Part shown: positions 1 to 64,000 of the stretch, one piece after another
How positions within the stretch are numbered: the first letter of the stretch is position 1
Layout: every line of letters starts with the position of its first letter
Source: Glacieibacterium arshaanense
GTDB taxonomy: Bacteria; Pseudomonadota; Alphaproteobacteria; Sphingomonadales; Sphingomonadaceae
Direction: 5' to 3'
NCBI RefSeq assembly: GCF_004681125.1
Contig: NZ_SIHO01000003.1
Location: 152,122 to 216,121, forward strand
DNA length: 64,000 nt
Position numbers and translations under genes: made by a program
Notes under the pieces: model-generated
Told to the model about the DNA's origin: nothing
Seen by the model: only the letters and a program-made list of their open reading frames with translations
Database searches by the model: none

Positions 1-3
1 ATC

Positions 4-801
4 TTATCGCGCTGTATACCCGCCATCGATGACCAGCTCGGCCCCGGTCATGAAGCTCGACTCGTCCGACGCCAGGAAGATCATCGCATCGGCGATCTCG
101 CGTGGGTAGCCCAACCGGCCGAGCGCGTGCGCGGCGATCAGTTGGTCGCGCATTTCGTTGGCGTTTTCGGATTCGTGAATGGCGTTGTTGACCATCGGCG
201 TTTCGATGAAGCCCGGGTGCACCGAATTGACGCGGATATTGAGCGGCGCCCATTCGATCGCGGCGGCCTTGGTCAGCAGCAGCACGCCGCCCTTCGACGC
301 GCAATAAGCGGCGGCACCGGGAAACCCGACCTTGCCGAGGATCGACGACAGGTTGACGATCGAGCCGCCGCGGCCGCCCGCGGCAATCGCCTCGCCGCCG
401 TAGCGCACACCCAGGAACACGCCGTCGAGGTTGATCGACATCATCGTCCGCCAGTCGGCGAGCGTGTGCGTCATCAGCTCGCCGCTGCCAGCCACTGCAG
501 AGCCCCGGGCAATGCCGGCGTTGTTGATCAACACGTCGAGCTTGCCGTAGCGCGCCAACGTCGCGGCGATCACCGCCTGCCAGTCGGCCTCGAGCGCCAC
601 GTCATGCGGCACGAAGAACGCATCGCCGCCGTCGCCGGTAATTTCGAGCGCGATTTCGGCGCCAAGTTCATGGTTGCGGTCGCTGAGCACGACCTGCGCG
701 CCTTCACGCGCCAGCCGGCGTGCGGTTTCGGCGCCAAGCCCCGATGCCGCGCCGGTAACCAGCGCGACCTTGCCGGCGACGCGGCCCTTCTTGTTGCTCA
801 T
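4..801 (-). CDS. SDR family NAD(P)-dependent oxidoreductase
   Basis: This 265-residue protein is a classical short-chain dehydrogenase/reductase, a cytosolic NAD(P)H-dependent oxidoreductase of the 3-alpha/20-beta-hydroxysteroid dehydrogenase type. The cofactor motif TGAASGLG is at residues 16-23 and NNAG at 93-96. The catalytic serine (NLSSILG, about 152) and the YCASK motif (Tyr166, Lys170) are all present. The end DGGYTAR is typical of the family. The length is normal and the gene is complete, with its TAA stop at the window edge. The substrate cannot be told from sequence. It is followed downstream by the window edge and preceded by a palindromic repeat, so its operon partners are not visible. 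Confidence 0.9.
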   Translation of the reverse strand: MSNKKGRVAGKVALVTGAASGLGAETARRLAREGAQVVLSDRNHELGAEIALEITGDGGDAFFVPHDVALEADWQAVIAATLARYGKLDVLINNAGIARGSAVAGSGELMTHTLADWRTMMSINLDGVFLGVRYGGEAIAAGGRGGSIVNLSSILGKVGFPGAAAYCASKGGVLLLTKAAAIEWAPLNIRVNSVHPGFIETPMVNNAIHESENANEMRDQLIAAHALGRLGYPREIADAMIFLASDESSFMTGAELVIDGGYTAR

Positions 802-866
802 GTAATGCTCCCCATCGGATGTTTTCCAACGGGTAGACCGCGTGCAGGCTTACCGCAACGGGGATG

Positions 867-1001
867 AAGGGCCTCCAGCGGGCAGGGGCTTGCCCCTGCA
901 CCCATGAGTTGGGACGCCCACCGCAAACACAGCCGCTGATTGTTGAACACCGCCCCAAACAATCGGGTGCAGGCCTCAGGCCTGCCCGCCGGAGGCCCTT
1001 G
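867..1001. repeat. Paired palindromic intergenic element, copy 1
   Basis: The left arm (867-903) and right arm (961-1001) are inverted copies of the window-wide element with outer arms GCCTCCGGCGGGC. The inner hairpins differ between arms: gcaggggc-tt-gcccctgc on the left and gcaggcct-c-aggcctgc on the right. It fills the gap between two leftward genes and ends 2 bp short of the L,D-transpeptidase stop codon. Confidence 0.85.
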
Positions 1002-1003
1002 GT

Positions 1004-1615
1004 TCAGACCTTGTCGGCGTAGATCATCCGGCCATTGCCGAGCTGGTCGAGCACCGGCTTCAGGTCGTCGGTCGACAGCGCGAAGCAACCCTGGCTGCGG
1101 CCGAGCTTGCCGGTCATCTGCACGATCGTCGGGCTGACATACCAGGCGGCGTGGACGACGATGGCGCGCGGCTCGGCGGCGCTGTTGGTCGCGTCGAGGC
1201 CTTCGAGGCGCATCGACTGGCCGTGCTTGCCGACGTAGAAATCGCCTGTGGCATAGGCGCCGGGTGACGAGGCGTTCGAGCCTTCGTCGTTCGACCAGCG
1301 CGAAAGCCAACCGGTGTGCGCCGGATCCGACCCGCGGCCGTGCGCGACGAGATAGGTCGTCGTCTGGCCGCTGCCGAGATCGAGAACGTGGAAACGCGGA
1401 TCACGCGAGGCGCGCGAGAAATCGACGATGCCAATCTTGTCGGCGTGCGCGATGCTGCTGCGGTGCTTGTTGAGCGACGCGAGCGCCCGCATGCGGATGG
1501 TGGGGTCGATGCCATTCGGGGCAGCAGCACGTGCCGGCACGCCCAGCGCGGCACCAGCCATAAGCGCGCCGCCCAGCAAATTGCGGCGGCTGAGCTCTGG
1601 AGTAAGCAACTTCAT
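1004..1615 (-). CDS. Murein L,D-transpeptidase catalytic domain (YkuD_2-like) protein
   Basis: This exported protein of about 203 residues belongs to the cysteine L,D-transpeptidase-like family that acts on peptidoglycan or related substrates. The N-terminus has a twin-arginine-like signal (SRRNLLGG followed by a hydrophobic run ending ARAAA). The catalytic block near the C-terminus is visible as a histidine in VVHAAWYV and the cysteine in GRSQGCFALS, the usual order for this fold. I chose the ATG at 1615 because it gives a compact signal peptide. An ATG at 1627 and a TTG at 1633 are in frame, and no strong ribosome-binding site decides between them. It stands alone between palindromic repeats. 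Whether it cross-links or trims murein is not shown. Confidence 0.8.
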   Translation of the reverse strand: MKLLTPELSRRNLLGGALMAGAALGVPARAAAPNGIDPTIRMRALASLNKHRSSIAHADKIGIVDFSRASRDPRFHVLDLGSGQTTTYLVAHGRGSDPAHTGWLSRWSNDEGSNASSPGAYATGDFYVGKHGQSMRLEGLDATNSAAEPRAIVVHAAWYVSPTIVQMTGKLGRSQGCFALSTDDLKPVLDQLGNGRMIYADKV

Positions 1616-1720
1616 AGATGGCAACATAGGCAAAATTTTCCGTTAAGTCAGGCGGATTGCCACGGCCTGTGCCTGTGGTGCGATGAGCTGAAGCTGAACA
1701 ACGTTAATAATATTGCGTTA

Positions 1721-1759
1721 AAGGGCCTCCGACGGGCAGGGGTGACCCCTGCACCCGAT
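1721..1759. repeat. Single-arm palindromic element, copy 2
   Basis: One half-element starts aagggcctccgacgggcagg. Its perfect inner hairpin is gcaggggt-g-acccctgc. No matching second arm is present. It lies in the 140-bp gap between the L,D-transpeptidase start and the amidohydrolase stop. Confidence 0.8.
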
Positions 1760-1775
1760 TGTTATTGGTGCACTG

Positions 1776-3053
1776 TTACCGGACGCGTTCGCCGCCTTTG
1801 ATGACGCCACTGACGTGTTCGAGCACGGCGATATTCGCCAGCGCATCGCCTTCGACCGCGACCATGTCGGCATAGCGGCCGGGCGCCACCGCGCCGACGT
1901 CCTTTGACCAGCCCAGTAGCTCGGCCGCGTTCACCGTCGCCGATTGGATCGCCGCCATCGGCGTCATGCCATAGCGCACCATATACGCGAACTGTTTGGC
2001 GTTATCGCCGTGCGGATACACCCCAGCGTCGGTGCCATACGCCATCTTGACCCCGGCGCGCACCGCCTTGGTGAACTGCGCGCGCTGGATATCGGTGGTC
2101 TCGCGGTTCTTGCGCAGATAATCCGCCGGCCAGCCATCGCGCGTGCCGACTTTCTCGATGTAATCGCCGTCATAAATGTCCATCACCAGCCAGACCCCCT
2201 TGGCCTTCGCCAGCGCAATGCCCTCGTCGTCGATCAGCGACGCATGCTCGACCGAGCGCACCCCCGAACGAATGGCAGCCTTGACCCCCTCTGCGCCATG
2301 CGCGTGCGCGGTAGCATAGCTGCCGGCACGCACCGCCTCGGCAACGCCGGCGCGCATTTCCGCCTCGGTCAATTCAAGCTGGCCGGGCTCGGCGCCGATC
2401 GCCAGCACCGCGCCGGTGGCGATGAACTTCAAGCTGTCGGCGCCGTGCTGGAACAAGTTGCGCGCCTTGATCCCCATGTCGTTCGCATCGGTCACCACAC
2501 CGACGCGCATGTCGGCGGGCACCATCACATCGGGCGCCAGCCCGGTGACCTCGCCGCCGCCGCCGGGCGCGGTCAGATAGGCGCCCACCGTGTTCATCCG
2601 CGGTCCCGCCACCGTGCCGGCGTTGATCGCATCGCGCAGTGCGATATCGATATAGGCGCGGTAGTTGCCGACGTTGTGGACCGTGGTGAAGCCGGCGTTG
2701 AGCGTCTTTCGGGCATTCGCAACGCCGATCAGCACCGTCTCGGCCGCCGAATGCAGCAGCGGCTCGGCGACATTGTTCGACGTTTCATAGTCGGCCAGAT
2801 GCACGTGCATGTCGATCAGCCCCGGCAGCACCATGTAGCGCGACCAATCGGTCACCGCGCCGTCGGTCGGTGCGCTTTTGAAGGGCGCGACGCTGACAAT
2901 CCGTCCCTTGTCGATGGTGATCAGCTGGTCGGTCAGCACCGTCCCCGCCACCACGTCGACCAGCCGCCCGGCACGCACATAGGTCGCTGCCGCTGTGGCC
3001 GATGCGGCACACATGACCCCCGCCAGAATTGCAACCGTCACAAACCGCATCAC
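1776..3053 (-). CDS. Secreted amidohydrolase family protein (imidazolonepropionase/prolidase-like)
   Basis: This 425-residue metal-dependent amidohydrolase has a signal peptide (MRFVTVAILAGVMCAASATA) and probably acts in the periplasm. The metal-binding HxH is in DMHVHLAD. Later ligands are seen in TAHAHG, SVEHASLID and GTDAGVYPHGDN, which is the pattern of dipeptidase or prolidase-like members (Xaa-Pro or aryl-dipeptide hydrolysis). The ATG at 3053 was preferred over the longer frame to 3101 because the signal peptide begins there. The next gene starts 60 bp away on the other strand and is also an exported hydrolase, so a peptide- or amide-scavenging role is a reasonable inference. The substrate is unknown. 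Confidence 0.87.
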   Translation of the reverse strand: MMRFVTVAILAGVMCAASATAAATYVRAGRLVDVVAGTVLTDQLITIDKGRIVSVAPFKSAPTDGAVTDWSRYMVLPGLIDMHVHLADYETSNNVAEPLLHSAAETVLIGVANARKTLNAGFTTVHNVGNYRAYIDIALRDAINAGTVAGPRMNTVGAYLTAPGGGGEVTGLAPDVMVPADMRVGVVTDANDMGIKARNLFQHGADSLKFIATGAVLAIGAEPGQLELTEAEMRAGVAEAVRAGSYATAHAHGAEGVKAAIRSGVRSVEHASLIDDEGIALAKAKGVWLVMDIYDGDYIEKVGTRDGWPADYLRKNRETTDIQRAQFTKAVRAGVKMAYGTDAGVYPHGDNAKQFAYMVRYGMTPMAAIQSATVNAAELLGWSKDVGAVAPGRYADMVAVEGDALANIAVLEHVSGVIKGGERVR

Positions 3054-3112
3054 TTGCCTTCCCTTGCCCCTTTGGCCCGCGCATAAGGGCTTACATTTCA
3101 AAGGAAGTCGAG

Positions 3113-4528
3113 ATGCGCGCTCATACCCAGATGTTGCTTACCGCCGCCGCAATGATGCTGGCGCTGCCGGCAGTTGCCGCCAACCCCAACGCCCCGTCGC
3201 CCGCACAAGTCGCCGAAGCCAAGGCTTTGCTCGGCAAGGGCGTCGGCTTCAACACCGCGCAGGGCCAGCGCAATACCGTCGCCTATGCCAACTTCCTGGC
3301 CGAACAGTTCAAGGCCGCCGGCTTTGCCGCCGAAGACATCACCATCACGCCGGTCGATGACACCGCCATCATGACGGTGCGCTACCGCGGCAAGGGCGGC
3401 AAGCGCCCGATGGTCGTCACCGGCCACATGGACGTCGTTGCCGCCAATCCCAAAGACTGGACGCGCGACCCGTTCACCATGGTCGAGGAAAATGGCTATC
3501 TGTTCGGCCGCGGTGTCGAAGACAACAAGTTCGACGTGTCGATGGTCGCCGCCACGCTGATGCGTTTGAAGCGCGAAGGCTTCAAGCCCGACCGCGACAT
3601 CTACCTGATGCTGTCGGGCGACGAGGAAAATGCCGGCAACACCGCGCCGCTGCAGGCGAAAATCGCCAAGGCCGCGAACGCCGAATTCATGCTCAACTCC
3701 GACGGCGGCGGCGGTGAACTCGGCGAAGACGGCAAGCCGATCGGCTACGGCGTCCAGGGTGCCGAAAAAGCCTATGCCGACTTCGAGGTGACTTTCACCA
3801 ACCCCGGCGGCCACAGCAGCGCGCCGCGCCCCGACAACGCCATCAACAATGTCGCGCGCGGCGCACTCGCGGTGGCCGGCTACCAGTTCCCCGTCATGTC
3901 GAACGAATGGACACTGGGCAGCTTCGCCGCCGCCGGCAAGACTACGCCGGCGCCGATGGGCCCCGCCATGCTGGCGTTCGCCGCCAACCCCAACGACGCC
4001 GCTGCCGCCGCGATCATCGGCGCCGATCCGATGACCGTCGGCCAGTTGCGCACCACCTGCGTGTCGACGATGGTCAGCGGCGGCCATGCCCCCAACGCGC
4101 TGCCGCAACGCGCCGCACTCAACATCAACTGCCGCATCTTCCCCGGCACACCGGTCGAGGAGGTCCGCAAGAAGATCGCCGACCTCGTCAACAGCAACCG
4201 CGCGCCCGGCGCCCCCGAAGCCACCGTCAAGGCCGTCGGTGGCTGGGTCGCCGGCGACGCGTCGCCGCTGCGCCCCGACATCATGAAGGCCGTCACCACC
4301 GCCGTGCAGGCGCGCTACCCCGGCATCGCCGTCGTGCCGAGCATGTCGTCCGGTGCCACCGACAGCGTCTTCTACCGCGCGCTCGGCATCCCGAGCTACG
4401 GCACCGCCGCGCTGTTTATGAAAGCCTCCGACAGCTTCGCCCACGGCCTCAATGAACGCGTGCCGGTCGACGCCATCCCCGGCGCGCTGCAGCAGTGGCA
4501 CGAGGTGATTACGACTTTGGCGAAGTAA
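3113..4528 (+). CDS. M20/M25/M40 family zinc peptidase, exported
   Basis: This 471-residue protein is a di-zinc M20-type carboxypeptidase/deacylase with a signal peptide (MRAHTQMLLTAAAMMLALPAVA). Metal and catalytic motifs are in order: GHMDVV (His and Asp), GRGVEDNKF (bridging Asp), GDEENAGN (catalytic Glu and ligand) and a C-terminal ligand region near FAHGLNE. A dimerisation domain follows GGHSSAP. AAAGGAAG lies just upstream of the ATG at 3113 and fixes the start. An upstream in-frame start at 3029 would remove the signal-peptide context. It is divergent from the amidohydrolase, and a convergent aspartoacylase-like gene ends 13 bp after it. The family cleaves C-terminal residues of peptides or N-acyl amino acids. 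Confidence 0.9.
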   Translation: MRAHTQMLLTAAAMMLALPAVAANPNAPSPAQVAEAKALLGKGVGFNTAQGQRNTVAYANFLAEQFKAAGFAAEDITITPVDDTAIMTVRYRGKGGKRPMVVTGHMDVVAANPKDWTRDPFTMVEENGYLFGRGVEDNKFDVSMVAATLMRLKREGFKPDRDIYLMLSGDEENAGNTAPLQAKIAKAANAEFMLNSDGGGGELGEDGKPIGYGVQGAEKAYADFEVTFTNPGGHSSAPRPDNAINNVARGALAVAGYQFPVMSNEWTLGSFAAAGKTTPAPMGPAMLAFAANPNDAAAAAIIGADPMTVGQLRTTCVSTMVSGGHAPNALPQRAALNINCRIFPGTPVEEVRKKIADLVNSNRAPGAPEATVKAVGGWVAGDASPLRPDIMKAVTTAVQARYPGIAVVPSMSSGATDSVFYRALGIPSYGTAALFMKASDSFAHGLNERVPVDAIPGALQQWHEVITTLAK

Positions 4529-4541
4529 AAAGGGTGCCCGA

Positions 4542-5654
4542 TCAGGGCACGATGCCGCCAAAGTCGCAGGCGTTGCCGGCGCAGTCGCGCTTGACCAGGA
4601 TCGTGGCGATTTCGGTACCGCGGTCGGTGGCGGCGTCGGTGCCGATGATGGCCACGCGGCCATCGGCGGGCGAGACGTATTCCGCCACGATATCGCCGAA
4701 GCCGTTGCGCTGCACGGCGATCTTCTGGCCTTTGGTGACGGTGTCGTTAAGCTTGACTAGCAGGGTCACGAAGCCGCCGGCGACGGCGAGCACCGACTCG
4801 AGGTCATCGCCGACAAAGGCGTTCATGTCGGCGGCGGTCTTGCCGACAGGTCCGGGCAGGACGCCGTAATAGGCGAGCACGTTGGCGTTGCCATCGACGC
4901 CGAGCTGCACCATGTCGGCGACAAAGCCGCGCGGCCCGCCGAGTTCGGTGGTGACTGCCGGAATGCCGGCTTTAACCAGTGCATATTCGAGCGTGCCGGG
5001 TAAGCCGGGGTCTCTCATTATCTGGTCGACCGGGAACAGCCCGCCGAGCTTCAGCGATTCAGGGTCATTGGCATAGGCAAACACGAAGCGCGCGAAATCG
5101 ATGCCGGTGCCGCCGGTGTGATGATCGATGCCGACATCGACATTGCCCTTGATCAGCTTGGTGGTGATCAGCCAGTTGGGGCGCTCGACGGTGTTGCCGT
5201 TCTCGCGCCCCGGCCATGACCGGTTGGGGTTGATCTGCGCGCCGCCGAGGTCGTTGATCGTCCAGGTGCGGGTGATGTTTTCGACGCCCTGCCGGCTCGG
5301 GCCGATCAACGCGATGGCTGTGCCGCTCATTTTGGCCGGATCGAGCGTGGCGAACGTCGCCTGCACCGCGCCGATCGGGTTGAGCTCGTCGCCGTGGTTG
5401 CCGCCCACGAAGAGTATGCGCTTGCCGGGCTTTGCGCCCTTGGCCACCAGCACCGGCACATACCAATATTGCCCGGTGCTGGTTTCGGCGCCGCGGAACA
5501 TGAAGCGATGCATCTTGCCCGGCGCCAGGTCGGTCAGGTCGAGCTGGCTGATCACCGGCGCGCCCTGAATGGTATCGCCGGTGTACACCGTCGCTGCCGC
5601 AACGCTGCCGGCCCAAAGCGCGGCCGTTACGCCAATCAATCCACGAATCACCAT
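4542..5654 (-). CDS. Succinylglutamate desuccinylase/aspartoacylase family protein, exported
   Basis: This 370-residue zinc hydrolase is related to the carboxypeptidase M14/AspA superfamily, whose members remove acyl groups from N-acyl amino acids or trim peptides. A signal peptide follows the ATG at 5654, which has GGGGGAAC upstream; the longer frame to 5717 lacks these. The zinc motif is GGNHGDELNP and a second histidine lies in DHHTGG. A probable catalytic glutamate is in TTELGG. The C-terminal part resembles a biotinyl/lipoyl-like barrel (VSPADGRVAIIG), common in this family. With the neighbouring M20 peptidase and amidohydrolase it forms a cluster of three exported metallo-hydrolases, although they lie on alternating strands. 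Confidence 0.82.
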   Translation of the reverse strand: MVIRGLIGVTAALWAGSVAAATVYTGDTIQGAPVISQLDLTDLAPGKMHRFMFRGAETSTGQYWYVPVLVAKGAKPGKRILFVGGNHGDELNPIGAVQATFATLDPAKMSGTAIALIGPSRQGVENITRTWTINDLGGAQINPNRSWPGRENGNTVERPNWLITTKLIKGNVDVGIDHHTGGTGIDFARFVFAYANDPESLKLGGLFPVDQIMRDPGLPGTLEYALVKAGIPAVTTELGGPRGFVADMVQLGVDGNANVLAYYGVLPGPVGKTAADMNAFVGDDLESVLAVAGGFVTLLVKLNDTVTKGQKIAVQRNGFGDIVAEYVSPADGRVAIIGTDAATDRGTEIATILVKRDCAGNACDFGGIVP

Positions 5655-5775
5655 CGCAGTTCCCCCTGCATCGAAATGACGTGGGAACATCCTCATACGA
5701 AACGCAGGGGCCTTCAATCGAATAGCGCGGTCATCGTACGCGGTCGATGGTCGCAGAACCGGTAGAAGGCCGCGT

Positions 5776-6363
5776 CTAGCCGATCAACGCATCGAGCCAG
5801 CGTTCGGCGAGCGCGCCGGCTTCTGCGGCGCTGAACGTCGCGGGGTTGAGACTGCGTTCGAGCCAAAGGCCGTCGATCAGCGCGGTTAGGCCGATCGCGG
5901 CGAGGCGGGTTTCGCGGGCGCCGCATGCCGCCAGCAGGCTTTCGACCTGCGCGCGAGTGGCGGCGGCGACGCTGTCGCGGATGGCGGCGATGGCGGGGTT
6001 CGAGCCGGCGAGCGCCCAGAACGCCGCCCAGGTGGCGAGCAGCTCGGGGTCGCTGATCGGCGGGCGGAAGTTGGCTTCGACATAGGCGCTGAGGCGCGCC
6101 CGCGGAGTGGGGCCGGCGGCGGCGACCGCGGCGTCGAGCAGCGCGCCGATGCGGTCGCCGGTTGCGTGGTAGGTCGCCGCAATCAGGTCATCGATGCCGC
6201 CGAAATAGTGCGTCACCAGCCCCGCCGAGACGCCGGCTGCGGCCGCCACCATGCGCACCGAAATGCCGCCGGCGCCGTGCGTGGCGAGGCACTGCGCGGT
6301 CGCCGCGATCAGCGCGTCGCGGCGGACGGCTTCGCCTTCGCGGTGGAATGGTGCGCGTGCCAC
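5776..6363 (-). CDS. TetR/AcrR family regulator, BetI-like
   Basis: This 195-residue repressor has an N-terminal helix-turn-helix (VRMVAAAAGVSAGLVTHYFG) and a C-terminal ligand domain resembling TetR_C_6/BetI. I chose the GTG at 6363 because upstream codons run into the operator and the divergent gene. The DNA between this start and the Rieske oxygenase start at 6431 contains a near-perfect 22-bp inverted repeat. Control of that oxidation operon and autorepression are therefore the natural inference. The effector is presumably the substrate of the oxygenase, but it is not known. Confidence 0.88.
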   Translation of the reverse strand: MARAPFHREGEAVRRDALIAATAQCLATHGAGGISVRMVAAAAGVSAGLVTHYFGGIDDLIAATYHATGDRIGALLDAAVAAAGPTPRARLSAYVEANFRPPISDPELLATWAAFWALAGSNPAIAAIRDSVAAATRAQVESLLAACGARETRLAAIGLTALIDGLWLERSLNPATFSAAEAGALAERWLDALIG

Positions 6364-6391
6364 GGGGTGTGCCCTTGCTTCCGAATAACCG

Positions 6392-6413
6392 TTGTTATAC
6401 ACGTGTAAAACAA
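6392..6413. promoter_or_regulatory. Candidate TetR operator
   Basis: The inverted repeat ttgttatacac/gtgtaaaacaa has a perfect ACACGTGT core. Only one base pair in 22 is mismatched across the dyad. It lies in the 67-bp gap between the divergent TetR gene and the Rieske oxygenase, where a repressor could block both promoters. Confidence 0.75.
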
Positions 6414-6430
6414 TTTGAGGCAAGCTCCCC

Positions 6431-7606
6431 ATGAGCCCAACAATGACCGCCGATTCTCTTGCAAATGCCGACCCGCTCGATGGGCGCTCGCTGCCGGCGT
6501 GGCTGTACAACGACCCCGAATTCTTCGGCGTCGAGATGGAACGCGTGCTGCGGCCGTCGTGGCAAGTGGTGTGCCATGTCAGCGAAATCGCCGGTGGCGG
6601 CGACTGGCAGACGCTCGAATTCCTCGGCGAAAGTATCATCGTCATTCGCGGCGATGATGGTCAAGTCCGCGCCTTCGCCAATGTCTGCCGCCACCGCGCC
6701 TCACGCCTCGTCGATGGCACCAGTGGTTGCGCGAAGAAGCTTGTCTGCCCGTATCACGCCTGGGTCTATGAAACCGATGGCCGGCTGAGCGGTGTGCCGT
6801 TTTCGAGCCAGTACGCCGGGCTCGACAAGGCGACGCACGGGCTGTTTCCTGTCGAACATGAAATTTGGCACGGCTTCGTTTTCATCCGCTTGCAGGATGA
6901 CGGCGGCCCGTCGGTCGCCGCGATGATGGCGCCGCACGATGCCGAAATCGCCCCCTACCGCTTCGATGACCTGCGCCGCTTCGGCAAGCCGACGCTGCGG
7001 CCGCGCGCGGTCAACTGGAAGAACGTCGGCGACAATTATTCGGACGCGCTGCACGTGCCGTTCGCGCATCCCGGCCTCAAGTCGCTGTTCGGGCACAATT
7101 ACATCATCGAGGCCGGCGAGCATGTCGACCGGCTGCGCGGCCACCTCCACGACGAACCGCGTTCCAGCCTGTCGGAACACGCCTATCACCGGCTGCTGCC
7201 GCGCGTCGACCACCTGCCCGAAAGCCATCAGGACCTGTGGCTGTATTTCAAGCTATGGCCGAACATCGCGTTCGACATCTACCCCGACCAGGTCGATTTC
7301 ATGCAGTGGCTGCCGCTGACGCCGACGACGACGCTGATCCGCGAAATGTCATACGCCATCCCCGATGACCGCCGCGAAATGAAGGCGGTGCGCTACCTCA
7401 ACTGGCGCATCAACCGCCAGGTCAATGCCGAGGACACCGCGCTGATCAGCCGCGTCCAGGCCGGCATGGGGTCGCGCTATTACACCAGCGGGCCGCTCGG
7501 CGAGTCCGAGGTCTGCCTCAAATCCTTCGCGCGCCGCATGCGCAATGTCATCCCCGAAGCGCGGCTCGACCGCGCGCCCGCACCCGGTTGGAGCCTCCGC
7601 AAATGA
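6431..7606 (+). CDS. Rieske non-haem iron oxygenase, alpha subunit
   Basis: This 391-residue protein is an aromatic-ring-hydroxylating or demethylating oxygenase. The Rieske [2Fe-2S] ligands are Cys86-His88 and Cys106-His109. The mononuclear iron site is N202-x2-D205-x2-H208-x4-H213 (NYSDALHVPFAHP). Such enzymes insert oxygen or demethylate using electrons from a reductase and often a ferredoxin, but neither is encoded nearby. The next gene overlaps it by four bases (ATGA) and is a CrtI-type flavoprotein, so the two are co-translated. Expression is probably controlled by the divergent TetR gene. The substrate could be an aromatic compound or a quaternary amine; the sequence does not decide. 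Confidence 0.9.
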   Translation: MSPTMTADSLANADPLDGRSLPAWLYNDPEFFGVEMERVLRPSWQVVCHVSEIAGGGDWQTLEFLGESIIVIRGDDGQVRAFANVCRHRASRLVDGTSGCAKKLVCPYHAWVYETDGRLSGVPFSSQYAGLDKATHGLFPVEHEIWHGFVFIRLQDDGGPSVAAMMAPHDAEIAPYRFDDLRRFGKPTLRPRAVNWKNVGDNYSDALHVPFAHPGLKSLFGHNYIIEAGEHVDRLRGHLHDEPRSSLSEHAYHRLLPRVDHLPESHQDLWLYFKLWPNIAFDIYPDQVDFMQWLPLTPTTTLIREMSYAIPDDRREMKAVRYLNWRINRQVNAEDTALISRVQAGMGSRYYTSGPLGESEVCLKSFARRMRNVIPEARLDRAPAPGWSLRK

Positions 7607-9207
7607 CCTACGACGCACTGATCATCGGCGGCGGCCACAACGGGCTGACCTGCGCCTTCTACCTCGCGCGTGCGGGGATGAAGGTCCGTGTGCTCGAACG
7701 CCGCGGCATCGTCGGCGGTGCTGCGGTGACCGAGGAATTCCACCCCGGGTTCCGCAATTCGGTGGCGAGCTATACCGTGTCCTTGCTCAACCCCAAGGTC
7801 ATCGCCGACATGAAGCTCGCCGAACGCGGCTTGCGCATCATCGAGCGGCCGATATCGAACTTCCTGCCGCAGGCTGTCGGCGGCTATCTCAAGCTTGGCG
7901 GCGGGCTTGAAGCCACACAGGCCGAATTCCGCAAATTCTCGAACCATGACGCCGATGTGCTGCCGGCCTATTACGACGCGCTCGAACGCGTTGCCGACCT
8001 GCTGCGCGACCTCGCGATGAAGGCACCGCCCAACCTTGGCGGCGGCTTGCGCTCGCTGCTCGCGGCCGCCGTGCAGGGCAAGCGCTTCGCGCAACTGTCG
8101 GTCGAAGATGCGCGCGACGTGCTCGACTTGTTCACCAAGTCGGCGCGCGATTTCCTCGACGGCTGGTTCGAAAGCGAAGCCGTCAAGGCGGCGTTCGGCT
8201 TCGACGCGGTCGTCGGTAACTATGCCAGCCCCGATACGCCGGGCAGCGCCTATGTGCTGCTCCACCACGTCTTCGGCGAGGTCAACGGCAAGAAGGGCGC
8301 CTGGGGCCATGCCGTCGGCGGCATGGGCGGCATCACCCAGCGCATGCGTGCGGCGTGCGAGGAAGCCGGCGTCGAGATTTCGACCGACGCCGCCGTGGCG
8401 CGGTTGATCGTCGAAAACGGCAAGGCGGTCGGTGTGCGGCTGGTCGACGGCAGCGAAGTGCGGGGCAAGCGCGTCGCCGCTAACGTCAACCCGCGACTTT
8501 TGTACCAGCAGCTTATTGATAAGCAGGACCTCAGCCCGGAATTCCACCGCCGCATCAAGGGCTTCAAGTGCGGCTCGGGCACCTTCCGGATGAATGTCGC
8601 GCTCAGCGAACTGCCGCGCTTCACCTGCCTCCCCGAACCCGGCGACCATCTGCAAAGCGGCATCATTCTGGCGCCGACGCTCGAATACATGGATGCGGCG
8701 TTCACCGACGCGCGCAAGTATGGCTGGTCGAAAGCGCCGATCGTCGAGATGCTGATCCCGTCGATCGTCGATGATAGCCTCGCCCCCCCGGGGCAGCACG
8801 TTGCCAGCCTGTTCTGCCAGCAGTTCGCGCCTGTGCTGCCTGACGGCCGGCATTGGGACAATGAACGCGAAGCTGCCGCCCAGTGCATCCTCGATACCGT
8901 CGAACTGCACGCGCCGGGGTTCAAGGCCTCGGTGCTCGGCACGATGATGCTGTCCCCACACGATCTCGAAACCAAGTTCGGGCTCATCGGCGGCGACATC
9001 ATGCACGGCAATATGAGTACCGACCAACTCTGGGCGGCGCGCCCGCTGCTCGGCCATGGTAACTACCGCGGGCCAATCGAAAACCTCTACATGTGCGGCG
9101 CCGGCACGCATCCCGGCGGCGGCGTGACGGGTGGGCCCGGCCACAATGCGGCGCACGAGATTCTGGCAGACGCATCGTTCACGGGTAAGTTCCGGCGCTG
9201 GAAGTAA
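7603..9207 (+). CDS. Phytoene desaturase/CrtI-like FAD-dependent oxidoreductase
   Basis: This 534-residue flavoprotein begins with a Rossmann FAD motif (IIGGGHNGL) and an acidic turn (VLERRGIVGG). It ends with the conserved GAGTHPGGGVTGGPGHNAA block of the CrtI/pyridine nucleotide-disulphide amine-oxidase-like group. The ATG at 7603 overlaps the oxygenase stop as ATGA, so I prefer it to the TTG at 7588. No carotenoid genes are nearby. Desaturation or oxidation of the same small molecule handled by the Rieske enzyme is therefore more likely than carotenoid synthesis, but this is inference from context. Confidence 0.85.
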   Translation: MTYDALIIGGGHNGLTCAFYLARAGMKVRVLERRGIVGGAAVTEEFHPGFRNSVASYTVSLLNPKVIADMKLAERGLRIIERPISNFLPQAVGGYLKLGGGLEATQAEFRKFSNHDADVLPAYYDALERVADLLRDLAMKAPPNLGGGLRSLLAAAVQGKRFAQLSVEDARDVLDLFTKSARDFLDGWFESEAVKAAFGFDAVVGNYASPDTPGSAYVLLHHVFGEVNGKKGAWGHAVGGMGGITQRMRAACEEAGVEISTDAAVARLIVENGKAVGVRLVDGSEVRGKRVAANVNPRLLYQQLIDKQDLSPEFHRRIKGFKCGSGTFRMNVALSELPRFTCLPEPGDHLQSGIILAPTLEYMDAAFTDARKYGWSKAPIVEMLIPSIVDDSLAPPGQHVASLFCQQFAPVLPDGRHWDNEREAAAQCILDTVELHAPGFKASVLGTMMLSPHDLETKFGLIGGDIMHGNMSTDQLWAARPLLGHGNYRGPIENLYMCGAGTHPGGGVTGGPGHNAAHEILADASFTGKFRRWK

Positions 9208-9300
9208 GGGCCTCCGGCGGGCAGGCCTGAGGCCTGCACCCATTTGTTTGGGGCTCTTCAATCGGGTGCAGGCCTCAGGCCTGCCCGCCGGAGGCCCTTA
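9206..9300. repeat. Paired palindromic element, copy 3, overlapping a CDS end
   Basis: The left arm has inner hairpin gcaggcct-g-aggcctgc and the right arm (9260-9300) its exact inverse, gcaggcct-c-aggcctgc. The left arm starts within the stop codon of the CrtI-like gene. The right arm contains the last codons and TGA stop of the leftward permease. It sits between convergent genes. Confidence 0.9.
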
Positions 9301-10582
9301 ACCGCAATCGCGTCGCCCGCCGCATCAACCAGAACACCGGCGCGCCGGCGATCAGCAGCACGGTACTCCAGCCGGTGGCCTGCACGCCGGCGCCCCAAAG
9401 CGTCCAGAACACATAGCCCAGCGCGACGAGGCCGATGGCGCCGCCGATGCGCAGGCGCAGTGCCGAGGTGGTGACGCCGAGGTAGACGAACAGCGTCGAT
9501 GACGTCGACAGCAGCGCCAGATAGACGAAAAGGTCGGTCATGCCGCGGCTGGAATTGAGCAGCAGCAGGATGGTGGTCAGCACGGCGTTGAACAGCAACG
9601 CGCGGACGGGGGTGCCGTGCGCATTGACGATGCCGAACCACGCCGGTATCGCGCCGGCGCGGGCGACGCTGACGACCAGCGCGCCGTTGCCCAGCGACAG
9701 GCCGTTGAGGCAGCCGATGCCGCTGATCGCGGCGAAGATGGCGACGGTCAGTGCCGGGCCGTGTCCCCAATATTGCGCGATGAAGTCGGCAAACGGCGCG
9801 TGGCTGGCGGCGGCGACATCGGCGGGCATCAGCAGCGCGATGCCCGAGCAGGCGATGATGTAGATGACGCCGGTGAGCGCAGTGCCCCACATCAGTGCAC
9901 GCGGCAGGTTCTTCGTTGGTTCGTCGACTTGTGCGCTGGCGAACGACGCCGATTCAAAGCCGAGCATCGCCCATAAGGTCAGCGCGGCGGCACCGGTGAT
10001 GGCCGACGCCGAGAATCCCTCAGCCGGCAACGGTGCCAGCGCCGCGCCCTTGGACGCGCCGGTCACCCATAAGGTGATGCCGATCGCGGCGAATAAGGGC
10101 GTCAGTTTGAGGATGGTGGTGACAATCTGGAAGCCACCGGCGGCATGCGCGCCGCGCAGATTAACCACAGTCACCCCCCACACCACGGCAATCGACAGCA
10201 GCGCTGGTAGCCCGGGCACGTTGGCGATGCCCGGTGAAAACATGCTGAGATAGCTGACCGCGGCGGTCGACACCGCGGCATTGGCGACGACGGTCGCGAC
10301 CCATTGGCTCCAGGTGACGAGGAACGCCGGCAGCGGCCCGAAGGCAGTGCCGACAAAGCCGTGCGGGCCATCGGCTTCAGGCAGATGCCGCGTCAGCCGC
10401 ACCAGCATCGTCACGATGGTCATGGTGCCGATGATGGTCAGCGCCCAGCCGACGACGGCGTTCCAGCCGAACGGCGCGAGTGCTGCGGGCAGTAGGAACA
10501 CCCCCGACCCGATCATGATGCCCATGACCATCGCGAGACACATCCAGAAGCCGAGCTTTTTGTGCGTGGCGGTGTCGGTCAA
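9275..10582 (-). CDS. APC superfamily amino acid permease
   Basis: This 435-residue inner-membrane transporter has about 12 hydrophobic segments. It shows the APC first-helix signature (MGIMIGSGVFLLPAALAPFG) and the helix-6 block with GFESASF, as in arginine/agmatine-type and other amino acid permeases. No ATG fits the expected N-terminus; the TTG at 10582 gives the normal beginning TDTATHKKLGFWM. A 10-codon frame starting at the ATG at 10611 ends in a TGA that overlaps this TTG. The last residues, RASGGQA, and the stop are encoded by an intergenic palindromic element, so the native C-terminus was probably altered. It lies beyond the terminator of the TonB receptor gene. Confidence 0.85.
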   Translation of the reverse strand: MTDTATHKKLGFWMCLAMVMGIMIGSGVFLLPAALAPFGWNAVVGWALTIIGTMTIVTMLVRLTRHLPEADGPHGFVGTAFGPLPAFLVTWSQWVATVVANAAVSTAAVSYLSMFSPGIANVPGLPALLSIAVVWGVTVVNLRGAHAAGGFQIVTTILKLTPLFAAIGITLWVTGASKGAALAPLPAEGFSASAITGAAALTLWAMLGFESASFASAQVDEPTKNLPRALMWGTALTGVIYIIACSGIALLMPADVAAASHAPFADFIAQYWGHGPALTVAIFAAISGIGCLNGLSLGNGALVVSVARAGAIPAWFGIVNAHGTPVRALLFNAVLTTILLLLNSSRGMTDLFVYLALLSTSSTLFVYLGVTTSALRLRIGGAIGLVALGYVFWTLWGAGVQATGWSTVLLIAGAPVFWLMRRATRLRLRASGGQA

Positions 10583-10611
10583 CTGCCGCTGGCCTGAAAA
10601 TACTTTGCCAT
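10579..10611 (-). CDS. Possible 10-residue leader peptide upstream of the permease
   Basis: An ATG preceded by GGGGGAA opens the frame MAKYFQASGS and stops at a TGA. The last two bases of the permease TTG start overlap the first two bases of this TGA (TTGA). This could couple translation or serve as a regulatory leader. A frameshift error in the sequence joining it to the permease is a plausible alternative. Confidence 0.3.
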   Translation of the reverse strand: MAKYFQASGS

Positions 10612-10649
10612 GATGCGTTCCCCCGTGTCGCTGCGCGCGCCAACGAAGA

Positions 10650-10683
10650 AGGGCCATATTGCACGTAAATGCAATATGGCCCT
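10650..10683 (-). terminator. Hairpin terminator after the TonB receptor
   Basis: A perfect 14-bp stem (agggccatattgca with tgcaatatggccct) encloses the 6-nt loop cgtaaa, 34 bp beyond the receptor stop. The following leftward sequence is only moderately T-rich. Confidence 0.7.
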
Positions 10684-10716
10684 GTCGTTTTCGCCGTCGC
10701 CGTTGCCGGCGCGGGT

Positions 10717-13215
10717 TTAGAAGCGCTGGGTAATCTGCAGACCCAGTTGCATCGGCGTGATCGGCACGGTGTAGACGATGCCGGGTGCCGAGGCGCCATT
10801 GTCCTGCACATCGAAGTAGTTGCCGGCGCAGACCTTGGTCGTGCACGACGTGTAGCGCGACGAGTTGCCGAGGACGTTGAACAGGTTCTTGCCCCAGAAC
10901 TCGATCGCCCAGTTGCCGCGCGCGACACCTGCGGTGAAGTTGACCGCCGCATAGCCCGGCGACTTGCCGAACAGGTCGCGGTCACCCGGAATCGGGCCAC
11001 CCCAGCCGTTATAGCCTGCCGTGCGGAGTGCACTGTAGAACGACGACTGATAGGTCAGCGTGCCCTGGACGTGCGCGTCATAGTCACCGACCATCCACTG
11101 GTAGCGCGCGGTACCGGCGGCCTTGAACTGCGGCACGACCGGCAGCGACGTGCCGTCGGGCGCCAGCACCTGGTTCGCCTGGCCCTGCGGCCCGGGAATG
11201 GTGCAGTCGTTCGACGGGTTCGAATAGGCGCAATAGTCGGTGGTCAGCTTGGCGTTGAGGTAAGTCGCCGAGCCGTTGACCGTCAGGCCCTCGGTGACCG
11301 CCCAGCTGATATCGGCTTCGATGCCCTTGACGTTGGCGTTGCCGGCGTTCTGGATGACGGTCAGGCTGTTCTGACCGAGGAACGACAGCTGGAAGTCGTT
11401 CCAGGTTTCATAGAACAATGCCCCGTTGAAGCGCAGCCGGTTATCCATCCAGCTGGTTTTCCAGCCGATTTCATAGTTGTTGAGGAAGTCGGCGTCATAC
11501 GGCGGCAGGTTGCCGTTGCGATTGACGCCGCCCGGCCGGTAGCCCTTTGAATAGGTCGCATAGACCAGTCCTTCGGGGCTGAAGTTCCACGTCAGGTTGA
11601 GCTTGGGCAGGAAGCCCGTGTCGTTGACGTTCTTGTCGAGCCGGACGCACGGCTGGCCGTTGACGATCGGCAGGCCATCAATGTGGTCATGCTGGCCGGG
11701 CAGGCAGCGGCGTTCGCCCGACTTCAGCCCGTAGAAGCCGAACAGCGAGTTGTCGAACTTGTAGAAGCGGCCACCCGCCGTCGCGGTCAGGTTCGGCAGG
11801 ATGTCGAACGAAGCTTCGCCGAACACCGCATAGTCCTTGTCGGTGCGCTGCTGGTTGGTCAGCCAGATCGTGCCCGGATAGCCGGTGATCGTCATGCCGC
11901 TGTTGAGCGCCGGATCAATGACATAGTTCTGGAAGATGTGGTGGTTCTGGACCTGGTAGAACAGCCCGGCAACGAAGCGGAAGCGGTTGGCCTTGTCCGA
12001 CGCGATGCGCAGTTCGTGGCTCTGCTTGCTGAAATTGTCATGCCCTTCGGTGTGCTGCGAAGGGTTGATGAAATTGCCGTTGTTGTCGGTGATATAGGCG
12101 CCCGTGTACGGGTCATAGAAGAAGGTGTAGTCCGAATAGTCGCCCGTCGACTGGATTTCGCGGGTCAGGTACGAGCCCGAATAGGTCAGGTCGAAGTTGC
12201 CGATCTTGCCTTCGATCAGCAGCGCGGCTTGCGCCCACTGGTCCTTGAAGGTGTCGGGCTGGAAGCGCGTCACTTCAAGCTCGCCGACCGCCGGATTGTA
12301 GCCGAAAACGCCGTTCGATTCCTGGACCTGGCCCATGATCGTCGGGGTGATCGACCAATTGTCGTTCAGGTCGACCTTGAGCGCGGCGCGGGCACCATAA
12401 GTATCGGTCCAGTTGAAATCGTTCTGCACCAGATCGTCATTGTTGATGGTGATGCCCGACGTCGGGTAGGTGCGCGTGCCCGGCACGTTGTCGATATAGC
12501 CGCCGTCATGCTGGTACCAGCCGACGAGGCGGACTGCAGCATTATCGCTGACCGGCGCGTTGACATAGCCTTCCATGACATAGCCCGGCGATCCGTGCGC
12601 GGTGATGTTGGCGCCGAGCGTGTAGCTCGCCGACAGCTTGCCGATATCGGGCTTGTTGGTGATGATGCGAACGACACCGGCCTGCGCGCTGGCGCCGTAG
12701 AGCGTGCCCTGCGGCCCGGCGAGTGCCTCGACACGCGCGATATCATAGATGTGGAGATCGAGGTTGCCCTGGATCGTGGTGATCGGCTGTTCGTCGAGGT
12801 AGGTGCCGACGCTGGGCTGCGAGCCCGAATGGTTGCCGTCACCGCCCGACACGACGCCGCGGAAATAGGTCTTCGCCGAACCCGGACCGGCGGTCTGGTA
12901 CGACAGGCTGGGGATCAGCGCGGCATAGTCGGTGAAGCTGTCGATGCGCAGTTGCTGCAGCTTCTTGGTGTTGAACGCGGTGATGCTGATCGGCACGCTC
13001 TGCAGCGTTTCAGACCGCTTCTGCGCGGTAACGACAATTTCCTCTAAGCCCGTGCCGACGGTCGCTTCAGCGTTCGAAGTGTAAGGCGAAGCGGCCGGGG
13101 CCGCCGGAGCGGCCGTTGTCTGCGCCAGTGCCGGTGCGCCGAGCACCAGCAGCGAACTGCCGAGCCAAAGCGCGGTCCGCGTCGACCGAAGTGAAATTTT
13201 CGTATTGCCCACCAT
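10717..13215 (-). CDS. TonB-dependent receptor
   Basis: This 832-residue outer-membrane receptor has a signal peptide (after MVGNTKISLRSTRTALWLG) and a TonB-box-like EEIVVTAQKR. A plug domain follows (SVPISITAF, then the G-rich plug with FRGVVSGG), and the C-terminal beta-barrel ends in an aromatic residue (QITQRF). The ATG at 13215 has GGAG upstream. This alphaproteobacterial type imports unknown organic substrates or iron complexes using proton-motive force through TonB. The gene lies 49 bp after a TPR-sulfotransferase gene on the same strand, a pairing often seen in sphingomonads and relatives. A strong hairpin follows the gene. Its ligand cannot be predicted. Confidence 0.93.
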   Translation of the reverse strand: MVGNTKISLRSTRTALWLGSSLLVLGAPALAQTTAAPAAPAASPYTSNAEATVGTGLEEIVVTAQKRSETLQSVPISITAFNTKKLQQLRIDSFTDYAALIPSLSYQTAGPGSAKTYFRGVVSGGDGNHSGSQPSVGTYLDEQPITTIQGNLDLHIYDIARVEALAGPQGTLYGASAQAGVVRIITNKPDIGKLSASYTLGANITAHGSPGYVMEGYVNAPVSDNAAVRLVGWYQHDGGYIDNVPGTRTYPTSGITINNDDLVQNDFNWTDTYGARAALKVDLNDNWSITPTIMGQVQESNGVFGYNPAVGELEVTRFQPDTFKDQWAQAALLIEGKIGNFDLTYSGSYLTREIQSTGDYSDYTFFYDPYTGAYITDNNGNFINPSQHTEGHDNFSKQSHELRIASDKANRFRFVAGLFYQVQNHHIFQNYVIDPALNSGMTITGYPGTIWLTNQQRTDKDYAVFGEASFDILPNLTATAGGRFYKFDNSLFGFYGLKSGERRCLPGQHDHIDGLPIVNGQPCVRLDKNVNDTGFLPKLNLTWNFSPEGLVYATYSKGYRPGGVNRNGNLPPYDADFLNNYEIGWKTSWMDNRLRFNGALFYETWNDFQLSFLGQNSLTVIQNAGNANVKGIEADISWAVTEGLTVNGSATYLNAKLTTDYCAYSNPSNDCTIPGPQGQANQVLAPDGTSLPVVPQFKAAGTARYQWMVGDYDAHVQGTLTYQSSFYSALRTAGYNGWGGPIPGDRDLFGKSPGYAAVNFTAGVARGNWAIEFWGKNLFNVLGNSSRYTSCTTKVCAGNYFDVQDNGASAPGIVYTVPITPMQLGLQITQRF

Positions 13216-13264
13216 TACGCATCTCCACTGAGTGTTTAAATTTTCTAACGTGATTGTTCGATTG

Positions 13265-15289
13265 TTACTCATCAAACGGCACCGCCGGATAGCTGTCAAG
13301 CACCGAACCCAGCGTGGCGCGCAACGGCCCCAACCATTTGTCATAGTGTTGCCAAAGCTCCACACCCGCGGTGTAGATCGGCTGGCGCACCTGTTCCGAA
13401 CTCGGCGTGCGCACCGCGCGCTCGGTTTCGTGGAACGACAGGCAGGCGGCTTCGAACGGCAGCCCGCAATAATCGAGCAGTGCGCGGATCTGCGTTTCGC
13501 TGTCGGCGACCATGTCTTCGTAGAACACGCGGTGGACGCGGCCGGGCAGCACCCTGTCGTAATGCGCCATCAGTTCTACATAGTCGGCATAGTAGCGGCC
13601 GATGTCTTCAAGGCTGTAGCTGAAGTTCTGGCCACGCGCGAAATGCTGCTTGAAGCCGGCGAAGCAGCCACCCATCGGGTGGCGCCGCGCGTCGATGATC
13701 TTGGCATCGGGCAGAATCGTCGCAATCAGCCCGACATGCTGGAAATTGTTCGGCATCTTGTCGATGAACAACGGACGGCCGGTCTGGCGCTGGATGCGCG
13801 TGCTGTCGAGATAGGCCTGGCCCAGCGCGGCAATCTCGTCGGCGCTCAGCTCGGCCATCGCCTCGGGATACTGCGAACGCTCGCTGCGCAGCTTGCGCTC
13901 GCCGATGCGGTTCGCGGTCCAGATGATGTCGGGCAGCTCGGTGGTGCCTTCGACCTGGCTATGGCTCGACAATATCTGCTCGATCAGCGTCGAGCCGGCG
14001 CGCGGCAGCCCGACCACGAAGATCGGATCGCGCGCCGCGCAGCCCTGGCCGACACGGTCCGCGAAAAACGCCGGCGTGAAGAACGCCTTCGAGCGCGCGA
14101 CATGCTCGGTCAGGTCGGCGGCGTCATAGCGCACGCTCTGGCGGCGCAGCGCATTGGCCTTGGCATAGTGCGCGAACGATTGCTCATAGGCCTTGGCATC
14201 CTCGAACGCCTTGCCGAGCGCGAAATCGAGGTGGAAACGGTCTTCGTCGCTGATGTCGTCGCGCGCCAGCTGGCCCTGCATCGCCGCGACATCGGCATCG
14301 GTGAAGCGAAATGTCTTGAGGTTGGCGAGGCTCCACCAGACTTCGCCGAGTTGCGGCGCCTGTTCGATCGCGGTGCGATACGCGGTGATGCTGTCAGCCA
14401 GCCGCCCGACGGTCTTGAGCGTATGGCCATAGCTCATCCACGCCTTGGGCTGGTTGGGATAGTCCGCCAGCACCGAGCTATAGAGTTCGATCGCACCCTC
14501 GAACTGGCCGATGCGCGCCAGCACGGCGGCCTTGAGGTTGCGCATCCCCGGGTTGCGCGGGTCGCGCGCCAGCAGCTGGTCGATCTGCACCAGCGCGGCT
14601 TCGGACTTGTTGGCGCGGTGCAGCACCGAGGCGTAGTTGTTGCGCGCCGCGACAAACCCCGGCGCAATTTCGAGGCAGCGTGCCAGCAGGTTTTCGGCGT
14701 CGCCGTAGCGCCCGAGCCGTGCCGCGACTTCAGCAAACATGCGGATCGCCGCCGCGTCGGCGGGCTTTTCCTTGAGATAGGCGCGCAGCAGGCCTTCGGC
14801 GACCGCCAGCTTGTTTTCACCCAGCGCCGTCGCGGCCTGCAACAGTGCCGGCTCGGTCACCGAGGCGCGGATCTGCAATGCATAGGCGGCGTCGGCGGCT
14901 TCACTATCGCCCGCCAGTGCATGTTGGTCACCCAGCGCCCGCCACGCCTCGGCATGGCCCGGCCGCAACCGCGTCGCCTCGCTCAGCGCCGCGCGGGCCT
15001 GGTCGCCGCGCCCGGCCTCGGCGAGCGTGATGCCATATTCGAAAACCACATCGACGTTACCCGGCGCCACGCGCGCCAGCGCCGCCAACGTCGCCAGCGC
15101 TGCCGCCACATCACCGCTGCGGCGTTGCGCAATGCCCAGGAACAGCCGCGCCTGCGCATGCCCCGGCGCCGCTTCCAGAATCGCTCGCGCCTGCTCGGCG
15201 GCCATCTGCGGCTGCGGCCCGAGCAGCCGCGCGGTATGCGCGAGCGCGGTCGCGATGCTGCCGGTCGGTTCAGGGGCAGGTGTGGCCAA
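13265..15289 (-). CDS. TPR-repeat sulfotransferase family protein
   Basis: This 674-residue protein has several tetratricopeptide repeats in about the first 380 residues (for example ARLFLGIAQRRSGDVAAAL and AWMSYGHTLKTVGRLADSI). A sulfotransferase domain follows, with the PAPS 5'-phosphosulfate loop VGLPRAGSTLIEQI and a 3'-phosphate region near DARRHPMG. The start is a TTG at 15289 with GAGG upstream at good spacing; there is no ATG nearby. It probably forms an operon with the TonB receptor that follows. TPR-sulfotransferases of this kind are thought to sulfate a peptide, polysaccharide or receptor-associated substrate, but the target is unknown. Confidence 0.88.
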   Translation of the reverse strand: MATPAPEPTGSIATALAHTARLLGPQPQMAAEQARAILEAAPGHAQARLFLGIAQRRSGDVAAALATLAALARVAPGNVDVVFEYGITLAEAGRGDQARAALSEATRLRPGHAEAWRALGDQHALAGDSEAADAAYALQIRASVTEPALLQAATALGENKLAVAEGLLRAYLKEKPADAAAIRMFAEVAARLGRYGDAENLLARCLEIAPGFVAARNNYASVLHRANKSEAALVQIDQLLARDPRNPGMRNLKAAVLARIGQFEGAIELYSSVLADYPNQPKAWMSYGHTLKTVGRLADSITAYRTAIEQAPQLGEVWWSLANLKTFRFTDADVAAMQGQLARDDISDEDRFHLDFALGKAFEDAKAYEQSFAHYAKANALRRQSVRYDAADLTEHVARSKAFFTPAFFADRVGQGCAARDPIFVVGLPRAGSTLIEQILSSHSQVEGTTELPDIIWTANRIGERKLRSERSQYPEAMAELSADEIAALGQAYLDSTRIQRQTGRPLFIDKMPNNFQHVGLIATILPDAKIIDARRHPMGGCFAGFKQHFARGQNFSYSLEDIGRYYADYVELMAHYDRVLPGRVHRVFYEDMVADSETQIRALLDYCGLPFEAACLSFHETERAVRTPSSEQVRQPIYTAGVELWQHYDKWLGPLRATLGSVLDSYPAVPFDE

Positions 15290-15407
15290 TACGTCCTCGG
15301 GTGAAATTAATTGTTCACAATGGGACAGAGGCCATGCGTCGAGTCAATCGCGCTATGCTGCAACTGCGAAATGAGCCGGCGGGCGTTGCACGGGGGTCAC
15401 AGGTGGC

Positions 15408-15582
15408 AGGGCCTCCGGCGGGCAGGGCTGGGCCCTGCACCCATTTGTAAAAAGACGGCGTCATTCCCGCGAAGGCGGGAATCCATGTAGAACGGCGTCT
15501 GATGGATTCCCGCCTTCGCGGGAATGACAACCACTCTAAACAATCGGGTGCAGGCGTCACGCCTGCCCGCCGGAGGCCCTTT
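15408..15582. repeat. Paired palindromic element, copy 4, carrying a nested palindrome
   Basis: The left arm (15408-15442) has hairpin gcagggc-tgg-gccctgc. The right arm (15541-15582) has gcaggcgt-c-acgcctgc. Between them lies an unrelated dRS3-like inverted pair. The element fills most of the gene-free stretch 15290-15584, in which I see no coding sequence. The ABC-F stop codon follows directly. Confidence 0.88.
15460..15528. repeat. dRS3-like inverted pair nested inside copy 4
   Basis: Two 27-bp arms (15460-15486 and 15502-15528) are perfect inverted copies around a 15-nt loop. Each contains attcccgcgaaggcgggaat or its complement, which fits the pattern ATTCCC-N8-GGGAAT described for Neisseria dRS3. 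Each arm is also internally palindromic. Confidence 0.85.
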
Positions 15583-15584
15583 CG

Positions 15585-17468
15585 TCAGGCCGCCGCACTC
15601 TCCAACGCCGCACCCGCTTCGATCCAACGCTCTTCGGCCTTAGCCAGCGACCGTTCGATGTCAGCGCGGGCCTTCATCAGTTCGGTCGCGGTCAGGCGCG
15701 CATCGGCGGGCACCGCGTCGGCGGGATTGAACAGCGCCGCGTCGATTTGCGAGCGCCGCGTGGTCAGCCGCTTGATTTCTGCCTCGGCTTCGTTGACCGC
15801 CTTGCGCAGCCCGGCACTGGCTTCGCGTGCGGCGGCGGCGGCCTTGCGGGCTTCCTTCTTGTCGACCTTTGACACGCGCGCGCCGCCTTCGGGGCGAGCG
15901 TCGTTCCGGCCGAGCACCTGTTCGGTATAGTCGTCGAGGCTGCCGTCATAGTCGACGGCGCGGCCGCCATCGACGAGCACCAGCCGGTCGGCCGACGCCT
16001 CGAGCATGTGGCGGTCATGGCTGACGACGACGACGGCGCCGCCGAATTCGTTGAGCGCCTGGACGAGCGCCTCGCGCGCATCGACATCAAGGTGGTTGGT
16101 CGGTTCGTCGAGGATGAGCAGGTGCGGCGCGTCGCGGGTGATCAGTGCGAGTGCCAGTCGCGCGCGCTCGCCGCCCGACATCTTGCCGACCTTTTGCTCC
16201 GCCATCGCGCCCGAAAAGCCGAAACGCCCGAGCTGGCCGCGCACCGCGGCGGGCTTTTCGCCCTGCATCAGCCGGCTCATATGCTCGAGCGGTGTATCGT
16301 CGGCGTCGAGTTCCTCGACCTGGTACTGGGTGAAATAGCCGACGCGCAGCTTGCCCGGGGCCGCGATGTTGCCGGCCAGCGGCGCGAGTTGCCCGGCGAG
16401 CAGCCGCGCCAGCGTCGTCTTGCCGTTGCCGTTGCGGCCGAGCAGCGCCAGTCGCTCCTCGGGGTCGAGCCGCAGGTCGAGATTCTCGAGAATCGGCTTG
16501 CCGTTATAGCCGACCGCGGCATGGTCGAGCTGGATCAGCGGCGGCCGCAGCTGCGGCGGCGACGGGAAGTCGAAGCGCAGTGTCGGATCGTTGACGGCTT
16601 CGGCGATCGGCTGCATCCGCGCCAATGCCTTCTGGCGCGACTGTGCCTGTTTGGCGGTCGAGGCGCGGGCGCTGTTGCGCGCGATATAGTCCTGCAGCTT
16701 GGCGCGCTGCGCCTGCTGCGCTTCGCGCGCTGCTGCCAGTTGCGCGGCGCGTTCGTTGCGCAGCCGCTCGAAATCGTCGTAGCCGCCGGTGTACAGCGTG
16801 ATCTGCCCGCCTTCGAGATGCAGGATGTAATCGACGACATTGTTGAGCAGGTCGCGTTCGTGGCTGATGATCAGGATCGTGCCGCGATAAGATTTCAGGA
16901 ACGATTCGAGCCACATCGTCGCTTCGAGATCGAGATGGTTCGACGGTTCATCGAGCAGCAGCAGGTCGGGCGCCGAAAACAGCAGCGCCGCCAATGCCAC
17001 GCGCATCCGCCAGCCGCCCGAATAGCTGTCGAGCGGCCGGTGCTGCGCTTCTTCGTCGAACCCGAGGCCGACGAGGATGCGCGAGGCGCGCGCCGGTGCG
17101 GTGTGCGCGTCGATGGCGTTCAAACGCTCATGGATTTCGGCGATATGGTGCGCGTCGGTGCCGTGCAGCGCTTCTTCCTCGGCGAGCAGCGCCGCGCGCT
17201 CGGTATCGGCGGCCAGCACGGTTTCGAACGGCGTCGCCGCGCCGGCGGGCGCTTCCTGCGCGACATAGCCGATGCGCGCGCCCTTGGGCATCTCGATACC
17301 GCCGTCATCGGCCTCGATGTCGCCGGTGACGACCTTCATCAACGTCGACTTGCCGGCGCCGTTGCGGCCAATCAAGCCGACACGCGCGCGCAGCGGCAGC
17401 GCCGCGGTTGCACGGTCGAGGATGGTGCGCCCGCCGAGGCGCACGGTAACAGCGTTGAAAGTCAGCAT
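15585..17468 (-). CDS. ABC-F family ATP-binding protein (Uup/EttA-like)
   Basis: This 627-residue soluble protein has two ABC nucleotide-binding domains and no membrane segments. Walker A motifs are GRNGAGKST and GRNGNGKTT. Signature motifs are YSGGWRMR and MSGGERARL, and Walker B motifs are LLLLDEPSNHLD and LLILDEPTNHLD. A linker rich in Ala, Arg and Gln separates the domains, and the C-terminal part is a charged probable coiled coil (after about residue 525). ABC-F proteins act on the ribosome, as translation factors or antibiotic-resistance factors. This two-domain housekeeping type with a C-terminal coiled coil is closest to Uup/YheS. It is a single gene bounded by repeats and the YaiI gene. 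Confidence 0.93.
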   Translation of the reverse strand: MLTFNAVTVRLGGRTILDRATAALPLRARVGLIGRNGAGKSTLMKVVTGDIEADDGGIEMPKGARIGYVAQEAPAGAATPFETVLAADTERAALLAEEEALHGTDAHHIAEIHERLNAIDAHTAPARASRILVGLGFDEEAQHRPLDSYSGGWRMRVALAALLFSAPDLLLLDEPSNHLDLEATMWLESFLKSYRGTILIISHERDLLNNVVDYILHLEGGQITLYTGGYDDFERLRNERAAQLAAAREAQQAQRAKLQDYIARNSARASTAKQAQSRQKALARMQPIAEAVNDPTLRFDFPSPPQLRPPLIQLDHAAVGYNGKPILENLDLRLDPEERLALLGRNGNGKTTLARLLAGQLAPLAGNIAAPGKLRVGYFTQYQVEELDADDTPLEHMSRLMQGEKPAAVRGQLGRFGFSGAMAEQKVGKMSGGERARLALALITRDAPHLLILDEPTNHLDVDAREALVQALNEFGGAVVVVSHDRHMLEASADRLVLVDGGRAVDYDGSLDDYTEQVLGRNDARPEGGARVSKVDKKEARKAAAAAREASAGLRKAVNEAEAEIKRLTTRRSQIDAALFNPADAVPADARLTATELMKARADIERSLAKAEERWIEAGAALESAAA

Positions 17469-17509
17469 CCCGCGCCACTAGCACGCAGTTGCAGCATTGT
17501 CACCGTGCG

Positions 17510-17971
17510 CTATCGTCCCTGGCGCTTGAGCGCCACGATTGCACTATCGAGTGCCGACAGGAATGCCGAGCGGTCGCGTGGGCTAAACGGCGGCGGGCCG
17601 CCGGTGCTGCCGAGTTCGATTGCAAATGCCCGGCGCTCTTCGGCAAACGCGCGTCCCGCGACCGCTGCGCCGATGCTCGCGGCGGTGAACGGCTTGCCGG
17701 TCGGGCCGATGACCACCGCGCCGGCCTTGACGCAGCGTTCGGCGAGCAGGATGTCGGCGGTGATGACGATGCTGTCGGCGCCGGCGCGTTCGGCGATCCA
17801 GTCGTCGGCCGCATCGAAGCTGTCGCTGACCACCACCTGCTCGATCAACGGCTCGCGCGGCACGCGGAACCAGTTGTTCGCGACCACCGTGACGGGCACC
17901 TGCGTGCGGCGCGCGACGCGGTAGATTTCTTCCTTCACCGGGCAGGCGTCGGCATCGACAAGGATTTTCAT
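17510..17971 (-). CDS. YaiI/YqxD family protein (DUF188)
   Basis: This 153-residue protein belongs to the conserved UPF0178/DUF188 family, which has a PIN-like nuclease fold. The start MKILVDADACPVKEEIYRVA and the later DDWIAERA and ITADILLAERC segments are typical, as is GPTGKPFTAASIG. Biochemical function is not established for the family; a role on nucleic acid is suspected from the fold. Length is normal. A palindromic repeat lies just upstream of the start. Confidence 0.88.
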   Translation of the reverse strand: MKILVDADACPVKEEIYRVARRTQVPVTVVANNWFRVPREPLIEQVVVSDSFDAADDWIAERAGADSIVITADILLAERCVKAGAVVIGPTGKPFTAASIGAAVAGRAFAEERRAFAIELGSTGGPPPFSPRDRSAFLSALDSAIVALKRQGR

Positions 17972-17980
17972 AGACGTTTC

Positions 17981-18060
17981 AGAGCCTCCGGCGGGCAGGG
18001 ACTCGTCCCTGCACCTAACAATCGGGTGCAGGGCTCAGCCCTGCCCGCCGGAGGCTCTTA
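17981..18060. repeat. Paired palindromic element, copy 5
   Basis: This is a compact copy whose two arms are 11 bp apart. The inner hairpins are gcagggac-tc-gtccctgc and gcagggct-c-agccctgc, which differ in sequence but both pair fully. It lies between the helicase stop and the YaiI start. Confidence 0.9.
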
Positions 18061-18065
18061 ATTCC

Positions 18066-19769
18066 TCAGCGCCGCGGCGGATAGCGGCGCGCGCCACCGG
18101 GCGGCGGGCCACGGCGGGCCGGCGGTGCGCGGCTGGGTTCGGGGGCATTGGCCGGCACGGTTTCGATCTGGACATCGGGGTCGCCGTCGTCGGTCTTGCG
18201 CAGCATCTGCGCGAAGCGGCCGGCGGTGGCGCGCGGGATTTCGAAGCGGGTTTCGCGGTCGAATATGCGGATGGCGCCGATGTCATTCTTGGTGACATGG
18301 CCGCGGCGGCACAGGTACGGCAGCAGCCAGCGCGGGTCGGCGTTGTTGACGCGACCGGTGTTGATGCGGAACCATACGGTGTCTTCGAAGCCGGCGCGGG
18401 GTGCAGTGTTCGGGGCGCCGTAGCCGCGCTCGCCCGCGCCCTGGCCGCCGATGCTGCCCTGTGCGGGGCCGGCGTCGGTGAGGTCTTCGGGCGACGGCAG
18501 GCGCGAACGATAGGCGCGCAGCAGTGCGGCGGCGATGTCTTCGGCGCTGCGTTCGGCCAGCAGCGCGGCGACGGCGGCGGTTTCTTCCTCGGTCGCCGGC
18601 GCGATCGATTCGAGCAGGCGTTCGGCGTCCTTGGCTTCGATCGCTTCGGCGGTCGGCGGGTTCATCCATTGCGCAGTGACATTGGCGGCGCGCAGCAGGA
18701 TTTCGGCGCGGCGGCGCTTGGGGTAGGGGACCAGCAACACGCAGATGCCCTTGCGCCCGGCGCGGCCGGTGCGGCCCGACCGGTGCTGGAGCACTTCGGG
18801 GTCGTTGGGCAGCTCGGCGTGGATGACGAGGCCGAGGTCGGGCAAATCGATGCCGCGCGCCGCGACGTCGGTGGCGACGCAGACACTGGCACGACGGTCG
18901 CGCAAGGCCTGCAGCGCGTGGGTGCGCTCGGACTGGCTCAGCTCACCCGACAGCGCGACCGCGGAGAAACCGCGTTCGACGAGGTTGGCGTGGAGGCGGC
19001 GGACGCTTTCGCGCGTCGCGCAGAACACGATCGCCGCGCCGCTTTCGAAATAGCGCAGCACGTTGACGACGCCCGATTCGAGGTCGTTGGGCGCGAGCCG
19101 GATGGCGCGGTAGTCGATATCGACATGCTGGGCGTTGCCGGCACCGGCGGCAATGCGGTGTGCGTCCTTCTGATAGCGCTTCGCCATCGTCTGGATCGGC
19201 TTGGGCAGCGTTGCCGAAAACAGCAGCGTGCGGCGCGTCGGCGGCGTCGAATCGAGGATTTCCTCGAGATCTTCGCGGAAGCCCAGGTCGAGCATTTCAT
19301 CGGCTTCGTCGAGCACGACGGCGGCGAGATTCTGCATGTTGAGGTTGCCGCGTTCGATATGGTCGCGCAGACGCCCCGGCGTGCCGACGACGATGTGCGC
19401 GCCGTTCTGCAGAGCGCGCGCCTCGCGGCGGATTTCCATGCCGCCGACGCAGGTGGCGACGCGCGCACCGGCCTCGGCGAACAGCCATTCGAGCTCGCGG
19501 CTAACCTGTAGCGCCAGTTCGCGTGTCGGCGCGACGACCAGTGCCAGCGGCTCCTCCGCACGACCAAAGCGTTCGGCGTCACCGAGCAGCGTGGGGGCAA
19601 GCGCGAGGCCGTAGGCGACGGTCTTGCCCGAGCCGGTCTGCGCCGACACCATCAGGTCGCGGCCCTGTGCTTCGGGCTCAAGCACGGCGGCCTGGACGGG
19701 GGTGAAAACGCTATAGCCGCGGGCGCTCAGCGCCTTGGCAAGCGCCGGATGGGTCGTCGAAAAAGGCAT
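18066..19769 (-). CDS. DEAD-box RNA helicase with DbpA-type RNA-binding domain
   Basis: This 567-residue ATP-dependent RNA helicase shows the Q motif region (FTPVQAAVL), motif I AQTGSGKT, motif II VLDEADEML, motif III SATLP and motif VI HRSGRTGRAG. After the helicase core a DbpA-like RNA-binding domain is visible (WFRINTGRVNNADPRWLLPY), followed by a basic, proline-rich tail (residues about 540-567). The architecture resembles DeaD/CsdA and DbpA, which remodel rRNA during ribosome assembly or at low temperature. The ATG at 19769 is preferred over the TTG two codons upstream. It is a single leftward gene with no obvious operon partner. Confidence 0.92.
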   Translation of the reverse strand: MPFSTTHPALAKALSARGYSVFTPVQAAVLEPEAQGRDLMVSAQTGSGKTVAYGLALAPTLLGDAERFGRAEEPLALVVAPTRELALQVSRELEWLFAEAGARVATCVGGMEIRREARALQNGAHIVVGTPGRLRDHIERGNLNMQNLAAVVLDEADEMLDLGFREDLEEILDSTPPTRRTLLFSATLPKPIQTMAKRYQKDAHRIAAGAGNAQHVDIDYRAIRLAPNDLESGVVNVLRYFESGAAIVFCATRESVRRLHANLVERGFSAVALSGELSQSERTHALQALRDRRASVCVATDVAARGIDLPDLGLVIHAELPNDPEVLQHRSGRTGRAGRKGICVLLVPYPKRRRAEILLRAANVTAQWMNPPTAEAIEAKDAERLLESIAPATEEETAAVAALLAERSAEDIAAALLRAYRSRLPSPEDLTDAGPAQGSIGGQGAGERGYGAPNTAPRAGFEDTVWFRINTGRVNNADPRWLLPYLCRRGHVTKNDIGAIRIFDRETRFEIPRATAGRFAQMLRKTDDGDPDVQIETVPANAPEPSRAPPARRGPPPGGARRYPPRR

Positions 19770-19866
19770 GAACAAAAGGCTTTCAGTACTTCGGGGCGCA
19801 GCTGCGCCACATGTGTAAGCGTCGCCCTATAGCACGGATGTGGCCCCAATGGGGCAAATTGCGCCT

Positions 19867-20523
19867 TTACCAGCGCAGCACTGGCGTCAACAGCACCCGC
19901 GCGGCAATTGCACCGAGCAGAATCGCGCCGCCGAACCACACCAGCACATACAGCGGATCGGCGTGCGGGCAGCTCCAAGCGAACACGAACGCGCCCCAGC
20001 CGCTCGCCGCGACACCGGCAGCCGTGGCGGTGGCGCGCGGCCGCGTCGGCGCGGCGCGGCGCGCGAGGAACAGGATGGCGGCAAGCACCGGCAGCGACAT
20101 CAGCAGCGACCACATCAGGCACAACATGCCTTCGTGCATGTCGAGGCGCAGCATCACCGGCGCCGGCACCGCCGCGACGCCCGCCAGCACTGCGCCGACG
20201 AGCAGCGCCACTGCAGTGGCTGCCGCCAACCCGCGCCATAGCGGCCGTGCGCGTGTTTCGGGGTCGAGCGCCGCCAGCACCGCGATACCGCCCGCCAGCG
20301 CCAGCCCGAGGCAGGTCAGCATCTTCCACCAGAACATCGGCCCGCGCATCGCTTCGTGCAGGTCGGCGCGCTGATGACCCAGCCACAGCGCCAGCCCGAG
20401 TTCGGTCAGCGCCACACCGCCGAGGATCGCGGCATCGCGCCAGACCCGGCGCGGCACCACCGGCTGCAGATCATCGACCAGCCGGCCGATCATGACCTCG
20501 CTCGAATTCCCCCTAGGCGACAT
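19867..20523 (-). CDS. nrsF: NrsF family (DUF1109) anti-sigma factor
   Basis: This 218-residue inner-membrane protein has about six hydrophobic helices and matches the DUF1109/NrsF family, which holds the SigF-type ECF sigma factor inactive in Caulobacter. Conserved features seen are WWKM in the second helix, a cysteine in MLCLMW and a second cysteine in WSCPHADPL. Cysteine pairs are thought to take part in sensing metal or oxidative stress. Three ATG codons lie in a row at 20529-20521. GAAGGA is best spaced from the last, at 20523, which I chose. The gene overlaps the 3' end of the sigma gene by 11 bp, as expected for a sigma/anti-sigma pair. Confidence 0.85.
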   Translation of the reverse strand: MSPRGNSSEVMIGRLVDDLQPVVPRRVWRDAAILGGVALTELGLALWLGHQRADLHEAMRGPMFWWKMLTCLGLALAGGIAVLAALDPETRARPLWRGLAAATAVALLVGAVLAGVAAVPAPVMLRLDMHEGMLCLMWSLLMSLPVLAAILFLARRAAPTRPRATATAAGVAASGWGAFVFAWSCPHADPLYVLVWFGGAILLGAIAARVLLTPVLRW

Positions 20524-21070
20524 CATCATATCCTTCGACCAGCGCGGCGAGCTTGCTCAAACCACGGTGGATGTTGACCTTGACCAGCGCCGGACTTTGC
20601 CCGGTCAGCAGCGCTGCCTCGTCGATACTGTGACCGCCGAGCTTGACCAGCCGGATGACATCGGCCTGCCCGGGCTTGAGCGTACCGAGCAGTTCGCTGA
20701 GCACGGCGGCGCTGATGACGGTGTCACCGTGGTCGCCGATTTGCAGATAGTCGGGGATGTCATCATCGAGCGGCTCGGTCCGGTGGACGGTCATCGTGCG
20801 CAGGCGGTCGATCCATTTGTAGCGCGCGATCGCCGCCAGCCACGGCGCAAAGGCGCGCACCGGATCATAGGTGTGGCGCTTGTTGTGGATCGCCAGCAGC
20901 GCGTCCTGCACTGCGTCGTCGACGTGTGCCTCGGGCAGCCGGCGCCGGTAATAGCGCGCCAGCCAGCTGCGCAGTTCGTCGAGCAACAACCGGTATGCCG
21001 CTTTGTCGCCGCGCTGCGCCGCCGCCATCAGGCGGCCATGGACGTCATCGCTGCGCGGCGCAGTGGCCAT
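20513..21070 (-). CDS. sigF: ECF RNA polymerase sigma factor, SigF-like
   Basis: This 185-residue sigma-70 family protein has region 2 (LARYYRRRLPEAHVDDAVQD and FAPWLAAIARYKWIDRLR) and region 4 (LGTLKPGQADVIRLVKL, then a helix-turn-helix SIDEAALLTGQSPALVKVN). Its start overlaps the stop of the molybdoenzyme gene as TGATG, and the NrsF gene follows with overlap. Together these identify the NrsF-controlled SigF group. A GTAACC-N16-CGAA sequence upstream of the first gene of this set fits the promoter I recall for this sigma, so the operon is probably autoregulated. In Caulobacter the system responds to chromate, cadmium or oxidative stress. Confidence 0.87.
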   Translation of the reverse strand: MATAPRSDDVHGRLMAAAQRGDKAAYRLLLDELRSWLARYYRRRLPEAHVDDAVQDALLAIHNKRHTYDPVRAFAPWLAAIARYKWIDRLRTMTVHRTEPLDDDIPDYLQIGDHGDTVISAAVLSELLGTLKPGQADVIRLVKLGGHSIDEAALLTGQSPALVKVNIHRGLSKLAALVEGYDDVA

Positions 21071-21846
21071 CAGATACCCGCGAACCATTCATAGCCGCGG
21101 TCGGGCCAATAGCCGCCCTTGCCGGCGCCAAAGCCCTTGAAGCTGTCGACCAGCCGGATGCCCATCACATATTTGGCGTGCTTGTAGCCCAACTGGCGTT
21201 CGACGCGCAGCCGCAGCGGCGCGCCGTGCGGCACGCTCAGCGTCTCGCCGTTCATCGTGTGCGCCAGAATGGTCTGCGGGTGGAAGGCGTCGACCATATC
21301 GATGCTCTCGTAATACAGCCCCGCCGACTGGTCGCCGCCCTTCGACGCTTCGCCGCCGTAATTGTCGGCGCACAGGAACATCGCGTAGCGCGCCGTCGGC
21401 AAGACCCCCGCCGCCTTGAGGATGTGCCCCAACTGCGGCCCGGTCCATTTGCCGATCGCGCTCCAGCCCTCGACACAGTCGTGGCGGGTAATCTGCGTGC
21501 GCTGAGGTGCGGCGCGGAGCTGCGCCAGCGACAGCGACAGCGGCCGCGCCACCAGCCCGTCGACCTTCAGGCGCCAATCGACGAAATCGCTTTCGCTGTG
21601 TGCCAGATAGTCATCGGTATCGACGCTGCGCGAGCCATTGGCCTTGAACACCGGCGACATATCGGCCTCGCTGAACTCGCGCGCCAGCGCGTTGCGGCCG
21701 ATCAGCCGCTGCCAGCGCTCGGTGGCACCTTCGGCGCTTTCGAGCACCGACACCATCTTGGGGTTGTAGCTCAGCTTGTCGCAGCCGCTGAGCAGCAGCC
21801 CGCCGGCACCGACGGTGACAAGGCTGCGGCGTGTCAAAATCGTCAT
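21070..21846 (-). CDS. YedY/sulfite-oxidase-like molybdopterin-dependent oxidoreductase
   Basis: This 258-residue exported molybdenum enzyme belongs to the sulfite oxidase/MsrP superfamily. The N-terminus (TRRSLVTVGAGGLLLSGC) combines a twin-arginine signal with a lipobox cysteine, which suggests a Tat-exported lipoprotein. The Mo-coordinating cysteine is in RHDCVEGW, and the later block SVPHGAPLRLRVERQLGYKH is typical of the fold. The ATG at 21846 overlaps the stop of the cytochrome b gene as ATGA, so the cytochrome is the probable membrane electron partner. A likely role is reductive repair or oxidation of sulfur compounds under stress, by analogy with MsrPQ. Confidence 0.86.
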   Translation of the reverse strand: MTILTRRSLVTVGAGGLLLSGCDKLSYNPKMVSVLESAEGATERWQRLIGRNALAREFSEADMSPVFKANGSRSVDTDDYLAHSESDFVDWRLKVDGLVARPLSLSLAQLRAAPQRTQITRHDCVEGWSAIGKWTGPQLGHILKAAGVLPTARYAMFLCADNYGGEASKGGDQSAGLYYESIDMVDAFHPQTILAHTMNGETLSVPHGAPLRLRVERQLGYKHAKYVMGIRLVDSFKGFGAGKGGYWPDRGYEWFAGI

Positions 21847-22700
21847 GCCGCATCTCCCAGGTCGAACCGGCCGGTAATCATCGAGCGGATCTGGTTGATC
21901 GGCCCGGCCAGCAGCACCATCAGCACATGGACGACGACGAACGCGACGATGCTCCATGCCGCGATGAAGTGGATCGAGCGCGCCGACTGGCGGCCGCCGA
22001 ACATCTCGCTCAGCCAGTGCCACGCCGCGTCGTTCGACGGCGACATTGTCAGCCCGGTGAGCACCATCAGGATCAGCAGCACGATGACGCCCGAATAGGC
22101 GAGCTTTTGCAGGATGTGATAGCGTTTGGCGTCCTCGCCCTTGGGGAATTGCAGCTTGGCGTGGCTGACAATGTCATGCGCGATGTTCGACGGGCGCAGC
22201 TCGGCGAGGTCAGGGACGATGTCCTTGCGCAAATGGCCGCTGACGATGCCGCCGACCAGATAGGTCAGGCCGTTGAGGATCAGCACCCAGGCGAAAAAGA
22301 AGTGCCAGCGCCGGCCGGTCGCAAGGTCGCGCGCCGACGGCAGGGTAATCCAGTGCGGAAAGCCGATCGCGGTACTGACGCCGTCGCCATTGTTCGACAC
22401 GCCGAGCACGCCGGTGGTGTCGAACATCAGCGGGCCGATGCGGGTCTTGCCCGCCATCGCGCCGTCTGGGCCGGGGATGGCGCCGATTTCGAGCCAGCGT
22501 TTACCGACATCGGCATCGGCACCATATTGCCCCCAATACAGCCCCGGATGCGCGTTGAAGATCTGCAGCCCGCTCATCAGCAGCACCGCCACCGCGAGAA
22601 CATTGGTCCAGTGCGTCAGCCGCGTCAGCAGCGCATGGCGATAAAACAGTGGCCGCTGCGGCGGCGCCATCGTCTCGCTCATCGGTATCGCGGTGGTCAT
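21843..22700 (-). CDS. Cytochrome b561/b6-type membrane protein
   Basis: This 285-residue di-haem membrane protein has about four main helices. Candidate haem ligands include the histidines in LTHWTNVLAV, RRWHFFFAWV, IHFIAAW and VVVHVLM. A loop of about 60 residues follows the first helix. The ATG at 22700 has GGGGGAAG upstream. It is the electron-transfer partner expected for the overlapping molybdoenzyme, shuttling electrons between the quinone pool and the periplasmic enzyme. It belongs to the SigF/NrsF set and is preceded by a hairpin that may reduce read-through from the small gene upstream. Confidence 0.85.
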   Translation of the reverse strand: MTTAIPMSETMAPPQRPLFYRHALLTRLTHWTNVLAVAVLLMSGLQIFNAHPGLYWGQYGADADVGKRWLEIGAIPGPDGAMAGKTRIGPLMFDTTGVLGVSNNGDGVSTAIGFPHWITLPSARDLATGRRWHFFFAWVLILNGLTYLVGGIVSGHLRKDIVPDLAELRPSNIAHDIVSHAKLQFPKGEDAKRYHILQKLAYSGVIVLLILMVLTGLTMSPSNDAAWHWLSEMFGGRQSARSIHFIAAWSIVAFVVVHVLMVLLAGPINQIRSMITGRFDLGDAA

Positions 22701-22740
22701 GCGGCTTCCCCCCTCGGGCTGGTCACTCTAGCAGCATTTG

Positions 22741-22765
22741 GCCGGCAGCCAAGCTGGCTGCCGGC
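22741..22765 (-). terminator. Intergenic hairpin in the SigF operon
   Basis: A perfect 10-bp stem (gccggcagcc with ggctgccggc) surrounds a 5-nt loop, 8 bp after the stop of the small MxxD-like gene. There is no T-run, so it may act as a processing or stability hairpin rather than a full terminator. Confidence 0.5.
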
Positions 22766-22772
22766 AGTGTGC

Positions 22773-23030
22773 TTACGGCTTGGGCGCGGCCATGGCGTCG
22801 GACGCCATCGCGTCGGGCTTTGCGGCAGGCTTTGCGGCAGGCTTGGCTTTGGGCTTCGCCATCGCGTCGGCTTTCATCGGTGCGGCCATGGCATCGGTCT
22901 TTTTCGGTGCCGTCATCGCGTCGGCTTTCATCGGCGCGGCCATCGCGTCGGTCGTGGCGGGCGCGGCCGATACGGCGCCGGCAAAGGCCAGCATCAGCGC
23001 GGCAGTGGTGAGCGTCATCATGGTCTTCAT
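22773..23030 (-). CDS. Small exported low-complexity protein with DAM/MKAD repeats
   Basis: This 85-residue protein has a signal peptide (MKTMMTLTTAALMLAFAGAVSA) and then a low-complexity mature part. That part is built from repeats such as DAMAAPMKA and DAMTAPKKT, then Ala-Lys-Pro repeats. It resembles the small MxKDx-type pentapeptide repeat proteins found with stress operons, though the spacing here is longer. No catalytic residue or cysteine is present. Its position between DUF1223 and cytochrome b561 on the same strand suggests SigF control. Metal binding or a periplasmic protective role is possible but unproven. Confidence 0.7.
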   Translation of the reverse strand: MKTMMTLTTAALMLAFAGAVSAAPATTDAMAAPMKADAMTAPKKTDAMAAPMKADAMAKPKAKPAAKPAAKPDAMASDAMAAPKP

Positions 23031-23122
23031 CTTGGGTCTTCCTTGGGGTTCGCCGGCAGCGGGCCGGGGGGATCGGGCGGGGATGCGCACGATGGGGTGG
23101 GGCGCGCCATGCGCGCGAAACG

Positions 23123-23806
23123 TCAGCTACGGGTAGCCGCCAGGATCGGGCCGCCATTGGCAGACTGGAGCAATATCGCGGTGGCAAGTCCGGGCGTTGC
23201 TGCCGGCACGCCGAAATTGACCGGCGTGCCGGTCCAGCCACCCAGTCGCGTCAGGCTGCGGACGATATTGCGGTGGGGCAGCGTCTTGCCGCCGTTCTCG
23301 CCAGCCTTGACCGCGACGTTCAGCGTGCGCGGGTCATAGCGCACCAGCCAGACATCGGCACCGCCGCGCGGCGCGGTGCCGCGGCCGATGGCGAGCGTGC
23401 CGTCGTTCAGTGCCAGCGCCGGCGCACCTGTCGGCAGCGGCTTCAGCGCGTCCGCGAGCGCACTGGCGTTGGCGCCGACGAGGTCGCTGCGGCCGTTGAC
23501 GACGACCTGCGGTGTCCAGACATTGTCGTGATGCAGGCCCTTGGCATAGTCCCACTGGCGCTGCGTATTCGCGCGCGTGGCAAAGCCGTCCTTCCAGCCG
23601 AGCTGGTCCCAATAGGTCACCGCAAAACTCAGCGCGAGCACATCGGGACGCGCCGCGATCAGCGCGTTGACGTTGGCATTGGCCGGCGGGCACGAAGAAC
23701 AGCCCTGGCTCTGGAACAGCTCGACCACGGTCACCGGTGGCGGTGCAGCGAGCACGGGTGCGGCAAGTGCGGCAAGCAAGGTGGCAATGACGAAACGGGC
23801 GGGCAT
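23123..23806 (-). CDS. DUF1223 thioredoxin-like exported protein
   Basis: This 227-residue protein has a signal peptide (MPARFVIATLLAALAAPVLA) and a DUF1223 domain, a thioredoxin-fold family of unknown function. The redox-like motif is ELFQSQGCSSCPP, a CxxC at the expected place. Later blocks TYWDQLGWKD and TPQVVVNGR match the family. It is the first gene of the leftward SigF/NrsF set. A GTAACC-N16-CGAA sequence lies 44-69 bp upstream of its start. A periplasmic thiol-redox role under metal or oxidant stress fits this context. Confidence 0.85.
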   Translation of the reverse strand: MPARFVIATLLAALAAPVLAAPPPVTVVELFQSQGCSSCPPANANVNALIAARPDVLALSFAVTYWDQLGWKDGFATRANTQRQWDYAKGLHHDNVWTPQVVVNGRSDLVGANASALADALKPLPTGAPALALNDGTLAIGRGTAPRGGADVWLVRYDPRTLNVAVKAGENGGKTLPHRNIVRSLTRLGGWTGTPVNFGVPAATPGLATAILLQSANGGPILAATRS

Positions 23807-23849
23807 ATCCGGTCTCCGTGGTCGCGGCGCGCAACCTGGTACCGGCTTG

Positions 23850-23875
23850 TTCGCCGCTGCCGCGGCTGCGGTTAC
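23850..23875 (-). promoter_or_regulatory. Candidate SigF-type promoter
   Basis: On the minus strand GTAACC (23875-23870) and CGAA (23853-23850) are separated by exactly 16 bp, upstream of the DUF1223 gene. From memory this is the element reported for Caulobacter SigF promoters. I did not find the same spacing elsewhere upstream of a gene while reading the window. Confidence 0.65.
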
Positions 23876-23982
23876 AGCGCGATCGAAAAAATTGCGCGCA
23901 TTCGGGCTTGTCAGCGTGGCGCTTAAGCGCGAAGCCAAGCGCGGATGACACGACCGCGCTGGCGGACGAAGGGGAATAAGCG

Positions 23983-24966
23983 ATGTTGCGGGCATATGCA
24001 CCGGGGCCGGATGGTGCGAGCTGCGTGCTGGTCGACGGTGATGCGCAGGCGCTGGCCAATGCCGTGTGGATCGACATGGTGTCGCCGACCGCCGAGGAGG
24101 AGAAGCTCGTCGAATCGGTGATCGGCGTCGAAGTGCCGACGCGCGACGAGATGGTCGAAATCGAACCTTCGAGTCGCCTTTATCAGGAGCCCGGCGGGCT
24201 GTTCCTGACCGCCAACCTCGTCGCCGGTGTCGATTCGGGCAATCCGGTGTCGACGGCGGTCAGTTTCGTGCTGACGCCCGGACGGCTGGTCACAGTGCGC
24301 TATGCCCAGCCCAAGGTGTTCGAACTGTTCGCGGCGCACGTCGACCGCAACCCGGCGCTGTGCGGCGACGCGACGGCGACGCTGATCAACCTGCTCGATG
24401 CGGTGGTCGACCGGCTCGCCGACGTGCTCGAAGGCGTCGGCGACGATCTCGACAATATCTCGCGCTCGACCTTCAGGCGCAGCAAGGGCGACAAGCAGCA
24501 GCGCATGACGACGGTGGCGCTGCAGGTGCTGCTGGCGCGCATCGGCGCGGCGCAGGACATTGTGTCGAAATCGCGCGACTCCGCGGTCAGCCTGACGCGC
24601 GCCATCGGCTTCCTGACCTATGCGCTCAAGAAAAAGGACAGCGGCGACACCAAGGAACGGCTGCGCACGCTGGCGCGCGACCTTGCCTCGCTGACCGACC
24701 AGACGAGCTACCTCGGCAACAACGTCACCTTCCTGCTCGATGCGGCGCTCGGGCTGATCAACATCGAACAGAACGCCATCATCAAGATTTTCTCGGTCGC
24801 CGCAGTGATCTTCATGCCACCGACGCTGGTCGCGAGCGTCTACGGCATGAACTTTGAAGCCATGCCCGAACTGGTCTGGCACTATGGCTATCCGATGGCG
24901 CTCGGGCTGATGGTGATATCGGCGATCCTGCCCTACACCTTCTTCAAGTCGCGCGGCTGGCTGTAA
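23983..24966 (+). CDS. CorA-like magnesium transporter
   Basis: This 327-residue protein is a CorA family divalent cation channel. A soluble N-terminal domain leads into a long helix (residues about 150-260). Two C-terminal membrane segments carry the diagnostic YGMNF motif between them (SVYGMNFEAMPEL), and the end is basic (FFKSRGWL). It would form an inner-membrane pentamer that imports Mg2+ or similar ions. The gene is divergent from the SigF/NrsF set with a gap of 176 bp. Confidence 0.92.
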   Translation: MLRAYAPGPDGASCVLVDGDAQALANAVWIDMVSPTAEEEKLVESVIGVEVPTRDEMVEIEPSSRLYQEPGGLFLTANLVAGVDSGNPVSTAVSFVLTPGRLVTVRYAQPKVFELFAAHVDRNPALCGDATATLINLLDAVVDRLADVLEGVGDDLDNISRSTFRRSKGDKQQRMTTVALQVLLARIGAAQDIVSKSRDSAVSLTRAIGFLTYALKKKDSGDTKERLRTLARDLASLTDQTSYLGNNVTFLLDAALGLINIEQNAIIKIFSVAAVIFMPPTLVASVYGMNFEAMPELVWHYGYPMALGLMVISAILPYTFFKSRGWL

Positions 24967-25025
24967 GGCTTGCCGATGCTTACGGGTTGGCCGACGCCGG
25001 ATTTAGCTGCTAACGCCTCCAGACC

Positions 25026-25508
25026 GTGACCGACCACCGCATCATCGACGTCAAGCTCGACGAACATTCGATCATCTGGCGCAATGCCGATGTCGAGCAG
25101 GAACGCCGCGTGGCGATTTTCGACCTGCTCGAAGGCAACAGCTTCAAGCCGCTCACCGATTATGAAGGCGGTTACGCCGGGCCGTACAAGCTGGTGCTGC
25201 GCGTCGAGGAAGGCCGGCTGGCGATGGAGCTGGCTGCGAAGGACGACACGCTGCTCGAAACCGTCGTGCTGCCGCTGTCGCCGTTCCGCCGCATCGTCCG
25301 CGACTATTTCGCCATCTGCGACAGCTACTACAAAGCCATCCGCGCTGCGACGCCGAGCCAGATCGAAACCATCGACATGGCGCGCCGCGGCATCCACAAC
25401 GACGCCGCCGACCTGCTGATCGAACGGCTCGCCGCCAAGGTCGAAGTCGATTTCGACACCGCGCGCCGGCTGTTCACGCTGATCTGCGTGCTGCACATTC
25501 GCGGCTGA
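25026..25508 (+). CDS. UPF0262 family protein
   Basis: This 160-residue cytosolic protein matches the alphaproteobacterial UPF0262 family (beginning TDHRIIDVKLDE, with RIVRDYFAICDSYYKAI and ending in RRLFTLICVLHIRG). The start is GTG at 25026. The function is unknown. In many alphaproteobacteria such a gene lies among housekeeping genes; here the GNAT gene follows after 2 bp, which suggests co-transcription. Confidence 0.88.
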   Translation: MTDHRIIDVKLDEHSIIWRNADVEQERRVAIFDLLEGNSFKPLTDYEGGYAGPYKLVLRVEEGRLAMELAAKDDTLLETVVLPLSPFRRIVRDYFAICDSYYKAIRAATPSQIETIDMARRGIHNDAADLLIERLAAKVEVDFDTARRLFTLICVLHIRG

Positions 25509-25510
25509 AT

Positions 25511-25954
25511 ATGACGCAGGAATTCACCGTCCGCCTGCTCGGGCCCACCGACGCGGCGCTGCTGCGCGCTGCGGGGGACGCTGTATTCGATGCGGCGCCG
25601 GTGCCGGCGCTGGTTGACGAGTTTCTCGGCGACCCGCGTCATCATCTGGTGGCGGCGATTGCCGATGGCACCATCATCGGCTTTGCCTCGGGCGTCCACT
25701 ATGTCCACCCCGACAAGCCGGCGCAGATGTTCATCAACGAGGCCGGCACCGATGAAGCGTGGCAAAGGCGTGGCGTTGGTCGTGCCGTCATGGCTGCATT
25801 GGTCGACCACGCCCGCAACATTGGCTGCACCGAAGCCTGGGTGCTGACCGCTGCCGACAATGATGCGGCGCGCGGGTTGTATGCCGCCGCCGGCGGTGAC
25901 GAGTTCGACGCCGGCCGCATCTTTGTCATCGACTTGAATCGCGGGCAGGCGTGA
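25511..25954 (+). CDS. GNAT family N-acetyltransferase
   Basis: This 147-residue protein shows the acetyl-CoA binding region of the GNAT fold ([21 protein letters not shown]) and the downstream strand [21 protein letters not shown]. Members such as aminoglycoside acetyltransferase AAC(3)-I-like proteins share this layout, but the acceptor cannot be inferred. It begins 2 bp after the UPF0262 gene. Confidence 0.85.
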
Positions 25955-26000
25955 TGCACCTGCACGCCGAACCCATCCAATTTGCAACGGGAAGCACCGC

Positions 26001-26555
26001 ATGTCCGTAATGTCCGACCGCTGGATCCGCCAACAGGCGCACGAAAACGGCATGATCGAGCCGTTCGTCGACCGCCAGGCGCGCGACGGCGTCATCAGCT
26101 ACGGGCTGTCGAGCTATGGCTATGACGCGCGCGTGTCCGACGAGTTCAAGATCTTCACCAACATCGACAGCGTGACGGTCGACCCCAAGGACTTCCACCC
26201 TGCCAGCTTCGTCGACCGCAAGACCGATTGCTGCATTATCCCGCCCAACAGCTTCGCTTTGGCGCGCACCGTCGAATATTTCCGCATCCCGCGCGACGTA
26301 CTGGTCATCTGCCTGGGCAAATCGACCTATGCGCGCTGCGGCATCATCGTCAACGTCACGCCCTTGGAGCCCGGCTGGGAGGGCCATGTGACGCTGGAGT
26401 TTTCCAACACCACGCCGCTGCCCGCCAAGGTTTACGCCAACGAAGGCGCCTGCCAGTTCCTGTTCCTGCAGGGCAATGAACCGTGCGAAGTCAGCTACGC
26501 CGACCGCGCCGGCAAATACATGGGCCAGCGCGGGGTGACGCTGCCCAAGCTCTAA
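26001..26555 (+). CDS. dcd: dCTP deaminase
   Basis: This 184-residue enzyme deaminates dCTP to dUTP for thymidylate synthesis. Family blocks are seen in order: [38 protein letters not shown] and [19 protein letters not shown]. The catalytic glutamate is in the last block, and the C-terminus is [14 protein letters not shown]. Length and sequence are typical of the homotrimeric bacterial enzyme. The ATG at 26001 gives [12 protein letters not shown]; the second ATG three codons later is an alternative. Confidence 0.95.
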
Positions 26556-26682
26556 GTCTTTCAATGGATCCGGTGATTTTGGCCACGCGACGGCTACGGC
26601 GATATTGCTTGCCTCATGCCAATTGCTGCTTACCATAAGCTTAATCGACTCGGCGTTGTCGCCGATCGCGGGGGAGGGCATC

Positions 26683-27363
26683 ATGATGCGCATGGTTACC
26701 AGAATGGTGGCTGCGGGCCTGCTTGCAGCGGTAGCGGTTCCGGCTTCGGCCAATCTTCTCGTCAACGGTGATTTCGAGGCCGATGACGCCTCGGCAAGCC
26801 CCTATTATCTGCGCCAGATTCCGACGGGCTGGAGCGCCATTCCCGGCCTCGATATCGTCGACATCATCGACACCAACTATTCCCAGCCCAATCCGATCCC
26901 CATCCTGCTCGATCCGCAAAGCGGGTCGCAGTTCATCGATCTCAACGGTGCCGCGGCCATCGGCGGCATCCGCCAGACCGTCAGCGGGCTGACACCGGGC
27001 GCGCTGCTGACGCTCAGCCTCTATGCCGGGCAATGGGCGACCAACAGCACGATTTCCGGCAGCCCGGCATCGCTGACCTACAGCCTGCGCGATGTCACCA
27101 CCAATGCCGCGCTGGCATCGGGCAGCTTCACCACCGATCGGCCGGTGTGGACGTTGCTGACGCTGACCGCCGCCGCGCCGACATCGGGCAGCGTGCGCGT
27201 CCAGATCGAAACCGCGTTCACGCTGCAGGCCGGCCCCGGCCTCGATAATGTCAGCCTGACCGCCGCCGGCGGCGTCCCCGAACCGGCGAGCTGGGCGCTG
27301 ATGGTCGGCGGCTTCGGCCTGCTCGGCGGTGCATTGCGCCAGCGCCGCCGCGCCTGCGCCTAA
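26683..27363 (+). CDS. PEPxxWA-CTERM sorting-signal protein
   Basis: This 226-residue exported protein starts with a signal peptide (MMRMVTRMVAAGLLAAVAVPASA). It has a beta-rich domain beginning NLLVNGDFEAD, like DUF642/choice-of-anchor domains. It ends with a PEP-CTERM anchor: VPEPASWALM, a hydrophobic helix and RQRRRACA. PEP-CTERM proteins are processed by exosortase and are often linked to exopolysaccharide or biofilm. GGGGGAGGG precedes the ATG at 26683. No exosortase gene lies in the window. Its ligand is unknown. Confidence 0.88.
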   Translation: MMRMVTRMVAAGLLAAVAVPASANLLVNGDFEADDASASPYYLRQIPTGWSAIPGLDIVDIIDTNYSQPNPIPILLDPQSGSQFIDLNGAAAIGGIRQTVSGLTPGALLTLSLYAGQWATNSTISGSPASLTYSLRDVTTNAALASGSFTTDRPVWTLLTLTAAAPTSGSVRVQIETAFTLQAGPGLDNVSLTAAGGVPEPASWALMVGGFGLLGGALRQRRRACA

Positions 27364-27490
27364 TCCGAAAGCTCCGACACACCGCGCCCGACGCCAATTT
27401 GTCGCTGCGTCGCCGCAGTTCGCCGTGGACATGGCGGCGAACCGCCTTATGCAATCATCCGCAACCATAAAACCGGGTGAGGATGAAGCC

Positions 27491-28312
27491 ATGACCTACG
27501 AAGACATTCTGTACCGCGTCGAAGACGGCGTCGCAGTCATCACTTTGAACCGCCCCGACCGGCTCAACGCCTGGCGCGGCGAGATGGGCCGCGACGTCAA
27601 GTCCGCGATGCGCGCTGCCAGCGACGACGCCGCCGTGCGCGTCATCGTGTTCACCGGCGCCGGCCGCGGCTTCTGCGCCGGTGCCGACATGAACACGCTG
27701 CAGGTCATCCAGGGCGGCAACGCTGCCGCCCGCTCCGGCGCCGGCGGGGCCAGCGATTTCGACCCCAACGCGCGTGCCGACTTCCGCATGGCGAACAGCT
27801 GGTTCCCGGCAGTGCCCAAGCCGATCATCGGTGCCATCAACGGGGCGTGTGCCGGGCTCGGCATGGTCTATGCCCTGTACACCGACATCCGTTTCGCGTC
27901 GGACGCCGCGGTGTTCACCACGGCGTTCTCCAAGCGCGGGCTGATCGCCGAACACGGCATTTCGTGGCTGCTGCCGCGCCTGATCGGCTTTGCCGCCGCC
28001 GCCGACCTGCTGTTTTCGTCGCGCAAGGTCGATGCGCAAGAAGCTCTGGCGCTCGGGCTGGTGACGCGGGTTTTCCCCGCTGCCGAATTCGAAGCCGGCG
28101 TCATGGCCTACGCCAAGATGCTCGCCAATGACGTGTCGCCGCGGTCGTTGCGTGAAATGAAACGCGAGCTGTGGAACGCGCAGCTCGAATCACTCGGCGA
28201 ATCGATTGCCGCCGCCGACGCCGACATGGCCGGCAGCTTCGCGTCGGAAGACTTCAAGGAAGGCGTCGCGCACTTCCTCGAAAAGCGCCCGGCGAAGTTC
28301 ACAGGCAAGTAA
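27491..28312 (+). CDS. Enoyl-CoA hydratase/isomerase family protein
   Basis: This 273-residue crotonase-fold enzyme shows TLNRPDRLNAW at the start. The oxyanion-hole region is AGRGFCAGADMN, and IGAINGACAGLGMVYALYTD is the second loop. The residue at the usual Glu144 position appears hydrophobic (SDAAVFTTAFSKRGL), while a Glu lies in GLIAEHGISW, so the exact reaction (hydratase, isomerase or other) is open. The ATG at 27491 was chosen over an upstream frame because the fold starts there. A palindromic repeat follows the stop directly. Confidence 0.88.
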   Translation: MTYEDILYRVEDGVAVITLNRPDRLNAWRGEMGRDVKSAMRAASDDAAVRVIVFTGAGRGFCAGADMNTLQVIQGGNAAARSGAGGASDFDPNARADFRMANSWFPAVPKPIIGAINGACAGLGMVYALYTDIRFASDAAVFTTAFSKRGLIAEHGISWLLPRLIGFAAAADLLFSSRKVDAQEALALGLVTRVFPAAEFEAGVMAYAKMLANDVSPRSLREMKRELWNAQLESLGESIAAADADMAGSFASEDFKEGVAHFLEKRPAKFTGK

Positions 28313-28380
28313 AAGAGCCTCCGGCGGGCAGGGGCTAGCCCCTGCACCTAACAGTCACCCCTGCCCGCCGGAGGCCCTTC
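28313..28380. repeat. Compact palindromic element, copy 6
   Basis: The left arm carries a 9-bp perfect inner palindrome (gcaggggct-agcccctgc). The right arm has lost the first half of its hairpin and retains cacccctgcccgccggaggc. It lies between the enoyl-CoA hydratase and murA. Confidence 0.85.
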
Positions 28381-28424
28381 AATCCCGCTATCGCGCGGCG
28401 AAATGACGCGCTAAACCAGCCGTC

Positions 28425-29708
28425 ATGGACCAGATCATCATTCGCGGCGGCCGGCCGCTTTCAGGCAGCATCCACATCTCGGGGGCCAAAAACGCCGCGC
28501 TGACGCTGATGCCGTGCGCGTTGCTCAGCGAAGAGCCGCTGACGCTGCGCAACCTGCCGCGTTTGGCCGACATCGATACCTTCGGGCATCTGCTCAACAA
28601 CCACGGCGTTTCGACGACGATCGAAGGCTCGCACCCCGGCGAATACGGCCGCGTGATGACGCTGCGCGCCAACCGCATCACCAGCACCGTCGCGCCGTAT
28701 GACATCGTCCGCAAGATGCGCGCCTCGATCCTCGTGCTCGGGCCGTTGCTGGCGCGTTGCGGCGAGGCGACCGTGTCGCTGCCCGGCGGCTGCGCCATCG
28801 GCAACCGGCCGATCGACCTGCATTTGAAGGCGCTCGAACACCTCGGCGCCGAAATCGAAGTCACTGCCGGCTATGTCAAAGCGGTCGCCCCCAAGGGCGG
28901 GCTGCGCGGCGGGCGTTATGTGTTCCCCACCGTGTCGGTCGGTGCCACCGAGAACGTCGTGATGGCCGCCGTGCTCGCGGTCGGCGAATCGATCATCGAA
29001 AACGCCGCACGCGAGCCCGAAATCGTCGATCTATGCCGCTGCCTGATTGCCATGGGCGCGAAGATCGACGGCGTCGGCACCGAACGGCTGGTCATCACCG
29101 GCGTCCCCAAACTCCACGGCGCGACCTATGCGGTGATGCCCGACCGCATCGAAACCGGCAGCTACGCCTGTGCCGTCGCCATCACCGGCGGCGAGATCGA
29201 GCTCATTGGTGCCGAGGACGAAACGCTCGGCGCGACGTTCGATGCGCTGCGCGAAGCCGGCATCGAAACCAAGGCGACGCCGCGTGGCCTGATGGTGCGC
29301 CGCGCCAACGGCCTGCACGGCATCACCGTGTCGACCGCGCCCTATCCGGGCTTCCCGACCGACATGCAGGCGCAGTTCATGGCGATGCTGGCGCTCGCCG
29401 ATGGTGCATCGCTGCTGACCGAAACCATCTTCGAAAATCGCTACATGCACGTCCCCGAACTGGCGCGCATGGGTGCCGACATCACCGTGCGCGGCCGCTC
29501 CGCCGTAGTGCGCGGTGTCGACAAACTCGTCGGCGCGCAGGTCATGGCGACCGATTTGCGCGCCTCGATGAGCCTCGTGCTGGCGGGACTCGCGGCGCAG
29601 GGCGAAACCATCGTCAGCCGCGTCTATCACCTCGACCGCGGCTATGAACGGCTCGAAGAAAAGCTCTCGGCCGTCGGCGCCGACATCGAACGGATTTCCG
29701 ACGGGTGA
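28425..29708 (+). CDS. murA: UDP-N-acetylglucosamine 1-carboxyvinyltransferase
   Basis: This 427-residue cytosolic enzyme transfers enolpyruvate from PEP to UDP-GlcNAc, the first committed step of peptidoglycan synthesis. The N-terminus [20 protein letters not shown] is characteristic. The catalytic Cys123 is present in [15 protein letters not shown], so a fosfomycin-sensitive form is expected. The C-terminal block [17 protein letters not shown] is typical. The downstream DUF2948 gene starts at a GTG overlapping the murA stop, and PhzF follows by another overlap, forming a three-gene operon. Confidence 0.97.
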
Positions 29709-30178
29709 GCACGCCTACCGTTGCGCCCACCACTACATTGGCCGACACCCGCCTGCTGCTGCTCGCACAGGAGGCGTCTGAACTGCCGCTGCTGTCTTCG
29801 CTGCTGCAGGACGCCACCGTGCGCCCGATCGACGTCGCCTGGGATGCGCGCGGTCACCGGCTGGTGCTGCTCGTCGGGCGCTACCGCTGGGAACAGCACG
29901 ACCAATCGCGCATCCGCACGGCGTTGCGCATCGACCATGTGCTGCGCGTCGAGCGCCGCGGCTGGCCGGTGCCGCCGCCCGCCAGTTCGGCCGGCGCGCA
30001 TGACCCGACGCACACGGTGCTGGCGCTGCTGGCGATGACGCTGGACGGCGACTTTCTGACGCTCGATTTTTCGGGCGGCGCGTCGCTGCGACTGACGCTC
30101 GAAGTCGTCGATGTGACGCTCGAGGACCTGTCGTCGCCCTGGGTCGCGCGCAGCCGGCCGAGCCACGACGCCGCATGA
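29705..30178 (+). CDS. DUF2948 family protein
   Basis: This 157-residue protein matches the alphaproteobacterial DUF2948 family that commonly sits just after murA. Typical segments are [40 protein letters not shown] and a C-terminal DLSSPW. No function is established and no signal peptide or catalytic site is visible. The GTG start at 29705 overlaps the murA TGA, and its own stop overlaps the PhzF ATG (ATGA). Confidence 0.85.
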
Positions 30179-31017
30179 CGCGTCGCTTCGATTTCCAGCA
30201 AGTCGATGTCTTCGCCAGCGCGCCGCTCAAGGGCAACGCGCTCGCCGTCGTCATCGGCGCCGACGCGCTGAGCGATTCCGAAATGGCGGCATTCGCCAAC
30301 TGGACCAACCTCGCCGAAACGACGTTCCTGCTGGCGCCCACCGACGGGCAAGCCGACTACCGTGTCCGCATCTTCACCACCGAACGCGAATTGCCGTTCG
30401 CCGGCCACCCGACCATCGGCAGCGCCTATGTATGGCTTGCGGCCGGCGGCGTGCCCAAGGGTGCCGAAATCGTCCAGCAATGCGGAATCGGGCTGGTGCG
30501 CCTGCGCCGCGACGGTGACCGCCTCGCCTTCGCCGCGCCGCCGCTGATCCGCTCGGACGCGGTCGAACCGCAACTGCTGGCGCGCGTCGCCAAGGGCCTT
30601 GGCGTTGCGCAAAGCGCCATCGTCGCCTCAAGCTGGCTGGTAAACGGCCCCGAATGGCTCGGCGTCGAGCTGGCAAGCCGCGCCGAAGTGCTGGCGCTGC
30701 GCCCCGACAAAAGCCTGCTCGCCGGGCTCGATATCGGCGTCGTCGCGCGCTGCGCGCCCACCGACGGCATCGACGCGCAGTTCGAAGTCCGCGCCTTCCC
30801 CGCCGACATCGCCTCGCCCGAAGATCCCGTCACCGGCAGCCTCAATGCCGGCCTGGCGCAGTGGCTGCTCGGCTCCGGCCGCGCCACCTCGCCCTATGTC
30901 GCGTCGCAAGGCACCGCCATCGGCCGCGCCGGCCTCGTCCATGTCGAACAGATTGGCACCGATATCTGGATCGGTGGGGACAGCATTACCGTCATTTCGG
31001 GCAGTGTGACGATCTAA
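30175..31017 (+). CDS. PhzF family isomerase-like protein
   Basis: This 280-residue protein belongs to the PhzF/diaminopimelate-epimerase fold family. The early block RFDFQQVDVFASAPLKGNAL and the probable catalytic glutamate in NLAETTFLL are present. RIFTTERELPFAGHPTIGSA is the next block, and the second-half motif is SPEDPVTGSLNAGLAQWL. Only some members act in phenazine synthesis and no such genes are nearby, so the substrate is unknown. The start overlaps the DUF2948 stop by ATGA, and a palindromic repeat starts within its stop codon. Confidence 0.88.
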   Translation: MTRRFDFQQVDVFASAPLKGNALAVVIGADALSDSEMAAFANWTNLAETTFLLAPTDGQADYRVRIFTTERELPFAGHPTIGSAYVWLAAGGVPKGAEIVQQCGIGLVRLRRDGDRLAFAAPPLIRSDAVEPQLLARVAKGLGVAQSAIVASSWLVNGPEWLGVELASRAEVLALRPDKSLLAGLDIGVVARCAPTDGIDAQFEVRAFPADIASPEDPVTGSLNAGLAQWLLGSGRATSPYVASQGTAIGRAGLVHVEQIGTDIWIGGDSITVISGSVTI

Positions 31018-31095
31018 GAGCCTCCGGCGGGCAGGGGTGACCCGTGCACCCCAATAATCGGGTGCAGGGGTCACCCCTGCCCGCCGGAGGCCCTT
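31016..31095. repeat. Paired palindromic element, copy 7
   Basis: The arms are 10-15 bp apart, with inner hairpins gcaggggt-g-acccgtgc (one mismatch) on the left and gcaggggt-c-acccctgc on the right. Apart from the mismatch, these are inverse copies of each other. It lies between the PhzF and thiolase genes. Confidence 0.9.
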
Positions 31096-31168
31096 GCTTC
31101 CGAACTGTTGTGCCGCGCCGCACAACTGCGCTAGGGCAAACCCCGAAAATTCAGCGAAGGAACCCATC

Positions 31169-32353
31169 ATGGCCACCGATTCCGTTGTCATCCTGTCGTA
31201 TGCACGCACGCCGATGGGCGGCTTCCAGGGCGCGCTTGGCGGCGTCAGCGCGACGGCGCTCGGCGCGACGGCGGTGCGTGCGGCGGTCGAACGCGCCGGC
31301 GTGGCGCCCGACAGCATCGAGCGCATTGTGATGGGCTGCGTGCTGCCGGCCGGGCTCGGCCAGGCGCCGGCGCGTCAGGCCGCATTGGGCGCAGGGCTGC
31401 CGCAATCGGTCGAGGCCGCGACGGTCAACAAGATGTGCGGCTCGGGCATGGAAGCCGCGATCGTCGCGCATGACGCGCTGGCAGCGGGTACTGCCGACCT
31501 CATCGTCGCGGGCGGCATGGAGAGCATGTCGAACGCGCCGTACCTTCTGATGAAGCATCGCGGCGGCGCGCGCATCGGCCATGACGCGGTCAAGGATTCG
31601 ATGTACCTCGACGGCCTCGAAGACGCCTATGACCCCGGCAAGCTGATGGGCGCCTTCGCCGAAGAAGCCGCGCAAAGCTACCAGTTCACCCGCGGCGCGC
31701 AGGACGCCTATGCGCTCGAAAGTCTGGCCCGCGCCAAGGCGGCCATCGCCTCGGGCGCCTTCGAACGCGAAATCACCCCGGTCACCGTGACCACGCGCAA
31801 GGGCAGCGAAGACATCGCCGAGGACGAACAGCCCGGCAAGGCGCTGCCCGACAAGATCCCGACATTGAAGCCGGCGTTCGCCAAGGACGGCACCATCACC
31901 GCCGCCAACGCCTCGTCGATTTCGGACGGCGCCGCCGCGATGGTCATGTCGCGCGCCAGTGTCGCCGACCGCCTCGGCCTGACGCCGGTCGCCCGCATCG
32001 TCGCGCACGCCGGCCACGCGCATGCCCCCGGCCTGTTCACCACCGCGCCGGTGCCCGCCATCCGCAAAGTGCTCGCCAAGGCCGGCTGGACCGTCGATGA
32101 TGTCGACCTGTTCGAAGTCAACGAAGCCTTCGCCGTCGTCGCCATGATCGCCATGCGCGACCTCGGCATCGATCACGCCAAGATCAACGTCAACGGCGGC
32201 GCTACCGCACTCGGCCACCCGATCGGCGCCAGCGGCGCGCGCATCATGGCCACGCTGATTTCCGCTCTGCAAACGCGCGGCCTGAAACGCGGCGTGGCGA
32301 GCCTGTGTATCGGTGGCGGCGAAGCGACGGCAGTCGCGGTCGAGTTGGTTTAA
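31169..32353 (+). CDS. Acetyl-CoA C-acyltransferase (thiolase)
   Basis: This 394-residue thiolase condenses or cleaves acyl-CoA. The nucleophilic cysteine is in [10 protein letters not shown]. The catalytic histidine is in [16 protein letters not shown] and the second cysteine is in SLCIGGGEA. Length and motifs fit a biosynthetic acetoacetyl-CoA thiolase (PhaA/AtoB type) or a short-chain beta-oxidation thiolase. The ATG at 31169 follows GAAGGAAC. It stands alone between two palindromic elements; the enoyl-CoA hydratase at 27.5 kb is a possible pathway partner. Confidence 0.93.
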
Positions 32354-32362
32354 GGCCGACGA

Positions 32363-32495
32363 AAGAGCCTCCGGCGGGCAGGCCGCAGGCCTGCACCAGT
32401 AGTTTGTGACCGCGCAACATCGACCGACGTACGTCCCCGATGCACCGACCCAAACCTATGGTGCAGGCCTGAGGCCTGCCCGCCGGAGGCTCTTC
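32363..32495. repeat. Paired palindromic element, copy 8
   Basis: The arms enclose about 60 bp of unique DNA. Inner hairpins are gcaggcc-gca-ggcctgc and gcaggcct-g-aggcctgc. It lies between the convergent thiolase and coq7 genes. Confidence 0.9.
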
Positions 32496-32509
32496 TCTAG
32501 CCTTGGCTC

Positions 32510-33043
32510 TTAAACCCGTCGCGCCGCGGCAATCGCCGTCCGGCACCCCGCACGAATAATCGCGCTCAGCAGCGGGTAGCCCGGCGTCGATTCGGCGCCG
32601 TGGGCGAGTGCGGTATCGCGGTGCTCGACTTCTTCGGCCTGGAACTCGGCGATGGTGGCCTCGAGTTCGGGCTCGCTGCCGGCGAGTGCGTCGCGTTGTT
32701 CCTGGTAGTGGCGGTCGATTTCGGTTTCGACGGCGACGGTGCAGGCCATGGCGGCGCGCGGGCCAAGCAACGCCGTCGCGGCACCGAGCGCAAAGCCGGC
32801 GACATTCCAGAACGGCTGGAGCGCGGTCGGGCGGACGCGGCGCTTGACGAGCTCGGCATCGAACCAGTCGAGGTGGCGCTGTTCCTGCTGCTGCATCCGG
32901 GCGATTTCGGCGGCGGCAGGGTGGCGGTTGCCGAGCACGGCGAGCTGGCCTGCGTAGATGCGCGACGCGCCGAATTCGCCGGCAAGGTCGACGCGCAGCA
33001 TTGATGCCACGCTATCGCGCCGGTCGCCCGGCAGGTGGTTCAA
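32510..33043 (-). CDS. coq7: Demethoxyubiquinone hydroxylase (Coq7 family)
   Basis: This 177-residue di-iron monooxygenase hydroxylates demethoxyubiquinol late in ubiquinone synthesis. Iron-ligand motifs are in the right order: LRVDLAGEFGASRIYAGQ, EQRHLDWF, VETEIDRHYQEQ and AEEVEHRDTALAHGA. The TTG at 33043 overlaps the dsbB stop (TTGA) and gives the expected lead-in before the first ligand helix. The ATG at 33001 would start too close to that ligand. It follows dsbB and the YqaA gene in a tightly packed operon. Confidence 0.88.
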   Translation of the reverse strand: MNHLPGDRRDSVASMLRVDLAGEFGASRIYAGQLAVLGNRHPAAAEIARMQQQEQRHLDWFDAELVKRRVRPTALQPFWNVAGFALGAATALLGPRAAMACTVAVETEIDRHYQEQRDALAGSEPELEATIAEFQAEEVEHRDTALAHGAESTPGYPLLSAIIRAGCRTAIAAARRV

Positions 33044-33504
33044 CGCGGTTTCCGTAGCAGCCACAATGCGCCTCCGCCGATAAGTCCCGAGAGGATTGCG
33101 TTGTACCCGGCGAGCGAGATGCCGAACAGCGTCCATTGTGCCGCATCGCAGCGGATCAGCGGCGTCGCCATGATGCTGCCGAGCACTTCCGAAGTGGTGC
33201 CGGTGACGGGTGCGGCGGTGCAGGTCGTCAGGCCTTCCCACCAATGATATTCGACGCCGGCGTGGAAGACGCCGATGGCGCCGCTGACCAGCACCGCAAT
33301 CGCGGCGAGCGCGGTCAGCGCGCGGTTCGAGCCGAGCGCCCAGGCGAGCAGGCCGAGCGCGATGGCGGCGAGGTGAGGCCAGCGCTGCCAATAGCACATT
33401 TCACACGGGAACAGCCCGCCGACGAATTGCGACAGCAGCGCGCCGCCGATCAGCCCCGCCGCGCCGACCAGCACCAGCGCATTGGCCGCTTGTTCACGAC
33501 GCAT
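33040..33504 (-). CDS. dsbB: Disulfide bond formation protein B family
   Basis: This 154-residue inner-membrane protein has four hydrophobic helices. The first periplasmic cysteine pair is CEMC (Cys34, Cys37), and a second pair is formed by TTCTAAP and LIRCDAA. It would reoxidise DsbA-type proteins with electrons passed to ubiquinone. The ATG at 33504 overlaps the YqaA stop by 11 bp, and the next gene is the ubiquinone enzyme Coq7. Confidence 0.88.
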   Translation of the reverse strand: MRREQAANALVLVGAAGLIGGALLSQFVGGLFPCEMCYWQRWPHLAAIALGLLAWALGSNRALTALAAIAVLVSGAIGVFHAGVEYHWWEGLTTCTAAPVTGTTSEVLGSIMATPLIRCDAAQWTLFGISLAGYNAILSGLIGGGALWLLRKPR

Positions 33505-34084
33505 AGTGCACGACCACAAAGCCGCCGACGAACAGCCCGCTGAAGATCAGCGCCAGCTTGTTGAAATGATTGTCGATGAGGTGGCGCGCGGTGTCGCCGT
33601 AGCGCCGCATCAGGAAAGCGACGAGGAAGAAGCGCCCGCCGCGCCCGGCAATCGACGCCAGAATCAGCACCGGAATCGACATGCCGGTGGTGCCCGCGGC
33701 GATCGTCGCGACCTTGTACGGAATCGGCAGGAACGCGAACGCCAGCATCAGCCAGCCGCCATATTCGTTCACCTGCGCCGTGAAGCGCGCGAACGTCGCT
33801 TCATAGCCATAGAAGTGCAGCAGCGGGATGCCGATGGTGTGATACAGCGCCGCGCCGATGGCATAGCCGAGCAGCGCGCCAAGCACCGAGGTGATGGTGG
33901 CAATTGTCGCGTAGCGGATCGATTTCTCCGGCCGCGCCAGATACATCGGGATCAGCATCACATCGGGCGGGATCGGGAAGAAGCTCGAGTCGGCGAACGA
34001 AATGAACGCCAGCCAACGCTCGGCGGTCGGCCGGCCGGCGCGTTCGAGGGTCCAGTCATAGAGTTTGCGCAGCACTGGCTTCAC
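33494..34084 (-). CDS. YqaA family membrane protein (DedA/VTT-like)
   Basis: This 196-residue membrane protein belongs to the SNARE-associated/DedA-like YqaA family. Motifs seen are FADSSFFPIPPDVMLIPMYL and the later FLPIPYKVATIAAG and GRGGRFFLVA segments, with several membrane helices. DedA relatives affect lipid carriers and membrane potential, but the YqaA substrate is unknown. The start is GTG at 34084. It is the first gene of a leftward group with dsbB and coq7. Confidence 0.85.
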   Translation of the reverse strand: MKPVLRKLYDWTLERAGRPTAERWLAFISFADSSFFPIPPDVMLIPMYLARPEKSIRYATIATITSVLGALLGYAIGAALYHTIGIPLLHFYGYEATFARFTAQVNEYGGWLMLAFAFLPIPYKVATIAAGTTGMSIPVLILASIAGRGGRFFLVAFLMRRYGDTARHLIDNHFNKLALIFSGLFVGGFVVVHYAS

Positions 34085-34148
34085 CCGGTTCGAGGATCGA
34101 TTGCGCCACTAACACAGGTGGGCAGCACGTCAAACAGCCGCGCCGCGC

Positions 34149-35486
34149 CTACTTCGCCGCCGAAGCGATCACCGGTGCCGGTGGCACATAGTTCGGGTTG
34201 AGCCGTTCGAGCAGGTTGATGGCATAGTAAAGTTGGAAATCCGTGACACCGCGCTTTTTCAACGTCTCGGCGGTTTCGGCAAAGCGCGGATCGGCCTTCA
34301 TGTCGGCCTCGATATACTTGTCGTCGGTCTTGATCTCGTTGATCAGGTGACGCTGCAAATCGGCCTCGCGCAGGCGCGGGCGCTCCTTGTAATTGGCATC
34401 GGTCAGCTGCGGCACGACGATGTCGGGCTCGATCCCGGCTTCCTGGACCGAACGCCCCGACGGCGTGAAATAGCGCGCCGTGGTCAGCCGCAACGCGGTT
34501 TCATCCGACAGCGGGATCAGCGTCTGCACCGAGCCCTTGCCGAAGCTGCGCATGCCGATGACCAGCGCACGACGATGGTCCTGCAGCGCGCCGGCAACGA
34601 TTTCGGCCGCCGATGCCGAGCCTTCATCGACCAGGATGATGACCGGCTTGCCTTCGGTCAGGTCGCCGTTTTTGGCATAATAGCGCTGGATGTCGGCCTT
34701 GGTGCGGCCGCGCTGCGAGACGATCTCGCCGCGGTCGAGGAACGCGTCGGAGACTTCGATAGCCTGGTCGAGCAAACCGCCGGGGTTCGAGCGCAGATCG
34801 ACAATGAAGCCGACGAGCTTGGGGCCCAGTGTCTTTTCAATCGATTCGATCGCGTCGCGCGTCGCCGGACCGGTCTGCTTGTTGAACGCCGAGATGCGGA
34901 TGACGCCGACGTCGCCCTTGATCTCGTACTTCACCGGTTTGATCTGGATGACTTCGCGCGTCAGCGTATAGTCGATCGGCTTGGGCGCACCCTCGCGCAC
35001 CACGGTAATCTTGATTTTCGTGCCCGGCGTGCCGCGCATCTTGTCGACCGCTTCGTTGAGCGTCAGCCCGTACAGCAGCTCGCCGTCGATGTGGGTGATA
35101 TAGTCGCCCGACTTGATGCCGGCACGCGCCGCCGGCGTATCGTCGGTCGGCGCAATGACCTTGACCGCACCTTCTTCGGTGCTGACCGTCAGCCCCAACC
35201 CGCCGTACTCACCGTCGGTGGTCTGCTTCATGTTGGCGAAGTCGCGCGAGTCGAGATAGCTCGAATGCGGATCGAGACTGGCAAGCATGCCGTTGATCGC
35301 ACCCTCGATGAGCTTCTTGTCGTCGGTCTTGTCGACATAATCGACGCGCACGCGCTCGAACACGTCCATCAGCGCATCAAGCTGCTTGTAGGTGTCGCTC
35401 TCAGCCGCCGCACGCACCGCCGCCGACGCCGGAATCAGCGCCAGAACAGCGAGGGGAAGGGCAAAGCTCCACGGATTGCGCGACAT
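34149..35486 (-). CDS. S41 family C-terminal processing peptidase (CtpA)
   Basis: This 445-residue periplasmic protease has a signal peptide and an N-terminal helical region. A PDZ domain follows (GLGLTVSTEEGAVKV to VREGAPKPIDY). The S41 catalytic domain has LRSNPGGLLDQA, the serine in DEGSASAAEIVAG and the lysine in SFGKGSVQT. It cleaves C-terminal tails of cell-envelope proteins. In related bacteria it sits with rlmH, rsfS and an EnvC-type gene. Here it follows rlmH in that order, but no EnvC gene lies between them; only a palindromic repeat does. Confidence 0.94.
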   Translation of the reverse strand: MSRNPWSFALPLAVLALIPASAAVRAAAESDTYKQLDALMDVFERVRVDYVDKTDDKKLIEGAINGMLASLDPHSSYLDSRDFANMKQTTDGEYGGLGLTVSTEEGAVKVIAPTDDTPAARAGIKSGDYITHIDGELLYGLTLNEAVDKMRGTPGTKIKITVVREGAPKPIDYTLTREVIQIKPVKYEIKGDVGVIRISAFNKQTGPATRDAIESIEKTLGPKLVGFIVDLRSNPGGLLDQAIEVSDAFLDRGEIVSQRGRTKADIQRYYAKNGDLTEGKPVIILVDEGSASAAEIVAGALQDHRRALVIGMRSFGKGSVQTLIPLSDETALRLTTARYFTPSGRSVQEAGIEPDIVVPQLTDANYKERPRLREADLQRHLINEIKTDDKYIEADMKADPRFAETAETLKKRGVTDFQLYYAINLLERLNPNYVPPAPVIASAAK

Positions 35487-35554
35487 TGTAACCGAACCTT
35501 ACGACGGACTAGCTGAACGTCAGTATAACATGCTTGCACGGCTGACTATGCATT

Positions 35555-35684
35555 AAGAGCCTCCGGCGGGCAGGCGTGACGCCTGCACCCGACACTTGCG
35601 CCGGTGCATCAAACGCGACGCTGCGTATTTGGCACCGTCGCAACAATTGGGTGCAGGCGTCACGCCTGCCCGCCGTAGGCCCTT
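35555..35684. repeat. Paired palindromic element, copy 9
   Basis: Inner hairpins are gcaggcgt-g-acgcctgc and its inverse gcaggcgt-c-acgcctgc. The right outer arm has a single change (cccgccgtaggc). It occupies the gap between rlmH and the S41 gene, and its right edge contains part of the rlmH TAA stop codon. Confidence 0.9.
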
Positions 35685-36105
35685 AATCCCTGTGATACGG
35701 ATGCCCGGCAATAATCGCCGTCGCCCGGTACAATTGCTCGGCGAGCATGGCGCGCACCAGCATGTGCGGCCAGGTTGCCAGCCCGAAGCCGAGCAGCAGG
35801 TCGGCCTGCGCGCGCATGTCGTCGTCATGGCCGTCGGCGGCGCCGATCAGGAAGCGGGCCTCGCGCATGCCGGCGTCGCGCCAGCGCGACAGCTGGTCGG
35901 CGAGCGCGCGTGACGCCAACGGCTTGCCGCGCTCGTCGAGCACGATGGTGACGCACGGCGTGACCGGCCCCGGCAGCTTGACCGGGCCGCGGTCATCGAG
36001 CTCGGTGATCGCCATCGGCCAGGTCATGCGCTTGCGGTAGCGTTCGACGAGGTCGGCCTCCGGGCAGCGCCCGATGCGGCCGCGCGCGATGACGTGGAGC
36101 TTCAA
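35683..36105 (-). CDS. rlmH: 23S rRNA (pseudouridine(1915)-N(3))-methyltransferase
   Basis: This 140-residue SPOUT methyltransferase modifies pseudouridine 1915 in helix 69 of 23S rRNA. It begins [13 protein letters not shown], has the SAM-knot segment [11 protein letters not shown] and ends HPYHRD. The start is a TTG at 36105 overlapping the rsfS stop as TTGA; it aligns with the usual family N-terminus, while longer frames do not. It is co-transcribed with nadD and rsfS, as in most alphaproteobacteria. Confidence 0.92.
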
Positions 36106-36542
36106 TCGTCGGTTGTTTCGGCGGCTGCGACCTTGGGCGGCGCGCGGCGTTCGCTGGTCGAACCCGACGGGCCGTCGAACGCCCACATCTTTTCAAGGTT
36201 GTAGAACGTCCGCACTTCGGGCCGGAACAAATGGACGATGACGTCTTGCGCGTCGATCAGCACCCAGTCGGCGGTCGGCAGGCCTTCGACGCGCGATTCG
36301 CGCTTCAATTCGGTCTTGATCAGCTGCTGGATCTTCGTCGCCATCGAAGCGACCTGACGCGTCGACTTGCCGCTGGCGATGACCATATGGTCGGCGATGC
36401 TGGTCTTGCCGCGCAGCGGAATGGACACGACATCGACCGCCTGGTCGTCATCGAGCACCTTCATGATCAGCGCATGCAGGGCGGCGACCGCAGGGTCGTC
36501 AGCGGCCACGGCGCGCGGCGCGGTGGCGGGGTTCAAAGCCAA
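36102..36542 (-). CDS. rsfS: Ribosomal silencing factor
   Basis: This 146-residue protein of the Iojap family binds ribosomal protein uL14 and blocks subunit joining during starvation. The core block is [24 protein letters not shown], split here as [14 protein letters not shown] and [10 protein letters not shown], followed by [14 protein letters not shown] and a C-terminal extension. The start is a TTG at 36542 with AAGGA seven bases upstream. Longer frames run into nadD. Confidence 0.9.
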
Positions 36543-36570
36543 TTCAACGTCCTTATTGTCGGGGCGGGGG

Positions 36571-37182
36571 TCATAGTTTCGGGGCACTTGCCCAGTCGGG
36601 ATTGCGCGCACGCAGGCGGCTCGCGGATTGCGGGCTGAGCCTGATGTTGAGCATCACAATCGCCGGTAACTCCCAGTCATTCCAGTGACCCGGTGCCGCG
36701 GTGATGCGGCGCCGGCGCCTGAGCCAAGCCATTGCCGGCGCGGTCAGAGCGCTGCGACCATAGCCCGAACGCGGAAAAACAGCAATCGCGACGGAACGCG
36801 CCAGCTTGCGCCAGTCGCGCCAGCGGTGGAATTGCCCCAGATTGTCGGCGCCCATCAGCCAGATGAAGTCGGTTTTGGGGTGACGGTGCTGCAGCGCCCG
36901 CACCGTATCGACGGTGTAGCGGGTGCCAAGTTCGGCCTCGATCGCCAGCGGCCGGATCCGCGGATGCCGCCGCGCGCGCTGCGCCGATGCCAGCCGCGTG
37001 GCGAGCGGCGCCATGCCGGCCTCGGGCTTCAACGGGTTCTGCGGGCTGACCAGCCACCACACTTCATCGAGGTCGAGCAGCCGCAGCGCCTCGATGCTGA
37101 TGTGCCGGTGGCCGTCATGCGCGGGGTTGAATGAGCCGCCGAGCAGCCCGATCCGCCGCGCGCCGTGCGAGCGCCCCGTCAC
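36571..37182 (-). CDS. nadD: Nicotinate-nucleotide adenylyltransferase
   Basis: This 203-residue enzyme transfers AMP from ATP to nicotinate mononucleotide in NAD synthesis. The nucleotidyltransferase motif GGSFNPAHDGHRHIS and the later TDFIWLMGADNL are present. The SxTxxR-like end is replaced by RLSPQSASRLRA, as in alphaproteobacterial forms. The GTG at 37182 was chosen because the fold begins about ten residues later; the start remains uncertain. The proA stop lies just upstream, so the genes form one operon. Confidence 0.88.
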   Translation of the reverse strand: MTGRSHGARRIGLLGGSFNPAHDGHRHISIEALRLLDLDEVWWLVSPQNPLKPEAGMAPLATRLASAQRARRHPRIRPLAIEAELGTRYTVDTVRALQHRHPKTDFIWLMGADNLGQFHRWRDWRKLARSVAIAVFPRSGYGRSALTAPAMAWLRRRRRITAAPGHWNDWELPAIVMLNIRLSPQSASRLRARNPDWASAPKL

Positions 37183-37192
37183 AAAGTGGCCA

Positions 37193-38467
37193 TCAAACCG
37201 GCCGCACCTGGCCACGCCCGCGTACCAGCGTCTTGTAGCTCGTCAGGCCTTCGAGCGCGACGGGTCCGCGCGCGTGCAGCCGACCGGTCGAGATACCGAT
37301 TTCGCCGCCGAAGCCGAACTCGCCGCCATCGGCATATTGCGTCGAGGCGTTGTGCAGCACGATGGCGCTGTCGACGCGCGACAGGAAGGTCGCGGCGGCG
37401 GCGGCGTCATCGGTGACAATCGCGTCGGTGTGGTGCGAGCCGTGCGCGGCGATGTGCGTGATGGCACCTTCGACACCGTCGACCAGTGTCGCGGCGGCAA
37501 TCGCGTCGAGATATTCGGTATCCCAGTCGGCGGCGTCGGCAGCGGTCAGTCGTGCGTCCAGCCCCGCCAGTTCGGGTGTCACCCGCACCTCGCAACCGGC
37601 ATCGAGCAGCGCCTTGAGCACCGACGCCGCCAGTTCGGGGGCGGCGCGGTCGATCAGCAATGTCTCCATCGCGCCGCAGACGCCGGTGCGCCGCAGCTTC
37701 GAATTGACCGTGATCTCGACCGCCATCGCCGCATCGGCGGCCTTGTCGACATAGACATGGTTGATGCCGTCCAGATGCGCGAGCACCGGCACCCGCGCCT
37801 CGGCCTGGACGCGCGCCACCAGCCCCTTGCCGCCGCGCGGGATGATGATGTCGATCAGCCCGTGCGCCGCCAGCATCGCGCCCACCGCGGCACGGTCGGT
37901 GGTCGGCACCAGCTGGATCGCGGTTTCGGGCAGCCCCGCCGCCTTCAGTCCGGCGACCAATGCGGCATGGATGGCGCGGTTCGACCGCGCGGCTTCCGAA
38001 CCGCCGCGCAGGATGCAGGCATTGCCCGACATCAGGCACAGCGCGCCGGCGTCGGCGGTGACATTGGGGCGGCTTTCGAAAATGATGCCGATGACGCCGA
38101 GCGGCACGCGCACGCGCTCGAACGCCAGCCCGTTGGGCCGCTGCCAGCGCGTGATGACCTCCCCCACCGGATCGGGCAGCGCCGCAATCGCTGCCACACC
38201 CTCGGCCATCGCGGCAATCCGCGCCGGCGTCAGCAGCAAGCGGTCGAGCATCGCGTTCGACAGCCCGGCCGCGCCTGCCGCTTCCATGTCCTGTGCGTTG
38301 GCGGCTTCGATTTCGGCGCTGCCGGCCTGCAACGCCGCCGCTGCCGCAAGCAGCGCTGCCGCCTTGGTCGCCGTCGGCGTGGTGGCGAGCACCGCCGCCG
38401 CGTCGCGCGCAGCCGCGCCCATCGTCGCAATCAGCGTGGCAGCATCAGTAGAGGCCGAAGTCGTCAT
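37193..38467 (-). CDS. proA: Glutamate-5-semialdehyde dehydrogenase
   Basis: This 424-residue enzyme makes glutamate-5-semialdehyde in proline synthesis, using NADPH and glutamyl phosphate from ProB. Motifs seen are [41 protein letters not shown] and the active-site cysteine in [11 protein letters not shown]. The family normally lies next to proB. Here the nearest proB is 5 kb away on the other side of a block of unrelated genes. The downstream order nadD-rsfS-rlmH is conserved. Confidence 0.95.
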
Positions 38468-38510
38468 CGGCGCCTTTTGTCACAACGCCGGCCAAACGCA
38501 AAACCGCGTG

Positions 38511-39632
38511 TCAGGCCGCCTTGCGCACGAACACCGTGCCGGCGGAATAGCCGGCGCCGAATGAACAGATCACGCCGGTGTCGCCGTGCTGCAGATCGTC
38601 GCTGTTGAGATGGAACGCGATGATCGACCCGGCGGACGAGGTGTTGGCATAGGTATCGAGCACCGTCGGGCTTTCATCCTCGGTCGCTTCATGGCCGAGC
38701 ACGCGGCCGGCGATCAGCCGGTTCATCCCGGCATTGGCCTGGTGCAGCCACAGCCGCCGGATATCCGCCGGCGCCAGCGCAAAGCGCTCCATCTGCTCGG
38801 CGATCATCGTTGCCACCATCGGCACGACTTCCTTGAAGACCTTGCGGCCTTCCTGCACGAACAGCTTGTCGCGGGCGCCCGCAGTTTCGGGCGTGGCGCG
38901 GTTGAGAAAGCCGAAATTGTTGCGGATATTGTTCGAAAACACGGTCTTGAGCTTGGTGCCGAGCAGTTCCCAATGCTGCGCCGGCGCGATGTCCTGCGCC
39001 TCGACCAGGATGGCGGTCGCGACATCGCCGAAGATGAAATGGCTGTCGCGGTCGCGCCAGTTGAGATGCCCCGAACAGATTTCGGGGTTGACCACCAGCA
39101 CCGACTTGGCGTTGCCGGCGCGGATGAAATCGGCCGCGGTCTGGATGCCGAACGTCGCCGACGAGCAGGCGACATTCATGTCGAAGCCAAAGCCGTCGAT
39201 GCCCAGTGCGTCCTGAATCTCGATGGCAATCGCCGGATAGGCGCGCTGCAGGTTCGAACACGCGCAGATGACGGCATCGACATCTTTGGCGTCGCGGCCG
39301 GCACGCGCCAGCGCATCCCGCGCCGCTGCCACGCCGATTTCGGCGAGCACCGAAATTTGCTCGTTGGGCCGTTCATCCCAGCGCGGCGCCATGACCGCGG
39401 GGTCCAGGATCGGCGCCTTGGCCAGCACATAGCGCGCGCGGATGCCGCTCGCCTTCTCGATAAACTCCACCGAACTCGGCTCGAGCGCTAAAACCTCGCC
39501 CGCCGCAATCGCCGCCGCATGTTCGGCATTGTGCTGCGCCACATAGGTATTGAAGCTGTCGACCAGTTCGGTGTTCGAAATGCTGTCGGCAGGGGTGAAA
39601 AGGCCGGTGGCCGAAATAACAGGAATAGGCAT
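38511..39632 (-). CDS. Beta-ketoacyl-ACP synthase III-like protein
   Basis: This 373-residue thiolase-fold condensing enzyme resembles FabH. The catalytic triad is intact: Cys156 ([10 protein letters not shown]), His297 (WLHQANAG) and Asn330 (YANTSSAG). The protein is about 50 residues longer than housekeeping FabH because of N-terminal insertions after [11 protein letters not shown]. No acyl carrier protein or other fatty-acid gene is adjacent, so it may start a special acyl chain or act like other long KAS III homologues of unknown product. It is the first gene of the block inserted between proA and proB. Confidence 0.88.
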
Positions 39633-39979
39633 GGGCGGGTTCTAAACCGAAGCCGGGGAGGCGGCAATGCGATATCATGCGGTGTGGCCGGTGCGGGGCT
39701 GCGCGGCGGTCATTGGGTCGCAGTGCTGCGTCGCGCCAGCTTTCGCGGGGGACGCGCGGAACGTCCGGAATGGGGTGGGTTGCAGTACGTCCGCTATCAG
39801 GTAGGATCAACTGACATGCGGACATTCGAATTGATGCACACGAGAGATTCTGCGGTGTGAATATGGCATGTTCGCCATCGGCCGAGAAAGGTTCTCCGTG
39901 CCCCAATTTGCCATCGGCGATCGTATGGACGGGAAGGCTTCAACCGAATTTCCATTGCGCTTTGGCGGCCCAATGAGTC
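39633..39979. other. Gene-free stretch, 347 bp
   Basis: I see no convincing coding sequence here. The composition shifts from GC-rich to AT-richer towards the lipoprotein gene. Short antisense frames have no recognisable motif or ribosome-binding site. Confidence 0.5.
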
Positions 39980-41041
39980 TTAACTACTCTCAGTACATTT
40001 CTGCAAAATGTGTTGATCGGGTGTGCCGCTAAATCTAACAGTGTATGCGGAGGCGAGGACTGCGTTGTTCTGTAAGGCGGCTAGGCGTGCGATGTACGCA
40101 CCTCCATCTGGAGAATTCTTGTCACGCAGACTGTCAAGCCAACCATCATGAATTGTCGTCCCGAAGTAGATTGCGATTGAATCTATACGAAGCTCGCTTG
40201 ACTCAGAAGAATTAGAGCTAAATGCTCGATCCTGCAGGCCAAAAAGTGGGTGCAATGGTTCATTCTCTGGGCGAGTGCCAAAGTCTAAGCCATCGAGATG
40301 TCGGCCTTCACGCACATTATCTATAACGGTGCTACGATCTATTTCAGACATGTTTTCACTATTTTCTGTAGGCATTCCATATACATATCCTAAATTGCCG
40401 TACGAGAAAGTTATTTCACCTTTTCCTAATCGCTCAAATAGCACTCTGTTGTCGGGGATATGAGGCCCGAGATTTCCCCATTCATCGAGCCAGATTGCCG
40501 TACCATTTGGCAGTTTGTGGAGGAACCTGTCGTAATCCGTGCCAGCGACTAAGCGACAGAGTCTGGTCCTGATCTCATCACGAGTCATGCCATCGAAAGG
40601 GTTGGCGTCGATTTTGATCAGTTCAAGGTTCAGGAGTGCGCCGAAGGCTTTTGAGACATCGCCATCAAAGACATAAGTTGGATCGAGTGGCTCCTCAAAT
40701 TTCCAAAGTACGTTTGACCCGTTACGCAAGACGAACTCAGCGCTGCTCCCTGCATGGCCCTTGGGGCTTGGAGTTACCCCTATATCCAGACGGCAATCGT
40801 TCCCTTGGTCAGCTCCGGCGAGCGTGAATAGAATGGTTTCAACCAAAAAGGTGATGTGACGCGTAGGGCCAATCGGCGCCCCGTGCGCCGCATCTGGCCG
40901 GATCTCAACTGTCTGGCATAGTGGCGATTTCTGTTGGTTGGAGTGACAAGACGAAAGCAGTCCAACAATAGAAAACAAAAAGACATTATGCAATTTATTA
41001 GAACCAAATAGGCATGTTTTATGAGGTGCGGGTCGCACCAT
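39980..41041 (-). CDS. Putative lipoprotein of unknown function, AT-rich
   Basis: I do not recognise this 353-residue protein. The N-terminus has a hydrophobic segment ending in a lipobox (FLFSIVGLLSSC), so a lipid-anchored envelope protein is likely. The mature part is acidic and mixed, with blocks such as AIWLDEWGNLGPHIPD, FSYGNLGYVYGMP and DGWLDSLRDKNSPDGGAY; no known catalytic motif is visible. Several cysteines are present. The start at 41041 is the best ATG before the signal, but a TTG closer to it is possible. Base composition is clearly lower in GC than neighbouring genes, which suggests recent acquisition. Confidence 0.6.
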   Translation of the reverse strand: MVRPAPHKTCLFGSNKLHNVFLFSIVGLLSSCHSNQQKSPLCQTVEIRPDAAHGAPIGPTRHITFLVETILFTLAGADQGNDCRLDIGVTPSPKGHAGSSAEFVLRNGSNVLWKFEEPLDPTYVFDGDVSKAFGALLNLELIKIDANPFDGMTRDEIRTRLCRLVAGTDYDRFLHKLPNGTAIWLDEWGNLGPHIPDNRVLFERLGKGEITFSYGNLGYVYGMPTENSENMSEIDRSTVIDNVREGRHLDGLDFGTRPENEPLHPLFGLQDRAFSSNSSESSELRIDSIAIYFGTTIHDGWLDSLRDKNSPDGGAYIARLAALQNNAVLASAYTVRFSGTPDQHILQKCTESS

Positions 41042-41699
41042 ATTCCGTAATTTGCAATGCCAAGAACCTCCTTTTCGACTCAAGATCTTCGGGATCCAAC
41101 TTTGCCGTCGCGACAATCGCCGATGGTTGGCCGCCTGAAGATGCGAAGAGTCCATTGTCACGCGCCCTGTTGAGGGATGCCGCGCACCACTTGCTGGGCG
41201 CCAATCTCGGCACTAGCAATTGTTGGGTACGGTTCGACCAGGATAGTCCCCGCCATAGGCCCCACCTCAGCATCACGACCACAGCGATAGAGCCAAGGTC
41301 GGTAGGCAGTGGGCGACAAGGCCACCCGTTTCACTTGGCGAGACCTAACATGGTTAAGTCATACCGGACGAAATGCTCTCTAACCATGGCAAGTTTTACG
41401 GCCAATGGATTTTGATTGGAATGGCAACAATGGGGTCGTTTGCTGACCGGCAGCTAAACCCCACCCCCGACCCCTCCCTTGCAGGGGGGGGGAGCAGGAA
41501 GCATGGGGCGCAAAACAATCGGGTGCAGGCCTCAGGCCTGCCCGCCGGAGGCTCTTTACTGCCGCACGCCCTGCAGCGTCCGATAAACGTGACCTTGCAC
41601 ACAACCTAAATATGGAAGGTGGCGCGCGGCTTCATTCTGCGGCAACTGCTGTCATCGGCGAGTCGCTCGCGCTGTCGCAACAAACGCAAAGAGAATTTT
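41042..41699. other. Gene-free stretch with one half-repeat
   Basis: About 650 bp without a supported gene. It holds an 8-bp inverted pair (catggtta at 41349, taaccatg at 41381), a C-rich/G-rich hairpin near 41462-41493 and the half-element at 41515-41558. Open frames on both strands (for example 41019-41282) lack motifs and good start signals. Confidence 0.5.
41515..41558. repeat. Single-arm palindromic element, copy 10
   Basis: One right-type arm with inner hairpin gcaggcct-c-aggcctgc, preceded by caatcgggt. No left arm is found nearby. Confidence 0.85.
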
Positions 41700-42779
41700 A
41701 TGCCCAGTCTTTTCGACCCGATCACGATTGGCGCCATTCAGGCACCGAACCGCATCTTCATGGCGCCGCTGACGCGCATGCGGGCGAGCGATGACCATGT
41801 GCCTACCGCGTTGATGGGCGACTATTACAGCCAGCGCGCCAGTGCCGGGCTGATCATTGCCGAAGCCATCGGCATCAGCCGGATCGGGCTCGGCTGGCCA
41901 CGGACGCCGGGGATCTGGACGGCGGAGCAGACCGAGGCGTGGAAGCCGGTCACTGCGGCCGTCCACGCCGCCGGCGGGCGCATCATGGCGCAGCTGTGGC
42001 ACATGGGCCGGCTGGCGCGCCCCGACACCATCGGATCGGACTCGATCTCCTCGTCGCCGGTGCGGGCGCCGTATGCGGTGCCGGACAAGAACCCCTATGG
42101 CACCCCGCGCGCCGCGACGCTCGATGACATCAAGCGGACGCTCGACGAGTATGCCAGTGCGGCGCGCAATGCGATCGCCGCCGGGTTCGACGGCGTCCAG
42201 GTTCACAGCGCCAACGGCTATCTGATCGACCAGTTCCTGCGCAACGGCGTCAACGCGCGCGACGATGACTATGGCGGGTCGCCGGAAAACCGCATCCGCC
42301 TGATGCGTGAGGTCATGGAGCGCGTTGTCGCCGAAGTCGGCGGCGACCGCGCGGCCATTCGCCTGTCGCCCAACGGCGAATCGCAGGGCACCGATGACAG
42401 CGACCCCGAAAGCGTTTTCCTGCCGGCCGCGCGCGCGCTCGACAAGCTCGGCCTCGCGTTCCTCGAACTGCGTGAGCTGACGCCGAACGGCACCTACGGC
42501 GCCACCAACGTGCCGAAGTTGAGCCCCAAGATCCGGCAGGTGTTCAGCGGCCCGCTGGTGCTCAACCAGGACTATACGGCGGAGAGCGCGCAGGCCGACC
42601 TCGACTCCGGCCTCGCCGATGCGATTTCTTGGGGGCGGAAGTATATCGGCAACCCCGACCTCGTCGAGCGCTTCCGCACCGGCGCGCCGCTCAACGAAGA
42701 CAACCCGAAGACCTGGTATATCCGCGGGCCGGAAGGCTACACCGACTATCCCAAGCTGGCGGTGACGGCCGCGGCGTAG
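41700..42779 (+). CDS. Old Yellow Enzyme family alkene reductase (NemA-like)
   Basis: This 359-residue FMN-dependent ene-reductase uses NADPH to reduce activated C=C bonds, nitro compounds or N-ethylmaleimide. Family features are seen in order: SLFDPITIGAIQAPNRIFMAP, split here as SLFDPITIGAIQ and NRIFMAPLTRMRA; QLWHMGRLA; the FMN/substrate segment GFDGVQVHSANGYLIDQFL; NGVNARDDDYGG; and the end block ISWGRKYIGNPDLVER. AGAGA lies upstream of the ATG at 41700. It lies in the block between proA and proB and has no operon partner. Confidence 0.93.
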   Translation: MPSLFDPITIGAIQAPNRIFMAPLTRMRASDDHVPTALMGDYYSQRASAGLIIAEAIGISRIGLGWPRTPGIWTAEQTEAWKPVTAAVHAAGGRIMAQLWHMGRLARPDTIGSDSISSSPVRAPYAVPDKNPYGTPRAATLDDIKRTLDEYASAARNAIAAGFDGVQVHSANGYLIDQFLRNGVNARDDDYGGSPENRIRLMREVMERVVAEVGGDRAAIRLSPNGESQGTDDSDPESVFLPAARALDKLGLAFLELRELTPNGTYGATNVPKLSPKIRQVFSGPLVLNQDYTAESAQADLDSGLADAISWGRKYIGNPDLVERFRTGAPLNEDNPKTWYIRGPEGYTDYPKLAVTAAA

Positions 42780-42985
42780 CGGCTTCGGCCTCGGGCATCC
42801 TCCCCCACCCCGACCCTCCCCACTCTCTGTTCGCTGTGCTCACAGGGGAGGAGGGAGTGGTTGGTTTGAAGTGGGAAGTGGAGTATTAGGTGTCTGCTTG
42901 GCAGTATACAGGTTAAGGCTGCAAGTAGTATGGTCGTCCCGGCTTTTGGGCCTGCGTCCATGCGTTAAACTCGGGGCGATCCGTT

Positions 42986-43357
42986 ATGTTGAATCATCAT
43001 AATTTCATGATTTTCATCATAACATCCATACTTACTTGTAGCTGCGCTCCCAACAATGACACTGCTCTTGGATGCTTTCCGGAATGGATCAATGGAGCGG
43101 GTATTCTCCCAGATGTTGGAGATTTCGCAGAAGTCAAAATAATAAACAATAGGACTTTGATCGTTAACAACGGCAACCCGATTGCCTCGGTAGCATTTGA
43201 AAAAACGCTGGCTAGGGAAAAAGCCAAAAATAGCGTGTTGGTCATTCGGTTTTCAGCAAATTCGTGTGATGAGGCCAAGAAATATTTCTATGGTACGTCT
43301 GTTAGTAGTTTGTGCAAATTTCATAATTGTAAATTTTCAAAACAGTGGAATCCGTAA
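42986..43357 (+). CDS. Small AT-rich putative lipoprotein
   Basis: I do not recognise this 123-residue protein. A short hydrophobic signal (FMIFIITSILTCSC) ends in a lipobox cysteine, so a lipoprotein is likely. The mature part has five further cysteines, including CFPEW and SLCKFHNCKF. AT content is far above the surrounding DNA, which suggests horizontal transfer. The ATG at 42986 is the first in frame; no strong ribosome-binding site decides. Confidence 0.55.
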   Translation: MLNHHNFMIFIITSILTCSCAPNNDTALGCFPEWINGAGILPDVGDFAEVKIINNRTLIVNNGNPIASVAFEKTLAREKAKNSVLVIRFSANSCDEAKKYFYGTSVSSLCKFHNCKFSKQWNP

Positions 43358-43468
43358 GTTCATTTGATATCGCAGGCAATTGGTGAACTGCCACGGAATC
43401 TTCATCCAACGGGGAGTAGAGGCGCTGCTGTAGTGACTGCGCACTCCCGGTCACAATCGAGCGTGACA

Positions 43469-43510
43469 ACAATCGGGTGCAGGCCTCAGGCCTGCCCGCC
43501 GGAGGCTCTT

Positions 43511-43511
<1 letters not shown>
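43469..43511. repeat. Single-arm palindromic element, copy 11
   Basis: The arm matches copy 10 (caatcgggtgcaggcctcag and onwards). It ends at the last base of the proB stop codon. Confidence 0.85.
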
Positions 43512-45744
<2,233 letters not shown>

Positions 45745-45756
45745 TCAAGGAATCGC

Positions 45757-46695
45757 ATGAATCCACGTCGAGTCATTGTGCCCCTGCTCGCCGCGCTGGT
45801 GTTGCCCGCGGCCGCCAAGCCGCCGACGGTGCTGACGCTGACCGCCGCGCCGCAGCCCGGGGTGATGATCCGCATCAAGGACGCCAATCTGCCGGTGCGC
45901 GTGTCGCTGGGGTTTGAAAAGGCGCTGGTGCTCAATCTGGCGCCCGCCGATCACGCCAAGCTCAAGCCCTTCCCGCTGCTCGGCAAGCAGACCGTCAAGG
46001 ACCCGCTGATTCCCGGCGGCGAGGCAGTGTTTCGCGGCAATTTCTACGATGTCGCGGTCGCCGGGCTCGGAAAGCTGACGGTGCCGACGGTGTGGGTCAA
46101 CAAGGCGGTCGATAACGGCATCGACGGGATATTGTCGGTGATGGCGATCGACGCCGACCGTGTCATTTTCGAACAGCCCGCCGCACCCGCCGGCGGCAGC
46201 GTCTATACGATACCGACAACCGGCCGCGGCGATGTCGGCGGCGAGATCAAGCTCGAAGGCGTCAAGATATCGGTGCGATTCGCGCTCGACGCGCCGCACA
46301 CGGTGATGAACGCCAATGCCGGGCAGGCACTCGCCGATGCCGGGCTGGTGCACCGCAGCGGCAAGGTCGGGCTGTGGACGCCATTTCCGCAGGTCGCGCT
46401 GCCGGTCGAGGGGCTGACGCCGGTGGCAGGCGCGCGTGTGCTCGGGCTGCCGCTGATCGACCCGACGGTGCGAATCACCGAGGCGCAGGCCAAGCTGCTT
46501 GATGCGCGGGCCAAGGCGGGCACCAGCACCGAGGCCGACCAGGAAGATGCGATTGTCGTCAGCGGCTCGAAGCGCCGGGGCAATCGCAACAGGCCGTGGA
46601 TTTTGATCGGCCGCGACGTGCTGACCAAATGTTCGCGAATCGAAATGGACAAGCCCGGCCGGCAGTGGGTGCTGACCTGCAACTTTGCCTCCTAA
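45757..46695 (+). CDS. Exported retropepsin-like protein lacking catalytic motifs
   Basis: This 312-residue protein has a signal peptide (MNPRRVIVPLLAALVLPAAA). I see two lobes reminiscent of aspartic proteases. The second lobe has VRFALDAPHTVMNANAG, then QALADAGL and finally ILIGRDVLTKCSRIEMD. These positions match the FLLDTGA, ALARRLGL and GRDxLxxF patterns of retropepsin-like proteins. The catalytic Asp-Thr/Ser-Gly is replaced by Asp-Ala-Pro, and the first lobe has GFE at the same place, so it is probably not an active protease. Two C-terminal cysteines may pair. AAGGA precedes the ATG at 45757. Function is unknown. Confidence 0.6.
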   Translation: MNPRRVIVPLLAALVLPAAAKPPTVLTLTAAPQPGVMIRIKDANLPVRVSLGFEKALVLNLAPADHAKLKPFPLLGKQTVKDPLIPGGEAVFRGNFYDVAVAGLGKLTVPTVWVNKAVDNGIDGILSVMAIDADRVIFEQPAAPAGGSVYTIPTTGRGDVGGEIKLEGVKISVRFALDAPHTVMNANAGQALADAGLVHRSGKVGLWTPFPQVALPVEGLTPVAGARVLGLPLIDPTVRITEAQAKLLDARAKAGTSTEADQEDAIVVSGSKRRGNRNRPWILIGRDVLTKCSRIEMDKPGRQWVLTCNFAS

Positions 46696-46713
46696 GGCTC
46701 CAGCCCACCTAAG

Positions 46714-46801
46714 CCCCACGCCGCTCATCCCGAGCGAAGTCGAGGGACACGCCGAGGGCGTCGCGCGTCCCTCGACTTCGCTCGGGATGAGCGGCGTGGG
46801 G
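46714..46801. repeat. 34-bp perfect inverted repeat between convergent genes
   Basis: Arms at 46714-46747 and 46768-46801 are exact inverse copies around a 20-nt loop. The core is ctcatcccgagcgaagtcga. It could work as a bidirectional terminator for the gene ending at 46695 and the rplU-rpmA operon. Similar sequences recur in other sphingomonads, from memory. Confidence 0.85.
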
Positions 46802-46840
46802 TGTTGTGTTCAAGCTTGGCTACGACTGCCTAAGCCCTAA

Positions 46841-46878
46841 ACGAAAGGGGCGGGCCCGTAGCCGGACCCGCCCCTTGA
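46841..46878 (-). terminator. Hairpin terminator after rpmA
   Basis: The stem aaggggcggg...cccgcccctt has 13 of 14 positions matched around a short gcta loop, followed leftward by a weak T-rich run. It starts 20 bp past the rpmA stop. Confidence 0.7.
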
Positions 46879-46897
46879 AATTCGTTAGCGCTTGGGC

Positions 46898-47167
46898 TTA
46901 TTCAGCCGCAGCAGCCCGGACGTCGACGCTGACGTACTTGCGGCCGAGCTTGCCATCGTGGAACACGACGACGCCTTCACCGAGCGCGAACAGCGTGTGA
47001 TCCTTGCCGATGCCGACATTGCGGCCCGGATAGACCTTGGTGCCGCGCTGGCGGATGATGATCGCGCCGCCCTTGGCGTTCTGACCGCCGAACAGCTTGA
47101 CGCCGAGACGGCGGCCTGCCGAATCGCGACCGTTGCGCGAGGAGCCGCCTGCTTTCTTATGTGCCAT
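46898..47167 (-). CDS. rpmA: 50S ribosomal protein L27
   Basis: This 89-residue ribosomal protein supports peptidyl transfer. The N-terminus [20 protein letters not shown] is diagnostic, as is [19 protein letters not shown]. It is co-transcribed with rplU, which ends 16 bp upstream, in the conserved rplU-rpmA order. A hairpin terminator follows. Confidence 0.97.
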
Positions 47168-47183
47168 TTCTAAATCCTCTCGC

Positions 47184-47477
47184 TCAACCGACGCTGACGA
47201 TCTTGAGCACCGTCAGCTGCTGGCGGTGACCGTTCTTGCGGCGGTAGTTGTGGCGGCGCTTCTTCTTGAAGATGATGACCTTGTCGCCCTTGGTCTGCGC
47301 GACGATTTCCGCGGTGACCGACGCGCCCTTGGCATCCTTGATGACGCCGCCGTCGCTGAGCATCAGCACGTCGAGCGCGATGGTCTGGCCGGCTTCGCCG
47401 TCGAGGCGTTCCACGATAATCTTGTCATCGGTAGCAACGCGATACTGCTTGCCACCCGTGCGCACCACTGCGAACAT
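47184..47477 (-). CDS. rplU: 50S ribosomal protein L21
   Basis: This 97-residue protein binds 23S rRNA. It begins [20 protein letters not shown] and has the basic block [18 protein letters not shown], both typical. It is first in the rplU-rpmA operon. A good sigma-70-type promoter lies about 70-98 bp upstream of the start. Confidence 0.97.
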
Positions 47478-47546
47478 CGTACTTCAACCTTGAATTGGAA
47501 TTCAGTGTTAGCGCGCCACCCTTTCGGGGAGCGTGCGAGAGGCGGG

Positions 47547-47575
47547 TTGCTAGGCCAAGGGCGCGCACTTGTCAA
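47547..47575 (-). promoter_or_regulatory. Promoter of rplU-rpmA
   Basis: On the minus strand TTGACA (47575-47570) and TAGCAA (47552-47547) are separated by 17 bp. They lie upstream of rplU in an otherwise gene-free gap (47478-47757). Confidence 0.65.
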
Positions 47576-47757
47576 CTTGTCTTGGCGGCGGGGCTGCGAC
47601 CCTGTCGCCGATGCACTGCCGGCGTTTGCCCGAAATCGCGCTGCAAACACAGCGTTTGCCTTCGCGGTGTCCGACGCTATGGTCGGCATATTCGTATGAC
47701 TGCACGCCAAATGCAGGGTTCGGGCTCAGGCGTTACATTGTTGGGGGAACCACGTCG

Positions 47758-50079
47758 ATGATTGGGCAACGGGCATTTGCCGCTGCGTTTGGCGTCTTGG
47801 GGCGCGTCTTGACGATTCTTGGCGCGACAGTCGCCTTGCATGCGGCGCCGGCACTGGCCGATGCTGCGGCGACCGTTACACCGGGCACCAAGGCAGCAGT
47901 CACCCCGGCGGCAACAAGCCCGGCTGTACCGGCGAACATCCTCGCGCGCCCCGGCCGGCCGCGAATCGGTCTGGTACTTGGCGGCGGCGGCGCCAAGGGT
48001 TTCGCGCACATCGGCGTCATTTCGGAACTCGAACGCCTGCGAATCCCTGTCGACGTGGTGGCGGGCACCAGCATGGGTGCTGTGGTCGGCAGTCTCTATG
48101 CCGGCGGCCGCAATGCCAATGAACTCATCGATGTCGCGCACAGCATCAACTGGGTGACGCTGTTCGACGACTCGATTCCGCGTGACGAACTGTCGCTGCG
48201 CCGCAAGAACGACGAGCGCAACATCCTGCTGCCCTATCGGCTCGGCTTCAAGGACGGCAAACCGATCTTGCCGAAGGGCGTACTCGGCGGTCAGAAGCTC
48301 TATGCGACGTTGCAGTCGCTGCTGCTGCCTAACCGCGCCATCGACAATTTCGATCAGATGGCGATCCCCTACCGCGCTGTCGCGACCAATATCGTCGATG
48401 GCCATTCGGTGGTGCTCGGCAGCGGTGACATCTCGAGCGCGGTGTTCGCCAGCATGGCGGTGCCGGCGGGCTTTCCGCCTGTCGAACGCGATGGGTTGTT
48501 GCTGGTCGACGGCGGCATTTCGGACAATGTGCCTGTCGATGTTGCACGCGCCATGGGCGTCGATGTTGTCATCGTCGTCAACGTCGGCTCGCCGCCGATG
48601 CGCAAGGACCAGATTACCAACGCCATCAACGTCTTCGCGCAGATGCAGCTGCTGCTCGGCAACGACGCCGTGGCGCGCCAGCTTGCCTCGCTCAAGGGTC
48701 AGGACGTGCTCATCACCCCCGATATCGAAGGACTGTCGACAACGTCGTTCGACAAGGTCGATCTGGGCATTACCCGCGGTCAGGTGGCAGCACAGGCCAT
48801 GGAGGCCAAACTTTCACAGCTGTCGCTGAGCGAAGCCGATTGGGCGGCGTATCAGGCGGCAAAAGCGCGCCGCGTCCAGAACAGCCCGATCACGGCGCGG
48901 ACGGTCACCGTTGAAAACACTTCGGTGGTCCCGACCAAGCAGATCGAAACCATGATCACCACCAAGCCCGGCACGGTGATTGACGCTCAAATCATGAAGC
49001 AGGATGTCAATGACGTCTACAAACTCGCTGCGTTTGACCGGGTCTATTACACCCTGGGCGGCGGGCCGGGCACCGACCGCGACCTAATTGTCCGCGCCAA
49101 GGGCGACCCGACGCAGGACCGCTTCTTCCAGTTCGGTTTCCTGATGGGCTCGAGCCTCGGCAAAAGCTCGACTTTCCAGATTGCCGCAGCGTACACCGAC
49201 CGCGACTTCATGGGCACTGGCGCCGAATGGCGCGGCTATGCCAATATCGGCACCAACGTTTCGGCAACTGTCGAACTCTACAAGCAGTTCGGCCAGTGGT
49301 TCGTCGAGCCGGCGGCCTATGCCTATCGGTTCAACTCGCAGCTCTACAATGCCGATGGCAGCGGCTCGCTCGGCGTGTTGCGCTACAAGCAAATGGGTGC
49401 GGTCATCAATGCGGGTTATATCTTCGGCAATTGGGGGCAAATCCGCGTCGGCGCGCAGCTCGGCGGCATCCAGCAGCTCAAGGGCAGCGTGCCTACCGGC
49501 CTGCCATCGGGCTGGAACGAGGATGTCCGGCTGACGCTCGGTTTCGAAGTCGATACGCTCGATTCGCTGATTTTCCCGAAATACGGCACGCAGTTCAATA
49601 TTGACTTCACCGACTATGTTGACGCGCTCGGCGGGGATATTACCGGCCAGACGTACCAATTCTATGGCAACCAGCCGTTTACATTCGGCCGCACGACGGT
49701 GGTGCTGGGCGCGCGCTTTGGGGCGACGGACAACCTCAACTATGATTTCATGGGCCCGTTCAAACTCGGCGGGCTGTTCAACCTGTCGGGCTATCCCGTC
49801 AACTCGCTGGTCGGCCAGAACCAGGTACTGGGCCGTGCGGTGGTTTTCCACCGGATGGGCTATGACGCACCGATCATCAACCTGCCGATCTATGTCGGCG
49901 GCTCGCTCGAATTCGGCAACATCTACTCGACGCTTGACGATTTCTCGATCGGTTCGCTGCACACGGCGTTCAGCGGCTTCGTGGCGATCGATACGCCCAT
50001 CGGCCCGGCGTATTTCGCCTATGGCCATGCCGGCGGCAACAACAACGCCATCTACCTGATCATCGGCCGGGTCTTCTAG
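47758..50079 (+). CDS. Patatin-like phospholipase with beta-barrel (type Vd autotransporter, PlpD-like)
   Basis: This 773-residue protein has a signal peptide and an N-terminal patatin domain. The oxyanion motif is GGGGAKGFAH, the nucleophile is Ser105 in GTSMG, and the partner is Asp251 in DGGISDNVP. A POTRA-like segment follows (VENTSVVPTKQIETMITTKP to KLAAFDRVYYTLG). The remainder, from about residue 440, is a beta-barrel of the BamA/surface-antigen type, ending with alternating hydrophobics and F (IIGRVF). This matches PlpD/FplA architecture, in which the lipase is carried to the cell surface by its own barrel. GGGGGAACC lies upstream of the ATG at 47758. It has no operon partner. Confidence 0.9.
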   Translation: MIGQRAFAAAFGVLGRVLTILGATVALHAAPALADAAATVTPGTKAAVTPAATSPAVPANILARPGRPRIGLVLGGGGAKGFAHIGVISELERLRIPVDVVAGTSMGAVVGSLYAGGRNANELIDVAHSINWVTLFDDSIPRDELSLRRKNDERNILLPYRLGFKDGKPILPKGVLGGQKLYATLQSLLLPNRAIDNFDQMAIPYRAVATNIVDGHSVVLGSGDISSAVFASMAVPAGFPPVERDGLLLVDGGISDNVPVDVARAMGVDVVIVVNVGSPPMRKDQITNAINVFAQMQLLLGNDAVARQLASLKGQDVLITPDIEGLSTTSFDKVDLGITRGQVAAQAMEAKLSQLSLSEADWAAYQAAKARRVQNSPITARTVTVENTSVVPTKQIETMITTKPGTVIDAQIMKQDVNDVYKLAAFDRVYYTLGGGPGTDRDLIVRAKGDPTQDRFFQFGFLMGSSLGKSSTFQIAAAYTDRDFMGTGAEWRGYANIGTNVSATVELYKQFGQWFVEPAAYAYRFNSQLYNADGSGSLGVLRYKQMGAVINAGYIFGNWGQIRVGAQLGGIQQLKGSVPTGLPSGWNEDVRLTLGFEVDTLDSLIFPKYGTQFNIDFTDYVDALGGDITGQTYQFYGNQPFTFGRTTVVLGARFGATDNLNYDFMGPFKLGGLFNLSGYPVNSLVGQNQVLGRAVVFHRMGYDAPIINLPIYVGGSLEFGNIYSTLDDFSIGSLHTAFSGFVAIDTPIGPAYFAYGHAGGNNNAIYLIIGRVF

Positions 50080-50103
50080 GAATCGCCGTTAGCGCGATTT
50101 CTC

Positions 50104-50132
50104 TTGACATTGTGAACCGAATCGGTTAGTAG
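50104..50132 (+). promoter_or_regulatory. Candidate sigma-70 promoter for a small RNA
   Basis: TTGACA (50104-50109), a 17-bp spacer and TAGTAG (50127-50132) lie just after the patatin gene. An inverted pair aaccga-a-tcggtt sits in the spacer and could be an operator. No coding frame follows. Confidence 0.5.
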
Positions 50133-50137
50133 ATTGG

Positions 50138-50236
50138 TCAAGGCGGCGAGGAATGGGAGTTCCTCGTCCAACCTGTCCGGGCTCACGATCGCCACTTGCG
50201 TTCCCGGGCGTGCCGTCTCACCGCCGCGCTTTTTAG
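50138..50236 (+). ncRNA. Candidate structured small RNA of unknown family
   Basis: Downstream of the promoter lies a GC-rich segment that can close on itself by gcggcg (50143-50148) with cgccgc (50222-50227), followed by a run of five T. Inside, gaggaa-tgggag-ttcctc forms a hairpin and a ccggg/cccgg pair could form a second. I cannot assign it to 6S, SRP or RNase P RNA. It is a prediction only. Confidence 0.35.
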
Positions 50237-50404
50237 CCCCGCGCTCTGTTGGATCGGGAACTTCAGCTCCAAGTGTTTCCAGAAGGACACTTTCTACCCT
50301 GTACGAAGCCTAGTGCTGACATACAGTACTGAAACAGTACTAGCGGCGTAAGAAACCGCCCGTCCTCCGCAACCCGGCTATCCCGATCAGCGTCACAAAG
50401 CCTG

Positions 50405-50457
50405 CCTCTTCCCGATGACCCAGCAACCCTCCCAAGGACGCCGTCATCGGGAAGAGG
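50405..50457. repeat. Long hairpin, 15-bp perfect stem
   Basis: Arms cctcttcccgatgac (50405-50419) and gtcatcgggaagagg (50443-50457) enclose a 23-nt loop. No gene overlaps it with any support. It lies in the 518-bp gene-free gap that also has the small-RNA candidate and a half-repeat. Confidence 0.7.
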
Positions 50458-50548
50458 ATTATCTCCACCGTGGCAGTGGGGGTCAGTACCAGAACGATGG
50501 ACCGGGGCGGGAATATCCGCTGGCCGGAAATTCGTCGTGGCTGCACCC

Positions 50549-50596
50549 CAAAAAACCGGGTGCAGGGCCAAGACCCTGCCCGCCGGAGGCCCCTTC
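50549..50596. repeat. Single-arm palindromic element, copy 12
   Basis: A right-type arm, degenerate inside (gcagggccaagaccctgc), with only ctgcacccc at 50541 left of a possible partner. It abuts the stop of the following leftward gene. Confidence 0.75.
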
Positions 50597-50598
50597 CA

Positions 50599-50925
50599 CT
50601 AAGCCCCGCGCGCCGCCTTTTCTTCACGGCGCACGACTTCGCCGTTGATGCGGCGCATGGCGCCGGCCAGCACATCGGCTTTGCGCAGCGTGCCCGAATT
50701 GTCAAAGGCGGCCTGGGCACCGCGCGGCTCGGCCTTGCGGCGGGCTTCGCGGCGTTGCTGGTTGGCCATGGTCTGCGCGCGGTCGCGGCGGTCGCGGACC
50801 AGCTTGCGCAGTTCGGCGAGCTCGGCGTCGCTGAGCTTGCCGAGTGCGGGGTGGTGCGACTTGTCGAGCAGTTCGACCTCGTCGGCGCTGACCCGCTTGC
50901 GCTCGGTTTTGTGGCTGTAACCCAT
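50599..50925 (-). CDS. Conserved hypothetical charged protein
   Basis: This 108-residue, strongly charged protein begins MGYSHKTERKRVSADEVELL. It then contains a helical Arg/Ala/Glu-rich region (LRKLVRDRRDRAQTMANQQR) that looks like a coiled coil or nucleic-acid-binding helix. I recall similar small proteins in sphingomonads but no name or function. There is no signal peptide or membrane segment. It lies 33 bp after gshB in the same direction, so it may be co-transcribed. Confidence 0.7.
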   Translation of the reverse strand: MGYSHKTERKRVSADEVELLDKSHHPALGKLSDAELAELRKLVRDRRDRAQTMANQQRREARRKAEPRGAQAAFDNSGTLRKADVLAGAMRRINGEVVRREEKAARGA

Positions 50926-50958
50926 GACAAATCTCCCAAGTTTTAAGCTAGTTGATGG

Positions 50959-51909
50959 TTATTTCCGCAGCCGCGCCTCGATGGCGTCCCAGATCAGCGC
51001 TGGCGTGTCGGTGCCGTTGAAGCGGTCGATAGCGACGATGCCGGTCGGCGAGGTGACGTTGATTTCGGTGAGGTAGCCGCCGATGACATCGATGCCGACG
51101 AACACCAGCCCGCGCTTGCTGAGTTCGGGGCCGAGGCGGTCGCAGATGTGGCGTTCGCGCGGCGTCAGCTCGGTGGCGTGCGCCGAGCCGCCGGCGGCGA
51201 GGTTCGAGCGGATCTCGCCGGTCTTGGGCAGGCGGTTGATGGCGCCGGTGGCGACGCCGTCGATCAGCACGATGCGTTTGTCGCCGAGGCTGACGTCGGG
51301 GAGGAACTTCTGCACCATGAACGGCTCGCGCCAGACTTCGCCGAACAGTTCGACCAGCGCCGGCAGGTTGGCGTCGGCCTTGCTGATGTGGAACACCGCG
51401 CTACCGGCGTTGCCATAGAGCGGCTTGACGACGATTTCGCCGTGCGTGGCACGGAACGCCATCGCCTCGTCGAGCGTGCGGGTAATCAGCGTCGGCGGCA
51501 TCAGGTCGCCGAAACCGAGCACGAACAGCTTTTCGGGGGCGTTGCGCACCGATGCCGGGTCGTTGACCACCAGTGTCTCGCCCTGCACGAGCTCAAGCAG
51601 GTGCGTCGCGGTGATATAGGCCATGTCGAACGGCGGGTCCTGGCGCATCAGCACGACATCGGTGTCGGCGCCGAGGTCGAGCGTCACTGCATCGCCGGTG
51701 AAGCGGTAATGGTCGCCCGCCACCGCCTGCACCGTCAGCGGCCGGGCGCGCGCCAGTACGCGGCCTTCGCGGTAGCTCAGGTCGGTCGACAGATAGTGCC
51801 ACAGCTGATGGCCGCGCGCCTGCGCCTTGAGCATCATCGCGAACGACGAGTCGCCGCCGATCTTGACGGTCTCGATGGGGTCCATCTGGACCGCGACTCT
51901 CAGGCTCAT
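50959..51909 (-). CDS. gshB: Glutathione synthase
   Basis: This 316-residue ATP-grasp ligase joins gamma-glutamylcysteine to glycine. It begins with the family block RVAVQMDPIETVKIGGDSSF. Typical later segments are VLMRQDPPFDMAYITATHLL, NDPASVRNAPEKL and the ATP-grasp glycine-rich region EIVVKPLYGNAGSAVF. Length is normal. It follows SirB1-like, yraN and rsmI genes in one direction. Confidence 0.95.
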   Translation of the reverse strand: MSLRVAVQMDPIETVKIGGDSSFAMMLKAQARGHQLWHYLSTDLSYREGRVLARARPLTVQAVAGDHYRFTGDAVTLDLGADTDVVLMRQDPPFDMAYITATHLLELVQGETLVVNDPASVRNAPEKLFVLGFGDLMPPTLITRTLDEAMAFRATHGEIVVKPLYGNAGSAVFHISKADANLPALVELFGEVWREPFMVQKFLPDVSLGDKRIVLIDGVATGAINRLPKTGEIRSNLAAGGSAHATELTPRERHICDRLGPELSKRGLVFVGIDVIGGYLTEINVTSPTGIVAIDRFNGTDTPALIWDAIEARLRK

Positions 51910-51968
51910 GCAATCTTCTCCGCGATCAATGGCGCAGCGCTACACCAGCGCGCTGCTGCCGTCAGCCT

Positions 51969-52757
51969 TCATCTCGCGAGCCCGGCCAGCGTCGCGTCGA
52001 TGCGGGTCTGGAGGTTCGCGTCGCGCGTGGTTTCGCGCATCGCCACCAGCGACTCGCGTGCAGCCGCATGGTCGCCCAGCCGCTGTTCAAGCTGCGCGCG
52101 CTCCCACCAGACGCTCGAGAAGTCGGGGGCGATCATCGTCATCCGCCGCGCCAGCACCAGCGCGCGGTCAAGGTCACCGGCGTTGTGCGCGCGCGCCGCC
52201 TGGTTGGTCAACAGCCGCACCAGCGCCGCGCGGTTGCTCAGCTGCACGCCCTCGCGCACCGGATCGCGCAGCTCCGACGCCGGGCGATTGATGATGCCGC
52301 CGTCCGAAAACGGATCGATGACCACGGTGTCGCCGCCGTCGCCGATGCGCACCACGACATGCCCGGGCAGCCCGACAATGTCGGCGGCACCGCCCAGTCG
52401 CCGCGCCAGCGCGACATACAGAATCGACAGCGTCACCGGCAGCCCGCGGCGGCGCTCGAACATCGCCAGGAAGTCGGCGTTGGCGGGATTGTCATAGTCC
52501 TCGCGGTCGCCGCGCAGCCCGCAGCGATAGGCTATGGTGTGCGCCAGCCGCTCGGCCTGCAGCCGCGACGAGCCGCCGAGGCCACCGAGCGCTTCGATAC
52601 GTGCCGTCATCGCGTCGATTTCGGCGCGGGCGTCATCGATGTCGGCATCGGGGTGATCGGCCAGCCCGAGCAGCAGCGCTGCCTCGTCGAGCAGTATCTC
52701 GTCATCCTCGAGCAACCCGAGTTCGGCGATGTCAGCTTCGATGTCGTCGATCATCAT
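51969..52757 (-). CDS. SirB1/transglutaminase-like family protein
   Basis: This 262-residue protein contains the SirB1 domain (ERRRGLPVTLSILYVALARRLG and GLPGHVVVRIGDG) and a C-terminal TPR-like region (LDRALVLARRMTMIAP). SirB1 is related to transglutaminase-like folds, though its function is unknown. A conserved cysteine is seen in the CGLRGD block rather than at the usual catalytic place, so activity is doubtful. The ATG at 52757 overlaps the yraN stop as ATGA. Confidence 0.82.
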   Translation of the reverse strand: MMIDDIEADIAELGLLEDDEILLDEAALLLGLADHPDADIDDARAEIDAMTARIEALGGLGGSSRLQAERLAHTIAYRCGLRGDREDYDNPANADFLAMFERRRGLPVTLSILYVALARRLGGAADIVGLPGHVVVRIGDGGDTVVIDPFSDGGIINRPASELRDPVREGVQLSNRAALVRLLTNQAARAHNAGDLDRALVLARRMTMIAPDFSSVWWERAQLEQRLGDHAAARESLVAMRETTRDANLQTRIDATLAGLAR

Positions 52758-53125
52758 GTTTCTCGCCACACCGCCTTGATATGGCGCGGCCAGCGCCCCG
52801 GCACAACCAGTACCGCATCGATACGGACATGGGCGGGGCGGGCGTGCAGCGCATATTGGCCGGCCAGCAGCTGTGCGGCACGGCCGACGCGCGCCAGCGC
52901 CTGCGGGTTCAGCGCCAGCAGTGCCGCATCGAAACCGGCACGCGCCTTGACCTCGACGAACACCAAGGTCCCGCCGCGCGCCGCGACAAGGTCGATTTCA
53001 CCGACCGGTGTCGCAACGCGGCGATCGAGGATCGAATAGCCCTTGAGCCGCAACCACCACGCGGCCAGCGTTTCGGCGCGGCGGCCGCGCGTTTCGGCGC
53101 TGCGGCGGGCGCTAGTTGCCGGCAT
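52754..53125 (-). CDS. YraN family protein (UPF0102)
   Basis: This 123-residue protein is a member of the UPF0102/YraN family with a restriction-endonuclease-like core. The core includes the GEIDLVA strand and LVFVEVKAR, the expected acidic/lysine nuclease motif. Its biological role is not settled; DNA-repair or recombination links have been suggested. The ATG at 53125 overlaps the rsmI stop. It sits after rsmI, a pairing conserved in many bacteria. Confidence 0.88.
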   Translation of the reverse strand: MPATSARRSAETRGRRAETLAAWWLRLKGYSILDRRVATPVGEIDLVAARGGTLVFVEVKARAGFDAALLALNPQALARVGRAAQLLAGQYALHARPAHVRIDAVLVVPGRWPRHIKAVWRET

Positions 53126-53987
53126 CGCGCAGCGCCAGCGCGCGGGCATAGACGCGGTTGCGCGGCAGTCCGAGCAGCTCGACGACCTCGGCGACCGCCG
53201 GCTTCATCGGCTGCACCGCCATCGCGCGAAGGAGCGCCGCATCGAGCGTCGCATCATCGACGGCGGCGGCCTCGCCCGGCGGGCCGACGACGATGACGAC
53301 TTCGCCGCGCGGCGGGGTCTCGGCGTAGCGCGCCGCCAGGTTTTCTAGAGTGCCGTCAACGGTTTCCTCGAAGCGCTTGCTGATCTCGCGCGCCACCGCC
53401 GCCGGCCGGTTGCCGAGCAGCTTCGCCATTTCGGCGAGCGTCGCGCCGGTGCGCCCACCCGATTCGTAGAACACCAATGTCGCGCGCACCGCGCCGAGTT
53501 CGATGATGGCGGCGGCGCGCGCCCCGGCTTTGGCGGGCAGGAATCCTGCGAACAGGAAGCGGTCGGTCGGCAGTCCCGCCAGCGTCAGCGCCGCGACCGC
53601 CGCGCAAGGACCGGGGATGGTGACAATGGTGACGCCGGCAGCGCGGGCATCGCGCACCAGCTTGTAGCCCGGGTCCGAAATCAACGGCGTGCCGGCGTCG
53701 CTGACCAGCACGACGATCTCGTTCGCCATGCGTGCGATCAGCCGTGGCCGCACCGTATCGGCGTTATGGTCATGGTACGGCAGCATCGGCACCTTGGCGC
53801 CAATATGCGCGAGCAGCCGCGCGGTGACGCGGGTGTCTTCGGCGGCGATGACGTCGGCGCCGGCCAGCATCGCGGCGGCGCGCGGGCTCAAATCGCCGAG
53901 ATTGCCGATAGGGGTGGCGACAATGTAGAGACCTGGGCCATATGCCACAGGCTCGGCATCTTCGTTGGTTGATTCGGGGAGATTCAT
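53112..53987 (-). CDS. rsmI: 16S rRNA (cytidine(1402)-2'-O)-methyltransferase
   Basis: This 291-residue SAM-dependent enzyme methylates C1402 of 16S rRNA. Typical blocks are LYIVATPIGNLGDLSPRA, AEDTRVTARLL, VSDAGTPLISDPGYKLV and PGPCAAVAALTLAGLP. The start ATG at 53987 abuts the ATG of the divergent lipoprotein gene (CATATG), so at least one promoter must lie within the other gene. It leads the leftward group rsmI-yraN-SirB1-gshB. Confidence 0.94.
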   Translation of the reverse strand: MNLPESTNEDAEPVAYGPGLYIVATPIGNLGDLSPRAAAMLAGADVIAAEDTRVTARLLAHIGAKVPMLPYHDHNADTVRPRLIARMANEIVVLVSDAGTPLISDPGYKLVRDARAAGVTIVTIPGPCAAVAALTLAGLPTDRFLFAGFLPAKAGARAAAIIELGAVRATLVFYESGGRTGATLAEMAKLLGNRPAAVAREISKRFEETVDGTLENLAARYAETPPRGEVVIVVGPPGEAAAVDDATLDAALLRAMAVQPMKPAVAEVVELLGLPRNRVYARALALRDAGN

Positions 53988-55301
53988 ATGGCCATCATGG
54001 CCCTGCGCGAGCGGTTCGGGCAAATGCCAAATGGCAAGCCGAATGCTAAGGCCGCGCTGCGCGTCGGCTCGATCCTGTTGATGACGGTGATCGCCGCCTG
54101 CACCACGCCCAAGGCCACCGTTGCGCCGCCGGCACCGCCGCCGGTCGTCGTCGCGCCGCCCAAGCCCGAAGTCGCGCCGCAGATCGAACAGAACAAGGTT
54201 GCCGTGTTGCTGCCGCTGACCGGCGCAAATGCCGCGGTCGGCCAGTCGATCGCCAACGCCGCGAACATGGCGCTGCTCGACGCCGGCGACAAGCGCATCA
54301 ACCTGCGCGTCTATGACACCGCAAGCGGCGGTGCCGCGGCTGCCGCGACGCGCGCCGTCGCCGATGGCGCGCGGCTTTTCCTCGGGCCGCTGCTCGCCGC
54401 CGATGTGCGCGCCGTGCAAGGTATTGCGAGCGCGAACAACATCCCGATCATCAGCTATTCGAACGACGCCGCGCTCGCCGGCGACGGCGTCTATGTGATG
54501 GGCCTGCAACCGGCGCAGTCAGTATCGCGCGTCGTCGGCTATGCCGCAACGCACGGCGTGTCGCGCTTTGCCGCGCTGGTGCCCGACGGCACCTACGGCC
54601 AGCGCGCCACCACCGCCTTCCTGCGCGCCGTCGAGGCCAATGGCGGTCGCGTCGTGTCGATCAAGACCTTCACCCGCGACCCCGCCAAGATGATCGCCGC
54701 CGCGCGCGCCGTCACCGATTATGACGCCCGCGTCGCCAAGGCCGCAACGACCAGCGCGGTACGCCCCGACGGTACCATCGCGCCGGTCACCGACCGCATC
54801 GGGCCGGTGGCGTTCCAGGCGCTGCTGATCGCCGACTCGGGTTCGCTGGCGGCATCATTCGGCAAGCCGCTGGCGCAGTTCGGTGCCCCGGCCGGCACGA
54901 TCACCATCCTCGGCACCGAGCTGTGGAACAACGAACCCGGCCTGAAGAACAGCCCGGCGCTGGCGGGTGCGCTGTTCGCTGCAGTGCCCGACGGCCGCTT
55001 CGACCAGCTGGCGACACGCTACCGCGCCAAGTTCGGCGGCACGCCGTCGCGACTGGCGAGTTTCGGCTACGATTCGGTGCTGCTGGTCAACACGCTCGCC
55101 GACAAATGGCCGCTGAACACGCCGTTCCCGCGCGCCGCGCTGACGACACCCGACGGCTTCACGGGCATCGACGGCATCTTCCGCTTCGGCCCGTCGGGCG
55201 TTGCCGAGCGCAGCTTCGAAGTCCAGCAGATCGGGCCGGGACGCATCACCACGGTGTCATCGGCGCCCAAGACGCTGCGCGCCGCACCGCCGACAAACTG
55301 A
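53988..55301 (+). CDS. Penicillin-binding protein activator (LpoA-like) lipoprotein
   Basis: This 437-residue protein has a hydrophobic signal ending in a lipobox (LLMTVIAACTTP). It then has a Pro/Val-rich linker and a periplasmic-binding-protein type 1 domain (KVAVLLPLTGANAAVGQSIA and FLGPLLAADVRAVQGIA). Such alphaproteobacterial proteins correspond to the C-terminal domain of LpoA, which stimulates PBP1A. GGGGAGA stands just before the ATG at 53988, which is why I chose it; starts at 53997 or 54024 would also keep the signal. It is divergent from rsmI. Confidence 0.87.
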   Translation: MAIMALRERFGQMPNGKPNAKAALRVGSILLMTVIAACTTPKATVAPPAPPPVVVAPPKPEVAPQIEQNKVAVLLPLTGANAAVGQSIANAANMALLDAGDKRINLRVYDTASGGAAAAATRAVADGARLFLGPLLAADVRAVQGIASANNIPIISYSNDAALAGDGVYVMGLQPAQSVSRVVGYAATHGVSRFAALVPDGTYGQRATTAFLRAVEANGGRVVSIKTFTRDPAKMIAAARAVTDYDARVAKAATTSAVRPDGTIAPVTDRIGPVAFQALLIADSGSLAASFGKPLAQFGAPAGTITILGTELWNNEPGLKNSPALAGALFAAVPDGRFDQLATRYRAKFGGTPSRLASFGYDSVLLVNTLADKWPLNTPFPRAALTTPDGFTGIDGIFRFGPSGVAERSFEVQQIGPGRITTVSSAPKTLRAAPPTN

Positions 55302-55305
55302 GTGC

Positions 55306-56451
55306 CTAGCGGTGCAGCGCCGCCAGCACGGCGTTGACGACAGGCCTGCCCTGCGGCGTCAGTTGCAGCCGGTCGGTGCGTGCCTCGATCATGCCCTGCG
55401 CCACCAGCCGGTCGCGCGCCGCGGTATCTATCGTCGCCTCCAGCGTCCGTCCGGTGCGCGCGGCGAAGTGCGCCGCATCGATACCGTGGGCCAGTCGTAG
55501 CCCCATCAGTAACGCCTCGGTGGCGCGCGTCTCGGCATCAAGCGGTGCTTCGACATTCAATCCCGACCCCGTCGCGGCGAGCGCTGAAATCCAGTTTTCG
55601 GGCTTCTTGTGGCGCTCGGTCGCGGTGGCCAATCGGCGGCCGTGCGCGCCAGGACCGACGCCGATATAATCGTCGTAGCGCCAATAGGCGAGGTTGTGGC
55701 GGCTCGCCGCGCCCGGGCGCGCGTGGTTCGACACTTCATAGGCGGGGAGCCCGGCAGCCGCAGTCATCGCCTGCGTCAGCTCGAACAGGTCGGCGCTGGT
55801 GTCGGCATCGGGCAGCACGAGCTTGCCGTCGGCATGCAGCCGCGCGAACGCCGTCGAAGGCTCGATGGTCAGTTGATACAGCGACAGATGCTCGGTGCCG
55901 AAGCCCAGCGCGCGGGCGAGTTCGGCCTCCCATGCTGCGCGCGTCTGCCCGGGACGGTCATAGATCAGGTCGAAGCTGACGCGGCCGAAGTGCGCCTGCG
56001 CGATGTCGAGCGCCGCCAGCCCCTCGCGCACCGAATGGGCGCGGCCCAGCTGTTTCAACGCCGCATCATCGAGCGCCTGCAGCCCCAGCGACACGCGCCC
56101 GAAGCCGGCCCTGGCATAGCCGGCAAAGCGCGCGGCCTCGACGCTATTGGGGTTGGCCTCGAGCGTGATCTCGCAATCCGCGTCGAGCGACCAGTGCCGC
56201 GCCACCGCGTCGATCACCGCACCCGTCGTCGCCGGGTCCATCAGCGACGGGGTGCCGCCGCCGAAGAAGATGCTGGTGACGCGCCGCCCCGGCAACAGCG
56301 CCGCCTCGAACGCCAGATCGGCGAGCAGCGCATCGCGCCAGCCGGCCTCGTCAATCGTTGCGCGGACGTGGCTGTTGAAGTCGCAATAGGGGCATTTCGA
56401 AACGCAGAACGGCCAATGGATATAGACCGCCAGCGGCTCTAGGTCAGGCAT
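55306..56451 (-). CDS. hemW: Radical SAM haem chaperone HemW
   Basis: This 381-residue protein binds a [4Fe-4S] cluster and delivers haem. The radical SAM cysteines are in [19 protein letters not shown] (CxxxCxxC). The HemW-specific [19 protein letters not shown] and GVGPGAHGR segments are also present. It was formerly called HemN-like, but the C-terminal HemN extension is missing, which fits HemW. The start overlaps the rdgB stop by 13 bp. Confidence 0.93.
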
Positions 56452-57029
56452 GCGGCGACCAGTTGGGCAAACGCCCGGGCGCGGTGGTTGTCGGCTTCCT
56501 TGTCGGCGCGCGGCATCTCGCCGTAGGTGCGCGATTGGCCGTCCATCAGGAACATCGGGTCATAGCCGAAGCCGTTCGTCCCGCGTGGTGGCCACACCAG
56601 CCGGCCATCGACGCGACCTTCGAAGCTCTGCGTATGGCCGTCGGGCCAGGCGATGCACAACGCGCAGATGAAGTGCGCGGTATCGACGCCCGCGCCCATT
56701 TCGTCATGGACGCGCTGCATCGCGACACTGAAGTCCTTGCCCGGTCCCGCCCAGCGCGCCGAATAGATCCCCGGCGCGCCGCCCAGTGCATCAACGCACA
56801 GACCCGAATCGTCGGCGAGCGCCGGCAGGCCGCTGGCGCTTGCCGCCGCGAGTGCCTTTAGCTCGGCGTTGGCGATGAACGTCAGCCCGGTCTCGTCGGG
56901 CTCGGGCAAGCCGAGCTCGCCCGCCGACACCATCTCCATGCCGTACGGCCCGAGCAGCTCGGCGATTTCGACGACCTTGCCGGGATTGTGCGTCGCCAGC
57001 ACGAGGCGGCCGGGCGGCAGCGTGCGCAT
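56439..57029 (-). CDS. rdgB: XTP/dITP diphosphatase
   Basis: This 196-residue HAM1-family enzyme removes non-canonical purine nucleotides. Motifs are [19 protein letters not shown] at the start, [13 protein letters not shown], and FGYDPMFL near the C-terminus. The start overlaps the rph stop as TGATG. The order rph-rdgB-hemW is typical of alphaproteobacteria. Confidence 0.95.
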
Positions 57030-57745
57030 CAGCGGCCTGTTGCGACCCGCTGCGCGGCAAAGATGTCGTTGCAGCCGATACGCGCCAGCCGCAGCAGGCG
57101 CAGCAGCGCTTCCTCGTCATACGGCGCACCTTCGGCAGTCGCCTGGACTTCGACGAGGCCGCCGGTCGAGGTCATGACGAAATTGGCGTCGGTGCCGGCG
57201 TCCGAGTCCTCGACATAGTCGAGGTCGAGCACGGCATTGCCGTTGTGGATGCCGCAGCTGACCGCGGCGACCTGCGCCAGCAACGGATCAACGCTAAGGT
57301 TGTTCTTTGCCATGATGCCGTCGATCGCCATGCGCAGCGCCACCCAGGCGCCCGAAATCGACGCGGTGCGGGTGCCGCCATCGGCCTGGATGACATCGCA
57401 ATCGAGCGTGATCTGGCGTTCACCGAGCAGCTTCATGTCGGTGACGGCGCGCAGGCTACGGCCGATCAGCCGCTGGATTTCCTGCGTGCGGCCCGACTGC
57501 TTGCCCTTGGCTGCTTCGCGGCTACCCCGGGTATGAGTCGCGCGCGGCAGCATGCCGTATTCAGCCGTCACCCAGCCCGACCCCTTGCCGCGCAACCACG
57601 GGGGCAGCCGTTCTTCAACGCTGGCAGTGACCAGCACATGCGTGTTGCCGAACTTGACGAGGCACGACCCTTCGGCGTGCAGCGCAAAGCCGGGGATCAT
57701 CTCGATGCTGCGCATCGCATCGGGGGCGCGGCCGGAGGGGCGCAT
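57029..57745 (-). CDS. rph: Ribonuclease PH
   Basis: This 238-residue phosphorolytic exonuclease trims tRNA 3' ends. The family start [16 protein letters not shown] and the motifs [32 protein letters not shown] and [16 protein letters not shown] are complete. The ATG at 57745 was chosen over the longer frame by homology. It is divergent from hrcA with about 125 bp between them. Confidence 0.95.
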
Positions 57746-57869
57746 GGGCGGGTTCCTTGGGATATCGGGCATCGGAAAACGGGTTGCTGGGCTGCCAGTA
57801 GCGCGTTGGCAGCGCGCTGTCATCTGCGCGGGCGATGACAACACGCATCCGCCGCCCTACATTGGCGCC

Positions 57870-58919
57870 GTGAACCAGTCACCGTCCATCCCCGAACTCA
57901 CCGAGCGCGCGCGCGAAGTGTTTCGCCAGATTGTCGATTCGTATCTTGCCAGCGGTGCGCCGGTGGGGTCGCGTACGCTGTCGAAGCTCGGCGCGCTCGG
58001 GCTGTCGCCGGCATCGATTCGCAATGTCATGCAGGACCTCGAGGAGCTCGGGCTGCTCGCTGCGCCGCATGTGTCGGCGGGGCGCCAGCCGACCGAGCTC
58101 GGGCTGCGACTGTTTGTTGACGGCATGATGCAGGCGGCCGCGCCGTCGGAGGCCGAACGCGCCGCGATCGAGCAACCCATCCAGGCCGGCACGCCGATGA
58201 CCGATTTGCTGACTCGCACGACTGCGGTGCTGTCGGGGCTGAGCGCCTGCGCCGGGCTGGTGCTGGTGCCCAAGGCCGAACCGGTGCTGCGGCAGATCAA
58301 CTTCGTCGCCTTGGCGCCGCGCAAGGCGCTCGCGATTCTGGTCGGCGCTGATGGCTCGGTCGAAAACCGCGTGCTCGACTTGCCCGCCGATTTGCCGGCG
58401 ACGGTGCTGATCGAGGCGGCGAACTACATCAACGCCCGGCTTTCGGGGCTGACGCTGAGCGCGGCAGCGGCACAACTGGCGCGCGAGATTGCCGACGACC
58501 GCGCCGCGATCGATGCGCTGACAGCGACTTTGGTCGAGGCCGGGCTGGCGTCATGGTCGGCCGACGGCGCAGCGCGGCCGGTGCTGATCGTGCGCGGCCA
58601 GGCGCATCTGCTCGATGACCGTGCCACCGACCTCGAGCGCGTGCGTTTGCTGCTCGATGATATCGAGGGCAAACAGGATCTCGTGCAGGTGCTCGAACTC
58701 GCGCAGAACGCCGCGGCGATGAAAATCTTCATTGGCGCCGAGAACAAGCTGTTCGCGCTTTCGGGTTCGAGCGTTATAGCCGCGCCGTATCGTGTCGGCG
58801 GCAGCGACTCGCAAGTGGTCGGCGTCATCGGCGTCATCGGCCCGACGCGGTTGAACTATGCCCGCATCGTTCCCATGGTGGATTACACCGCGAAAACATT
58901 GAGTAGGTTGATTGCATGA
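57870..58919 (+). CDS. hrcA: Heat-inducible transcription repressor HrcA
   Basis: This 349-residue repressor binds CIRCE operators in front of chaperone genes. The N-terminal winged helix (AREVFRQIVDSYLASGAPVG, then SIRNVMQDLEELGLL) and the C-terminal segment (SSVIAAPYRVGG, IGPTRLNYARIVPMVDY) are typical. The start is GTG at 57870. It overlaps grpE by four bases. I found no CIRCE near this operon or dnaK, so its target is presumably groESL elsewhere. Confidence 0.93.
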   Translation: MNQSPSIPELTERAREVFRQIVDSYLASGAPVGSRTLSKLGALGLSPASIRNVMQDLEELGLLAAPHVSAGRQPTELGLRLFVDGMMQAAAPSEAERAAIEQPIQAGTPMTDLLTRTTAVLSGLSACAGLVLVPKAEPVLRQINFVALAPRKALAILVGADGSVENRVLDLPADLPATVLIEAANYINARLSGLTLSAAAAQLAREIADDRAAIDALTATLVEAGLASWSADGAARPVLIVRGQAHLLDDRATDLERVRLLLDDIEGKQDLVQVLELAQNAAAMKIFIGAENKLFALSGSSVIAAPYRVGGSDSQVVGVIGVIGPTRLNYARIVPMVDYTAKTLSRLIA

Positions 58920-59446
58920 GTGACGAGATTTTGCCCGACAACGAGACCGGCGCGAGCGAGGCCGAGACCGGGCCGCCGAGCTTTGAAGATGCGTTGATTG
59001 CCGCGACCGAAGAGATCGCATCACTCAAGGACCGCCTGCTGCGCGCTGCTGCGGAAACCGAAAACGTCCGCCGCCGGCTCGAGCGCGAAAAGACCGACGC
59101 CTCGACCTATGCGGTGACGGGGTTTGCGCGCGACCTGCTCGGCGTCGCCGACAATCTGCGCCGGGCCGTCGCGGCGCTGCCCGCCGACGGCTTCGACAAT
59201 GTCCGCACCGGTATCGAAGCGACCGAGCGCGAGCTGCTCGCCGTGCTGGCGCGCAACGGCATCAGCAAGATCGAAACCGCCGGGCAGCCGCTCGATCCGC
59301 ACAAGCACCAGGCGATGATCGAAGTTGAAAGCGACGAACACACGCCGGGCCACATCGTCAGCGAGTTGCAGACCGGCTATCTGATCAAGGACCGCCTGCT
59401 GCGCCCGTCGCTGGTCAGCGTCGCCAAGGCCAAGGCGGAGAGCTAG
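58916..59446 (+). CDS. grpE: Nucleotide exchange factor GrpE
   Basis: This 176-residue co-chaperone of DnaK has an acidic N-terminus and a coiled-coil segment (ASLKDRLLRAAAETENVRRR). The conserved block is GFARDLLGVADNLRRAV, and the beta-wing follows (HKHQAMIEVESDEHTPGH). The ATG overlaps the hrcA stop as ATGA. dnaK is only 1.6 kb away. Confidence 0.95.
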   Translation: MSDEILPDNETGASEAETGPPSFEDALIAATEEIASLKDRLLRAAAETENVRRRLEREKTDASTYAVTGFARDLLGVADNLRRAVAALPADGFDNVRTGIEATERELLAVLARNGISKIETAGQPLDPHKHQAMIEVESDEHTPGHIVSELQTGYLIKDRLLRPSLVSVAKAKAES

Positions 59447-59451
59447 ACGCC

Positions 59452-59754
59452 ATGATCATCATCATCGCCCGCGCCGAAGTCGATCCGGAAGCGCTCGAAA
59501 TCGTCGAGGCGGCGATGGCGAAGATGATGCGCGCGACGTGGGAAGAACCCGGCTGCATTTCATACTCGATGGCCGTAGAGGACCGCGAACGCGGCATCAT
59601 CAGCGTGGTCGAGCGCTGGGAAGACGAGGCGGCGATCAAACGTCATTTCGCGATGCCGCACATGGCGATCTTTAACGCCGCAGTGGCAGGGCACGGTCGC
59701 AGTATGGATGCGAAGATGTACGACGCCGCGAACGAGCGTGCGCTGCCGGCCTGA
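59452..59754 (+). CDS. Antibiotic biosynthesis monooxygenase domain protein (YgiN-like)
   Basis: This 100-residue ABM-fold protein is a putative quinol monooxygenase. It begins MIIIIARAEVDPEALEIVEA and has the typical EEPGCISYSMAVED and SVVERWEDEAAIKRHF segments. Such dimers act without cofactors on quinols or similar molecules. It lies 5 bp after grpE and may be co-transcribed with it. The gene is complete. Confidence 0.83.
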   Translation: MIIIIARAEVDPEALEIVEAAMAKMMRATWEEPGCISYSMAVEDRERGIISVVERWEDEAAIKRHFAMPHMAIFNAAVAGHGRSMDAKMYDAANERALPA

Positions 59755-59757
59755 AGT

Positions 59758-59890
59758 CAAGCGCCTCCGGCAGGGCAGGCCGCAGGCCTGCACCAATAGT
59801 TTGGTGGTGCTGCTCGCTCTGGCGCTGGCTGGCATAGCCCCGACAAAAAACTAATGGTGCAGGCCTGCGGCCTGCCCGCCGGAGGCCCTG
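59758..59890. repeat. Paired palindromic element, copy 13
   Basis: Inner hairpins are gcaggcc-gca-ggcctgc and gcaggcc-tgc-ggcctgc, which are inverses of each other. About 60 bp of unique DNA separates the arms. It lies between convergent genes. Confidence 0.9.
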
Positions 59891-59908
59891 TCCTTTAGTC
59901 CTCTTGAG

Positions 59909-60358
59909 CTATGCCCAGTTGCCAAACGGAATCAGCCCCGCGACCGCCGAATTGGGGTCGCCGGATTCGCGCCGGCGGTAGGCGTCCTCAACAATGCATG
60001 CCTGCTGCTCGATGCCGTAGCGTCCGAACGGCTTGCCGGGCACGAGGCGGTAGCTGTAGCGCGCCAGCGGATAGCGACGCAGCCACAGCCGGATGCCGCA
60101 CTGGCGCTGCCAGACATGCACCATTTCATGGACGAATAGCGCGCGGGCGTGCAGCGGCGCGGCGCTGAAGTCGTCGCTCCAGGCATGGCCGTCGGGGTGA
60201 AACCAGATGTGGCCGTCGGGCGCCATCACCACCCACACCGGCTGCAGCAGCCAGAACTTGGCGCGGCGCAAGGTCACCGCGCGCGTATCGAGCGCGTCGC
60301 CGAACACCGAAGCGGCCAGCGCCACTTCGCCGGGCGTCAGCGGCCGCGCGTCAGTCAC
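59909..60358 (-). CDS. Zincin-like HExxH protein
   Basis: This 149-residue protein contains VHEMVHVWQRQCG, an HExxH zinc-protease-like motif, at about residues 75-87. I recall homologues labelled only as Vgr-related in sphingomonads. No signal peptide is evident. C-terminal GIEQQACIVEDAYRRR may supply a further ligand (Glu). Its start is GTG at 60358, 9 bp after the PCuAC gene, so the two form a small operon. Peptidase activity is unproven. Confidence 0.7.
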   Translation of the reverse strand: MTDARPLTPGEVALAASVFGDALDTRAVTLRRAKFWLLQPVWVVMAPDGHIWFHPDGHAWSDDFSAAPLHARALFVHEMVHVWQRQCGIRLWLRRYPLARYSYRLVPGKPFGRYGIEQQACIVEDAYRRRESGDPNSAVAGLIPFGNWA

Positions 60359-60366
60359 GGCTGTGC

Positions 60367-60831
60367 TCAGTGTGCGTGGCCCGTCGTGTCGCCGGTCGGC
60401 GCCGGATCACCTGCGGCGATGGTCGTGGCGTTGACGAGGATGGTGCCGGCCTTTTCGAAGCGCAGCGCCAGCGGCAGCGGGCTGCCCAGCTTGGCGGCGG
60501 GCATCAGCGTATAGAGCATCGCGTGGTTGCCGCCGGGTGTGAAGCTGACATTGCCGCGCGCCGGAATGTCGATGCCCGCCAGCGGGGTCATCTTCATCAC
60601 GCCGCCCGCCATGGTCATGCTGTGCATTTCGGTGCGCGTCGCCAGTGGCGAGCTGACTTCGACCAGCCGGTCGGCGGTGCCCATGCCCATGACGGTGAAA
60701 TACGCAGCCGCCGGGCGGCCGGCGACGGCGGGCAGGCGTACCCAGGCGTCGTGGACCATCGGCGCCGCGGCTTGCACGGGCGCGGCGAAAACGGCGGCGG
60801 CGATAGCGAGGCAAGCGAACGGATGGCGCAT
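60367..60831 (-). CDS. Copper chaperone PCu(A)C
   Basis: This 154-residue periplasmic Cu(I) chaperone has a signal peptide (MRHPFACLAIAAAVFAAPVQA). The His/Met copper site is visible as TEMHSMTM and later GNHAMLYTLM, spaced as in the H(M)x10Mx21HxM family. It delivers copper to cytochrome oxidase CuA. The gene is divergent from dnaK with 204 bp between. Confidence 0.88.
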   Translation of the reverse strand: MRHPFACLAIAAAVFAAPVQAAAPMVHDAWVRLPAVAGRPAAAYFTVMGMGTADRLVEVSSPLATRTEMHSMTMAGGVMKMTPLAGIDIPARGNVSFTPGGNHAMLYTLMPAAKLGSPLPLALRFEKAGTILVNATTIAAGDPAPTGDTTGHAH

Positions 60832-60922
60832 GGTCGGCTCCTGAATTGCTGTTTTGCCGCGCTTAGCGTTGCGGGCGCGACGTGTCCATCTGGCGGTGTT
60901 GCGCGATTCTCGCGGGCTGGTG

Positions 60923-60951
60923 CTTGTAGCGCATTTTGACGCTTCCTATAT
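60923..60951 (+). promoter_or_regulatory. Candidate sigma-32 promoter of dnaK
   Basis: CTTGTA (60923-60928), 16 bp and CCTATAT (60945-60951) match the alphaproteobacterial heat-shock pattern (CTTG and CYTATNT). It would give a 5' leader of about 80 bases before dnaK. Confidence 0.6.
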
Positions 60952-61035
60952 GCCCTCGCGTAACCGGGCATGGCGCTGCTTTTTGAAGGGCGCGATGTGG
61001 GTTTTCATATTGATATCGCTTGAATGAGGATGAAC

Positions 61036-62931
61036 ATGGCTAAAGTTATCGGGATTGATTTGGGCACCACCAACAGCTGCGTTTCCGTGATGGAAGGCAG
61101 CCAGCCGAAGGTGATCGAGAACGCCGAAGGCGCGCGCACGACGCCGTCGCAGGTGGCATTTACCAAGGACGGCGAGCGTCTGGTCGGCCAGCCGGCCAAG
61201 CGCCAGGCGGTGACCAACCCCGAGAACACGATTTTCGCGGTCAAGCGCCTGATCGGCCGCAGCTTCACCGATCCGATGACGCAGAAGGACAAGGACCTTG
61301 TCCCCTACAAGATCGTCAAGGGTCCGAATGGTGACGCCTGGGTCCAGGCTGGTGGCGAAGACTATTCGCCGTCGCAGATTTCGGCGTTCATCCTGCAGAA
61401 GATGAAGGAAACCGCCGAAGCCTATCTCGGCGAAACCGTGACGCAGGCGGTCATCACCGTCCCCGCATACTTCAACGACGCGCAGCGTCAGGCGACGAAG
61501 GACGCCGGCAAGATTGCCGGTCTCGAAGTCCTGCGCATCATCAACGAGCCGACCGCAGCCGCGCTCGCCTATGGTCTCGACAAGGTCGGCGCCAAGACCA
61601 TCGCGGTTTATGACCTTGGTGGCGGCACCTTCGACGTTTCGGTGCTCGAACTGGGTGACGGGGTGTTCGAAGTGAAGTCGACTTCGGGCGACACTTTCCT
61701 CGGCGGTGAAGACTTTGACGCCAAGGTCGTCGAATTCCTCGCGGAAGATTTCAAGAAGACCGAAGGCATCGACCTGCGCAAGGACAAGCTCGCGCTGCAG
61801 CGCCTGAAGGAAGCGGCCGAAAAGGCCAAGATCGAACTGTCGTCGTCGGCCTCGACTGAAGTCAATCTGCCGTTCATCACGGCGGACGCCAACGGCCCGA
61901 AGCACCTCGTCAAGACGGTCACCCGCACCGATCTCGAGAAGCTGGTGCTCGACCTCATCGAACGCACTCGCAAGCCGTGCCTCGATGCGATCAGCGAAGC
62001 CGGCGTCAAGAAGGAAGAGATCGACGAAGTCATTCTCGTCGGCGGCATGACGCGCATGCCGCGCGTCCGCGAGTTCGTGAAGTCGCTGTTCGGCAAGGAA
62101 CCCAACACGTCGGTCAACCCCGATGAAGTCGTGGCGATGGGCGCTGCCATTCAGGCCGGCGTGCTGCAGGGTGACGTCAAGGACGTGCTGCTGCTCGACG
62201 TGACGCCGTTGTCACTTGGCATCGAAACGCTGGGCGGCGTGTTCACCCGGATGATCGACCGCAACACGACGATCCCGACCAAGAAGTCGCAGACCTACTC
62301 GACCGCCGACGACAACCAGTCGGCCGTGACGATCCGCGTCTTCCAGGGCGAGCGCGAAATGGCCGCCGACAACAAGCTGCTCGGCCAGTTCGACCTCGTC
62401 GGCATTCCGCCGGCGCCGCGCGGCATGCCGCAGATCGAAGTGACGTTCGACATCGATGCCAACGGTCTCGTCGCGGTCAACGCCAAGGACAAGGGCACCG
62501 GCAAGGAACAGCAGATCCGCATCCAGCCTTCGGGTGGTCTCAGCCAGGCTGACATCGACCAGATGGTCAAGGATGCCGAAAAGTTTGCCGAAGACGACAA
62601 GAAGCGTCGTGCGGTGGCCGAAGCGCGCAACCAGGCCGACAGCCTTGTCCACTCGACCGAGCGCCAGCTCAGCGAGCACGGCGACAAGGTGACCCCCGAG
62701 GTCAAGGCCGAGATCGAAGCAGCGATTGCTGACCTGAAGGGTGTGCTCGACGGCGGTGACGCCGATGCGCTGACCGCCAAGACGACGGCACTGGGCACCG
62801 TGGCGATGAAGCTGGGTGAAGCGGTCTATGCCGCCGAACAGGCCGCCGCCGCATCGCCCGAGCCGGAAGCGCCCAAGGACGATAACGTCGTTGACGCGGA
62901 ATTCTCCGAAGTCGAAGACGAAAAGAAGTAA
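61036..62931 (+). CDS. dnaK: Molecular chaperone DnaK (Hsp70)
   Basis: This 631-residue ATP-dependent chaperone has the phosphate motif [10 protein letters not shown], the [20 protein letters not shown] block and [32 protein letters not shown] and the linker [16 protein letters not shown] follow. The C-terminal lid ends in an acidic EEVD-like tail (SEVEDEKK). GAGG precedes the ATG at 61036. dnaJ follows after a palindromic element, and grpE is upstream in the same window. Confidence 0.98.
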
Positions 62932-62940
62932 GGCCAAAGA

Positions 62941-63020
62941 ATGCCTCCGGTGGGCAGGGAATGGACCCTGCACCCAATTGACGGGTGCAGGGCTCAGCTC
63001 TGCCGGTCGGAGGCGCTTCT
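62941..63020. repeat. Paired palindromic element, copy 14, degenerate
   Basis: Arms read gcctccggtgggcagg and ctgccggtcggaggc, with inner hairpins gcaggg-aatgga-ccctgc and gcagggct-c-agctctgc. It separates dnaK and dnaJ. Several arm positions have drifted, so this is an old copy. Confidence 0.8.
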
Positions 63021-63035
63021 TTCAGGGGCGGCTGT

Positions 63036-64000
63036 ATGAGTATCGATATCGACTATTACGACTTGCTCGAAGCGACGCGCGACGCCGACGGCACTGTGCT
63101 CAAGGCGAACTATCGCCGGCTGGCGATGCAGTTCCATCCCGACAAGAATCCCGGCGATGCGGCCGCTGAAGCGCGCTTCAAGGCGATCAGCGAAGCCTAT
63201 GACGTGCTCAAGGACCCGCAGAAGCGCGCCGCCTATGACCAGTACGGCAAGGCGGCGTTCCAGCAGGGTGGCGGTGGCGGCGGCCAGGGCTTCGAGGGCT
63301 TCTCCGACATTTTCGAGAATATCTTCGGCGAGTTCATGGGCCGTGGTCGTAACCGCGGCCCGCAGCGCGGCGCCGACCTGCGCTACGATCTTGAAATGAC
63401 ATTGGAAGAGGCGTTCGAGGGCAAGGATGCCGCGCTGACCATCGACGTCTCGGTGACCTGCGAGCCGTGCACCGGCAGCGGCGCCAAGCCCGGCACCAGC
63501 GCCAAGCCGTGCGGCACCTGCAACGGCCAGGGCCGCGTCCACATGCGGCAAGGGCTGTTCATGGTCGAACGCGCCTGCCCGACCTGCCGCGGTGCCGGCC
63601 GCATCATCAGCGACCCGTGCGACGACTGCCACGGTGCCGGCCGCGTCGAGCGCGAAAAGTCGCTGTCGGTGAAGATTCCCGCCGGCGTCGACGAAGGCAC
63701 GCGCATCCGGCTGGCCAATGAGGGCGAGGCCGGCGAGCGCGGTGCGCCCCCGGGCGACCTGTATATTTTCGTGCACCTGAAATCACACCGGCTGTTCAAG
63801 CGCGAGGGCACGACGCTGTTCGCGCAGGCGCCGGTGTCGATTACCACAGTGGCATTGGGCGGTGAGATCGAAGTGCCGTGCCTCGACAAGGCCGGCGCGA
63901 CGATCAAGGTCCCCGCCGGCACGCAGACCGGCAAGCAGTTCCGCGTCCGCGGGCGCGGCATGCCGGTGCTCAACGGCCACGGCTTCGGTGATCTGGTCAT
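63036..64000 (+). CDS. dnaJ: Chaperone DnaJ, 5' part (cut by the window end)
   Basis: The first 321 codons of dnaJ are present. The J-domain has the HPD motif ([10 protein letters not shown]), followed by a Gly-rich linker ([12 protein letters not shown]). The zinc-finger region has four CxxCxGxG repeats: [24 protein letters not shown] and CDDCHGAG. The C-terminal substrate-binding domain begins and continues past the window. The gene is in the normal order after dnaK, with a palindromic element between. Confidence 0.97.

Follow-up and report, generated by a model that had tools for sequence, protein, structure and literature searches.

Why should a SigF-type ECF sigma factor and its NrsF anti-sigma factor be encoded at the tail of an operon headed by a DUF1223 gene, and on what do the products of that operon act? 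We examined this question in a 64,000-nucleotide stretch of the Glacieibacterium arshaanense genome (the window), in which the relevant features are the following:

19867..20529, minus strand: NrsF anti-sigma factor (Pfam PF06532, 128 bits; cut-off 26.8)
20513..21070, minus strand: SigF-type ECF sigma factor (PF04542 and PF08281; ECF16 by its partner and promoter)
21070..21846, minus strand: YedY-like molybdopterin reductase subunit (PF00174, Oxidored_molyb, 110.7 bits; Tat-like signal, lipobox LLSGC-D)
21843..22700, minus strand: cytochrome b561-type membrane subunit, presumed electron donor (PF01292, Ni_hydr_CYTB, 88 bits)
22773..23030, minus strand: Met-rich exported peptide, MrpX/BcrX-like, 85 aa, six DAM repeats
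23123..23806, minus strand: DUF1223, exported thioredoxin-fold protein with CSSC (PF06764, 189 bits)
23850..23876, minus strand: predicted SigF (ECF16) promoter TGTAACC-N16-CGAA, an exact match 43 nt before the DUF1223 start codon

The leftward unit of six genes was confirmed. All six genes lie on the minus strand at the positions given in an earlier note on this DNA, five with the expected Pfam families, and the overlaps which that note described were borne out: ATGA joins the b561 and molybdenum (Mo) subunit genes, TGATG joins the Mo subunit and sigma genes, and the 11-bp overlap of sigma and NrsF is one of two values, 17 or 11 bp, set by the choice among three NrsF start ATGs. The Met-rich gene is separated from its neighbours by 92 bp on one side and 72 bp on the other, and co-transcription of all six genes is probable. 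A hairpin between the Met-rich and b561 genes has an 11-bp stem, but the stretch has z = -0.19 and the hairpin was therefore left unused.

The protein encoded directly downstream of the sigma factor far exceeds the PF06532 cut-off, and scores 67.6 against the NCBIfam equivalog NF042994, below its cut-off of 300. It has cysteines at 73, 137 and 187, of which C137 and C187 are 50 residues apart, the spacing of the functional cysteine pair. Among 103 NrsF proteins in our census, a pair exactly 50 apart occurs in 53, and a pair 46-54 apart in 70.

The proposed promoter, GTAACC-N16-CGAA at 23850-23875, is exact, with a T just before it, and the earlier note was right to liken it to the Caulobacter SigF promoter, the published consensus being the same. 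GTAACC-N15-17-CGAA matches once in the 64-kb window against 0.13 expected, and at least once in 12 of 100 shuffles. A genome scan had been proposed as a check and was run in part, with a divided outcome. The loose motif was not enriched genome-wide (9 matches against 23 in the reversed control), nor was YGTAACN16-18CGAA (13 against 57), so that the loose motif alone is uninformative. The full published ECF16 consensus, tGTAACc-N16-CGAA, has only two matches in the 3.26-Mb genome, one 43 nt before the operon and one 9 nt before an msrB gene, and thus does front another plausible target. A further candidate site, with one mismatch, is found 35 nt upstream of an exported msrB-msrA pair, directly in front of msrB. 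TGTAACC-N16-CGRA gives five genome sites against 4 in the reversed control, an excess so slight that the argument rests on where the sites lie; moreover, this pattern was chosen after the CGGA site had been seen, making that site post hoc but not the CGAA sites. Downstream genes were read at four sites (L135, L238, L239 and L240). A loose-motif match inside a TVGYG-type channel gene, ~1.2 kb before msrA, was rejected as a promoter. The predicted operon promoter is convincing, and SigF would be expected to bind it.

The promoter is kept in two near relatives, L044 and L037. In L037, a same-genus assembly, the DUF1223 and Met-rich genes are missing and the promoter still precedes the remaining genes; the Met-rich gene is likewise absent from L044, whose reductase is 98% identical, and from L046. 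More widely, of 99 alphaproteobacterial loci 68 have the motif near sigF, compared with 1 when reversed and 3.7 on average when shuffled; the window enters this count as a miss since its promoter is 2.8 kb from sigF. A separate motif scan found 15 of 28 with the window and L037 outside its limits, or 17 of 28 with their known motifs included. A single autoregulated SigF/NrsF unit, as the earlier note had it, is thus well supported at the level of sequence by the conserved promoter and by the enrichment of the motif at SigF/NrsF loci.

Among 104 fetched SigF/NrsF loci, b561-Mo, Met-rich and DUF1223 genes recur, and msrA and/or msrB is found in 12, as against none of 62 SigF-free reductase loci. 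Against this, b561-Mo is nearby in only 8 of the 104 loci, 84 lack all four gene types that were sought, and an msr gene is nearby in only 1 of 18 SigF-linked reductase loci. The census profiles were built from the window's proteins and may miss distant kin, although an E. coli MsrP query returned the same 8 loci; an E. coli MsrQ query matched none of the 104. In three loci from one genus of another family, b561-Mo-SigF-NrsF lie on the same strand with msrA-msrB divergent, and both arms have motifs. At reductase loci (80, of which 77 extended far enough upstream), 10 of 16 SigF-linked and 5 of 61 unlinked cases are preceded by the motif, but the reversed control also scored often among the linked cases (6 of 16, as compared with 0 of 61 unlinked) and Phyllobacterium and its near kin supply 12 of the 16 linked rows, and the test is consequently weak. 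The Fisher P of 6e-6 omits L044, whose contig ends inside sigF.

What, then, is the unit for? The earlier note envisaged thiol and sulfur repair in the envelope; this should be narrowed to methionine sulfoxide, msrB and msrBA lying behind the two other SigF-type sites. Most likely, the unit protects envelope proteins from oxidised methionine. ECF16 control of methionine-sulfoxide reductases and MrpX-type peptides has already been published, and the published ECF16 inducers conflict with one another. In Caulobacter, Cr, Cd and Cu induce the SigF genes but peroxide does not, and sigF itself is not strongly autoregulated; in S. meliloti, neither H2O2 nor Cd nor chromate elicited a response from RpoE7 reporters. 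The inducer of the present operon is presumably an oxidant or a soft metal. One might instead see here a copper or heavy-metal unit, in which soft metals are what NrsF senses, copper is bound or handled by the peptide and by DUF1223, and the substrate of the Mo enzyme is a sulfur metabolite. The response of Caulobacter SigF to Cr, Cd and Cu and the Cu sensitivity of a sigF mutant would suit this, as would a Met-rich peptide with no Cys and a CxxC in DUF1223. However, the search of this genome found no genes for DUF2282 or DUF692, which SigF targets in Caulobacter, and methionine-sulfoxide reductase genes lie behind the two other SigF-type sites; we regard a metal unit as unlikely. A literature search on bufferin and SigF yielded nothing useful.

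The case for methionine oxidation draws on the peptide and on the b561/Mo pair. The peptide has 8 Met in the 63 residues after its assumed signal (binomial P 4e-4, with the other operon proteins as reference). It matches no Pfam or NCBIfam model, TIGR02953 included; against this model, six neighbours of reductase/SigF loci gave two passes, three scores of 35.7-40.2 versus a cut-off of 41, and one without a match. With its Met repeat, a signal peptide judged by eye and a gene near the reductase in a SigF unit, this MxxD protein resembles MrpX/BcrX-type Met-rich peptides, and its gene is probably under SigF control. Met-rich reading frames were flagged in 12 of the 104 census loci; six were kept by eye (the window, L144, L145, L172, L205 and L222) and six dropped (L146, L161, L162, L175, L218 and L226).

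The Mo subunit falls below the curated MsrP (NF003767) cut-off, 88.3 against 207 bits, so that family membership does not tell what its substrate is. In a tree with long branches, the b561/YedY-like pair falls among b561-linked reductases, in a clade separate from E. coli MsrP, and 86 of 89 reductase homologues have a lipobox by pattern. No MsrQ-type PF01794 gene was matched in the genome; the membrane partner in the operon is PF01292, from which electrons would flow to the Mo lipoprotein. Since the Mo subunit is so far from the MsrP cut-off and sulfite oxidases share its fold family, the pair could conceivably oxidise sulfite or reduce small sulfoxides, tied to methionine oxidation through co-regulation only. 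Yet of the NCBIfam models MsrP fits it best (88 bits, with SorA at 47), its relatives are found beside Met-rich peptides, a plasmid set in ETEC among them, and a UPEC set described as cytochrome b, Msr subunit and Met-rich peptide, of which we assume the ETEC set to be a homologue, protects against peroxide. We therefore give this reading little credence, and methionine sulfoxide is the probable substrate. It is very improbable that the promoter match arose by chance and the genes are transcribed separately, as the loose motif and the gaps around the small gene might suggest, given that the promoter is conserved in two relatives, that the full motif is rare and well placed genome-wide, and that the motif is strongly enriched at SigF loci.

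DUF1223 passes PF06764 (189 against 30.7 bits), scores 121 bits against structure 2axo, and has GCSSCPP in all 17 homologues found across the fetched loci, counting the one in the window; the literature found on it gives no function. Its role in the unit may be a thiol one. Tentatively, and with considerable doubt, it could be the regulon's secreted thioredoxin-like reductant or sulfenic-acid reductase, recycling exported MsrA/MsrB and other oxidised envelope thiols.

Several known systems are close. Brucella bcrXQP/bcrS-abcS (ECF16) likewise has a Met-rich peptide, Msr membrane and catalytic subunits, a sigma and an NrsF-type anti-sigma factor, with the same promoter class and induction by HOCl; it comprises two operons rather than one, has no DUF1223 noted in the accessible part of that account, and includes BcrQ, described as MsrQ-like. 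Azospira suillum sigF/nrsF, yedYZ and mrpX, according to secondary sources, shares the sigma/anti-sigma pair, the methionine sulfoxide reductase and the Met-rich peptide. Bradyrhizobium EcfF/OsrA, also ECF16 and with the same Cys spacing, controls three methionine sulfoxide reductases and a periplasmic thioredoxin; the available part of its description, in contrast to our operon, notes neither b561/Mo nor a Met-rich peptide. Caulobacter SigF/NrsF (NrsF C131/C181) shares the consensus and has a YedY (MsrPQ-like) pair in its regulon, but that pair is unlinked to sigF, and its DUF2282/DUF692 operons lack counterparts among the genes found here. UPEC c3566-c3568, by description a cytochrome b, an Msr catalytic subunit and a Met-rich peptide, is under two-component control (OrhK/OrhR) rather than SigF; the similar ETEC set has PF01292 and a lipobox as here, in a stretch without DUF1223. 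E. coli MsrP-MsrQ also couples a molybdopterin periplasmic subunit to a membrane heme subunit, but MsrQ is PF01794, and MsrP has no N-terminal lipobox and lies outside the b561-linked clade. The present locus differs in pairing its reductase with a b561 rather than MsrQ, in a catalytic lipoprotein that scores under the MsrP cut-off, and in having DUF1223 at the head of the operon with sigma/anti-sigma at its tail.

Gene content, the promoter and its conservation, the other sites and the family assignments can all be read from the DNA itself. With good confidence, we interpret the locus as an envelope-oxidation switch of the ECF16 (SigF/NrsF) kind, encoded at the 3' end of the operon that is its main target, and the products of this operon as acting on oxidised methionine. 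Oxidant or soft-metal stress would alter the membrane protein NrsF at C137/C187 and release SigF, which would transcribe the operon from 23876-23850 and probably also the exported msrB-msrA operon and the cytosolic msrB elsewhere in the genome. The Met-rich peptide may serve as a sacrificial substrate taking up oxidant; cytochrome b561 would pass quinol electrons to the membrane-anchored Mo lipoprotein, which would reduce methionine sulfoxide both in the Met-rich peptide and in proteins of the envelope, with DUF1223 supplying a thiol function.

The locus thus provides a sequence-defined, b561-linked and lipoprotein-anchored counterpart of MsrPQ in a genome without detected MsrQ, together with a predicted SigF regulon that is compact and made up of genes for methionine-sulfoxide repair. 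DUF1223 gains a regulatory context in which its function becomes testable and, were it the reductant, one sigma factor would induce thiol-based and quinol/molybdenum-based methionine repair together.

The gene coordinates in the window bear out the six leftward genes and the overlaps described in the earlier note. Their products include members of the NrsF, ECF sigma, Oxidored_molyb, cytochrome b561 and DUF1223 families of Pfam. The 85-residue ORF had no family match in Pfam or NCBIfam; its product carries six DAM repeats and, in the 63 residues past an assumed signal peptide, eight methionines, more than the other operon proteins would predict (P 4e-4). The operon promoter, TGTAACC-N16-CGAA, stops 43 nt short of the DUF1223 start. 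An 11-bp inverted repeat without a T run lies at 22741-22765, between the Met-rich and b561 genes, and the surrounding stretch folded no better than shuffled sequences.

A census of 387 sampled genomes of the class and 40 relatives found NrsF above the cut-off at 90 and 16 places, respectively, which left 104 SigF/NrsF loci, the window included, once overlaps were removed. GTAAC-N16-18-CGAA was present near sigF, on either strand, at 68 of 99 usable loci; the reversed pattern was there at 1 of 99, and shuffled sequence gave 3.7 of 99 on average. The motif was also located by scan at 15 of 28 target operons, or 17 of 28 with the window and L037 (an assembly of the window's genus) added, against 0 for the reversed control.

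Both promoter elements, -35 and -10, are kept exactly in L037 and in L044, a Polymorphobacter contig with a 98% identical reductase. L037 is without DUF1223 and the Met-rich gene, and its promoter lies directly 5' of b561. L044 retains DUF1223, and the Met-rich gene was found neither there (22773-23030 compared with L044:2799-2863) nor in another compared locus, L046; its absence from L044 would reflect either a gap in the assembly or a gene recently gained or lost. The comparison of these loci therefore indicates a variable peptide gene beside a stable promoter and b561-Mo core; draft assemblies could exaggerate this apparent turnover.

Across the 3,257,822 bases of the genome, TGTAACC-N16-CGRA occurs at five sites, hardly more than the four of the reversed control, and the weight of these sites comes from their positions, not their number. 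Two of the five have the CGAA form, one at this operon and one before a cytosolic msrB; a CGGA site precedes a pair of exported msr genes, and the remaining two lie inside ORFs of the opposite strand.

G000:C3:283313-283759, minus strand: cytosolic msrB (L135), encoding a 136-residue MsrB (PF01641); a full ECF16 consensus ends 9 nt before the ATG
G000:C1 about 209.1-210.3 kb, minus strand: exported (Tat-like) MsrB, then exported MsrA (L237, L240); TGTAACC-N16-CGGA upstream

A consensus so near the ATG of the cytosolic msrB would give an almost leaderless mRNA. The CGGA site lies 35 nt from the start of the exported MsrB, or 50 nt from a second in-frame ATG, and this msrB-msrA pair is predicted to belong to the SigF regulon in trans. 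A random site would fall in the 60 bp preceding one of three msr promoters with a probability of about 3e-5. No TGTAACC-N16-CGRA site precedes a second, cytosolic msrA.

Among the 104 census loci, b561 and Mo genes lie near SigF/NrsF at eight, Met-rich peptides at six, DUF1223 at four, and msrA and/or msrB at 12, the msr neighbours being identified from their resemblance to the L220 proteins, whether exported or not. At least one of these gene types occurs at 20 loci and none at 84. About 0.2 DUF1223 neighbours would be expected from the sampled frequency of the gene (194 of 387 genomes), on the assumption of about 215 copies and 4-Mb genomes. The reductase loci without SigF had msr genes in 0 of 62 cases, against the 12 of 104 (Fisher P 0.004, for sets that differ in taxa), and SigF-linked reductase loci in 1 of 18. 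In L187, L191 and L220, from one genus of another family, b561-Mo-SigF-NrsF lie on one strand with msrA-msrB divergent, and each of these two gene sets has a motif. L042:8388-12225, from the window's own family, holds on one strand the motif, msrB, msrA, SigF, NrsF, a second motif and DUF1223, with thiol-type Msr enzymes in place of b561/Mo. Several Phyllobacterium loci repeat the order DUF1223, Met-rich, b561, Mo, divergent from SigF-NrsF. L145:5611-6813 has DUF1223 together with a Met-rich peptide gene in divergent orientation to SigF/NrsF, and no b561/Mo was detected nearby. On a Klebsiella plasmid (L230:1-4892), DUF692, DoxX, MsrP and MsrQ adjoin an ECF sigma that has a zf-HC2 protein beside it instead of NrsF.

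On the MsrP model the Mo subunit reaches 88.3 bits, short of the cut-off of 207. In a tree that carried a long-branch warning, two MsrP rows were separated (97/95) from a clade of 72 of the 77 rows, to which proteins of an ETEC plasmid and a Burkholderia plasmid belong. All eight membrane partners tested matched PF01292; E. coli MsrQ is PF01794, for which no match was found in the window's genome. A lipobox pattern occurs in 86 of 89 Mo-subunit homologues, 81 with Asp at +2, a residue that would mean inner-membrane retention. The only other PF00174 match of the genome scores 64 on the MsrP model, which makes the operon the best candidate in this genome for a molybdenum-type periplasmic methionine sulfoxide reductase. 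On an ETEC plasmid (L124:3813-5462), a two-component system borders a set of cytochrome b561, Mo lipoprotein and Met-rich peptide. Some match to the Mo protein was found in 75 Escherichia plasmid records, a count that takes in those of MsrP type.

The window NrsF has C137 and C187, and the spacing of 50 is the same in the available accounts of Caulobacter NrsF (C131/C181; PMC3511200), the Brucella anti-sigma (C129/C179; PMC8315932) and Bradyrhizobium OsrA (C129/C179; PMC3420878). For OsrA, the portion consulted of the last describes an H2O2 response that requires C179, with C129 probably serving sigma binding, and proposes methionines as sensors; the window NrsF is 5.5% Met. Excerpts of PMC3511200 and PMC8224329 report that Caulobacter SigF genes are induced by Cr, Cd and Cu but not by peroxide, and in the available text of PMC6180224 S. 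meliloti RpoE7 reporters gave no response to H2O2, Cd or chromate. The earlier note had listed hypochlorite among possible inducers, and these results speak against a simple hypochlorite reading.

DUF1223, of which one copy was found in the genome, scores 121 bits against the solved homologue 2axo, and each of the 17 homologues that the fetched loci yielded has GCSSCPP. A published comparison, as excerpted, places the family in the thioredoxin-like clan (PMC3091736). Because the consulted part of PMC3420878 describes co-regulation of a Bradyrhizobium methionine sulfoxide reductase with a DsbD-like protein and a periplasmic thioredoxin, analogy suggests that DUF1223 may act as a reductant. Literature searches returned no paper on DUF1223 with a sigma factor, and for cytochrome b561, methionine sulfoxide and sigma factor only matches that were off-topic by title and abstract start. 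The operon is a real SigF unit with a predicted methionine-sulfoxide role, ordinary in kind and new in its assembly of parts.
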